DNA from: Deltaproteobacteria bacterium
Lineage (GTDB): Bacteria > Desulfobacterota > Dissulfuribacteria > Dissulfuribacterales > QOAL01
Assembly (NCBI GenBank): GCA_027028245.1
Contig: JALVJO010000033.1
Location: 1 to 41,458, forward strand
Reading direction: 5' to 3'
DNA length: 41,458 nucleotides
Part shown: positions 1 through 41,458 of the stretch, in pieces
Layout: each line of letters opens with the position of its first letter
Position numbering within the stretch: position 1 is the first letter of the stretch
The notes under the pieces: generated by a model
The model's database searches: none
What the model was told of the DNA's origin: nothing
Seen by the model: only the letters and a program-made list of their open reading frames with translations
Program-made: the position numbers and the translations under genes

Positions 1-34
1 AGGTGTTCAGACTCGCACCAAAGACGTACCAAAC

Positions 35-70
35 GAAAAAAGGACTTACGACGAAAACACCGTAAGTCCT
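35..70 (-). terminator. Rho-independent terminator of the initiator tRNA gene
   Basis: Read on the minus strand, a perfect 10-bp stem (AGGACTTACG at 70-61 with CGTAAGTCCT at 50-41) closes a 10-nt loop and runs straight into a T tract (41-36). It lies about 10 nt beyond the CCA end of the tRNA, so it ends that transcript. Confidence 0.9.
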
Positions 71-79
71 TGAATTTAC

Positions 80-156
<77 letters not shown>

Positions 157-169
157 ACAGATGATATAG

Positions 170-199
170 ATAATTAATCATGTTACCCTGATTTGTCAA
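170..199 (-). promoter_or_regulatory. Sigma70-type promoter of the tRNA-fMet gene
   Basis: On the minus strand there is a perfect -35 box TTGACA (199-194), an 18-nt spacer and a -10-like AATTAT (175-170), about 14 nt upstream of the mature tRNA 5' end. The -10 choice is less certain than the -35, because the region is A/T rich and offers other registers. Confidence 0.6.
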
Positions 200-267
200 C
201 ATGATCGGGCTTTGTGGTCTTTTTAAATTGGCAGTGCGCCCCACGGGCTTTGAACCAGGATTATGCA

Positions 268-529
268 CTTCAAATGCCTTAGAAAGTAATTTCATTGAAT
301 TATTGCATAGTTAGCATGTATTTTTTCCCGTTGTGCCTTCACCCAAAAGGTAAAATTCAATTCGTGATAAATCCTCAGGCATTTGAAGCCCCAAGGGGCT
401 CGCAATTTTACCGAATTTGTCCCGCGATGCCGCGGGATCGGGCAATTGAAGTACCAAGTACTTCTGCATGCCCTCCGCCTCGCCTCTTCGGCAAACTTGC
501 GAGCTGCATTATCCGGGTTGAAATCCCAT
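268..529. repeat. Intergenic stretch dense in inverted repeats; possible structured RNA or decayed repeat
   Basis: This fills most of the 517-nt gap between the tRNA and mobA. Visible pairings are CTTCAAATGCCT (268-279) with AGGCATTTGAAG (377-388); GGTAAAATT (349-357) with AATTTTACC (404-412), which crosses the first; GCTCGCAA (398-405) with TTGCGAGC (497-504); a CCCGCG-atgc-CGCGGG hairpin (421-436); and a hairpin GGGCA..GAAGTAC-caa-GTACTTC..TGCCC (440-473). GGG-TTGAAAT-CCC (517-529) resembles a tRNA T arm, but no tRNA surrounds it. I see no convincing gene; the small open frame at 295-531 lacks a usable ribosome site and matches nothing I recognise. Confidence 0.5.
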
Positions 530-673
530 AGACCTGGTGAAAAAAGATATTGATCCCAAGCCGAATGATTGAGAATAGGTATTAAGAAACTGGGTTAATG
601 GCTCAAAACGGCCTTTTATAGTAAAGTTGCAAGTATATCTTCCCGAAAACCCGCTGAAGTGCTCATAAAAAAC

Positions 674-1294
674 ATGGCTAATTCAACCATAATCCCTCCG
701 GCACGCTCTGTTAATGCTGTCATCCTTGCAGGCGGAAAAAGCAGCCGTTTCGGCAGTAACAAGGCCCTGGCTTCCTGGAACAAGAAAGGAAATATCCTGG
801 ACAACATCATTGAAAAGGCCCGGACGGCATGCGGGTCCGCGGCACTTTCTGTAAGAAATATTCAAGATTATCCCCAGTATAAACTGCCCAAGTTCCCCGA
901 TATCGAAAAAGAAAAAGGCCCCATGGGAGGCTTATATTCTGCCCTCTTCCACTCCACCACAGAATGGATATTCCTTCTGGGATGTGATATGCCCCTCATT
1001 GAACCCAAACTTTTAAAATACATGATAGAAATTAGGACGTGGGCTCCAGTCATTATCCCCTTTTGCAGAAACAGGTTCGAACCGCTCCATGCGGTATATC
1101 ACCGCTCTTTGTTGCCCATAGCAGAAAACCTGATCCGCAGGGACAAGCTCAGGATGAGGGAACTCCTGGACCTGGTCCCAATGTATGTTGTAGACGAAAA
1201 GAAGATCATCGAGATTGCAGGCTCTCTCAGGTGCCTTTCCAACATAAACACATTGTCCCAGTTCAGGAAAATTTTAAGCTCTGTCCCCTCTTAA
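674..1294 (+). CDS. mobA: Molybdenum cofactor guanylyltransferase MobA
   Basis: A 206-residue nucleotidyltransferase that would transfer GMP from GTP to Mo-molybdopterin, making the bis-MGD precursor used by molybdo- and tungstoenzymes. The N-terminal signature LAGGKSSRFG..NKAL (residues 18-32) is the GTP-binding loop of the MobA/GlmU-type fold, and a C-D-M-P motif near residue 104 provides the metal-binding aspartate. The Gly-Gly segment in EKGPMGGLYSAL fits the family. The ATG at 674 is preferred over the GTG at 659 because it places the glycine-rich loop close to the N-terminus; no strong Shine-Dalgarno site marks either. It stands alone, with no other cofactor genes beside it. Length is normal for MobA. 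Confidence 0.88.
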   Translation: MANSTIIPPARSVNAVILAGGKSSRFGSNKALASWNKKGNILDNIIEKARTACGSAALSVRNIQDYPQYKLPKFPDIEKEKGPMGGLYSALFHSTTEWIFLLGCDMPLIEPKLLKYMIEIRTWAPVIIPFCRNRFEPLHAVYHRSLLPIAENLIRRDKLRMRELLDLVPMYVVDEKKIIEIAGSLRCLSNINTLSQFRKILSSVPS

Positions 1295-1333
1295 AAATGT
1301 AACTTCTCTCAATAAGTCCGGGCAAATTTTCAT

Positions 1334-1423
1334 GTATCTGCTTGCACCGCGCTGCAGATACCAGGCGGAGTACGCGCTAGAGGTGCAAGGCGTACTTCAG
1401 ACGCCTGATCCCGCGAGATGCGG
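1334..1423. other. Two abutting hairpins with complementary loops (possible kissing-loop RNA) plus a third hairpin
   Basis: Hairpin 1 is GTATCTGC (1334-1341) with GCAGATAC (1354-1361), loop TTGCACCGCGCT. Hairpin 2 begins at the next base: CAGGCG (1362-1367) and AGTACGC (1369-1375) pair with GCGTACT (1390-1396) and CGCCTG (1402-1407). Its loop contains GGTGCAA (1382-1388), the exact complement of TTGCACC (1342-1348) in loop 1. A small CCGC-gagat-GCGG hairpin (1411-1423) follows. TTGCACC..GCGC could instead pair as one longer nested stem with GCGC..GGTGCAA, so two alternative folds are possible. The transcribed strand is unknown and I do not recognise the family. Confidence 0.5.
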
Positions 1424-1429
1424 TACCCT

Positions 1430-1672
1430 GTGAGCAGAGGGAGCATTCCCAGTTTGTCCCTGGACGAAGAATGGCAAGGATCGGCGCATTTCTTTCAAGG
1501 TTCACCAAGCCGCTGTGCAGATTACAAATTCTTCTTGAATACAGACATCGCCAATCTCATCGGCTTGACTGCGGCTGAAGTTGGCTTCCTTGTGGTGAAA
1601 CCTTTCAAGAAATACTCCTTCCTTGCCTGTGGCACAAATGGGAGACAAACCGGGAATGCTCCCGTGAGCAGA
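1430..1672. mobile_element. MITE-like non-autonomous element, copy 1, with 9-bp target duplication
   Basis: The element proper is 1439-1663 (225 bp). Its ends are inverted repeats: GGGAGCATTCCC at 1439 and GGGAATGCTCCC at 1652-1663, with the match continuing inward through GTTTGTC/GACAAAC. A subterminal pair (TTTCTTTCAAGGTT and its near-complement AACCTTTCAAGAAA) makes the whole unit an imperfect palindrome. It is flanked by an exact 9-bp direct repeat GTGAGCAGA (1430-1438 and 1664-1672), as left by transposition. No transposase is encoded; an open frame running through it is not a gene. The second copy at 4894 is about 90% identical by eye and needs no gaps to align. Confidence 0.8.
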
Positions 1673-1790
1673 TACTTAAAAATCGGTCCTTTTACATACA
1701 TAAAGTTGCCTGTCATTGCCATGTGGAATAGAGTATCGTGTCATCGTCTTCAAAAGGGCGGCAAAAACATAAAACAGAAAAAGAGGGGAA

Positions 1791-2699
1791 ATGGGACTTA
1801 AACATATTGAGGAACGAATCAACAAGGCCCTTAGAAAGGGACAGGACGGAAGCCCGATCCAGCCGGTTCGACTGGAGAGGGACAGCACCTTCAAATTCAG
1901 ATGCTATCCAGGAGTAAGCTGTTTCACCAAGTGCTGCAGGAACATGAACATCATCCTTACGCCCTATGACATCATAAGGATGAAACACAGGCTCGGGCTT
2001 AATTCAGACATGTTTCTAAGGCTTTACACTGAGCCGGAACTCCTCGGCATCACCAGGGTTCCTGTGGCAAGGCTTAAAATGCTGGAAAAAGAAGATGGGC
2101 GCTGTCCCTTTGTTACCAAGAACGGCTGCCAGATATACACGGACAGGCCTGTATGCTGCCGCTATTATCCAATCGGCCTTGCCAGCCTCAGGCAGGCAGA
2201 AAAATATTCCGGGGAAGAAGAGGAATTCTTTTTCCTGGTCAAGGAAGACCATTGCAAGGGCTTTGAGGAAGACACAGAATGGACAGTGGATTCATGGAGA
2301 CAGGACCAGGAATCTGACCTCTACGACCGGATGAACCGGGACTGGATGGAGCTGCTTCTCAGGAAAAAATCCTTTGGAGAAGAGACAGAAATGCCCGAAA
2401 GGGCCAAGGAACTCTTCTTCATGGTATCTACCAACATGGAAAGATTCCGCAGCTTCGTCTTTGAAAGCAGATTTCTCGATACCTACACGGTTGATTCAAA
2501 GCTTCTTAGAACAATACTGGATGACGACGTTGAACTCATGAAGTTCGGCTTTGAATACCTCAAGGTGGCCGTGTTCGGGGCTGAATCGGACAAGCTGAAG
2601 CTTAAAGAAGATATACTTGATGCCACTGTCAAAAAAATCATAAAGCGCAGAAAAAAAAGGCGCCGCCGGCTTCAGCGCCTGGCAAAGGGGCGCAAGTAG
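1791..2699 (+). CDS. YkgJ-type cysteine-cluster (zinc/iron-chelating) protein
   Basis: A 302-residue soluble protein of the YkgJ family, whose members carry a Cys cluster thought to bind zinc or an Fe-S centre; no reaction is established. The ligand set is visible as C38, C44, C48, C49, then C105, C113, C122 and C123 in the typical pattern C-P-F..G-C-x-I-Y-x-x-R-P-x-x-C-R-x-Y-P. The C-terminus is very basic, with runs of K and R after residue 280, so it may contact nucleic acid or ribosomes; that is inference. The start ATG is preceded by AGAGGGGAA. It ends 10 nt before the ABC ATPase gene, suggesting cotranscription. A second YkgJ-like cluster occurs in the phosphatase fusion at 15924. Confidence 0.78.
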   Translation: MGLKHIEERINKALRKGQDGSPIQPVRLERDSTFKFRCYPGVSCFTKCCRNMNIILTPYDIIRMKHRLGLNSDMFLRLYTEPELLGITRVPVARLKMLEKEDGRCPFVTKNGCQIYTDRPVCCRYYPIGLASLRQAEKYSGEEEEFFFLVKEDHCKGFEEDTEWTVDSWRQDQESDLYDRMNRDWMELLLRKKSFGEETEMPERAKELFFMVSTNMERFRSFVFESRFLDTYTVDSKLLRTILDDDVELMKFGFEYLKVAVFGAESDKLKLKEDILDATVKKIIKRRKKRRRRLQRLAKGRK

Positions 2700-2709
2700 C
2701 TGTTTTCAA

Positions 2710-3435
2710 GTGGAAATAATCTGCAGGAATTTATCCTTTTCTTATGCCGGAAGTGATGGACCGATTTTCTCTGGTCTTGATCTTTCCATCAGCGGAGCGG
2801 GTTTCTTTTCCTTTTTCGGCTTTTCAGGTTCGGGCAAAAGCACCCTGGCCAGGCTGATAGCCGGCCTTCTGACCCCGGAAAGCGGCCAGATCATCAAGCA
2901 CGACCTTTCCAGGGGGCTTTTTTCCTACAATACGGAAAGGCTTCCAGGCTGGTTGCCTGTTGGAGAGCACTTGAAAAGGGTAACAGCAGACGGCAGGGAG
3001 GAAATGCTTAAGCGCCTGCTTTCTGAGTTCGGCTTAACATCCCTTACAGGGCACAAGTTTCTGAAGCTTTCCATGGGGCAGAAAAACAGGGTAAACCTGG
3101 TAAGATACCTGGTACAGGATTTTGACCTGCTGATACTCGATGAAGTGCTTGCCAACGTGGATGAACCTTCCAGGAACTCGATTTTATCCTTTATCAAGAA
3201 AAATTTTCCTGAAAAATCATTCATCTATATCTCGCATAACGTCAGCGAGGTGGCAGTGTTCTCCAAAGAGGTCTTCGTGCTGCCCCAGGAAGGAACCGGG
3301 GCCTTGTCAGACCTGGTCTCGCTTTCCGGGCTCGACTTAGACCATCCCAAAAAGGCAGAAAGAGGCCGGGTCCAGGAAAAAATGCTTGAGATACTGCAGG
3401 CATCCTCAGAAAGCAAGAAGCACCTTAAGCAATGA
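2710..3435 (+). CDS. ABC transporter ATP-binding protein (nitrate/sulfonate/taurine class)
   Basis: A 241-residue ATPase subunit that would power the permease encoded next. Walker A is GFSGSGKST (37-45), Walker B is LLILDE, and a switch histidine follows in YISHN. Two motifs deviate: the signature reads LSMGQ rather than LSGGQ, and the segment that should hold the Q-loop glutamine (F-Q before a P-W) reads LFSYNTERLPGW, with no glutamine. The fold resembles SsuB/TauB-type ATPases. GTG start; the stop overlaps the permease start (ATGA, 4 nt). No substrate-binding protein gene is adjacent, so the substrate cannot be inferred. Confidence 0.82.
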   Translation: MEIICRNLSFSYAGSDGPIFSGLDLSISGAGFFSFFGFSGSGKSTLARLIAGLLTPESGQIIKHDLSRGLFSYNTERLPGWLPVGEHLKRVTADGREEMLKRLLSEFGLTSLTGHKFLKLSMGQKNRVNLVRYLVQDFDLLILDEVLANVDEPSRNSILSFIKKNFPEKSFIYISHNVSEVAVFSKEVFVLPQEGTGALSDLVSLSGLDLDHPKKAERGRVQEKMLEILQASSESKKHLKQ

Positions 3436-4169
3436 GACTGGTCCAGTTTATAGTCATTTTTTTGACAGGTCTTTGCATCCTTCTTGCTGTAAAATATTTG
3501 GCAGGCCTGTCGGATTATCTCATCCCGCCCCCTGAAGAGATAAGCTTTTTCCTTTTCAACAAGGCCGGTGATTTTCTGTTTCCTGCCCTGAATACCACTA
3601 TTGTTGCCATTGCCGGCCACGTCCTGGCCATATTGATCGCTGTGATCGTGGCCTTTTGGGCGCGAACAGGCTCCCGGATATCAAACATGGTCAAAACCGC
3701 GGCCTACAACCTGCAGGCCTACCCGGTCGTGGCCATTGCCCCGATTGTATTTATTTTTCTGGGAGACGGTCTGTCCTCCAGGCTCCTGATAGCCTCCCTG
3801 ATATGTTACTTTCCCCTGCTTCTGAGCTTCCTTGGTATATTTTCAGACCCGGTCACAGATGTAGAACATTTCTTCAGGGAAACCGGCAGGATGGATGCCG
3901 TTACAGAACTTTCCATCAGGGTCTTTGAAAACCTGGACAAGATAATCACCGTGATCACCGGCAGCGGGACCCTGGCCATGGTGGGGACAATAGTTGCCGA
4001 ATTTCTGGCAGCCACCAATGGTATCGGGTACGTGATCAGAAAATCGCTCTATCAGAATAACCTAGCAGCAATACTATCCAGCCTGTTTTTCATAGGCCTG
4101 TGTTCTTCGCTGTATCTGATGGCAGTAGAAGCCGCAGGCAGAATGATCAAGAAAAAGATTGCAGCCTGA
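3432..4169 (+). CDS. ABC transporter permease (SsuC/TauC-like)
   Basis: A 245-residue inner-membrane protein with about six hydrophobic segments and an EAA-type loop around RETGRMDAVTEL, followed by the family feature G-x-x-A-x-V-G-T-I-V-A-E-F. It belongs to the binding-protein-dependent permease family used for nitrate, sulfonate, taurine or pyrimidine precursors. It overlaps the ATPase gene by 4 nt (ATGA) and ends 9 nt before the convergent lepB, so the two operons have almost no separating sequence. With no periplasmic binding protein nearby, the transporter either uses one encoded elsewhere or has another role. Confidence 0.82.
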   Translation: MRLVQFIVIFLTGLCILLAVKYLAGLSDYLIPPPEEISFFLFNKAGDFLFPALNTTIVAIAGHVLAILIAVIVAFWARTGSRISNMVKTAAYNLQAYPVVAIAPIVFIFLGDGLSSRLLIASLICYFPLLLSFLGIFSDPVTDVEHFFRETGRMDAVTELSIRVFENLDKIITVITGSGTLAMVGTIVAEFLAATNGIGYVIRKSLYQNNLAAILSSLFFIGLCSSLYLMAVEAAGRMIKKKIAA

Positions 4170-4178
4170 AAAAGGCGG

Positions 4179-4817
4179 CTACTCGATCCACTTGCCCATG
4201 CGGTCCAGACGCGGAGCAAATCTTTCTGAATCCCAGCTCCAGTATATGATAAAGGCCTTGCCCTTTACGTCTTTAAGGGGCACGAAACCCCAAAACCGGC
4301 TGTCAAAACTTTGATCACGGTTGTCACCCATTACGAACAGCTTTCCGGGGGGTACCTTTATGGGCCCCATGTTGTCCCTGGGCTGTATATTGCCCGGGAT
4401 GATGTTCGGGTCCGTGTGCTGCACGCCAGGAGGTTCCTTGTAAAGTTTTCCGTTGACGTAAACCTTCTTGTTGACGATCTTTATGGTATCGCCGCCGACT
4501 CCTATCACCCTTTTTATAAAATCCTTCTTCCTGTCCAGGGGGAAAATGAAAACAATCACGTCTCCATGATCAGGTGAATTGCCTGAAATAATGGTAGATC
4601 TGTTAAAGGGATTTTTTACCCCGTAAATAAACTTATTGACCAATATATGATCACCTACAAGGAGTGTCTTTATCATGGAGCCCGAGGGGATCTTGAAGGC
4701 CTGCACCACAAAGGTCCGAACGAACAAGGCTATAACCAGGGCTATTAAAATGGCCTGGGCATATTCCTTGGTCAGGCGAACTATCTTGTTTTCAGGATAA
4801 TTGTCTTGAATTTTCAT
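4179..4817 (-). CDS. lepB: Signal peptidase I
   Basis: A 212-residue membrane protease that cleaves signal peptides from exported proteins on the periplasmic face. One transmembrane segment (about residues 20-38) precedes box B, IPSGSM, with the nucleophile Ser47. The general base is Lys102 in FIKRVIG, and the GDNRDQSFDSRFWGFV box lies near the C-terminus. The ATG at 4817 gives the canonical short cytoplasmic N-terminus; a TTG at 4859 would add 14 residues of unlikely composition. It lies downstream of lepA in the same direction, but the interval is occupied by a MITE-like element, so expression may depend on read-through or on a promoter in or beside that element. Confidence 0.93.
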   Translation of the reverse strand: MKIQDNYPENKIVRLTKEYAQAILIALVIALFVRTFVVQAFKIPSGSMIKTLLVGDHILVNKFIYGVKNPFNRSTIISGNSPDHGDVIVFIFPLDRKKDFIKRVIGVGGDTIKIVNKKVYVNGKLYKEPPGVQHTDPNIIPGNIQPRDNMGPIKVPPGKLFVMGDNRDQSFDSRFWGFVPLKDVKGKAFIIYWSWDSERFAPRLDRMGKWIE

Positions 4818-4884
4818 GGGAGCAATGCTAATCCCGCCAGGGCAGGTGTGCAATAACAAAGCGTAAATGAATCCTGAGGCAGAC

Positions 4885-5126
4885 CGGCACTACGGGAGCA
4901 TTCCCGGTTTGTACCTGGACGAGGAATGGCAATGATAGGTGCGTTTCTTTCAAGGTTCACCAAGCCGCTGTGCAGATTTCAAATTCTTATAGAATACAGA
5001 CATCGGCAGTCTCATTGACTTGACTGCGGCTGAAGTTGGCTTCCTTGTGGTGAAACCTTTCAAGAAACACCCCTTCCTTGCCAGTGGCACAAATGGAGGA
5101 CAAACCGTGAATGGTCCCGGCACTAA
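4885..5126. mobile_element. MITE-like non-autonomous element, copy 2, between lepA and lepB
   Basis: The element spans 4894-5117/5118 in the same orientation as copy 1. The left end GGGAGCATTCCC is intact; the right end has drifted (GTGAATGGTCCC). Near-perfect direct repeats flank it: CGGCACTAC (4885-4893) and CGGCACTAA (5118-5126), 8 of 9 matching. The right duplicate contains the lepA stop codon (5123-5125), so the insertion fell exactly at the 3' end of lepA. About 21 differences from copy 1, concentrated in the outer arms and the centre, suggest that this copy is older or no longer movable. Together with short flanks it fills the 305-nt lepA-lepB gap. Confidence 0.75.
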
Positions 5127-6922
5127 ACCTTCAATATGCTGAGAAATGCCTCCTGGGGAATTTCCACAGAACCCACCTGCTTCATCCTCTTCTTGCCTTC
5201 CTTCTGCTTTTCAAGAAGTTTCCGCTTCCTGGTGATGTCTCCCCCGTAACATTTGGCAGTCACATCCTTCCTGAGAGGAGGTATGCGCTCCTTGGCAATA
5301 ATCTTGTTTCCTATGGCTGCCTGTATCACCACCTCAAATAACTGCCTGGGTATTATCTTCCTGAGCCTGGACACGAGATCACGCCCCCTGTAATAGGCCT
5401 TTTCCTTGTGGACAATGACAGAAAGTGCATCCACGGGCTGCTTGTTTATCAGGATATCCATCTTCACCAGTTCTGCGGGCCGGTATTCATGGAAATCATA
5501 ATCAATGGATGCATAACCGCGGGTGATTGACTTCAGCCTGTCGTAAAAATCAAGGACTATCTCATTAAAAGGCAGTTCGTATTTCAGGAGGACCCTTTCC
5601 GAGGTGAGGTAGGTCATGTTCACCTGTCTGCCTCTTTTTTCGTCGCAAAGCCCCATTACAGCGCCAACAAACTCCTTGGGAACATAGATTTCCATCTCCA
5701 CATAAGGCTCTGAAATATCGCGAATCTTGGAGGCATCAGGCATTTGTGCAGGATTGTGAATAGTGAGTTCTTCCCCGGAATTCAGTCTCACCCTGTAGGC
5801 CACTGCTGGGGCCGTACTGATAAGTGAAAGCTCGAATTCCCTTTCCAGCCTTTCCTGTACTATTTCCATGTGCAGAAGGCCCAGAAAGCCGCACCTGAAT
5901 CCGAAACCCAGGGCAGCAGAACTTTCCGGCTCATAGGAAAAGGCAGGATCATTAAGCCAGAGTTTTTCAACAGCCTCCTTGAGCTGATCATACTGGCCAG
6001 GGTCCACGGGATAAAGGCCGCAGAAGACCATTGCCTTCACTGGTTTAAAACCTGGAAGGGGCTTGGATGCGGCTCTTTTCTGCTCGGTTATGGTATCTCC
6101 TATCCTGATGTCCCTTACGTTTTTTATGCCTGCCACCAGGAACCCGACTTCTCCCACTGACAGTTCTCCCACATCCATGGGCTCCGGGGTAAAAACACCT
6201 ATCCTCAGTGCCTCATATTTCTGTCCGTTGGACATCATTACCAGGCCCATCCCCTTTTTAAGGCTTCCTTGAACGACCCTGACCAGTACTATTACGCCCT
6301 GATAGGGGTCAAACCAGGAATCAAAGACCAGGGCCTTGAGAGGCCTGTCCTTGGCACCCACTGGAGGGGGAATCTTCTTTACTATGGCTTCAAGCACTTC
6401 TTTGGTGCCGATACCCTCCTTGGCACTGGCAAGTATGGCATCGGAAGCATCTATTCCGATTATATCCTCTATTTCCTGGGCTACCCTCTCCGGTTCGGCA
6501 CTGGGAAGATCAATCTTGTTCAATACAGGGATGATTTCCAAATCGTTTTCCATGGCCAAATAAACATTGGCCAGGGTCTGAGCCTCCACTCCCTGGGTAG
6601 CGTCAACAACCAGCAAGGCTCCCTCGCAAGCTGCAAGGCTTCTTGACACCTCGTATGAAAAATCCACATGGCCAGGCGTATCAATAAGATTGAGAAGATA
6701 ATCTTTTCCATCTTCTGCCCTGTAAGTAATCCGGACGGTCTGGGCCTTGATTGTTATACCCCTTTCACGCTCAAGATCCATCTGGTCCAGGAATTGCTTT
6801 TTCATCTGTCTGGAACTCACACTGCCGGTAAATTCCAGGATGCGATCTGCCAGCGTGGACTTGCCATGGTCAATATGGGCAATGATGGAAAAATTTCTGA
6901 TATGCTCTTTATCAATACTCAT
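5123..6922 (-). CDS. lepA: Elongation factor 4 (LepA), ribosome-associated GTPase
   Basis: A 599-residue translational GTPase that acts on 70S ribosomes. Near the N-terminus are G1 AHIDHGKST, the switch residues around RERGIT, G3 DTPGH and G4 NKIDLP. The C-terminal third carries the LepA-specific domain, ending with the basic stretch [17 protein letters not shown]. The ATG at 6922 gives the standard [21 protein letters not shown] start; the 22 extra residues from 6988 are unlikely. It is divergent from the pilM operon (about 250 nt between) and upstream of lepB. Its stop codon lies inside the target duplication of the MITE-like element. Confidence 0.97.
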
Positions 6923-7160
6923 AAAAGATAAATTAACGTGAAAAGCTGCTGTCTGCCAGTGTTCTGTGGTTGTCAATTTTACAAGCAATTACTCGGCCGA
7001 AACTGTCAAAACAGCAGAGGAGTCCTTCGGGAAGCTGGTACCTGCTGGCCAGGCAGTCATGCAGTGCAACTTTTTTTAAACAAGTCTTTTTAATTCGGCT
7101 TAAGAAAATTTTGTATGGAACCGAATAAAAGAATAGTCAGAAAAAAGGGGGAGCAGGAGC

Positions 7161-7196
7161 ATGAAAACAATTCGAAATGAGTATGAAAAATCTTAA
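7161..7196 (+). CDS. Possible 11-codon leader ORF in front of pilM
   Basis: The best Shine-Dalgarno sequence in the region, GGGGGAG (7146-7152), sits 8 nt before the ATG at 7161. It does not sit near the pilM candidate starts at 7177, 7183 and 7198. This ATG opens a frame of 11 codons (MKTIRNEYEKS) ending in TAA at 7194-7196, one base before the ATG at 7198. Translation of pilM may therefore be coupled to this short frame. Nothing else supports a functional peptide, so it may simply be the ribosome entry for pilM. Confidence 0.35.
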   Translation: MKTIRNEYEKS

Positions 7197-8256
7197 AATG
7201 ACAAGCCTGTTCAAGAAAAAAGAAAAACCTGTACTCGGCATAGATGTGGGTTCACATACCATAAAACTTACCGAATTTTCTGGCTCGGGCAGCAGCAGGA
7301 CCCTCCGCACTGTGGGAAGGGCACTTGTTCCTCCGGATGTCATTGTTGACGGTTCCATAAAGGACCACGAAACAGTGGGAAATATTCTTCAAAACCTGAT
7401 ATCAAGCTGCCAGCCAAAAATAAAACGAGTGGCTACTTCCATTTCAGGTTATTCAGTCATTGTCAAGCGCATTCATGTTCCCTATGCCAATGAAAAGGAA
7501 ATAGAAGAGAACCTTCTTATAGAAGCGGAAAAATATGTACCCTTTGAAATCGACGATGTCTACATAGATTTCAGCATGCTGAAAAAAGAGGAAGAAGAAA
7601 CAGAGGGAACAGATCTCTTCCTGGTAGCTGCAAAAAAAGAAATCGTGGATGCCTACGCCAGTCTACTGGAGACCATCGGACTCACTCCTGCTGTAATCGA
7701 TGTAGATGCCTTTACCCTTGTCAACGCCTTCGAAATGGCCTTTGGAGATGTCTCTGAGCCAGCTGTCCTAATAGACATAGGAGCCAGCAAAACTAATCTG
7801 AATATCATCCGTAATGGCATGCCGGTTTTTGCCAGAGACATGGCAATAGGCGGCGAACAGCTTACAGAAGCCATTCAGGAGGCAACGGGTCTCAACCGCG
7901 AAGATGCAGAAGCCGCAAAGATTTCTGGAACAAAGGACCATGTCCTTGCCGAAGAAATCAGGCAGGTCGTAGTTGAAATGGCGAATCTTTGGCTGGAGGA
8001 AATAAAGAAGGCAATTAATTTTTTCAAATCAAGCGCAAAACCCGAAGAGTTTCCCACCCATGTGTTCTTAAGCGGGGGCTGCGCCCTTTTGAAGGATTTG
8101 GATAAACATTTTTCCAAAGGCCTAGGAATTGAAGCCAAAAGGCTGAATCCTTTTTCAGGTATTGCTCACTCAAAAGAGATCGATCCAGCCTATATAGATA
8201 CCATATCACCACAACTGGCAATAGCCAGCGGCCTGGCAATAAGGAGTGCAGAATAG
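7177..8256 (+). CDS. pilM: Type IV pilus assembly protein PilM (actin-like ATPase)
   Basis: A 359-residue cytoplasmic protein of the PilM/FtsA-like actin fold that binds the PilN tail and anchors the inner-membrane alignment complex. The nucleotide-binding signatures are VLGIDVGSHTIKL (phosphate 1), VLIDIGASKTNL (phosphate 2) and VFLSGGCALLKDL (adenosine). The start is uncertain: ATGs at 7177, 7183 and 7198 are all in frame, and 7198 lies one base after the stop of a short leader frame with a good ribosome site. It is the first gene of a pilMNOP-secretin operon; its stop overlaps the pilN start (TAGTG). Confidence 0.93.
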   Translation: MSMKNLKMTSLFKKKEKPVLGIDVGSHTIKLTEFSGSGSSRTLRTVGRALVPPDVIVDGSIKDHETVGNILQNLISSCQPKIKRVATSISGYSVIVKRIHVPYANEKEIEENLLIEAEKYVPFEIDDVYIDFSMLKKEEEETEGTDLFLVAAKKEIVDAYASLLETIGLTPAVIDVDAFTLVNAFEMAFGDVSEPAVLIDIGASKTNLNIIRNGMPVFARDMAIGGEQLTEAIQEATGLNREDAEAAKISGTKDHVLAEEIRQVVVEMANLWLEEIKKAINFFKSSAKPEEFPTHVFLSGGCALLKDLDKHFSKGLGIEAKRLNPFSGIAHSKEIDPAYIDTISPQLAIASGLAIRSAE

Positions 8257-8801
8257 TGATTGCAATCAATCTATTACCGGTCAGGGAGTGGAAAAAAAGA
8301 GAGGCTGTACGTCAGCAGGTGTCAATCTTTTTTCTGTCCATCGTTCTACTTCTGTCTGGTCTATTTGCCGTAGGATTTGCAATCCAGGGGAAAATTTCTG
8401 CCCAACGGGCAGAACTAAAAAGACTGGAAGCACAAAAAGCTAAGCTTGCCTATGTAAACAAGAAAATCAGACAGGTCCAGCAGAAGAACAAGGAGATAGA
8501 AACAAAATTCAAAGCCATAGAAAACCTTCAGAGAGGCCGTACACGCACAGTAAAGGTGCTTGATGAAGTAGTCAGTTCCCTGCCAATAGACAGGCTGTGG
8601 CTTACGAAGCTTGATGTAAAAAATAGCAGTCTCAAATTGTCGGGTATTGCACTGGACAACCATACAGTGGCTCTTTTCATGAGACGCCTGCAAGCGGCGT
8701 CGATTTTCAAAAAAGTACGTCTTGCAGCGACTAAGCGCAAGGAAGTCCAGGGACACGACCTCATGGCGTTCGATCTGAACATAGATATCGTTGGGTCATG
8801 A
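8256..8801 (+). CDS. pilN: Type IV pilus assembly protein PilN
   Basis: A 181-residue inner-membrane protein with the family N-terminus IAINLLPVREWKKRE, the conserved cytoplasmic motif that docks into PilM. One transmembrane segment (about 25-45) follows, then a periplasmic coiled coil rich in K, E and Q and a ferredoxin-like C-terminal domain. GTG start, sharing one base with the pilM stop. PilN pairs with PilO across the periplasm. Length is normal. Confidence 0.9.
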   Translation: MIAINLLPVREWKKREAVRQQVSIFFLSIVLLLSGLFAVGFAIQGKISAQRAELKRLEAQKAKLAYVNKKIRQVQQKNKEIETKFKAIENLQRGRTRTVKVLDEVVSSLPIDRLWLTKLDVKNSSLKLSGIALDNHTVALFMRRLQAASIFKKVRLAATKRKEVQGHDLMAFDLNIDIVGS

Positions 8802-8828
8802 CTAGCTAAAGGGTGACGAGTAAATACC

Positions 8829-9581
8829 GTGAAAGTAAAAAGGCAAATTTTTCGGATACCTCAGGGAATTTTCGATAATGTTTATCGGATGCCCACTTGG
8901 CAGAAGGCACTTGCATTGACAGTCACATGGGCTGTGCCCTTGGCCCTCTTCTGGTTCCTGTTTCTTTCAACGAGGATGGGAGAAATTGACAGTATCTCGT
9001 CAAAAATACCCAATCTTAAAAGGGAAATAGCTATTCTTGAAACCAAAAGCAGACAGCTTCCCAAGCTCGAAAAAGAGCTGAAAGCAATGCAGGAAATCCT
9101 GAAGCAGGCAATGAAACTACTTCCTGAAAAAGAAGATATACCTTCAGTACTCACAGAAATTTCTTCACTGGGAAATGAAGCTCGATTGGAATTCCAGGCA
9201 TTTCGACCTGGCGAAGAAAAGATAGAAAAATTTTATGCGTCCATTCCTGTATCCCTGGAATTTAAGGGTCCGTTCCACAATACCGTGGTTTTTTTTGACA
9301 AAGTGAGCAGAATGGCCCGGATAGTTCATATTAAAGACGTAAGCATGGGAAAAGCAGAAGAAAGTTCTCAAACATGGAGTCAGACAGGCAATGAGCCCGG
9401 CAAGGCACAGAACAATGCGTCTCCAAATACTGCAGATTCCAACTTATCTGAATCAAAAGGAATTCAAAGGGGCGGCAACTGGATTATCCAGACAAGATGT
9501 TCAGCGGTCACTTATCGCTTCCTGACCCCTGATGAACAAAAGGCCAATAAAAAGAAAGCAGGAAAACAGAAGAAAAAATGA
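8829..9581 (+). CDS. pilO: Type IV pilus assembly protein PilO
   Basis: A 250-residue protein with a short cytoplasmic N-terminus, one transmembrane helix (about 28-48), a long coiled coil (about 50-105) and a periplasmic ferredoxin-like domain. The segment YASIPVSLEFKGPFHNTVVFFDKVSRMARIVHI is the typical PilO core (split here by family comparison, not by a search). An insertion rich in S, N, Q and G (about 180-210) precedes the last strand, and the C-terminus is a lysine tail. GTG start. It forms heterodimers with PilN and binds PilP. The stop overlaps the pilP start. Confidence 0.88.
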   Translation: MKVKRQIFRIPQGIFDNVYRMPTWQKALALTVTWAVPLALFWFLFLSTRMGEIDSISSKIPNLKREIAILETKSRQLPKLEKELKAMQEILKQAMKLLPEKEDIPSVLTEISSLGNEARLEFQAFRPGEEKIEKFYASIPVSLEFKGPFHNTVVFFDKVSRMARIVHIKDVSMGKAEESSQTWSQTGNEPGKAQNNASPNTADSNLSESKGIQRGGNWIIQTRCSAVTYRFLTPDEQKANKKKAGKQKKK

Positions 9582-10168
9582 TGCAGAATCTTTCCAATAT
9601 AAAGACCTTTTCTTTAAACACTTTTATCTTCAGCCTTTTTGTCATTTTTCTCCCGGTTTTTCAGGGTGATTCATGTGCCACAACAAAATCAGCTAAAGGT
9701 ATGCTACCAGTCGTCCAGGATAAAAAGATTAAAGATTATGAGAAAAGATTGGCGAAGCTTTTAACCCCGCTGACCTATCGCTACAATCCCGCAGGCAAGC
9801 CGGATCCATTCATGCCTTTTTTCCGGACTTCCACTTCAACTGGTAAGAACGCTGCCAAGGCCTCCGGCAAAAGAAACAGAAGTATCAGATGCACTACTCC
9901 CCTGGAATGCATGGATGTAGGCCAGCTCACGCTTGTTGGAATAGTCTTGGAGCAAAACGGATCGCCCCTGGCCATGGTTCAGGATGCCTCAGGTATAGGC
10001 TATACGCTGAAACCTGGTATGAGGATTGGATTTCAGCATGGAAAAGTGACAAAAATTGAGAAAGAAAAAGTAATTATTAAGGAACAAATTGAAAATTTAA
10101 AGGGAGAATTGACATCCCGCGAAAGGATTTTATTTCTTCATCCGGAGGAGAGCAATGAGGTCCAATAG
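9578..10168 (+). CDS. pilP: Type IV pilus assembly protein PilP
   Basis: A 196-residue exported protein linking the PilN-PilO complex to the secretin. A hydrophobic N-terminal signal (about 10-32) is followed by a disordered linker with the PDPFMPFF motif and by the C-terminal beta domain, LTLVGIVLEQNGSPLAMVQDASG..YTLKPG. PilP is usually a lipoprotein, but the only cysteine near the signal is preceded by G-D-S, a poor lipobox, so lipidation is doubtful here. ATGA overlap with pilO, and the next gene begins inside its 3' end. Confidence 0.88.
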   Translation: MMQNLSNIKTFSLNTFIFSLFVIFLPVFQGDSCATTKSAKGMLPVVQDKKIKDYEKRLAKLLTPLTYRYNPAGKPDPFMPFFRTSTSTGKNAAKASGKRNRSIRCTTPLECMDVGQLTLVGIVLEQNGSPLAMVQDASGIGYTLKPGMRIGFQHGKVTKIEKEKVIIKEQIENLKGELTSRERILFLHPEESNEVQ

Positions 10169-11393
10169 GAAAGGTATAAAGAATATTCCAGCATTTTTCT
10201 TGTTAGTTTGTTTTTTAATTGCCGGATTCCATCCGATTTCTGTTTGCAGGGCAGTCCAGCAGGAAAAGCAGTCGAGTTCGGATGTAAATTTCTGGCTTAA
10301 AGAACTAAAAAAACGCAAATCAGTGCCTGAAAACAATAAAGCCTTCCAAGTGGCCAAATCCGAGATTGCATCACATAAACATCATTCAGCAACTCAGATT
10401 GCTGCCAAATCACTGGCGGCAAAAAATGCCAAACAGAGTAATGAACCTAAAAAGATCAGTGTAGATTTTTATAAAGTTGACCTGCATAACGTTTTCAGAC
10501 TGCTTGGCCAAGTAAGCGGCAAAAATGTGGTGGTGGACGAAGGTGTAAAGGGAACGCTTACTCTCGCCCTGGATAATGTACCCTGGACGTTTGTATTAGA
10601 CGTAATAAAGAATCTGAAGGGGCTAAATAGCATAGAAAGAAACAACACTATAATGATCTATCCCAATAAGAAATCGGTACAATGGGCCGGAGAAAGCGGA
10701 TCTTCGGGCACCTTAGAAACCAAACCGGTAGTAAATATCGCCGCACCTAAGGCTAAAAAACTGGCCATAAATAATAAGAAGAAATCCAACACCCCTCTAA
10801 AACAGATAATTAAGGCAGAAAAACTTGTTAAAAAGGCCGCTTCCCAGGAAAGACACGGAAATATCCTAGGGGCATACGAAAACCTGAAAAAAGCAGCAGC
10901 TCTCTGGCCGGACAATGCAGAACTTAACAGAAAACTTGCTGCATTGGCCCTGCAGCAGGATGACGCCCTTTCAGCCTTCAATTATGCCAAGGAAGCGCTG
11001 AAAATCGACAGCAAGGATGGAGAAGCTGCTTCAATAGCGGCAGTAGCCCTGGCACGATTGAACAGGGTTAAAGATGCTGCCGCATACTTTGAAATGGCTA
11101 TTTCAGAGAAGCCTTCCAGGGACACCCTCTGGAACTATGCCGTGCTGTCATTTTCTCAGGGAGATTACAGAAAGGCATTGAGACTAATAAACCGCCTTGA
11201 GGCCAATTATAAGATTGATCCAGACGCCATAATGCTCAAGGCGCAGTGCTATGAATATCTTGCCAAGACTCCTCAGGCGATAACGGAATACCAAACTATT
11301 TTATCTGCAGGTGCCAGTGTACCTGAAGATATGCTTACATTCGCCCATTTAAGGCTAAAGGCCCTGACAGGCTCCGAGGATGCAGGTGAGTAA
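10155..11393 (+). CDS. Secretin N0 (STN-like) domain fused to TPR repeats, pilus operon
   Basis: A 412-residue exported protein (signal about 12-33). Residues about 98-172 read as the secretin N0/STN domain: ISVDFYKVDLHNVFRLLGQV, then NVVVDEGVKG and L-x-L-x-x-V-P-W. This resembles the N-terminal module of PilQ, not a TPR protein. From about residue 215 onward are tetratricopeptide repeats (A..G....A...L..A....P....). It sits between pilP and the secretin gene and overlaps pilP by 14 nt. By position it could be an MshN-like or pilotin-like assembly factor that holds the secretin through N0-N0 contacts; that role is inference. The first ATG with signal-peptide context was chosen. Confidence 0.75.
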   Translation: MRSNRKGIKNIPAFFLLVCFLIAGFHPISVCRAVQQEKQSSSDVNFWLKELKKRKSVPENNKAFQVAKSEIASHKHHSATQIAAKSLAAKNAKQSNEPKKISVDFYKVDLHNVFRLLGQVSGKNVVVDEGVKGTLTLALDNVPWTFVLDVIKNLKGLNSIERNNTIMIYPNKKSVQWAGESGSSGTLETKPVVNIAAPKAKKLAINNKKKSNTPLKQIIKAEKLVKKAASQERHGNILGAYENLKKAAALWPDNAELNRKLAALALQQDDALSAFNYAKEALKIDSKDGEAASIAAVALARLNRVKDAAAYFEMAISEKPSRDTLWNYAVLSFSQGDYRKALRLINRLEANYKIDPDAIMLKAQCYEYLAKTPQAITEYQTILSAGASVPEDMLTFAHLRLKALTGSEDAGE

Positions 11394-11408
11394 GGGAGGT
11401 AATAAGAA

Positions 11409-13226
11409 ATGAAATTTACAAAGGATTCTGGGCATTGGGATAGAAATTGCTGGTTGTACTTTCTGATAATTATCTCCTTTGTTTCTATCCAGGGTTGTGC
11501 TCAACACAGTTTGGACACCAAGGAAACGACTAGCGCGCCTGTCAAGGCCAAAGAACCCCCTGTCAAAAGACAGCTTCAGGCAAACAGGATGGTTTCTCCA
11601 AGTACCGGACTGTCTATGGAAAAGCCACCCATCCACTGGAGGCCTTCTTACAGTCTGTCAGAAGTTCACATCAAATCCGAGGATGCCAAGCTGCCGGAAA
11701 TGACCGTTGGAGCTGACATAAACACAAAAAACGGCAGGGTGCCGCTGCACACCATAATAAAATCCCTGGCTGATCTTAAGGGCATGAATGTAAGCTGGAC
11801 CAGTGATGTAGACCAAGAAGCCCTGGTCAGTGTAAATATAAAGGCTGACAGCAGCTTTTGGGATGCTCTGAATGACGTATTGAGACAGGTAGACTATTTC
11901 TACGAATTCACAAATGATACTCTGGTAATAAAATACAAAGACACCCAGAGATTTCACATCACAAGCCCCTTTCTGACAGGCAGCTACAGGACTGCAGTGG
12001 GAGGTGATTTTCTCGGTACTGCCGGTGATGTCGAGACAGGTCTCCAGGGTGCACTGTCAGTCGAACATAACGACGACAACATAGATTTATGGGCTACCAT
12101 AGAAGACAATATTGGCAAGATACTCAATCTTGCCACATTGAACGTACCAGAAACATCTTCAGATGATCAGCAAGACATGGAACGTATCAGAAGGCTGTGC
12201 AGGCAGAGATATCCTGCCAATCCTGCCCAGCAGGCGTTATGCGTTCAACAACAGGAGGCGGAAAGAAGCCTTCGGGGCAACAGCAGTACTTCCAGGAGCC
12301 AGAACAACGAACAAGGCCAGAATGACGTGGTGCAGGGCACAGGACGCGGAAGCAGGGAAGGATTTTATTTTACCATTGATAAACCCCTTGGGATAATAAC
12401 GGTTACTGCCCCTCGTTCTATTCTTGAAAAGGTAAGAAAATACGTTGACACTCTTCACGACGCACTCTGCAGGCAGGTAATCATAGAAGCTAAAATCATA
12501 GAGGTACAACTCGATGATTCTTCCAGCAAGGGGGTGGACTGGAGCCAGCTTCTCAAGGATTCTCCCTTTACCTTCGAGATGACCTTTGGAAAAAATGGTC
12601 AGATATACCCGACAGACGGCGTGAAATTCCTGGAAAGCGTTACCATGACCAGGGCTCCCTTTGATCTTGTACTGAATTTTCTGGATGAATTCGGAAATGT
12701 AAAGGTGCTTTCAAACCCCAAGTTATCTCTTTTGAACGGGCAGCCGGCCATGATAACCGGCGGGAAAACCACCCGCTACATAGACAAGGTCACGACTGTG
12801 GTGGACAATTCCAGCGGTGGTTCTACCACTTCCTATACCATTGAAACAAAGGATATACTGTCTGGAATCGGACTGGGAGTAATTGCCAATATAAAATCAG
12901 ATGACGAAATTGTTCTTCAGTTAACGCCTGTCAACAGCCGATTGGCAAACATGACCACCAGGCAGTTCGGGTCTTTCATGACGGGTTATGCAGAAGTAGA
13001 TCTTCCAGAGGTCAACCTGAGGGAGATGACAACCATGGCCAAGGTAAAAAGCGGCCAGCTCCTCATAATTGGAGGAATAATCGATGAGTCCACAGGAACC
13101 CAGGGAAACAAGGTTCCAATACTTGGAGATCTTCCCCTTATAGGCTACGCCTTTAAAAGCGAGACGAAATTTACCAAGAAACGTGAACTTGTCATTCTCC
13201 TGAGGCCGCAGATAGTGGAAATCTGA
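11409..13226 (+). CDS. Outer-membrane secretin, MshL/PilQ type
   Basis: A 605-residue secretin that would form the outer-membrane channel for the pilus. The signal ends in S-I-Q-G-C30, a plausible lipobox, so it may be lipid-anchored like MshL. An N-terminal STN/N0 region (about 110-180) leads into an N1 domain and then the secretin core: VIIEAKIIEVQLDD, KVLSNPKLSLLNGQPAMI, and the C-terminal signature VPILGDLPLIGYAFKSE with LVILLRPQIVEI. Between N0 and N1 is a spacer with two cysteines (C-x13-C near residues 263-277) that could form a disulfide. It is the last gene of the pilM operon and is followed by a strong terminator. Confidence 0.87.
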   Translation: MKFTKDSGHWDRNCWLYFLIIISFVSIQGCAQHSLDTKETTSAPVKAKEPPVKRQLQANRMVSPSTGLSMEKPPIHWRPSYSLSEVHIKSEDAKLPEMTVGADINTKNGRVPLHTIIKSLADLKGMNVSWTSDVDQEALVSVNIKADSSFWDALNDVLRQVDYFYEFTNDTLVIKYKDTQRFHITSPFLTGSYRTAVGGDFLGTAGDVETGLQGALSVEHNDDNIDLWATIEDNIGKILNLATLNVPETSSDDQQDMERIRRLCRQRYPANPAQQALCVQQQEAERSLRGNSSTSRSQNNEQGQNDVVQGTGRGSREGFYFTIDKPLGIITVTAPRSILEKVRKYVDTLHDALCRQVIIEAKIIEVQLDDSSSKGVDWSQLLKDSPFTFEMTFGKNGQIYPTDGVKFLESVTMTRAPFDLVLNFLDEFGNVKVLSNPKLSLLNGQPAMITGGKTTRYIDKVTTVVDNSSGGSTTSYTIETKDILSGIGLGVIANIKSDDEIVLQLTPVNSRLANMTTRQFGSFMTGYAEVDLPEVNLREMTTMAKVKSGQLLIIGGIIDESTGTQGNKVPILGDLPLIGYAFKSETKFTKKRELVILLRPQIVEI

Positions 13227-13284
13227 TTAGATGAAATCCCTTTTACAAAAAGTATAATTTTCTCCCATAACCTTCTCCTCTCAG

Positions 13285-13327
13285 GGCCTTTTGAGACAGA
13301 ATGCTGTTCTCAGAAGGCCTTTTTTTG
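13285..13327 (+). terminator. Rho-independent terminator of the pilus operon
   Basis: GGCCTT (13285-13290) pairs with AAGGCC (13314-13319); inside, GAGA-CAG pairs with CTG-T-TCTC around a short loop. A run of eight T residues (13320-13327) follows. It lies 60 nt after the secretin stop codon. Confidence 0.88.
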
Positions 13328-13414
13328 TTCAACCTTTAAGTGCCTCGAGATGGGCACTGTGGTACAATTTGGTTTACTGGCTGATCTATAAATTCTTCCA
13401 AACGAGGCCGACGC

Positions 13415-15934
13415 ATGTCCCTTGACCGTCTGTTGAGATACTGGGCCTTTCAATTTTTCTCTCCTGAAACGGTCCTCAAGGAGAAATACAAGTCTTTTAA
13501 AAAGATCCTGCAGGCAGACAGGCAGGCCCATCTTCATATGGCCAGACTGGAGGAAATATTTTACCACAGAAAGCAGGTCGATTGTTCCAGGATAGATTCC
13601 ATCTATCACGATCTGTCTGATGCCGTGGCTGAGATGGTCTCTGGGCTGCAGGAACTTGCTCCTGGAAAATTCAGCAATCTGAAGGATTATTTCAAAAAAA
13701 TTGATTTTTACTGCCGGCTGCTCCTTGCACCAATGATCTTCGACACGTCACGGCCTTATGTATTCCTATCCGGGATGGCTGGCGGAGATGAAAATCTTTT
13801 GGGGGGCAAGGGACAGAACCTGAACCTGCTTAAAAACAAACTCGGTCTGCCTGTCCCGGATTTCTTCATAGTTACTACGCATGCCTTCTTTTATTTCCTG
13901 GAGTCCAACAAGGCAACCAGTGATATAGAAACCATACTTTCCCAAGTAAACATTCAAAAACAGGAATCCCTGGAATCCAGTTCTTCCAACATATTGAAAC
14001 TGCTGCAAAAGGCCCGGCTGCCTGAAGATCTTGGCGACTCCATACTGAAAGCTGTGGAACTGGTATTCCAGGGAAGGGCAAATCTCCTGCTCTCTGTCAG
14101 GAGCAGCGCCGTTGCAGAGGACAGAGAAAGTTCCTTTGCCGGGCAATATCTGACTCTGCTGAAAGTGGAGCCCGGTGATATCTTATCTGCCTATCAAAGG
14201 GTCATTAAAAGTAAATACAATCCAAGTCCTCTTTACTACAGGATTAAAAAGGGCTATTGCGACATGGAAACTCCTATGGCAGTCATAGTCCAGGAGATGA
14301 TAGAAACAAAAGCCGCCGGGGTAGCCTATTCACGAAATCCTGACAAACGGCTTGAAAACTTTATGACCATTTACGCAGTCCTGGGCCCGGGTGAACTCGT
14401 AGTTGACGGTACTGAAACACCTGAAATTATAAACCTGGACAGGGAAACAGGTGAACCTGTCACCAACCTCTATTACCAGTCTGGTGATGCCGGGAATCAC
14501 AAAAATATCCTGCCTGAAAGCCATGTACATATGCTGGGAGAATGGCTTTCAAGGCTTGAAGAATATTTCAGCCATCCGGTAGACATAGAATGGTGCCTCA
14601 CGTCTTCTGGCAGGCTCAAGATCCTTCAGGCACGGGCACTGACAGCCCCTGACATCCATGAGGCTGGTAAACCCGATCTGGATTTCAAAGGCCTTGAGGT
14701 TATATACCAAGGCGGTATTGCCGCATCCCCTGGATGCGGTTCAGGCCCGGTATTCAGGGTCTCACGGCACGACGATCTCACCCTTGTCCCTCCAGGTGCA
14801 GTTATTGTGGCCGAACATGCAACCCCTGATTTCGTGGAAGTCTTTGAACAGATCTCTGCTCTTGTGACTGAAAAAGGAAGTGCAGCAAGCCACTGCGCCT
14901 CTGTGGCCAGGGAACTGGGCGTACCCTATCTTTGTGATGTTGCCGGAGCCATGGACAATCTTGAAAAGGACATGGATATAACTGTAGATGCAACCAACTC
15001 CCGAATATTTAGAGGAATAGCCAGGCAGTGCAAAAAAAGAACTAAAAGGCGGCCGGCACAGGATTTACCCGCAACTCCCCTGTTCAACAAGCTTGCACAG
15101 CTTGTAAAGATGGTGTCCAAACTCTCCCTTCTGGATGCAGAAAGCAGGCATTTCCGACCGGAAAGCTGCCGCTCCATTCATGATATAATAAGATTCGTGC
15201 ATGAATGCGCCATGAGAGAGATGTTTTTTATCGGCAGCAAGGGGATGCACCCCAGGCGGGGTGCCAGGAAACTGGTGGGTGAATTCCCCATGACATTTTA
15301 CGTCCTGGACGTGGGAGGCGGACTCAGGAATGATGTCAAAGGGGATGAGATATCAATCGAGGCCGTCAGGTCAAGACCAATGAAGGCATTCTGGAAAGGA
15401 TTGACAGATCCTTCAGTCAGATGGTCGGATACTGAGCATTTTGCATGGGAAGAGTTTGATTCCATAGTCCTTGCAGGCGGAATTGCAGACAAGGATGCAG
15501 CTTCACTTTCAAGCTATGCGGTTCTGGCCCATGACTACATGAACCTCAGCATCCGCTTCGGCTATCACTTTGTCCAAATTGACGCCCTTGCCACAGAGGA
15601 CCTCCACAGCAACTATATTACATTCAGGTTTTCCGGAGGCGGCGGAAGGCCGGAGGGAAAACTCTTGCGGGCCTCATTCATATCCGGAGTGTTGAGACAT
15701 CTTGGCTTCAAGACCGAAAGCACCGGTGAGCTGGTGGATGCAAGGATAAAACCTGCCTCCCAGAAGGATATCCTGAGGGTGCTGGTGGATATAGGCCGCC
15801 TGGTGGGGGCAACACGTCTCATGGACATGTATCTTGACGAAGATTCGGATATTTCCGGGCTCATTCAGGATTTTCTGCAGGGCAGATCCGATTTTTCCAG
15901 GAACTATGATGGGGAATCATCCGATGAAAAGTAA
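13415..15934 (+). CDS. PEP/pyruvate-binding (PEP-synthase-like) protein with a non-canonical C-terminus
   Basis: 839 residues. After about 120 N-terminal residues of unassigned helical sequence comes the ATP-grasp-like nucleotide/pyruvate-binding domain (about 125-420): G-x-x-L-x-G-G-K-G-x-N-L, SVRSSAVAEDRESSFAGQY, AAGVAYSRNP and VDIEWC. The phosphohistidine domain follows, with the catalytic-type His493 in ASHCASVARELGVPYLCDV. Beyond about residue 560 the PEP-binding TIM barrel of true PEP synthase or PPDK is not recognisable; instead there is a domain I do not recognise (YVLDVGGGL..AGGIADKD..). It may carry out phosphoryl transfer to a different acceptor, or be regulatory. It overlaps the next gene by 11 nt. 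Confidence 0.7.
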   Translation: MSLDRLLRYWAFQFFSPETVLKEKYKSFKKILQADRQAHLHMARLEEIFYHRKQVDCSRIDSIYHDLSDAVAEMVSGLQELAPGKFSNLKDYFKKIDFYCRLLLAPMIFDTSRPYVFLSGMAGGDENLLGGKGQNLNLLKNKLGLPVPDFFIVTTHAFFYFLESNKATSDIETILSQVNIQKQESLESSSSNILKLLQKARLPEDLGDSILKAVELVFQGRANLLLSVRSSAVAEDRESSFAGQYLTLLKVEPGDILSAYQRVIKSKYNPSPLYYRIKKGYCDMETPMAVIVQEMIETKAAGVAYSRNPDKRLENFMTIYAVLGPGELVVDGTETPEIINLDRETGEPVTNLYYQSGDAGNHKNILPESHVHMLGEWLSRLEEYFSHPVDIEWCLTSSGRLKILQARALTAPDIHEAGKPDLDFKGLEVIYQGGIAASPGCGSGPVFRVSRHDDLTLVPPGAVIVAEHATPDFVEVFEQISALVTEKGSAASHCASVARELGVPYLCDVAGAMDNLEKDMDITVDATNSRIFRGIARQCKKRTKRRPAQDLPATPLFNKLAQLVKMVSKLSLLDAESRHFRPESCRSIHDIIRFVHECAMREMFFIGSKGMHPRRGARKLVGEFPMTFYVLDVGGGLRNDVKGDEISIEAVRSRPMKAFWKGLTDPSVRWSDTEHFAWEEFDSIVLAGGIADKDAASLSSYAVLAHDYMNLSIRFGYHFVQIDALATEDLHSNYITFRFSGGGGRPEGKLLRASFISGVLRHLGFKTESTGELVDARIKPASQKDILRVLVDIGRLVGATRLMDMYLDEDSDISGLIQDFLQGRSDFSRNYDGESSDEK

Positions 15935-17015
15935 ATACGAACTTACCTGGATCACTCCTAACCTTGCTGTTGGCTACGCTCCCATGTCCTATGAGGACCT
16001 GGAAGTGATAAAAAAGGCCGGCATTACTGCTATTGTCAATCTTTGCGGGGAATACTGCGACCTGCACGAGATAGAGGAAAAGGCGGGCTTTGACGTTTAT
16101 TATCTGCCCATTCCCGATGAACATGCCCCTGACCTTGAAGCAATGGAACGGGCATTGGAATGGCTGGATGAGGCCATATTTCTCGGTAAAAAAGTACTCG
16201 TCCACTGTAAGCACGGCATAGGCCGGACAGGAACCTTTGTAACCGCATATCTAATCAGGAAGGGGCTTGGCTACAAGGAAGCCAGCCGGAAAATGAAGGA
16301 TACCAGGTCAAATCCAAGCTGCTGGAGCCAGTGGCGGCTTCTTAAGAAATACGAAAAACATGAAAAGCCCTTGAAAATAAGGGAACCTAGCCTTGAAAGC
16401 AGGGGCGGAGTAGATCTTTCAGTATATTTTTCCAAGTATGAAAAGATACTCGAGACCCTGGACCTTAAAACCAGAGACAAAACCGTTTCAAAGTGCGGCA
16501 AGGAGGAGACAGCCTGCTGCAGGGAGTACTTCGAGCTGTATTTCCTGGAAGCGCTCTATCTTCACACCCTGGTAAACCAGCAACTCAGGCTGAGGGCCAG
16601 AAAACAACTCATAGAACGGGCCGATACTCTGCTCAAAAGGGAAAGAGAATTAAAGGCCGGGCTTCCTGCTGATTCGGACGATTATCTTGCCGCTGTTACA
16701 GCCCTTTATTCGGAAAAGGGCCTGGTATGCCCGCTGCTCGACAATGAAAGGTGCATGCTGTTTGATTTCCGCCCAGCAAGATGCAGGACATACAAAACAG
16801 GCATTGACAACAACTACCTGGAAAAAATTTATGATCTCATTTTTGACATTTCCCGCATGCTCTTTTTTGCCCTTTCAGGCAAATTCTTGAAGCGCGGAAA
16901 GCTGCAATTTTCGTGTGCAGAAGTCATTTCAGGAAGGTTTATGGAAACCTATTTCAGATATGCATCTAAAATGGACCTCAAAGGCAGCGACCCGGATATC
17001 CTATCCGTCACATGA
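15924..17015 (+). CDS. Dual-specificity protein phosphatase fused to a YkgJ-like cysteine cluster
   Basis: 363 residues. The N-terminal half is a compact dual-specificity (cysteine-based) phosphatase: VHCKHGIGRTG holds nucleophile Cys95 and phosphate-binding Arg101, and the upstream general-acid Asp lies in PIPDEHAPDL. From about residue 190 there is a different module with spaced cysteines (C-C-R-E-Y-F; then C-P-L-L-D-N-E-R-C-M-L-F-D-F-R-P-A-R-C-R-T-Y), the YkgJ signature also seen at 1791-2699. The fusion suggests a metal- or redox-linked phosphatase. The ATG at 15924 was chosen because it gives the typical MKSKYELTWITPNLAVG start; ATGs at 15906 and 15909 are possible. ATGA overlap with the next gene. 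Confidence 0.75.
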   Translation: MKSKYELTWITPNLAVGYAPMSYEDLEVIKKAGITAIVNLCGEYCDLHEIEEKAGFDVYYLPIPDEHAPDLEAMERALEWLDEAIFLGKKVLVHCKHGIGRTGTFVTAYLIRKGLGYKEASRKMKDTRSNPSCWSQWRLLKKYEKHEKPLKIREPSLESRGGVDLSVYFSKYEKILETLDLKTRDKTVSKCGKEETACCREYFELYFLEALYLHTLVNQQLRLRARKQLIERADTLLKRERELKAGLPADSDDYLAAVTALYSEKGLVCPLLDNERCMLFDFRPARCRTYKTGIDNNYLEKIYDLIFDISRMLFFALSGKFLKRGKLQFSCAEVISGRFMETYFRYASKMDLKGSDPDILSVT

Positions 17016-18160
17016 GCACCAGCGGAACTGAAAGCCGGTTTGACATATTTGCCCTTTGTCCCCCGGGACTGGAAGACCTCCTTTCAAGGGAACTAAAGTC
17101 TCTTGGCATTAATGGGAAAAAAACTAGGGGAGGCGTGGAATTTCATGGTGATCTGTCTGTTCTTTACTCTGTGAATCTCTGGTCCAGGATTGCCGGCAGG
17201 ATACTGGTAAGAATCGGAAATTTCAGGCTCCTTTCCCTGAAAAAGGCCGAGGAAAGATTTTCCAGGTACCCCTGGGAGCTTTATCTTCCCAAGGAAAGAG
17301 AAATAAGAATCAGGGCGGCTGCCCATAGATCCAGGATTTACCATTCGGGTGCCCTGGCCCAGAGGCTGGTTCAGGGGATCTCGAAAAGATTGGGAAGACG
17401 CATCCGCCAGGTTTCTGAAAAGTCTGGAGAAGACAAGCCGCTGGTGTTCGTTCGCATGTTCAAAGACCGGTGCCAGATCAGCATGGACAGTTCCGGCCGC
17501 CATCTCCATAAGAGGGGGCTCAAGAAACATACTGTCAGGGCACCTTTCAGAGAAAATCTCGCAGCTGCCATGCTCCTGGCCTCGGGATGGGACAGGCACT
17601 CAAATCTTCTGGACCCTTTTTGCGGTTCCGGAACCATCGTCATGGAAGCAGTCCTGATGGCCTCCATGATTCCGCCTGGCAGAAGACGGACCTTTTCGTT
17701 CATGAAATGGAAAAATTTCCAGCCGGAAACCTGGCATCAGCTCCTCAGCCTAGCAGACAAGCTGCGCACCAGGCCCCTGGGAAAGATTCTGGGTATTGAC
17801 CGGGACCGTGCGGCCGCTGAAACGGCCCTGTTCAATCTGGAACAGTCAGGATTAATATCATCGGCCGAAATACTCCATGCAGATTTCTTCGATCTTCAAA
17901 AGGCGGTGATGGCTGAGCCTGGTTTCATCGTCACAAATCCCCCATACGGCCGAAGGCTAAGGGAAAATTACAGTCTTTCCAGGCTCTATGCCCTCTTTGG
18001 AGAAAACATAAAGAGATATTATCCCCGCTGGCATATTACCATGGTCTGCCCTGCAGACGGGTCATACCTGAAACGAGCCCTCGGCCTTGCCCTGAAACCG
18101 TTTTGCCGGTTCAGAAACGGCGGTATAAGGGTAGAACTACTGTCCAGCCCTGTCCTTTGA
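17012..18160 (+). CDS. THUMP-domain 23S rRNA (guanine-N2) methyltransferase, RlmL-N type
   Basis: A 382-residue SAM-dependent RNA methyltransferase. The N-terminal THUMP region (about 50-160) would bind RNA. The catalytic domain has motif I DPFCGSGTIVMEA (about 200-212), motif II around GIDRD, and the amino-methylation motif NPPYG (about 309-313). This is the architecture of the N-terminal half of E. coli RlmL (m2G2445) and of YpsC-like proteins; the RlmK half is absent. It overlaps the phosphatase gene by 4 nt and ends the three-gene set beginning at 13415. The exact target base cannot be read from the sequence. Confidence 0.87.
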   Translation: MSTSGTESRFDIFALCPPGLEDLLSRELKSLGINGKKTRGGVEFHGDLSVLYSVNLWSRIAGRILVRIGNFRLLSLKKAEERFSRYPWELYLPKEREIRIRAAAHRSRIYHSGALAQRLVQGISKRLGRRIRQVSEKSGEDKPLVFVRMFKDRCQISMDSSGRHLHKRGLKKHTVRAPFRENLAAAMLLASGWDRHSNLLDPFCGSGTIVMEAVLMASMIPPGRRRTFSFMKWKNFQPETWHQLLSLADKLRTRPLGKILGIDRDRAAAETALFNLEQSGLISSAEILHADFFDLQKAVMAEPGFIVTNPPYGRRLRENYSLSRLYALFGENIKRYYPRWHITMVCPADGSYLKRALGLALKPFCRFRNGGIRVELLSSPVL

Positions 18161-18297
18161 CTGCACAAATTTCTCAGTTTCTGCCTTTTATTGCTTCTTC
18201 TGTTGGAACATTCCATTTGAAAACCCCTTTGCCACCTCCAAGACAGGGAATTTTTACCTAAATTCCTGCTTTCTTTAAAAAAGACAGAAATTGTCAC

Positions 18298-18327
18298 TTG
18301 ACAGGAGGAGCTTTTTGCCAATATAGT
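18298..18327 (+). promoter_or_regulatory. Sigma70-type promoter of the dcw cluster
   Basis: A perfect -35 TTGACA (18298-18303), an 18-nt spacer and a -10 TATAGT (18322-18327; 5 of 6 consensus bases). The first MraZ repeat overlaps the end of the -10 box. Transcription would start about 18333-18336, giving an mRNA leader of about 35 nt before mraZ. Confidence 0.8.
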
Positions 18328-18360
18328 GGTAGCAGGTGGGGTAAAGTGGGAAAAAGGGGA
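18326..18360 (+). promoter_or_regulatory. MraZ operator: four 10-bp-spaced G-rich repeats
   Basis: Four direct repeats on an exact 10-bp period: GTGGT (18326), GTGGG (18336), GTGGG (18346) and GGGGA (18356), each separated by 5 nt. MraZ is known to bind TGGG-type repeats with 5-nt spacers upstream of its own gene. The position over the -10 and start site fits autorepression of the cluster. The last repeat is the weakest and also forms part of the mraZ ribosome site. Confidence 0.75.
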
Positions 18361-18370
18361 AGAAGCTGAC

Positions 18371-18820
18371 ATGTTCAGGGGCAGATCAACCCATAATCTT
18401 GATTCAAAAGGACGGTTGAGCATTCCCTCGCGCTTCAGGGATATCTTAAAGACCCGCTACGACATGAAACTTATAGTTACCAATCTGCCTTCCTGTCTTG
18501 CTGCTTATCCCCTGGAGGAATGGAAGGCGGTTGAGGAACAGTTCAGCAAGTTCCGCTTCGGGCCGCCCAAGGTTCTGGCATTCAAGCGTTACCTTTTGGG
18601 AGCGGCCATAGAATGCAATCTGGACGCACAGGGAAGGATCCTTCTCCCTGCCGGTCTTCGTAATGAAGCAGATATCAAGAAGGAAGTAGTTCTGGTTGGC
18701 ATGCTCAACTATTTTGAGATATGGAGCAAAGACCTGCTTGAGAGTCAGTTAAGCGAGACAAGAGACAACTTTGATACCATCAGCGACGACATCATTAAAG
18801 AATTCGGCATTGGAATCTGA
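18371..18820 (+). CDS. mraZ: Transcriptional regulator MraZ
   Basis: A 149-residue DNA-binding protein made of two SpoVT/AbrB-like halves, each with the hallmark motif: DSKGRLSIP near residue 11 and DAQGRILLP near residue 85. MraZ proteins form ring oligomers that bind the G-rich repeats before their own gene and control the dcw operon. The ATG at 18371 gives the canonical MFRGRSTHNLDSKGRLSIP start and follows a GGGGAAGAAG ribosome site; an upstream GTG at 18326 falls in the promoter. It overlaps rsmH. Confidence 0.95.
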   Translation: MFRGRSTHNLDSKGRLSIPSRFRDILKTRYDMKLIVTNLPSCLAAYPLEEWKAVEEQFSKFRFGPPKVLAFKRYLLGAAIECNLDAQGRILLPAGLRNEADIKKEVVLVGMLNYFEIWSKDLLESQLSETRDNFDTISDDIIKEFGIGI

Positions 18821-19709
18821 CCTTTTCCGGATACACAGATCAGTCATGACCAAGGAGGTCATGGGTTTTCTGCGTCCCCAAAAAGGCGGAGTCTATCTGG
18901 ATGCCACGGCTGGGATGGGAGGACACTGCGAAGCCCTGCTCCTGACCAATCCTTCCATACGCAAGCTTATAGCCATGGATTGGGACCAAGAGGCCCTTGA
19001 TATTGCCAAGAGAAGGCTTAGTGCCTTTGGGGAAAAGATCAAATTTTACCAGGCCAATTTCACGGACATGGATGCAATTCTGGAAGAAGAATCAGAGGCC
19101 GGTTTCCATGGGATAATAATGGATCTTGGCCTTTCATCCTTTCAGCTGGACCACAGCGGCAGGGGCTTCAGCTTTCAGCGGGACGAACCCCTTGACATGA
19201 GGATGGACCGGTCCATAACAGTGATGGCCTCGGACATGATAAACAACCTTCCACAAGAAAGGCTTGAGGAACTGATCCGTCTTTACGGAGAGGAAAGATG
19301 GGCAAAAAAGATTTCACTTGCCATAGTTGAAAGAAGAAGAACAAGACCGATCTTCACAACCGGGGAACTGGCAGAAATCGTGGTGAATGCAATACCAAGA
19401 CGATTTCATCCCAAAAAAATTCATCCAGCCACCAGGACATTCCAAGCCATAAGGATTGCCATAAACAGGGAATTTGAAAATTTGACCGCAGGGCTTGATA
19501 AGGCCGCCGAATGTTTACTGCCCGGGGGGGTACTTGCGGTCATCAGCTTTCATTCCCTGGAAGACAGAATAGTCAAGCACCAGCTGAAAAAAGACGCCCG
19601 GCTTGAAGCCCTTACCAAAAAACCTGTCACGCCTTCATCCCGGGAAATACTGGCCAACCCCAGGGCAAGAAGCGCAAAACTGCGTACAGCATGCAGGGTC
19701 GACATTTAA
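18810..19709 (+). CDS. rsmH: 16S rRNA (cytosine-1402-N4)-methyltransferase RsmH (MraW)
   Basis: A 299-residue SAM-dependent enzyme methylating C1402 in the ribosomal P site. Motif I is VYLDATAGMGGH, followed by IMDLGLSSFQLD, the family block GRGFSFQRDEPLDMRMD, and HPATRTFQAIRIAINREFENL. The TTG at 18810 gives the usual short lead-in (..HRSVMTKEVMGFL) and an 11-nt overlap with mraZ; another TTG at 18771 would add 13 residues. Second gene of the dcw cluster. Confidence 0.95.
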   Translation: MESDLFRIHRSVMTKEVMGFLRPQKGGVYLDATAGMGGHCEALLLTNPSIRKLIAMDWDQEALDIAKRRLSAFGEKIKFYQANFTDMDAILEEESEAGFHGIIMDLGLSSFQLDHSGRGFSFQRDEPLDMRMDRSITVMASDMINNLPQERLEELIRLYGEERWAKKISLAIVERRRTRPIFTTGELAEIVVNAIPRRFHPKKIHPATRTFQAIRIAINREFENLTAGLDKAAECLLPGGVLAVISFHSLEDRIVKHQLKKDARLEALTKKPVTPSSREILANPRARSAKLRTACRVDI

Positions 19710-19724
19710 TACGGAGGTAAGATC

Positions 19725-20084
19725 ATGACGATTAAATCTGCGACATTAAGGATGCCCCAAAGACGGGTTTACTCCCCGTCTAGCCGTAGAAGACGGAACA
19801 CCAGGCAGCTCCTATCCATTCCCGCAGGTTTTTCGCTAAAGGCTGCAGCATCAATTTTCATATTATCCCTGTTCCTGGGCCTGTCCTTTGTAACCAGCTA
19901 CAAGATTCACGGCCTTGCACAGGATATCAAGATGCTTGAAAAACATTACTCCACTGCACAGGAGGAGAATAAACAGCTGGCCCATCAATTCTCTTCCATG
20001 GCAAACAAAAAAAAATTGGCAAAAATTGGCAAAAAACTCGGTCTTTACAAACCAGGAGAAGACCAGATCATAACGCTTCGATAG
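19725..20084 (+). CDS. ftsL: Cell division protein FtsL
   Basis: A 119-residue bitopic protein: a basic cytoplasmic tail rich in R (1-38), one transmembrane helix (about 43-62) and a periplasmic coiled-coil segment (about 64-95) ending in KLAKIGKKLGLYKPGEDQII, the usual FtsL C-terminal pattern. In other bacteria FtsL forms a complex with FtsB and FtsQ and activates FtsW-FtsI. Here the following FtsI-like protein lacks catalytic residues, so its partner set may differ. A ribosome site GGAGGT precedes the ATG. Confidence 0.85.
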   Translation: MTIKSATLRMPQRRVYSPSSRRRRNTRQLLSIPAGFSLKAAASIFILSLFLGLSFVTSYKIHGLAQDIKMLEKHYSTAQEENKQLAHQFSSMANKKKLAKIGKKLGLYKPGEDQIITLR

Positions 20085-20146
20085 ATAGCAAGAACTCAGT
20101 ATAAAATTTGTCGGGGGCAGGAAGTCTGAAAAGAGGCGATAGGGAG

Positions 20147-21745
20147 TTGACTAAGAGGATCTTCATCCGCATCCTATATGTTTTGACCAGTCTGTTTTTC
20201 TGCGGACTGGTGTTTTCAGGATGTTTTGGAGAGAGGGTCCCTGAAGGAGACAAAACGGAGGCCGGTCTCCGTCCTGCCCCTGGCAGTCTTGTTTCTGAAG
20301 CCGCCTGCAGCAAGAGGGTTCTCCAAAGGCTTCCCATATCCGACAGGAGCGGCTCCCTCCTTGTAGTCTCAAGGATCACTCCGGACGGCTCGGTTGAGAG
20401 ATATCACCCCTACGGCAGTCTGGCCGTGCCTTTGCTGGGATATCTTGATGAATACGGACGAGGCCTTGACGGAATAGAGTATGCCTATGACAAGTTCCTG
20501 CTTTCCAGTGAAGACACCATAAAATCCGGACAGATAACGCCATTAAGCCTGACAATAGACAGAAAGATTCAGGCACAGTCCGAGCAGAATCTCAGGTGGC
20601 AGATGAAGAGGCTCAAGGCCGCCAAGGGCAGCCAGATCATCATGGATCTGGCCAGTGGCCACGTAATCGCCATGGCCAGCCTGTCAGCCGGTTCCAAGGG
20701 TAAAATAACCGGGAACCTGACTGAAAATTTTGCCCTGGAAGACGGAATTGATCCATGGGCGCTGGCAGTTAATCTGGCATGGCTGAACAAGCAACAGGAA
20801 GAACTCCTGGAGTCAAGGCAGCAGGAAGATGGCACAGAGACCAGCGAACCGACTGCAGCAGTTGACAAAGGCGGGCCGGCATCCTGGCACTGGCTGACCA
20901 TTGACGAAAGGGCCAAGCTCTGGACAAGGCTTTCTGAGGATAATATTGATCAATTATCCTTTGACAACGCCCTTCTCCGTCAGCTGATCGCCCTGGGGCT
21001 GGGCCAGCCCACCGGGATAGATCTTCCTGGAGAAAGGCAGGGGGCCTTGCCGATTTCCCTTTCAGACAACGTAACCTCAGTAATAAGTTCGGGCATGAAC
21101 GCCTCGCCCATTCAGCTGCTTAATGCATTTTCTGCAATCATCAAGGGAGGCAGGCTGCCTAGACCGGTCATAAGTGCTCAACACTCACAAACACAGCCTG
21201 AAAAAAACCAGCCCGGGGAAAAACAGGATATACCCCTGGATGAAGAGGCGCTCAAGCAGTTTATCCGCACCATAGGGGATAATCACGGTCCTTCCATAGC
21301 GTCTGTAACCAAAAAAACAGATAAAAATCAGCCCAGCTACGAAATCCTGGGAATGGGTTTCTGGCCGGCGAAATCTCCAAAAATAGGTTATATTACTGTA
21401 CTTGGTGATGCCAAGGTAGACGCCAGCAGGAGGCGGGGCACCCTGGGAAGAACCGCGCTCATTGCCAGGGAAGCAGCCTCTTTGTCCAGCAGCCTGATGT
21501 TCGCTGGCAGAGGCTCTGAAAACACTGCGGTATCTTACAACCTCCAGGGACATTATCATGGACAACCAGAACCATGGATAATGCCCGATCTGAGGGGACG
21601 ATCCCTGAGAAGTGCCGTCGAGGCCTTGGATGGACTGGGGCTGCTTATTCGCATAAAGGGTGCAGGTACAGTGAAAAGTCAGTATCCCAGACCCGGCTCC
21701 AGGATTAAACGGGGCATCGAGTGCGTTATAACCTGCAAGGGCTGA
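20147..21745 (+). CDS. FtsI-like protein without transpeptidase active site; PASTA domain; possible lipoprotein
   Basis: 532 residues in the position of ftsI. It retains the class B PBP frame: ISDRSGSLL; a much shortened pedestal; GIEYAYDKFL; LTIDRKIQ; GSQIIMDLASGHVIAMAS; SPIQLLNAFSAI; PKIGYITVL; and a C-terminal PASTA domain (from about 21577). The site of the nucleophile motif reads E-D-G-I-D-P-W (20738-20758) where the family has E-P-G-S-T-x-K, so Ser becomes Ile and Lys becomes Trp. No SxN motif is found, and KTGT is replaced by VTKKTDKN (about 21302-21325). The N-terminus ends L-V-F-S-G-C, a possible lipobox. TTG at 20147 has AAGAGG about 10 nt upstream; TTG at 20108 is an alternative. 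The frame is intact, so this is more likely a pseudoenzyme than a pseudogene. Confidence 0.82.
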   Translation: MTKRIFIRILYVLTSLFFCGLVFSGCFGERVPEGDKTEAGLRPAPGSLVSEAACSKRVLQRLPISDRSGSLLVVSRITPDGSVERYHPYGSLAVPLLGYLDEYGRGLDGIEYAYDKFLLSSEDTIKSGQITPLSLTIDRKIQAQSEQNLRWQMKRLKAAKGSQIIMDLASGHVIAMASLSAGSKGKITGNLTENFALEDGIDPWALAVNLAWLNKQQEELLESRQQEDGTETSEPTAAVDKGGPASWHWLTIDERAKLWTRLSEDNIDQLSFDNALLRQLIALGLGQPTGIDLPGERQGALPISLSDNVTSVISSGMNASPIQLLNAFSAIIKGGRLPRPVISAQHSQTQPEKNQPGEKQDIPLDEEALKQFIRTIGDNHGPSIASVTKKTDKNQPSYEILGMGFWPAKSPKIGYITVLGDAKVDASRRRGTLGRTALIAREAASLSSSLMFAGRGSENTAVSYNLQGHYHGQPEPWIMPDLRGRSLRSAVEALDGLGLLIRIKGAGTVKSQYPRPGSRIKRGIECVITCKG

Positions 21746-21775
21746 AAGATTCTTAAGTCCATATTTCAGCATACA

Positions 21776-21807
21776 AATTATATTCCCTTCCAGGAACGAA
21801 TATAATT
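21776..21807. promoter_or_regulatory. 32-bp palindrome between the FtsI-like gene and murEF
   Basis: AATTATATTC (21776-21785) and its exact complement GAATATAATT (21798-21807) flank a centre containing TTCCAGGAA. The right arm includes a TATAAT. It lies in the only sizeable gap (121 nt) inside the mraZ-ftsZ run. It could be an operator over an internal promoter or an RNA hairpin; the sequence does not decide between these, and no good -35 box is evident. Confidence 0.4.
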
Positions 21808-21866
21808 CGAGGAATGTTTTCTGCAGTTTACTATTAACATAATGCTTGAAAAACGAGCAGATAGAA

Positions 21867-24812
21867 ATGCCCAAGAGCCTGTCAGACCTGTTAAGACATA
21901 CTGAACATATCTCCTTAGTTAAGGGCAGCATAAAACACTGCCTAATCGATGACATCTGCCTTGATTCCAGAAAGGCCGGCCCCGGCAGTCTGTTTTTTGC
22001 CCTTCCCGGCACGGATAGGGATGGTACTGATTTTATCTCTCAGGCACTGAAAAAGGGGGCAGTGGCTGTAGTAGTACCCGAATACTTTGCGGAACGAGCT
22101 GAAACGCAGGTACCTGAAGGAACTGTACTGCTTTCTTCAGATGAGCCCCGCACTGCCCTGGGCCAGATTGCTGATGCATTCTTTAATCATCCCAGTCGTG
22201 CAGTAAAGGTGATAGGCATTACCGGCACCAACGGAAAAACTACCTGTTCATTTCTTCTGGAAAGGATTCTCCTGTCATCAGGTTCAAAATACAGCCTGAC
22301 AGGCACAATTATCCAGAAAACCGGCACCAGGTCCAACACTTCCTCCATTACCACGCCGGATGTTGTTTCATTTCAGCGCTTTCTTGCAGAAACTGCCAGG
22401 GAAGAGGCAGAATATGCCCTTGTGGAAGTGTCCTCCCACGGACTCATTCAGGCAAGGGTCGAAGGCTGTCGGTTCGAGGCGGCCATTTTCACCAATCTCA
22501 GTCACGATCACCTGGACTACCACGGTGACATGGAAGAATATTTCCAGGCAAAACGGCTCCTTTTTACCAGGTATAAACCCCGGTTGGCTGTAATCAACAT
22601 AGATGACAAATGGGGACGGAAACTTTGGGATGAATACCAGGGACCCAAGGTATCATACGGCTTTTCAGAAAAATGCATGGTTGCCCCTGCAAAATATGAG
22701 ATCAGTGCCTCGGGAATCGAGGCTGAAATCAAGCTTGGCAACAGACATCTTGCCATAAACTCACCCCTTATGGGCAGTCACAATCTCTACAACATACTGG
22801 CGGCAGCTGCAGCGGCAGACGGCCTGGGTATTGGGCTGAACCATATCAGGGAGGGCATTGAAAGTCTAAGAAGCGTTCCTGGGCGGCTTGAAAAAATCAG
22901 TTCTTATGATATCACCGCCCTGGTGGACTATGCCCACACACCACATGCCCTCCAAAACGTGCTTGAAGGCCTGAGAAGCCTCAAGACCGGAAGAGTTATA
23001 ACCGTTATCGGCTGCGGCGGGGACAGAGATCGCACCAAGCGGCCTGAAATGGCCAAAATAGCTGCCGAGCTTTCGGATTTTACCATTTTTACCTCTGACA
23101 ATCCCAGGACAGAATCAGCTGAAGCCATTCTGGAAGACATGCTTTCAGGTGTCAGCCGGGATCTCATGGCCAAGGTAGAAGTTGTCAAGGAAAGAAGACA
23201 AGCCATTTTCAGGGCCGTCTCACTGGCCCGGCCGAAAGATATGGTGCTTGTAGCCGGTAAGGGACACGAAGACTATCAGATTATCGGCAAGACAAAATTT
23301 CCATTTGATGACAGAAAGGTACTGAAAGAAGCATTAGAGACAAGACAAAACCCGGGTCGGCAGCACACCTGCAAAGAAAGGTTGAATATCACCATTGGAA
23401 AACTGGAAAAGATACTGTCTGGAAAGCTTTTGTCAGGCAGATCTGACACCATGTTTTCATCAGTATGTACAGACAGCCGTACAATAAAACCTGGACAACT
23501 GTTCTGGGCACTCAGGGGTGAAAACTTTGACGGTCATGCCTTCGTCCAGGCTAGTGCCGCAAGGAAGGCAGCAGGTGCCGTGGTGGAATACAAGCCGGAA
23601 GGCCTGCCCGGGGAATTTCCCATCATTCAAGTAAGAGACAGCCTTGAAAGTCTCGGAGACTTTGCGGCATGGTACAAAAGGGCCATAGGGGCAAATGTAT
23701 TTGCCATTACGGGAAGCTGCGGAAAAACCACCACCAAGGAACTGGTACTGTCGGTGCTCAAAACCTCATTTAATGCTTCCGGCACCAGAGGCAATTTCAA
23801 CAACCTCATAGGCCTGCCACTTACCATTCTTTCCCTGGAACCAGGAACCCAGTGGGCTGTGCTTGAAATGGGCACAAACCTTCCTGGTGAAATTGACAGG
23901 CTTTGCAAGATAGCCGGGCCCAAGGCAGGACTTATCACCTGCATCCGTCCTGTTCACCTGGAAGGTCTTGGAACCCTGGAAAATATTGCACTGGAAAAGA
24001 CGACATTGTTCAGGAGCCTGCCGGAGGAAGGAACAGCGGTTGTAAACCTTGATGATCCTATGCTCACCACACATATTTCAGCCATAAAATGCAGAAGGCT
24101 CACCGGCTATACTACCAGGGTTATTAAAAGGGATAAAAGGTTTGAAAAACTCGTGGTGCTCAATGACCTGGTGCAGGGGCCTCAAGGCCTTGAAGTCCGC
24201 CTTGACATCTGCGGGGAGCCTGTAACCATCAAGTCCAGGCTCTTCGGCAGGATCAATTCAGTGAATATACTTGCTGCAGCTGCAGCAGGTGCTGCCCTGG
24301 GCATAGATACAAGGCTGATAAAAGAGGGAATAGAGAATGTGAAAGCACCCAGCGGCAGGATGCACACCAGGAACCTTCCAGGGGGATGGCTCCTCATGGA
24401 TGATTCCTATAATGCCAATCCGTCGTCGGTCAAAGCTGCCATGGAGGCCATCTCGGAAATTGCTCTGGACAAAAAGAAGACCTTCGTCCTGGGAGACATG
24501 CTGGAACTCGGACCCAGGGCCCGGGAATTTCACTGGCAGACAGGCCAGCAGGCCGCTGCATGCCGCCCAGATCTCCTTCTAGCCGTGGGCAACCTTGCCG
24601 AGCACCTGGCAGACGGTGCACTGGCTGCCGACTTGCCCAAAAGCCGCATATTTACTTTCGAATCTGCCGACAGCCTTCTGAAGTGGATGGCCCAAGATCC
24701 TGCAGGATTTTTCAACGGCAGCCGCAGGGCAGTCCTGGTAAAGGCCTCCCGCGGAATAGGCCTGGAAAAGGTAGTCTCTTTCATAGAAAAGAGACTGGAA
24801 GGGGGAAAATAG
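21867..24812 (+). CDS. murE-murF: MurE-MurF fusion: UDP-MurNAc-tripeptide ligase joined to the D-Ala-D-Ala ligase
   Basis: A single 981-residue frame encoding two consecutive Mur ligases. MurE part (1 to about 488): GITGTNGKTT (about 117-126), VEVSSHGL, TNLSHDHLDYHG, and D-N-P-R (about 411-414), the meso-diaminopimelate-selecting motif. After a linker of about 20 residues (..QNPGRQHTCKERL..) the MurF part (about 508-981) carries AITGSCGKTTTKE (from about 613), LEMGTNLPGEI and DDSYNANPSS. The protein adds meso-Dap and then D-Ala-D-Ala to UDP-MurNAc-dipeptide in the cytoplasm. ATG at 21867 fits the MurE N-terminus; TTG at 21846 is an alternative. The gene abuts mraY directly. MurE-MurF fusions are known in Bordetella. 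Confidence 0.95.
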   Translation: MPKSLSDLLRHTEHISLVKGSIKHCLIDDICLDSRKAGPGSLFFALPGTDRDGTDFISQALKKGAVAVVVPEYFAERAETQVPEGTVLLSSDEPRTALGQIADAFFNHPSRAVKVIGITGTNGKTTCSFLLERILLSSGSKYSLTGTIIQKTGTRSNTSSITTPDVVSFQRFLAETAREEAEYALVEVSSHGLIQARVEGCRFEAAIFTNLSHDHLDYHGDMEEYFQAKRLLFTRYKPRLAVINIDDKWGRKLWDEYQGPKVSYGFSEKCMVAPAKYEISASGIEAEIKLGNRHLAINSPLMGSHNLYNILAAAAAADGLGIGLNHIREGIESLRSVPGRLEKISSYDITALVDYAHTPHALQNVLEGLRSLKTGRVITVIGCGGDRDRTKRPEMAKIAAELSDFTIFTSDNPRTESAEAILEDMLSGVSRDLMAKVEVVKERRQAIFRAVSLARPKDMVLVAGKGHEDYQIIGKTKFPFDDRKVLKEALETRQNPGRQHTCKERLNITIGKLEKILSGKLLSGRSDTMFSSVCTDSRTIKPGQLFWALRGENFDGHAFVQASAARKAAGAVVEYKPEGLPGEFPIIQVRDSLESLGDFAAWYKRAIGANVFAITGSCGKTTTKELVLSVLKTSFNASGTRGNFNNLIGLPLTILSLEPGTQWAVLEMGTNLPGEIDRLCKIAGPKAGLITCIRPVHLEGLGTLENIALEKTTLFRSLPEEGTAVVNLDDPMLTTHISAIKCRRLTGYTTRVIKRDKRFEKLVVLNDLVQGPQGLEVRLDICGEPVTIKSRLFGRINSVNILAAAAAGAALGIDTRLIKEGIENVKAPSGRMHTRNLPGGWLLMDDSYNANPSSVKAAMEAISEIALDKKKTFVLGDMLELGPRAREFHWQTGQQAAACRPDLLLAVGNLAEHLADGALAADLPKSRIFTFESADSLLKWMAQDPAGFFNGSRRAVLVKASRGIGLEKVVSFIEKRLEGGK

Positions 24813-25892
24813 ATGCTTTTTCATCTTCTGTACCCTCTTCATGAACACTGGGCTGTTTTCAATGTATTTAGGTACATCACCTTCAGGACTATCTACGCTG
24901 CCGTAACAGCCCTTGCCATAACACTTTTCCTGGGGCCGTGGTTCATAAGCAAAATCAAGGCAATGCAGTTCGGCCAGGTCGTCCGGGACGACGGTCCCAG
25001 CAGCCACCTGCAGAAGACAGGCACCCCGAGCATGGGCGGGCTCTTGATTAACGCGGCAATTGTCAGTGCAACGCTTTTGTGGGCAGATCTTACAAATATC
25101 TATGTATGGGGCGGGCTGGTCATCCTTTCCGGATTCGGTGCCATAGGCGCAGCAGATGACATCCTCAAGATCAGGAAAAAGAGCAGTGCCGGCCTGTCCG
25201 GGAGGTGGAAGCTGCTGCTGCAGGCCCTGCTGATATGCATATGCGCCGTCATCCTGTGGCTCCAGGGCAACTGGGATACCCATCTAAGCATCCCGTTTTT
25301 CAAAAATATAAGACCGGATCTGGGTCTTTTTTACATATTTTTTGCCTTTCTTGTTATAGCCGGCTCATCCAATGCAGTAAACCTTACAGACGGACTGGAT
25401 GGGCTGGCCACCGGTCCCTTTGTGGTTTCGGCAGCAGTCTACACGCTGTTTTGTTACCTGGCCGGGCACTCCGGCCTGGCCAGGTATCTGCAGATATTTT
25501 ATGTGCCCGGTGTCGGAGAACTTGCAATCTTCTGCGGTGCCATGGTTGGAGCCGGCCTGGGATTTCTGTGGTACAACAGCTATCCTGCTGAAATATTTAT
25601 GGGAGATGTGGGATCCCTTGCAATGGGTGGGGCACTGGGAGTTGTAGCCGTACTGTCAAAGCAGGAAATCCTCCTTTGTATCGTGGGAGGCGTTTTCGTT
25701 GCTGAGGCAATCTCTGTTATGATGCAGGTGGGATATTTCAAGGCAACCAGGGGCAAAAGGATATTCAAAATGGCCCCGCTTCACCATCATTTTGAAATGC
25801 TCGGCTGGCCCGAACCAAAAGTCATTGTCCGCTTCTGGATAGTATCCGTGCTTCTCGGGCTTGTTGCCATAAGCACACTGAAGCTCAGATAA
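24813..25892 (+). CDS. mraY: Phospho-N-acetylmuramoyl-pentapeptide transferase MraY
   Basis: A 359-residue polytopic membrane enzyme that transfers phospho-MurNAc-pentapeptide to undecaprenyl phosphate, forming lipid I. About ten hydrophobic segments are seen. Catalytic motifs are the aspartates in GAADDILKI, the second aspartate cluster in [10 protein letters not shown], and the HHHFE block near the C-terminus. SMGG near residue 70 is also conserved. The start codon follows the murEF stop with no gap, so it is translationally coupled. Length is standard. Confidence 0.97.
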
Positions 25893-25899
25893 ACTTGCC

Positions 25900-27321
25900 A
25901 TGACATTAAAGGGAAAAAAGATCGCAGTCCTCGGAACTGGAGAAGCAGGAAGATCTGCTGCAAGATACCTTCACAGCCGGGGTGCCATAATAACTTGCTG
26001 CGACCGGCTGGAACCAGAAGATTGGGAAAAGGATTTCAGATCCTGGTGCGAGCAGAACAAGATACAGGCAATGGGAGAAGATCATCTTTCTGAAACAGAT
26101 ATTTCGGGCTTTGATCTGGCTGTGGCAAGCCCGGGAATTCCGCCTGGAAGCACCATGCCGGCACTGTTCAAAACACATGAAATAGACATAATAGGGGAAC
26201 TGGCCCTGGCAGCATCCCTTTGGCCCGGAAGACTCCTGGGCATTACCGGGACAAACGGCAAGACAACAACCACTGAGCTTACCTCCCATATCCTTACCTG
26301 TTCCGGTATTTCCAACATAAAGGCCGGTAATATCTCCCCCCCGCTTTTCGAACTTCTGCCCGGAAGCAGCAAGGCTGAAACGGCTGTTCTTGAAATCAGC
26401 AGCTTCCAGTTGGAGTATTTCCCTCAGAAATGGCCCAGAGGGCTGAAATGCCCGCGCTTTTCCGCAGCTGTACTCTTGAACCTGGCACCCGACCATCTCG
26501 ATCGGCACGGTTCCATGGAAGAATATGCAAGGAGCAAGAGCAGACTCTTCCACTTCCAGAAGGACCGTGATGTGGCAGTCCTGGGGAAAGGGACAGAGAA
26601 TATCATGGGCAATATTCCAGGAACTGTCTTTTCTCTGGATCTGGATAGGAGGAAAAAAACCGGTGCATTCTGGGACAGAGAAAGGTCCCTTCTAAAAATA
26701 GACTTACCGGGAAGATTTGAAGAGGAATACGATGTTTCCAAGTGGAAGCCTTGGGGCAGGCACAACATGGAAAATCTGGCTGCAGCCGTCATATCTGCCA
26801 GGATTTCAGGTGCTGAACCAGAAATGATACAAAAGGCCCTGGCAACCTTCAGGGCCCCTGATTACAGGCTGCAAAAATCAGCCGAACTCAAGGGAATAAC
26901 CTTTATCAACGATTCCAAGGCAACGAACATTTCAGCCCTTGTTGCTGCACTGGAATCCATAGAAGGAGAAATTACCCTTATTGCAGGAGGAAGGGGCAAG
27001 GGAGAAGACTTCGATATGCTAGCTTCGTTTCTGAAAAAGAGAAACGGCAGCCCCAAAGGCGGCCGTCTCAAAAATGCAATTCTGATTGGAGAAGAGGCCC
27101 AAAGGCTAAAGGAGGTCCTTGTCCCTTTTGTAAAGGAATGCAGGCTGGTGTCCGGGAAAGGAGGCAGTGATGCAATGGAACAGGCAGTAAAAATGGCAGC
27201 ATCAACGGCCCGTCCCGGATCCACAGTGCTTCTGTCCCCTGCATGTGCCAGTTTCGACATGTTCAAAAGCTACAAGGAAAGAGGCAGGGCATTCGACCAG
27301 GCGCTCAGCAAGTTAAAATGA
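25900..27321 (+). CDS. murD: UDP-MurNAc-L-alanine:D-glutamate ligase MurD
   Basis: A 473-residue cytoplasmic Mur ligase adding D-Glu. A Rossmann-like N-terminus (VLGTGEAGRSAARYL), the P-loop GITGTNGKTTTTEL, LEISSFQLEYF, NLAPDHLDRHGSMEEYA, FINDSKATNISA and the C-terminal AGGRGKGEDF are all present. It is somewhat long (usual about 440-450), with the extra residues in acidic and basic loops. Its stop overlaps the murG start by 4 nt, so the ftsW gene that usually separates the two is absent. Confidence 0.95.
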   Translation: MTLKGKKIAVLGTGEAGRSAARYLHSRGAIITCCDRLEPEDWEKDFRSWCEQNKIQAMGEDHLSETDISGFDLAVASPGIPPGSTMPALFKTHEIDIIGELALAASLWPGRLLGITGTNGKTTTTELTSHILTCSGISNIKAGNISPPLFELLPGSSKAETAVLEISSFQLEYFPQKWPRGLKCPRFSAAVLLNLAPDHLDRHGSMEEYARSKSRLFHFQKDRDVAVLGKGTENIMGNIPGTVFSLDLDRRKKTGAFWDRERSLLKIDLPGRFEEEYDVSKWKPWGRHNMENLAAAVISARISGAEPEMIQKALATFRAPDYRLQKSAELKGITFINDSKATNISALVAALESIEGEITLIAGGRGKGEDFDMLASFLKKRNGSPKGGRLKNAILIGEEAQRLKEVLVPFVKECRLVSGKGGSDAMEQAVKMAASTARPGSTVLLSPACASFDMFKSYKERGRAFDQALSKLK

Positions 27322-28544
27322 CCAAACGCATCATGGAAAAACTGAACAAGGCATCGGGCAGATCAGGCCATGTCCATGACATGGGAGCGGACAGGCCGGA
27401 GATAAAGCTGGTGATAACAGGAGGAGGGACTGGCGGACACGTCTTTCCCGGGATTGCCGTCGGCGAAGAACTGGAATCACTCTGCCGCCTGAAGTGTTTG
27501 TGGATAGGCACGGGAAGGCCGGTGGAAAAAAGGGCCCTGCGGGAAAAGGCTTGGGACTACAACGTACTTAAAGTCAGGCCCATTAAGGGGAGCGGGCCGG
27601 CAAGCATTCTCAGATCCTTGATGCATCTTCCCGTTTCCATTGGAAGGGCACTTCTTATTCTGAAAACCTTCAAACCGGATGTGGTCCTTGGAGTGGGAGG
27701 TTACGTGTCCGGACCGGTGCTGGCCGCAGCCCGGATTCTCAGCATACCGTCGGCCATTCACGAGCAGAATATGCTCCCGGGACTGGCCAACAAGATTGCT
27801 GCCAAATTCACAAACAAGGTATTCATAAGTTTTGAGCAATCCAGGCCCTATTTCAAAAATAAATCCGTAGAATGCGCCGGAAATCCTGTGCGCAAGGATA
27901 TCCTTGACCAAGGTGCAGTTTCTGGCACGGCCCATGACGAAAGCTCTCTCCATTTGCTTGTTCTCGGAGGAAGCCAGGGGGCATCAGGCCTTAACAGGCT
28001 GGTCAGCTCTGCCCTCAAAATCCTTTATCAATCGGGCCGGAAATTCTCGGCCATACACCAGACAGGACCCCTTGATTTCCAGGAAATGAAGGGCTTTTAC
28101 GCTGATGCCGGAATGGATGTGGCCGTTCATGAATTTATTAATGAAATGGGCATTGCATACTCATGGGCAGATCTGATAATTTGCAGGGCAGGAGCTACTA
28201 CCCTCGCGGAAATAACAGCAGTTGGCAAACCCGTGATCTGTATCCCCTATCCCCATTCTGCAGATGGCCATCAGGGCCTGAATGCCAGGGCCATTTACGA
28301 TGCAGGGGCCGGTCTCTTTTTTGAAGAAGGGGATGTTGGTGCTGTGCGGCTGGCTTCGGAGATTGAAAAGTTGATGTCACGCCCTGAAATACTGACAGAG
28401 ATGACGAGCAAGGCCAAAAAACTTGGCCGACCGGAGGCAGCATCCAGGATTGCACAGGCCATTTTGCAGTTAGGCCGGAAAAAAAGGGACGGGGAGTACT
28501 CCATCAGTGCGACGAGAGGAGAAACCATACGCGGCCATGTATAA
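27318..28544 (+). CDS. murG: Undecaprenyl-PP-MurNAc-pentapeptide GlcNAc transferase MurG
   Basis: A 408-residue peripheral membrane glycosyltransferase that converts lipid I to lipid II. The donor/acceptor motifs are GGGTGGHVFPGIAV, VLGVGGYVSGP, HEQNMLPGLANK, VLGGSQGASGLN and ICRAGATTLAEI. From the ATG at 27318 (4-nt ATGA overlap with murD) there are about 32 residues before the glycine-rich loop, longer than usual (about 8-12). An in-frame ATG at 27381 would restore the normal length but has no ribosome site. The overlap favours the upstream start. Confidence 0.95.
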   Translation: MTKRIMEKLNKASGRSGHVHDMGADRPEIKLVITGGGTGGHVFPGIAVGEELESLCRLKCLWIGTGRPVEKRALREKAWDYNVLKVRPIKGSGPASILRSLMHLPVSIGRALLILKTFKPDVVLGVGGYVSGPVLAAARILSIPSAIHEQNMLPGLANKIAAKFTNKVFISFEQSRPYFKNKSVECAGNPVRKDILDQGAVSGTAHDESSLHLLVLGGSQGASGLNRLVSSALKILYQSGRKFSAIHQTGPLDFQEMKGFYADAGMDVAVHEFINEMGIAYSWADLIICRAGATTLAEITAVGKPVICIPYPHSADGHQGLNARAIYDAGAGLFFEEGDVGAVRLASEIEKLMSRPEILTEMTSKAKKLGRPEAASRIAQAILQLGRKKRDGEYSISATRGETIRGHV

Positions 28545-29931
28545 AAAACAGCACATCCACTTCGTAGGTGTCGGCGGCATCGGCATGAGCGGCCTGGCCC
28601 AGGTACTGCTGAGCCTGGGCTATTCAGTGTCCGGTTCTGACCTGCGCTCCACAGGCATTACCAAGAAACTTGCGTCTGACGGAGCAGTGATCTTCCAGGG
28701 GCACAGGCCTGAAAACATCCAGGGAGCTGACGTAATAGTAGTATCTTCAGCAGTAAAAGATCATAATCCAGAGGTAGCTTCAGCAAGAACCCGCGGCATT
28801 CCAATCATACCCAGGGCAGAGATGCTGGGAGAACTCATGCGGTTCAAGAGGTTCGGAATAGCAGTGGCAGGAGCACACGGCAAGACGAGCACCACATCCA
28901 TGGTGGCAGCGGTTCTCCAGGAAGCAGGTCTTGACCCCACTGTGATCATCGGAGGAAAGGTCAAGGGCATGGGAACAAATGCCCTTTGGGGAAAGGGTGA
29001 ATTCCTGGTTGCCGAGGCCGACGAAAGCGACGGCAGCTTTCTCCGCTTGACTCCCAGCATGGTGGTGGTCACAAACATAGACAGGGAACACCTGGATTTT
29101 TATTCCGGTATTGAAGAGATAGAAGAGACCTTTTTAAAGTTCATGGACCGCATCCCTTTTTACGGGGCGGTCATAGCATGCGGTGACGATGAAGCCCTGA
29201 GACGTGTCCTGGCCAGAAGTTCCAAGAGGCAGCTGATTTACGGCACAGGTACCAACTGTATGCTTCGGGCAGTCAATATCGACTATGCCGGCCTTTCCAC
29301 TGCCTTTGACGTGGAGCTCAAGGGGCAGCACCTGGGCAGGGTTTCAATCAAGGTTCCCGGCATCCACCACGTGAGAAATGCCCTTGCTGCAGTGGCAGTC
29401 GGCCTGGAGCTTGAACTGGCATTTGAAGCCGTCAGCCAGGGCCTGTTTCACTATAATGGAGTGGGCAGGAGATTTGAGATACTCGGCATGGAAAACGGCA
29501 TAACAATCGTGGATGACTATGCCCACCATCCCACAGAAATCAAGGCAACTCTTTCTGCAGCCCGGAAAGTGTGGCCTGAAAACAGGCTTGTTGTGCTGTT
29601 TGAACCACACAGGTACACAAGGACCCAGATGCTGATGGATGAATTTGCAGCAGCCTTTGAAGCCGCAGACGAGGTCTGGATAACCGAAATCTATCCTGCA
29701 AGTGAACCTGCAATAGTAGGTGTTTCTGGCAAGAGACTTGCTAGAGTTGTCGGTGAGGCCATGTCAAGACCGGTTCATTATGTTGAAAAGGTGTCCATGC
29801 TGCCCAAGGCTGTCATCCCGCAGCTCAAAAACGAAGATGTGGTAATGACACTTGGTGCCGGGGCCATAACCAAGGTCAGCAGACAGTTATTTGAGTACCT
29901 TAAAGGCGGCCATGCAGCAGTTGCTGTTTAA
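28537..29931 (+). CDS. murC: UDP-N-acetylmuramate:L-alanine ligase MurC
   Basis: A 464-residue cytoplasmic enzyme adding L-Ala to UDP-MurNAc, the first amino-acid step. Motifs are HFVGVGGIGMSGLAQ at the N-terminus, the P-loop GAHGKTSTTSMVA, EADESDGSFL, TNIDREHLDFY, and VDDYAHHPTEI in the C-terminal domain. The ATG at 28537 starts eight bases inside the murG 3' end. Length and order (murG-murC-murB) are standard. Confidence 0.96.
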   Translation: MYKKQHIHFVGVGGIGMSGLAQVLLSLGYSVSGSDLRSTGITKKLASDGAVIFQGHRPENIQGADVIVVSSAVKDHNPEVASARTRGIPIIPRAEMLGELMRFKRFGIAVAGAHGKTSTTSMVAAVLQEAGLDPTVIIGGKVKGMGTNALWGKGEFLVAEADESDGSFLRLTPSMVVVTNIDREHLDFYSGIEEIEETFLKFMDRIPFYGAVIACGDDEALRRVLARSSKRQLIYGTGTNCMLRAVNIDYAGLSTAFDVELKGQHLGRVSIKVPGIHHVRNALAAVAVGLELELAFEAVSQGLFHYNGVGRRFEILGMENGITIVDDYAHHPTEIKATLSAARKVWPENRLVVLFEPHRYTRTQMLMDEFAAAFEAADEVWITEIYPASEPAIVGVSGKRLARVVGEAMSRPVHYVEKVSMLPKAVIPQLKNEDVVMTLGAGAITKVSRQLFEYLKGGHAAVAV

Positions 29932-30859
29932 AGACCTTAAACGCATAAACAATCTCTATGCGGCAGAGGATGTATGCCTCGGTTGCCATACTACGTTTAA
30001 AATAGGCGGTAAGGCCAGGTTGTTTCTTGTACCATTTTCCGTCTCTGCACTGGAACAGGGCCTAAAGGTTCTCAAACGTGCGGGGATCCCGTTTCGGATA
30101 CTTGGAAACGGCAGCAATCTGCTTGTATCAGACCGGGGAATAAGTGCTGTAATAAGCCTTTCAGGTCTGTCCCGTGTTCAATCGTGCAACGGCTCTCTCA
30201 CCGTCCAGGCCGGGATGACAATATCCAGTCTTCTCAAATGGTGTCTGGAAAACGGCTATGGCGGCCTGGAAGAGCTTGCAGGCATTCCCGGTTCTCTGGG
30301 GGGTGCCCTTTACATGAACGCCGGGGCATGCGGCAGTGAATTTTCAAACTTCGTAGAGGAAGTCCTTCTGACCGGGCACCAGGGCAGCTCGTGGTTCAAG
30401 CCGGGAGGAGAAACCTTTTCATACAGAAAATCCAGCCTTCCACCCGGCTTCGTGATATCAGCCCTTAAACTCCGAACGGCTGAAAACCCTGGACCTGAGG
30501 ATTCGAGACAGCAGGCCCTTTTTTCTTGTCCTACGAGGGATTCGGTAGAAAAAATCAAGCGCATAATGCAAAAACGATTGAACAGCCAGCCGCTGGGCAA
30601 GCCCAGCGCAGGATGCGTATTCAAGAATCCCAAGGACAAGCCTGCATGGAAATTGATCACGGAAAGCGGTCTGCAGGGTTATGCCAACGGCGATGCACAA
30701 GTTTCAGCAAAACACGCTAATTTCATCGTAAACCGGGGAAAGGCTGATTTTACCCAGGTAAAGGATCTTTTGGCAATAATAAAGGACAGGGTTCAGGAAC
30801 AAACAGGTATCCTGCTCAAGGAGGAACTGGTAATCTGGGAAGATGATATCATCCACTAG
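29912..30859 (+). CDS. murB: UDP-N-acetylenolpyruvoylglucosamine reductase MurB
   Basis: A 315-residue FAD-dependent, NADPH-using reductase forming UDP-MurNAc. FAD-binding motifs are LGNGSNLLV and GIPGSLGGALYMNAGA; further conserved blocks are FSYRKSS, PSAGCVFKNP (with the catalytic serine or cysteine region) and AKHANFIVNRG. The overall plan resembles type II MurB (B. subtilis-like). The ATG at 29912 overlaps the 3' end of murC by 20 nt; the upstream GTG/ATG choices add only a few residues. No ddl gene follows, unlike many proteobacterial clusters. Confidence 0.95.
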   Translation: MQQLLFKDLKRINNLYAAEDVCLGCHTTFKIGGKARLFLVPFSVSALEQGLKVLKRAGIPFRILGNGSNLLVSDRGISAVISLSGLSRVQSCNGSLTVQAGMTISSLLKWCLENGYGGLEELAGIPGSLGGALYMNAGACGSEFSNFVEEVLLTGHQGSSWFKPGGETFSYRKSSLPPGFVISALKLRTAENPGPEDSRQQALFSCPTRDSVEKIKRIMQKRLNSQPLGKPSAGCVFKNPKDKPAWKLITESGLQGYANGDAQVSAKHANFIVNRGKADFTQVKDLLAIIKDRVQEQTGILLKEELVIWEDDIIH

Positions 30860-31688
30860 GAAAAACAGGCGGCTCAACAAGAGGTCGGCAAAGAAAAAGA
30901 GATTGGACTGGACCAAGGCATCCAGGATAATTCTTTTTGTCGTGATGCTGACGGCCTTATCCGGCGGGGTTGCAGGTACTGTTTACGGTATAAAAAAATG
31001 GATGAGCACTTGCTCCTATTTTTTTGTTTCATCCATAGAGGTTCATGGTGAAAAACGGTTGACCAGAAAGGAAATCATAGATTTGAGCGGCATCCGTGTA
31101 GGCGACAATATCTTTTCACTGGATCTTAAGAAGATTGCCGGAAAGATTTCCAGCCAGCCCTGGATAAGATTTGCCCACGTGGAAAGACGACTTCCAGACG
31201 CCGTGGTCATCCGGGTAGAGGAAAGACAGCCTGTTGCCCTTGCAAGAATCGGCGAAAGGCTCTTCATGGTGGACAGGGACGGAACATGTTTCAAATATCT
31301 GCATGACCCCAAGGGCTTTTCTGCTCCAATAATCACCGGGATCGACACCAAAGCAAGTGCCGCGGCTGAAAAAGAGACCACACCGGCCGTAAACCGCTCC
31401 AGAATGAGTGATGCCCTAAGGATAATCAGCATGTCTCAAAAGGGCGTCAGGGCCCTTGGATATAATAATATCAGCCAGATAGACTTTCCGGATGACCAGA
31501 CCGTAGTAATCTACACCGCTGACAAGGCCGTTCCATTTTACATAAACAGGGACGGGCTCAAAAAGCAGTTTTACAGGGCTGAAAAAATTCTGTTTCAATT
31601 GTATAATTCGGGACAGTATCCAAAGGTGGTAAGCGTGAACGTAGGTTACGGCAAAGACATGGCCCTGGCCAGACTCAAAAAGAAGTGA
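30843..31688 (+). CDS. ftsQ: Cell division protein FtsQ/DivIB
   Basis: A 281-residue bitopic protein: a very basic cytoplasmic tail (1-28), one transmembrane helix (about 29-50), a POTRA domain with the V-x-G..R-L-T-x-x-E-I pattern (IEVHGEKRLTRKEIIDLSGI, about 60-80), then the beta domain with VERRLPDAVVIRVEERQPVA. It links cytoplasmic and periplasmic division proteins by binding FtsL-FtsB. It overlaps murB by 17 nt and is followed by ftsA three bases on. Confidence 0.93.
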   Translation: MISSTRKNRRLNKRSAKKKRLDWTKASRIILFVVMLTALSGGVAGTVYGIKKWMSTCSYFFVSSIEVHGEKRLTRKEIIDLSGIRVGDNIFSLDLKKIAGKISSQPWIRFAHVERRLPDAVVIRVEERQPVALARIGERLFMVDRDGTCFKYLHDPKGFSAPIITGIDTKASAAAEKETTPAVNRSRMSDALRIISMSQKGVRALGYNNISQIDFPDDQTVVIYTADKAVPFYINRDGLKKQFYRAEKILFQLYNSGQYPKVVSVNVGYGKDMALARLKKK

Positions 31689-31691
31689 TGC

Positions 31692-32921
31692 ATGGTTGAG
31701 CGCACCTGTGACATAGTAGTCGGCCTTGATATTGGAACCACCAAGATCTGCACCGTAGTAGGAGAGCTCTCAGAAGACAGCGTTGAGATCATCGGCGTTG
31801 GCAGCCACCCCTCAGTCGGACTCAGGAAAGGGGTAGTTGTCAATATCGACAGCACTGTAAATTCCATCAGGAGTGCTGTAGAGGAAGCAGAACTCATGGC
31901 CGGCTGCGAAATCACCTCTGCCTTTATAGGTATTGCCGGCAGTCACATAAAGGGATTCAACAGTCACGGAGTTATTGCCGTAAAGGGCGAAGAAGTCTCC
32001 GAAGAAGACGTGGAAAGGGTAATAGATGCAGCCAGGGCTGTTGCCATCCCCATGGACAGGGAAATAATACACATCCTGCCCCAGGAATACATAGTGGATG
32101 ATCAGGGCGGGATCCTGGACCCTGTTGGCATGATGGGGGTCCGGCTGGAAGCCAAGGTGCATATTGTGACCGCAGCCGTAACAGCAGCCCAGAACCTGGT
32201 CAAATGCGCAAACCGGGCCGGGCTTGACGTGGATGACATAGTACTTCAGCCCCTGGCCTCGGCGCACGCAGTGCTGACCGAGGAAGAAAAGGAAATAGGA
32301 GTTGCCCTGATCGACTTCGGCGGTGGCACTACTGATCTGGCCCTGCTAAGTGAAGGTGCCATAAAACATACTGCAGTACTGGGACTTGGGGGAAATAATC
32401 TCACCTACGATATCTCTGTCGGTCTCAGGACTCCCATGAATGACGCTGAAAAGATAAAGATACGTCACGGCACCTGCTTGGTTTCCATGGTCCAGCGGGA
32501 CGAAATGATAGAGGTACCCAGTGTAGGGGGAAGAAAACCGAGGCAGCTTTCCAGGCACATCCTGGCCGAGATCCTGGAACCAAGGATAGAAGAGATATTT
32601 TCACTCATAGATCAGGAAATCCAGCGTACAAGACTGAAGGAGTTGCTTGCATCAGGGGTGGTCATTACTGGAGGGTCTGCGGTTCTTCCCGGAGTCTGCG
32701 AGATGGCAGACCAGATCTTTCAGCTTCCCGCCAGGATAGGTTTTCCAAGAAACATCTCGGGGCTGGTAGATGTAGTAGACAACCCCATGTATTCAACAGC
32801 AGTGGGCCTGGTACTTCACGGTTTTCAGGATCGTCCCAGAAATGCCGGGCATTTCAAGATGAAGGGAGACAACCTTCTGCAAAAGGTCACGGGAAGAATG
32901 AAATCGTGGTTTGGTCTTTAA
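31692..32921 (+). CDS. ftsA: Cell division protein FtsA
   Basis: A 409-residue actin-like membrane tether of FtsZ. Nucleotide-binding signatures are [32 protein letters not shown] and [13 protein letters not shown]; the 1C domain lies between residues about 85 and 165. The C-terminus [16 protein letters not shown] is the expected amphipathic membrane-targeting helix. Normal length, directly upstream of ftsZ. Confidence 0.97.
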
Positions 32922-32946
32922 ACAGGAGAAAAGGGGAGAGGATCTC

Positions 32947-34143
32947 ATGCCGCTAGAGTTTGTAGATAATGGTTTGTCAGCGAGGATAAAGGTCATTGGT
33001 GTTGGCGGCGGAGGGGGAAACGCCATCAATAACATGATTGCCTCCGAGCTCATGGGAGTTGAGTTCATAGCTGCAAACACGGATTCCCAGGCCCTGGAGA
33101 TGTCCAGGGCAGGAATCAAGGTGCAGCTGGGCCGCAACCTTACAAAGGGTCTTGGCGCAGGCGCCAAGCCGGAAGTTGGAAGAGAGGCTGCTGAAGAAAG
33201 TGCCGATGAGATAAGACAGGTCCTTGAAGGCAGTGACATGGTTTTTGTTACCGCTGGAATGGGTGGAGGTACAGGCACAGGCGCAGCCCCCATAATAGCT
33301 GAAATAAGCAAGGAACTCGGCGCTCTCACTGTTGCTGTTGTTACAAGGCCCTTCGGCTTTGAAGGAAAAAGGAGAGGCCGCCAGGCAGACGAGGGCATCG
33401 AACGGCTCAAGGAGGTGGTGGATACCATCATCACCATTCCCAATGACCGCCTGAGATCACTGGCACAGCCCAACACCCCGTTCCTGGAGATGTTCAAGAA
33501 GGCTGACGAAGTGCTTTATTATGCAGTGCGGGGCATCTCGGATTTAATAGTGGTCCAGGGCTATGTGAACGTGGATTTTGCAGACGTTCGCACCGTGATG
33601 GCAGAGATGGGAATGGCCCTTATGGGAACCGGCATGGCAGGCGGGGAAAGAAGGGCCCTGGAGGCCGTGCAGATGGCCATAGCCAATCCTCTCCTGGAAG
33701 ATGTATCCATCAGCGGAGCCAGGGGGATACTCATGAACATAACTGCCAGTACCGCTTCACTGAGCATGGATGAGGTAGATCAGGCCTCTACCCTGATCTA
33801 CGAAGAGGCCCATGAAGACGCAAATATTATCTGGGGAACGGTCTTCGACGATTCAATGGAAGATGAAATCCGTGTAACTGTCATTGCCACGGGAATCGGC
33901 AGGGAAAAACATGTCTCTCCAAGGGATGAGCAAATAGTAACCCACATCGATTCTGCCAGGAAAAGAAGGCTTGCAGCAGATTCATCAGAGGATGAAACCG
34001 GCTCGGTCCCTGCTCCAGATATCCAGGATCAAGGCCTGCCGGAGGAAAGGGAACGGGTAGCAGGCCAGGAATTTTCCGGTCTCCATTCCCTGGATACAGA
34101 AGAACTGGAAATTCCCGCCTTCATGAGGAAAAAGGCCGATTAG
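32947..34143 (+). CDS. ftsZ: Cell division protein FtsZ
   Basis: A 398-residue tubulin-like GTPase forming the Z ring. Conserved blocks are [23 protein letters not shown], the tubulin signature [12 protein letters not shown], and IPNDRL; the C-terminal [10 protein letters not shown] is the conserved tail that binds FtsA. The ATG at 32947 follows GGGGAGAGG; an upstream start at 32911 within ftsA is not needed. The variable linker is short and acidic (about 325-385). Last gene of the dcw run, followed by a probable terminator. Confidence 0.98.
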
Positions 34144-34170
34144 GCATAAAAGGCATTAATTTTTCACCAA

Positions 34171-34218
34171 GGCAGGCCTGATCCCAGGGTCTGCCCTGTC
34201 CTTTTCTCATTTTTCACA
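34171..34218 (+). terminator. Probable terminator after ftsZ
   Basis: GGCAG (34171-34175) pairs with CTGCC (34191-34195), with an inner CCTG-atcc-CAGG stem; a T/C-rich tract (CTTTTCTCATTTTT) follows. The tract is interrupted, so termination may be partial. The convergent glmM gene ends 58 nt further on. Confidence 0.5.
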
Positions 34219-34275
34219 GCCGTATTCCGAAAACCCGGCCTTTTTACAAACAACACAGACCGGACTCCAACGGGA

Positions 34276-35634
34276 TTATTCTGTCTGGCAACGCTGCCTG
34301 ATATGTTCCACCATGGCAAGGGCGATCTTGTCGATCTTGTTATTGTCCTCGCCTTCCACCATCACCCTTATAACTGGCTCAGTACCTGAAGAGCGTATCA
34401 GTATCCTCCCCGTGCCGTTCAGTTCCTTTTCAAGGCTGTCCTTCAGATCGAAAAGCCCCGCCACCTCTTCTGGGTTCTTCTTTTCCCTCAGCCGCACGTT
34501 GTGAAGGACCTGAGGAAATGTCTCCATGACAGAGGCAAGCTCTGACAAGGGCCGTCTGGTGCGCTGCATGACGGAAAGAAGCTGAAGGGCGGCAAGGATG
34601 CCGTCTCCGGTGGTAATGTGATCCATAAAAATGAGATGGCCGGACTGCTCGCCGCCGAAGTTGTATCCCTTCTCCCTCATGGCCTCCACCACGTATCTAT
34701 CTCCAACCTGCGTACGTATTAGGCGGCCACCCATGTTTTCCAGGGCCTTTTCCAGCCCCATGTTGCTCATTACCGTGGCCACTACCGTGTTGTAATTCAG
34801 ATGCCGGTTTTCGATCATGTACTTGGCACAGATTGCCATGATGTGATCTCCGTCCACGACGTTGCCCTTTTCGTCCACCACTATCACCCTGTCCCCGTCT
34901 CCATCCAGGGCAATTCCCATGTCGGCACCCCTTGTCTTGACTTCATCCCGCATCTTTTCCGGATGCAGGGCACCGCACTCCTGGTTGATATTGGTTCCGC
35001 TGGGCTGAATCCCTAACTTTACCACCTCAGCCCCGAGTTCTTCAAAGACAGAGGGCGCAACCTTGTAGGTGGCACCATTTGCACAATCGAGCACGATCTT
35101 AAGCCCGTCCAGGGCAAGGTCCTTGGGGAAAGTATGCTTCAGAAAGACAATGTAGCGCCCCCTGGCGTCATCTATCCTGTAAGCCTTCCCCACTCCCTCG
35201 CCCGTGGGCATCTCCTTCTTCAGGGAAGGAGAGTCCATTAGTTCCTCTATCCTGGCTTCCACATGGTCCGGCAGCTTAAAACCGTCACTGGAAAAGAGTT
35301 TTATTCCATTGTCCTGAAAGGGGTTATGGGAGGCCGAGATCACCACACCCGCATCTGCCCTCATGCTTTCGGTAAGAAATGCAATGGCCGGTGTAGGCAT
35401 GGGGCCTATGAGAAGCACATCTACTCCCATGGAACAAATGCCTGCTGCAAGGGCGTTTTCGAGCATGTAGCAGGACAGCCTTGTGTCCTTGCCTATCAGT
35501 ATCCTGGGCCGCCTGTTTCTACTGTTTCTGAACACATAGGCAACTGCCCTTCCAATATTCATAGCTACGTCCGTGGTCATGGGATGAACATTTGCCAGTC
35601 CCCGTACCCCGTCTGTTCCGAAAAGTTTCCTCAT
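34276..35634 (-). CDS. glmM: Phosphoglucosamine mutase GlmM
   Basis: A 452-residue enzyme interconverting glucosamine-6-phosphate and glucosamine-1-phosphate for UDP-GlcNAc supply. The active-site phosphoserine is Ser102 in [15 protein letters not shown]; the metal loop is DGDGDR, the sugar-binding loop GEQSGHLI, and the phosphate loop [12 protein letters not shown]. It overlaps the cdaR gene by 4 nt. In Gram-positive bacteria GlmM binds and inhibits CdaA; the conserved cdaA-cdaR-glmM order suggests the same link here. Confidence 0.97.
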
Positions 35635-36557
35635 TTCTGCTTCTTCCTCTTAATCCTCACCTTTATCTTGCTGGGAGTCACTCCCTTGCACTTAAACCCC
35701 GGTGGAGCTTCTGTCTTGGGCTCCAGCTTGTATGTGCCGGGTTTCAGCTTGCTGACATCAAGGGAAGCCTTGATCTCTTCAATCCTCACCTTGTCCAGGG
35801 CAGGCTTCTCGCCTTCAAGTTTAACACTTACCTCTGTGGGCCAGATGGTAACATCATACTCGCCCTTTTTGAGACGAACGGGCACATGACGTATCTTCTT
35901 CTCCCCCTGGGCCGGCCGTACATAGACTGTGACCTTGAACTTGCTGGGGCCTTCTACGGTCAGATGAAGCCCTTGAAGATTCAAACCCACCTCCTCGGTG
36001 AAGGTCTCCCTGACCCCCTTGAGATTAATTGGATTAAGCTCAAGGTACTTAAGCTTTGATACCTCCCTGGCAGAACCGCTGATCTGCGTCTCCCTTGGCT
36101 CCACGTAGACCCTTTCCACCTCATATCCAGGGGCGACCGAATTTATCAATACGGGTTTTACCTGGATACGCTTCCTCAAAAGGGGCTGGAGCTCGATCTC
36201 TATTATATTCGGTTTTATCCTCAAGATCTTAAGGCCGCGGGGAATTGTAAAGTCATCAGGGGCCAAGTGGATCAGTTCCTTGCCTGGAGCGGCATCCTTT
36301 AGGTCTATGACCTTGGTAAGATTCTTGGTGGCGATATTTTTTATGATGCTCCTTGGGCCGAACACGCGTATCTCTATGGATGAAGGAATGTCGTTTGCAA
36401 TCACCAGATTGGAGGGAAGATTCACTATTTCAAGGGGCACTGGAATCCCTATTTCTGCCTTTTCCTGGCCGACCACAAAGGACCACAGGAGCACGGAGAA
36501 ACCCAGTGCAAGTATCTTCAGCAGCCAGTCTTTTAATAATAGATCTTTCCAGCGCAT
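35631..36557 (-). CDS. cdaR: YbbR-domain protein CdaR, regulator of the c-di-AMP cyclase
   Basis: A 308-residue protein with a short cytoplasmic N-terminus, one transmembrane helix (about 12-32) and repeated extracytoplasmic YbbR domains, each marked by the pattern V..P..I.I..P..V.V...G (e.g. [25 protein letters not shown]). CdaR proteins bind CdaA in the membrane and tune its activity. The ATG at 36557 follows the cdaA stop after one base; an upstream start inside cdaA is less likely. The C-terminus is a basic tail, [10 protein letters not shown]. Confidence 0.85.
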
Positions 36558-36558
36558 A

Positions 36559-37356
36559 TTACTTAAGCCTGAAACGCCACCAGGATTTTTCAGTTTCTTC
36601 TGGTGCAAAACTGTTGTGGAGTATTCTCCTCAGTGTTCCGGGATCGATATCCCTGGTGATTCTGCCAGCGATGGCCACAGAGATACTGCCTGTTTCCTCT
36701 GAAACTATGACGGTTACGGCATCTGTTTCCTCGGTAATGCCGATTCCTGCCCTGTGCCTTGTTCCAAGCCTCCGGCTTATGCCAGGATTGGAGGTAAGGG
36801 GAAGGACGCACCCTGCAGCCGCAAGCCTGCCCCCCTGCACTATTACTGCCCCGTCATGAAGGGGCGTACATTTGGAAAATATGGTATTCAGGAGGATTCG
36901 GCTTACCTCGGCATCCAGCCTGGTGCCGGTTTCCATGAACTCGTTCAGGCCCACCGTCCTTTCCAGGACAATGAGGGCCCCTGTCCTGTTGTTGGACATC
37001 TCTGAAGCAGCCTTGGCCACCTCTTCCAGGGCGTGAAAGGTCTTGACCTTGTACTTCAGAAAAGGTGCCTGTCCGAACTGGGTGAGCACCCTTCGTATGT
37101 CATCCTGGAAGACAATAACCACAAGAAGGAAAATGGAACTAAGGGCAGTGCCCAAAAGCCAGTGAAGCGTGTAGAAACCAAGCTCCTTGGCAACAAAATA
37201 GATGAGGATTATAAGACCGAGGCCGGCTGCCATCTGTACAGCCCGGGTTCCCCTGATGAGCACCATTATCCTGTAAATGATGAAAGCAACGAGAAGGATG
37301 TCCACGACATCCTGCCATCTCATCAGAGGAACGTAATGGTGAATGACCTCTAACAT
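36559..37356 (-). CDS. cdaA: Diadenylate cyclase CdaA (DisA_N domain)
   Basis: A 265-residue membrane-bound cyclase producing c-di-AMP from two ATP. Three N-terminal hydrophobic segments (about 17-85) lead to the DAC domain with the catalytic motifs LHDGAVIV and RHRAGIGITEETDAV, and the family segment GALIVLE. Position between folP and cdaR-glmM matches the widely conserved arrangement. c-di-AMP is uncommon in proteobacteria but known in deltaproteobacterial lineages. Confidence 0.93.
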   Translation of the reverse strand: MLEVIHHYVPLMRWQDVVDILLVAFIIYRIMVLIRGTRAVQMAAGLGLIILIYFVAKELGFYTLHWLLGTALSSIFLLVVIVFQDDIRRVLTQFGQAPFLKYKVKTFHALEEVAKAASEMSNNRTGALIVLERTVGLNEFMETGTRLDAEVSRILLNTIFSKCTPLHDGAVIVQGGRLAAAGCVLPLTSNPGISRRLGTRHRAGIGITEETDAVTVIVSEETGSISVAIAGRITRDIDPGTLRRILHNSFAPEETEKSWWRFRLK

Positions 37357-37400
37357 CTGATATCTTCCCCGGTCATGTTAAAAAGAATGTACAAATCCAG

Positions 37401-38276
37401 TCAGTTCTGCTGGGCCGATGATTCCATTTTTCTTCTGAGTCTGAGGGCATCTGCAACCTTCAATGCATCTGCTGCTGCAGCAACGTTATGCAGCCTCAGG
37501 ATGGAAGCCCCGTTCAGTGCACATGCCACAGCCGCTCCTACCGTGGCTGAATCCCTCTCCCCGGCATGTTCCCTTCCCGTGATCTCGCCCAGAAATGCCT
37601 TTCTCGACGGGCCGGCCATAACCGGAAGGCCGTGCCTGGTAAACCTTTCCAGTCCATTTATGATGTCAAGGTTGTCTTGAAATCTCTTGCCGAATCCGAT
37701 TCCAGGGTCAAGAACTATGTTCCCCCGGGTAATACCCTTGTCCAAGCAGAAGTCCAGCCGCTCCTGGAAAAACTCGTCTATTTCTTCAACAACATCATGG
37801 TAAAAAGGCGCCTTCTGCATGTCTGAAGGCGTGCCCTTCATGTGCATTATAACCACGGGGACGTGCCTTTCCCGCACAAGATCGGCCATGCGCTCATCCA
37901 TCCTTAAGCCGCTGATGTCGTTTACCATGTCGGCTCCGGCTTCCAATGCCGCTTCTGCCACCTCCGCCTTAGTGGTATCGATGGATATTGGACAGGACGC
38001 AGACTTCCTTACAGCCTTTATGACCGGTAAAACCCGGCTCAGCTCCTGGCTGGCCGAAACCGGTTTGGAAAAAGGCCTGGTGGATTCTCCACCGATATCT
38101 ATTATATGGGCGCCGCAGCGGACAAGGTGGTCAGCCTGTTCAAGGGCTTTTTCCGGCTGGAGAAACTTGCCTCCATCAGAAAAGGAATCGGGGGTTACGT
38201 TAAGCACCCCCATTATGATGGTATTGCTGTCCCAGTAGAATTTTCTATTTCCGCATATCAGGACATTTTCCGTCAT
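37401..38276 (-). CDS. folP: Dihydropteroate synthase FolP
   Basis: A 291-residue TIM-barrel enzyme joining p-aminobenzoate to the pterin pyrophosphate in folate synthesis. Conserved elements are [54 protein letters not shown] and the sulfonamide-binding loop GPSRKAFLG. Its ATG overlaps the ftsH stop by 4 nt. Confidence 0.96.
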
Positions 38277-40123
38277 TGACCGGCAAGACCGCCACTTTCA
38301 GCATTCTCAGAAACCTTCCCCTGTACATCTTTTCGGCATTCAGCCATTATCGCCTCAATTTCTTTTGAGTCAAGGGTCTCTTTTTCAAGGAGTTCCTCTG
38401 CCAGTTTATGAAGGCAGGCTATATGTTCTTCCAGGAGGTTTCTCGTTTTTTGGTAAGAGTCCTTTACTATCTTTTCTATGGCATGGTCTATTTTCCTGGC
38501 CGTGGCTTCACTGTATTCCTTTATATGCCCGAAATCCCGGCCCAGGAATATCTCCTCGTTCTGCTTGGCAAAGGCCACAGGGCCAATCTCATCACTCATG
38601 CCCCATTCGGTTACCATCTTGCGGGCAAGGTTTGACACCCGTTCTATATCGTTGCCTGCACCAGTGGTAACCTCGTTGAAGACGAGCTCTTCTGCCACGC
38701 GCCCCCCGAGAAGTATGACGAGATTATTTAAAAGATATGTCCTGGGATAGGTATGTTTTTCATCTTCAGGCAGCTGCTGCGTAAGCCCCAGGGCCCTGCC
38801 CCTGGGAATAATGGTGACCTTGTGTACAGGGTCTGTCCCGCTCAGAAGCTTTGCAGCCAGGCAGTGACCGGCTTCGTGGTAGGCAGTAATCTTCTTCTCC
38901 CGGTCGGAGATGATGATGCTCTTTCTTTCAACCCCCATCAGGACCTTATCCTTGGCCTGCTCGAAGTCGATCATCTCGACCTTGTCCTTGTTGGCCCGGG
39001 CCGCCAGCAGCGCGGCCTCATTTACCAGATTTTCAAGGTCTGCTCCGGAAAACCCTGGTGTTCCCTTGGCTATTATGGAAAGATCCACGTCATCTGACAA
39101 AGGAGTATTGGCGCTGTGAACCTTTAAAATGGCCTCTCTTCCCCTGACATCCGGCACGGATACAGTAACCTGCCTGTCAAACCTGCCTGGCCTCAAAAGC
39201 GCCGGATCCAGTACATCAGGCCTGTTGGTGGCAGAAATGACTATCACCCCTTCAGAGGTTTCAAAACCGTCCATCTCCACCAGGAGTTGGTTCAGGGTCT
39301 GCTCCCTTTCATCATGGCCTCCGCCCAGACCTGCTCCCCTGTGCCTGCCCACCGCGTCGATCTCATCTATAAAAATAATACAGGGGGCATGTTTCTTGGC
39401 CTGTACAAAGAGGTCTCTCACCCTGGATGCACCTACGCCCACGAACATTTCCACAAAGTCCGAGCCGCTGATACTGAAAAATGGCACTCCTGCCTCCCCT
39501 GCAATGGCCTTTGCAAGGAGGGTCTTGCCTGTACCCGGAGGCCCCACAAGGAGAACTCCCTTGGGGATCCTGCCGCCGAGCTTGGTAAATTTTTTGGGAT
39601 CCTTGAGAAAGTCTATAACCTCGGTAAGCTCTTCCTTGGCCTCATCAACCCCGGCAACATCCTTGAAGGTGACCTTTACATTCTGGCTGTTCAAGAGCTT
39701 GGCCTTGCTCCGGCCGAAGGACATGGCCCTGCCGCCCCCGGCCTGCATCTGACGCATGAAAAAGATCCATACTCCAATAAGAAGAAGCATGGGGAACCAG
39801 GAAATAAGAAGCGTCAGGTACCACGGCGTTTCCTCTGCTGGTTTTACCTCAATTATAACGCCCTTTTTCTTCAGTTCAGGTATGAAATCCCTGTCCTGAG
39901 CAGGAACTGCTGTCTTGAATCTGGTTTTGTTCAGGAAGGTGCCTTCTACCTTCTCATCCTGGATAACAACCCTGGCAACCTGGCCCTTTTCCACGTAGGA
40001 AAGAAAATCGCTGTATGTGATATCCTGAACTTTCGTCTGGGGCTTATTGAAGAGATTAAAAAGAAATACTACTACAAGGCCTATAACAAGCCATAGACTG
40101 AGATTTTTATAAAACGTATTCAA
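38273..40123 (-). CDS. ftsH: Membrane ATP-dependent zinc metalloprotease FtsH
   Basis: A 616-residue membrane-anchored AAA protease for damaged or regulatory proteins. Two transmembrane segments (about 7-25 and 105-125) flank a periplasmic domain. The AAA module has Walker A GPPGTGKT (194-201), Walker [16 protein letters not shown] and the second region of homology RPGRFDRQ. The zinc site is HEAGH (416-420), and a C-terminal coiled coil follows. It starts with TTG (40123-40121), supported by a strong CGGAGGAA ribosome site 7 nt upstream. A possible promoter upstream on the minus strand is TTGCAT..TTTAAT, weakly supported. Confidence 0.97.
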
Positions 40124-40241
40124 ATATATTCCTCCGTATAAACGGTCTATTTATCAAACTTTTTTCAAAATATTACTATTATTAAACTAAGCCCTTAAGC
40201 AAATGCAAGCCAAAACGGGATATTTTTGAAATTCCCGGAAT

Positions 40242-41458
40242 TTATACCGCCTGGGACAAGGCCTTGGAGGTGCTGAAAAAGTCAAACAGGCCGCCGGGAT
40301 TCCAGGTTATGCGCGCACATGTTTCATCACCCGGTACAATCCGGAAAGACTTGCTGATTTCCACGCCGCATACTGCTGTTATTTCATCCCTTGTTCTAAG
40401 TATCGGCAGAACGTCCCTAAAAAAGCGGGGAACGTGTCTGTTTATGAGAAATTTTTTGAGCCTTACCGGCTTTTCCATCCCATAGGGAAAAAACCGGTCG
40501 CCATCCTTTCTGAAGGTTATTCGCATGGGGAAAACTTCATCACGAAGAGAGACAAAAAGGGGGCGCGGGAAAAACGTATCCCTTTTTATTTCAGGGAATC
40601 CACAGGGCATTTTTTCAATGATCACTTCACCGGCATCTCCAGGCAGTTGGTACCTGCCTGGGCCGTGGACTGCTATTGAAAAGGCTTCATCCCTTTTGCC
40701 AAGGCTCAATAATCCGCGCAAGGCTTTACCAAAAATACCCATGAGATCATTATTCCTCAAAAGGAAATAACCTGCAGGCAGCCAGTAAAAGACTACAGGT
40801 CTTTCAGAACAGGCAATCTCATCCATTTTCTCCAGATGGTCAAACCCGATCCTCTTGGGCGGCACTCCCGCGGCTGTCATGGCCTTTTTGTAAACCCTCT
40901 TTCTGACTGCCCTGTGAAAGGAAAGGAGAGAAATCCTGTCGAGGACCACGCCGGTACTACGGTTGCTCTTAACTGCCGCGAGTTCATAGGCCTCCCGGGC
41001 CATGGCCGCAAGGGCCTGATTTTGTTCGGCCATGATTCGGCCTGTCTTGTATAGGGAATCCACCACACCAGGGTTTATTTCCCTTTCAATAACCGGGAGT
41101 ATAAGTTTTCTGATCCTGTTCCTGGTGTACTTAAGCTCTTCATTGGATGAATCAGAAACAAACGGTATGCCATGCCTTCCAAGGTACGAAAGGATCGCTT
41201 CTTTCCTGAGGAAAAGAAGCGGCCTTACCACATTGTCCGCCCTTTTGGCCCTGATACCTGCCAGTGCCTCCGGCCCGGCCCCCCTGAGCAGCCTGAAGAT
41301 GATTTCTTCCGCCTGATCATCTCGGGTATGGCCCGTGGCGACAAAGGTAAACCCCTGTTCTGCTGCAGTGCGTCTCAAAAAATCATAACGAAGAAACCTT
41401 GCCGCTTCCTGGATACCCATGCCTTTTCGGCGGGAAACGGCCTTGACATCTGCCCTTT
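40242..41458 (-). CDS. tilS: tRNA(Ile)-lysidine synthase TilS, 5' end beyond the window
   Basis: The visible 405 codons run to the right edge without a start; before the ATG at 41420 the frame continues as RADVKAVSRRKG, matching the family, so the gene is cut by the window and not short. TilS modifies C34 of tRNA-Ile(CAU) to lysidine using ATP. The HxRDDQAEEI signature and DSSNEELKYTRNRIR block are present; the P-loop SGGxDS must lie outside. The C-terminal TilS domain, ending in KSFRIVPGDET..., is complete. Same strand as ftsH, with 118 nt between. Confidence 0.93.
   Translation of the reverse strand, partial: RADVKAVSRRKGMGIQEAARFLRYDFLRRTAAEQGFTFVATGHTRDDQAEEIIFRLLRGAGPEALAGIRAKRADNVVRPLLFLRKEAILSYLGRHGIPFVSDSSNEELKYTRNRIRKLILPVIEREINPGVVDSLYKTGRIMAEQNQALAAMAREAYELAAVKSNRSTGVVLDRISLLSFHRAVRKRVYKKAMTAAGVPPKRIGFDHLEKMDEIACSERPVVFYWLPAGYFLLRNNDLMGIFGKALRGLLSLGKRDEAFSIAVHGPGRYQLPGDAGEVIIEKMPCGFPEIKRDTFFPRPLFVSLRDEVFPMRITFRKDGDRFFPYGMEKPVRLKKFLINRHVPRFFRDVLPILRTRDEITAVCGVEISKSFRIVPGDETCARITWNPGGLFDFFSTSKALSQAV

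Follow-up and report, generated by a model that had tools for sequence, protein, structure and literature searches.

An FtsI homologue without a transpeptidase active site in the FtsW-less Dissulfuribacterales

The order Dissulfuribacterales keeps, at the ftsI position of its dcw cluster, a protein that genome comparison identifies as a pseudoenzyme: its catalytic residues have been lost across the clade, and the rest of the protein is under purifying selection. Across the phylum Desulfobacterota, as read from gene content and motifs, loss of FtsW and inactivation of FtsI go together. We give a probability of roughly 0.6 to the reading in which this pseudo-FtsI is a retained, non-enzymatic divisome adaptor and the septum is built by a class A PBP, by RodA-PBP2, or by both. 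Descriptions of septal wall synthesis have treated FtsW and FtsI as universally essential. The order offers a natural, clade-wide test of that essentiality, in which FtsZ, FtsA, FtsQ and an FtsL-like protein are retained, FtsW is gone and the FtsI gene is kept without its chemistry.

Results

The pseudo-FtsI gene lies within the window, by which we mean the whole stretch of 41,458 nucleotides that was analysed (Table 1; residues are counted from 20147). A preliminary description, made from the letters of the window, had reported an intact frame of more than 530 codons, and the frame is indeed open for 532 codons from 20147, or for 545 from a possible alternative in-frame start at 20108. It had also described a well-kept class B PBP scaffold, and profile comparisons agree. 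A profile built from 24 members of the order matches P. aeruginosa FtsI (E 4e-53, profile positions 23-491) and also S. aureus PBP1 (7o49), in a match that runs well beyond the transpeptidase domain, and hhalign of the order profile against canonical outgroup FtsI gives a probability of 100 and an E value of 1.2e-75 over 530 columns. The top PDB profile matches of pseudo-FtsI are FtsI/PBP3. In Pfam searches, the PF00905 match of the window protein is restricted to positions 123-215 of a transpeptidase model that has 299, and is accompanied by PASTA; among the 24 members, PF00905 is detected in 23, PASTA in 16 and PBP_dimer in 13. The scaffold positions invariant in these 24 proteins are D66, R85, G98, G109, E111, L149, G161, G171, G286, G299, G404, P407, P411 and Y415. 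The place of the gene after ftsL and before murE, also pointed out earlier, is seen in the ftsL/DivIC-like gene upstream and the murE-murF fusion downstream. Homology over the pedestal and transpeptidase scaffold, together with this position, identifies pseudo-FtsI as a true FtsI homologue by descent. An AlphaFold prediction made from two sequences only reached a pLDDT of 31 and was left unused, and a contig scan for relatives yielded a single close one, besides a distant Bacillus PBP. As for the neighbouring fusion, murE-murF gives a single continuous match in Dissulfurimicrobium hydrothermale as well, and separate matches in another genome (G022).

Table 1. Positions in the window of pseudo-FtsI, its parts and the surrounding dcw features.
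Feature	Position	Strand	Basis or remark
ftsL/DivIC-like gene	19725..20084	+	PF04977
Pseudo-FtsI, class B PBP homologue without transpeptidase active site	20147..21745	+	532 aa from TTG at 20147
N-terminal hydrophobic segment ending in lipobox-like F-S-G-C (Cys26)	20147..20224	+	start codon uncertain
Pedestal remnant (R-x-P-I-x-D-R-S-G ... R-Y-H-P-Y-G ... G-R-G-L-D-G-I-E)	20327..20500	+	alignment
Former nucleophile motif, P203-W204-A205-L206-A207-V208 versus P-G-S-x-x-K	20753..20770	+	alignment
Former S-x-N site, W259-T260-R261	20921..20929	+	alignment
Former KTG strand region, mostly deleted, no K-[ST]-G	21290..21325	+	alignment
PASTA domain, residues 479-523	21581..21715	+	PF03793, E 1.2e-10
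murE-murF fusion	21846..24812		one 988-codon ORF
Empty ftsW slot	27318..27321	+	murD stop (27321) overlaps probable murG start (27318)
ftsQ, ftsA, ftsZ (remaining divisome genes retained)	30843..34143	+	

When the window protein is aligned with 49 relatives, the serine of SxxK is replaced by alanine and the lysine by valine. The preliminary description was right that this motif is lost, but its reading of the site as I-D-P-W falls four residues too early. The absence of S-x-N, which it had also claimed, is confirmed, and the column of the serine holds tryptophan in 34 of the 42 order members. For KTG, both the absence and the region were correctly given; T-K-K-T can be given no reliable equivalence to it, since the strand is a gap in the MAFFT alignment for all 42 order relatives. 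A lone K-S-G at residues 126-128 was considered as a KTG equivalent and rejected, as it sits in the pedestal, N-terminal to the transpeptidase domain. The pedestal is shortened, as had been noticed: a head subdomain of about 70 residues is absent from the family of the window protein (f1) and present in other families of the alignment. Judged by these losses, pseudo-FtsI is almost certainly dead as a transpeptidase. It is very improbable that a relocated serine and lysine still make it an active enzyme: the scaffold is well kept, as such a relocation would want, but the KTG strand is missing, and neither serine nor lysine, cysteine or threonine is found among the invariant residues of the 24 order members.

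Relatives were found in 55 of the 60 genomes searched. All seven catalytic positions are lost in every one of the 42 order orthologues, which come from eleven families (serine and lysine of SxxK and serine and asparagine of SxN are absent, with a gap at KTG), and all are kept in 8/8 outgroups from the phylum. Because the loss is common to all 42 order relatives, recent decay or chance can be excluded. The comparison of orthologues proposed in the preliminary description also included a measure of selection, and dN/dS of pseudo-FtsI is 0.14-0.28 in ten pairs of relatives, somewhat above that of the adjacent mur genes (0.09-0.21 for the murE part; mraW gives 0.04-0.19). The reading frame is open in every orthologue examined. 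An assembly or sequencing error, or a pseudogene confined to one draft genome, has a practically negligible chance of explaining these data. The window does come from a draft of 205 contigs, but 42 relatives agree, and the closed genome of D. hydrothermale Sh68 (one contig, 2,025,450 bases), a Gram-negative short rod of the same order (PMC8780430), contains the same dead FtsI and no FtsW. Outside the order, the closed genome of Desulfurivibrio alkaliphilus AHT2 (3,097,763 bases) shares the FtsW-less state and the inactive FtsI, and an error of draft assembly is ruled out by these closed genomes. In one member of the order (G027, family f10; 99% complete), neither mraW nor pseudo-FtsI was found, which points either to a gap in the assembly or to true loss of the beginning of the dcw cluster.

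The dcw cluster of the window reads mraZ, mraW, ftsL, ftsI, murEF, mraY, murD, murG, murC, murB, ftsQ, ftsA, ftsZ, and in D. hydrothermale murG likewise follows murD directly, with no ftsW between them. Genome-wide searches with PF01098 found no FtsW in any of 46 order genomes; exactly one SEDS gene is present in 45 of them, and none in the remaining one, which is fragmented. In a SEDS tree with outgroup references, defined as FtsW when flanked by murD/murG and as RodA when flanked by mrdA, the 30 sampled order proteins all group with RodA, and all but one of them adjoin mrdA, which encodes PBP2. Since MreC is present in 45 of the 46 genomes, the elongation machine of the order looks whole. 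Upstream of mraZ, the window also carries an ORF (15834-17015) that resembles a dual-specificity/tyrosine phosphatase (HCKHGIGRTG) and has a cysteine-containing C-terminal part.

We then consider the phylum, where most of 246 Desulfobacterota genomes at least 95% complete have two SEDS genes and several families have one. Among the genomes tested, the sole SEDS protein is RodA in f25, f28, f34, f37, f57, f66, f68, f78 and f90, and FtsW in f29, f33, f85 and the f39 genome. We read 96 dcw loci and scored the pairing of FtsW and FtsI where the locus reached murG. This gave 55 loci with FtsW and a catalytic FtsI, 26 with neither and three seemingly discordant. Catalytic FtsI had been called by regular expression, and reading the sequences corrected all three misleading calls. 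The FtsW-containing G168 (f70) has K-T-S-T for K-T-G-T with SxxK and SSN intact; in G055 the ORF ends early and is followed by a second matching ORF, so that it looks frameshifted; and in G074 the motif match is due to chance in a remnant of 340 aa. Counted by family, 52 have both FtsW and catalytic FtsI, nine plus the order have neither, and none is discordant after manual checks. In the FtsW-less families, FtsI is of full length with dead motifs in f25, f28, f66 and f78, about 450 aa long in f68, and reduced to remnants of 250-390 aa, recognisable by profile comparison, in f34, f37 and f57. The nucleophile serine is found in none of the 16 larger FtsI proteins from FtsW-less lineages. Two genomes of these families have peculiarities of their own. 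G245 (f57) combines a 344-aa FtsI remnant and a dcw cluster without FtsW with a second SEDS gene outside dcw; in G059 (f25, a single contig) the only SEDS gene is split (137697-138110 and 138113-138757), by a frameshift in rodA or by a sequencing error.

In a tree built from 2,795 columns of seven dcw enzymes, the FtsW-less state falls at three positions: the order with f25, f37, f66, f68, f78 and f90 (support 0.999); f34 with f57; and f28, sister to f20 (support 1.0), a family that has both proteins. Three changes are likewise required on a second tree. AU tests reject neither a single FtsW-less clade (p 0.31) nor a union of the first group with f28 (p 0.19). Two or three separate loss events are likely on these trees; with three, a sign test is unable to reach significance, and the unrejected single ancestral event weakens any argument from repeated coincidence. 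The co-loss pattern is independent of the number of events; its statistical weight is what depends on it.

The search for other class B PBPs, also proposed in the preliminary description, found PBP2 and no second catalytic FtsI in the genome of the window, where the other PBPs are PBP2 (638 aa), one class A PBP of the PBP1A type (693 aa) and a small PBP (418 aa); the motifs of all three are intact. A catalytic FtsI encoded elsewhere in that genome is thereby rejected. One class A PBP is encoded in nearly every order genome tested. The small PBP (contig 97 of the genome of the window, 16288-17142) has SxxK, SxN and KTG, matches no Pfam pedestal domain and is confined to some families of the order; it is a candidate extra transpeptidase. 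As a general replacement of FtsI it was rejected, as whole families are without it; family f5, and G027 and G034 of f10, have little beyond PBP2 and the class A PBP.

Discussion

The explanation that we prefer begins with FtsW. Its loss would have come first and left the chemistry of FtsI without a partner that makes strands; the active site would then have decayed, and the protein would have been kept as a periplasmic adaptor of the divisome. The N-terminal anchor, the pedestal remnant, the transpeptidase scaffold and the PASTA domain could connect partners of the FtsL/FtsQ type, and septal peptidoglycan, with the real builders of the septum. The likeliest builders are the sole class A PBP, on the model of C. 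difficile, either alone or together with RodA-PBP2, because no other synthases that polymerise strands were found. FtsI has a known non-catalytic role, the activation of FtsW. With FtsW absent, the retained role cannot be that one, and what needs replacement is the whole FtsW-FtsI synthase and not the cross-linking half alone. The preliminary description had spoken of a maintained, non-enzymatic divisome component, in which the structural role of FtsI is separated from its chemistry. Both maintenance and lack of chemistry are upheld by the clade-wide loss and the dN/dS values, and residence at the divisome is a probable addition to them; a non-catalytic function survives scrutiny, and FtsW activation as its content does not, no FtsW having been found in the genome. 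The further implication, that another transpeptidase works at the septum, is well founded on the clade-wide loss and the lack of a second catalytic FtsI.

It seems to us quite probable that pseudo-FtsI is a selected component of the divisome or septum rather than a residue. The opposite view, of an unimportant leftover that is decaying and is held for a time by its operon position or by PASTA, draws on the graded shrinkage in f68, f37, f34 and f57 and on the drift of the head subdomain and of the features of the transmembrane anchor. We find it improbable in view of the dN/dS values and the open frames, and because the protein has lasted through eleven families of the order and nine outside it. 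Even so, the adaptor has its counterpoint in the same shrunken proteins of f34, f37 and f57 and in PASTA, which is retained in most FtsW-less families but missing in several of the order; any retained function is thus either small or non-uniform. The dN/dS values, somewhat above those of the mur genes next to it, also speak against the adaptor.

As to who builds the septum, we give about even chances that its main synthase is the class A PBP. Alternatively, RodA-PBP2 might serve both elongation and division, and pseudo-FtsI would be a dock that brings RodA-PBP2, and not the class A PBP, to midcell. RodA-PBP2 is the sole SEDS-bPBP pair of the order and is intact; yet its mre-mrdA-rodA neighbourhood resembles an ordinary elongation operon, and in C. 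difficile the one essential pair of RodA and PBP2 serves elongation, division being the task of a class A PBP (PMC10693644). We hold this alternative to be possible, if rather doubtful.

A more specific role can be imagined for families f1 and f2, where a lipid may have taken over as the anchor. LpoA and LpoB are outer-membrane lipoproteins that activate class A PBPs, and the dead FtsI of f1/f2 could be a lipoprotein that acts likewise on the sole class A PBP at the septum, in a history where FtsW loss and FtsI inactivation occurred together two or three times. By a loose pattern, 23 of the 27 f1/f2 proteins have a Gly-Cys pair where the hydrophobic segment ends, and none from the other order families or the outgroups has one; the residue after this cysteine is Phe or Leu and not Asp, which by the E. 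coli rule makes outer-membrane placement possible; and f1 lacks the head with which a SEDS partner would make contact. On the other side, the strict lipoprotein pattern is found in only 16 of the 27, start codons are uncertain, and the other families would be left unexplained, so that we consider this proposal unlikely. If it is true, a former divisome enzyme now regulates a division machine that works without FtsW.

The adaptor reading has wider consequences. A non-catalytic function of FtsI would here be set apart from the activation of FtsW as well as from the protein's own chemistry, and beta-lactams directed at PBP3 are predicted to be without a target in pseudo-FtsI. D. hydrothermale and D. 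alkaliphilus are cultivated, and could be the organisms in which to seek the real septal synthase. A literature search, with most subscription papers outside its reach, returned no report of a naturally inactive FtsI or of its coupling to FtsW loss; we regard the novelty of this coupled, clade-wide change as provisional.

Compared with the FtsI/PBP3 of P. aeruginosa and E. coli, pseudo-FtsI shares gene position and the homology of pedestal and transpeptidase scaffold, but it is without SxxK, SxN and KTG, its pedestal is shortened and its genome has no FtsW partner. In E. coli, the signal for septal synthesis runs from FtsN through FtsQLB and FtsI to FtsW, via the pedestal of FtsI and loop 4 of FtsW (PMC8078798). 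Division can be separated from transpeptidation in other bacteria too: a catalytically inactive PBP2B supports division in B. subtilis because PBP3 can cross-link (PMC8078798), and the regulatory functions of S. aureus PBP1 persist without activity, its important PASTA domains binding peptidoglycan and contributing to the contact with DivIB (PMC9426605). Those are, however, engineered alleles in cells that have FtsW, whereas the inactivation described here is natural, clade-wide and accompanied by FtsW loss. If pseudo-FtsI acts as LpoA and LpoB do in f1/f2, the likeness would lie in the mode of action, and no relation of sequence is claimed. In the same phylum, a 2021 inventory tabulates ftsW, ftsN and zipA as missing from four Desulfobulbaceae genomes, cable bacteria included (PMC7873302). 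The absence of ftsW is thus shared; in the parts available to us, that inventory takes FtsI as the active septal synthase and mentions neither the loss of its motifs nor a link with that of ftsW. The closest parallel is C. difficile, in which septation is driven by a class A PBP without a canonical FtsW/FtsI pair (PMC10693644). Both are FtsZ-containing rods with RodA-PBP2, a class A PBP and no FtsW/FtsI for division, a likeness with which the order is compatible by gene content. They differ in what became of the pair: in C. difficile the dcw-encoded SpoVD and SpoVE persist as sporulation enzymes, whereas in the order FtsW has been lost outright and FtsI kept without its active site.
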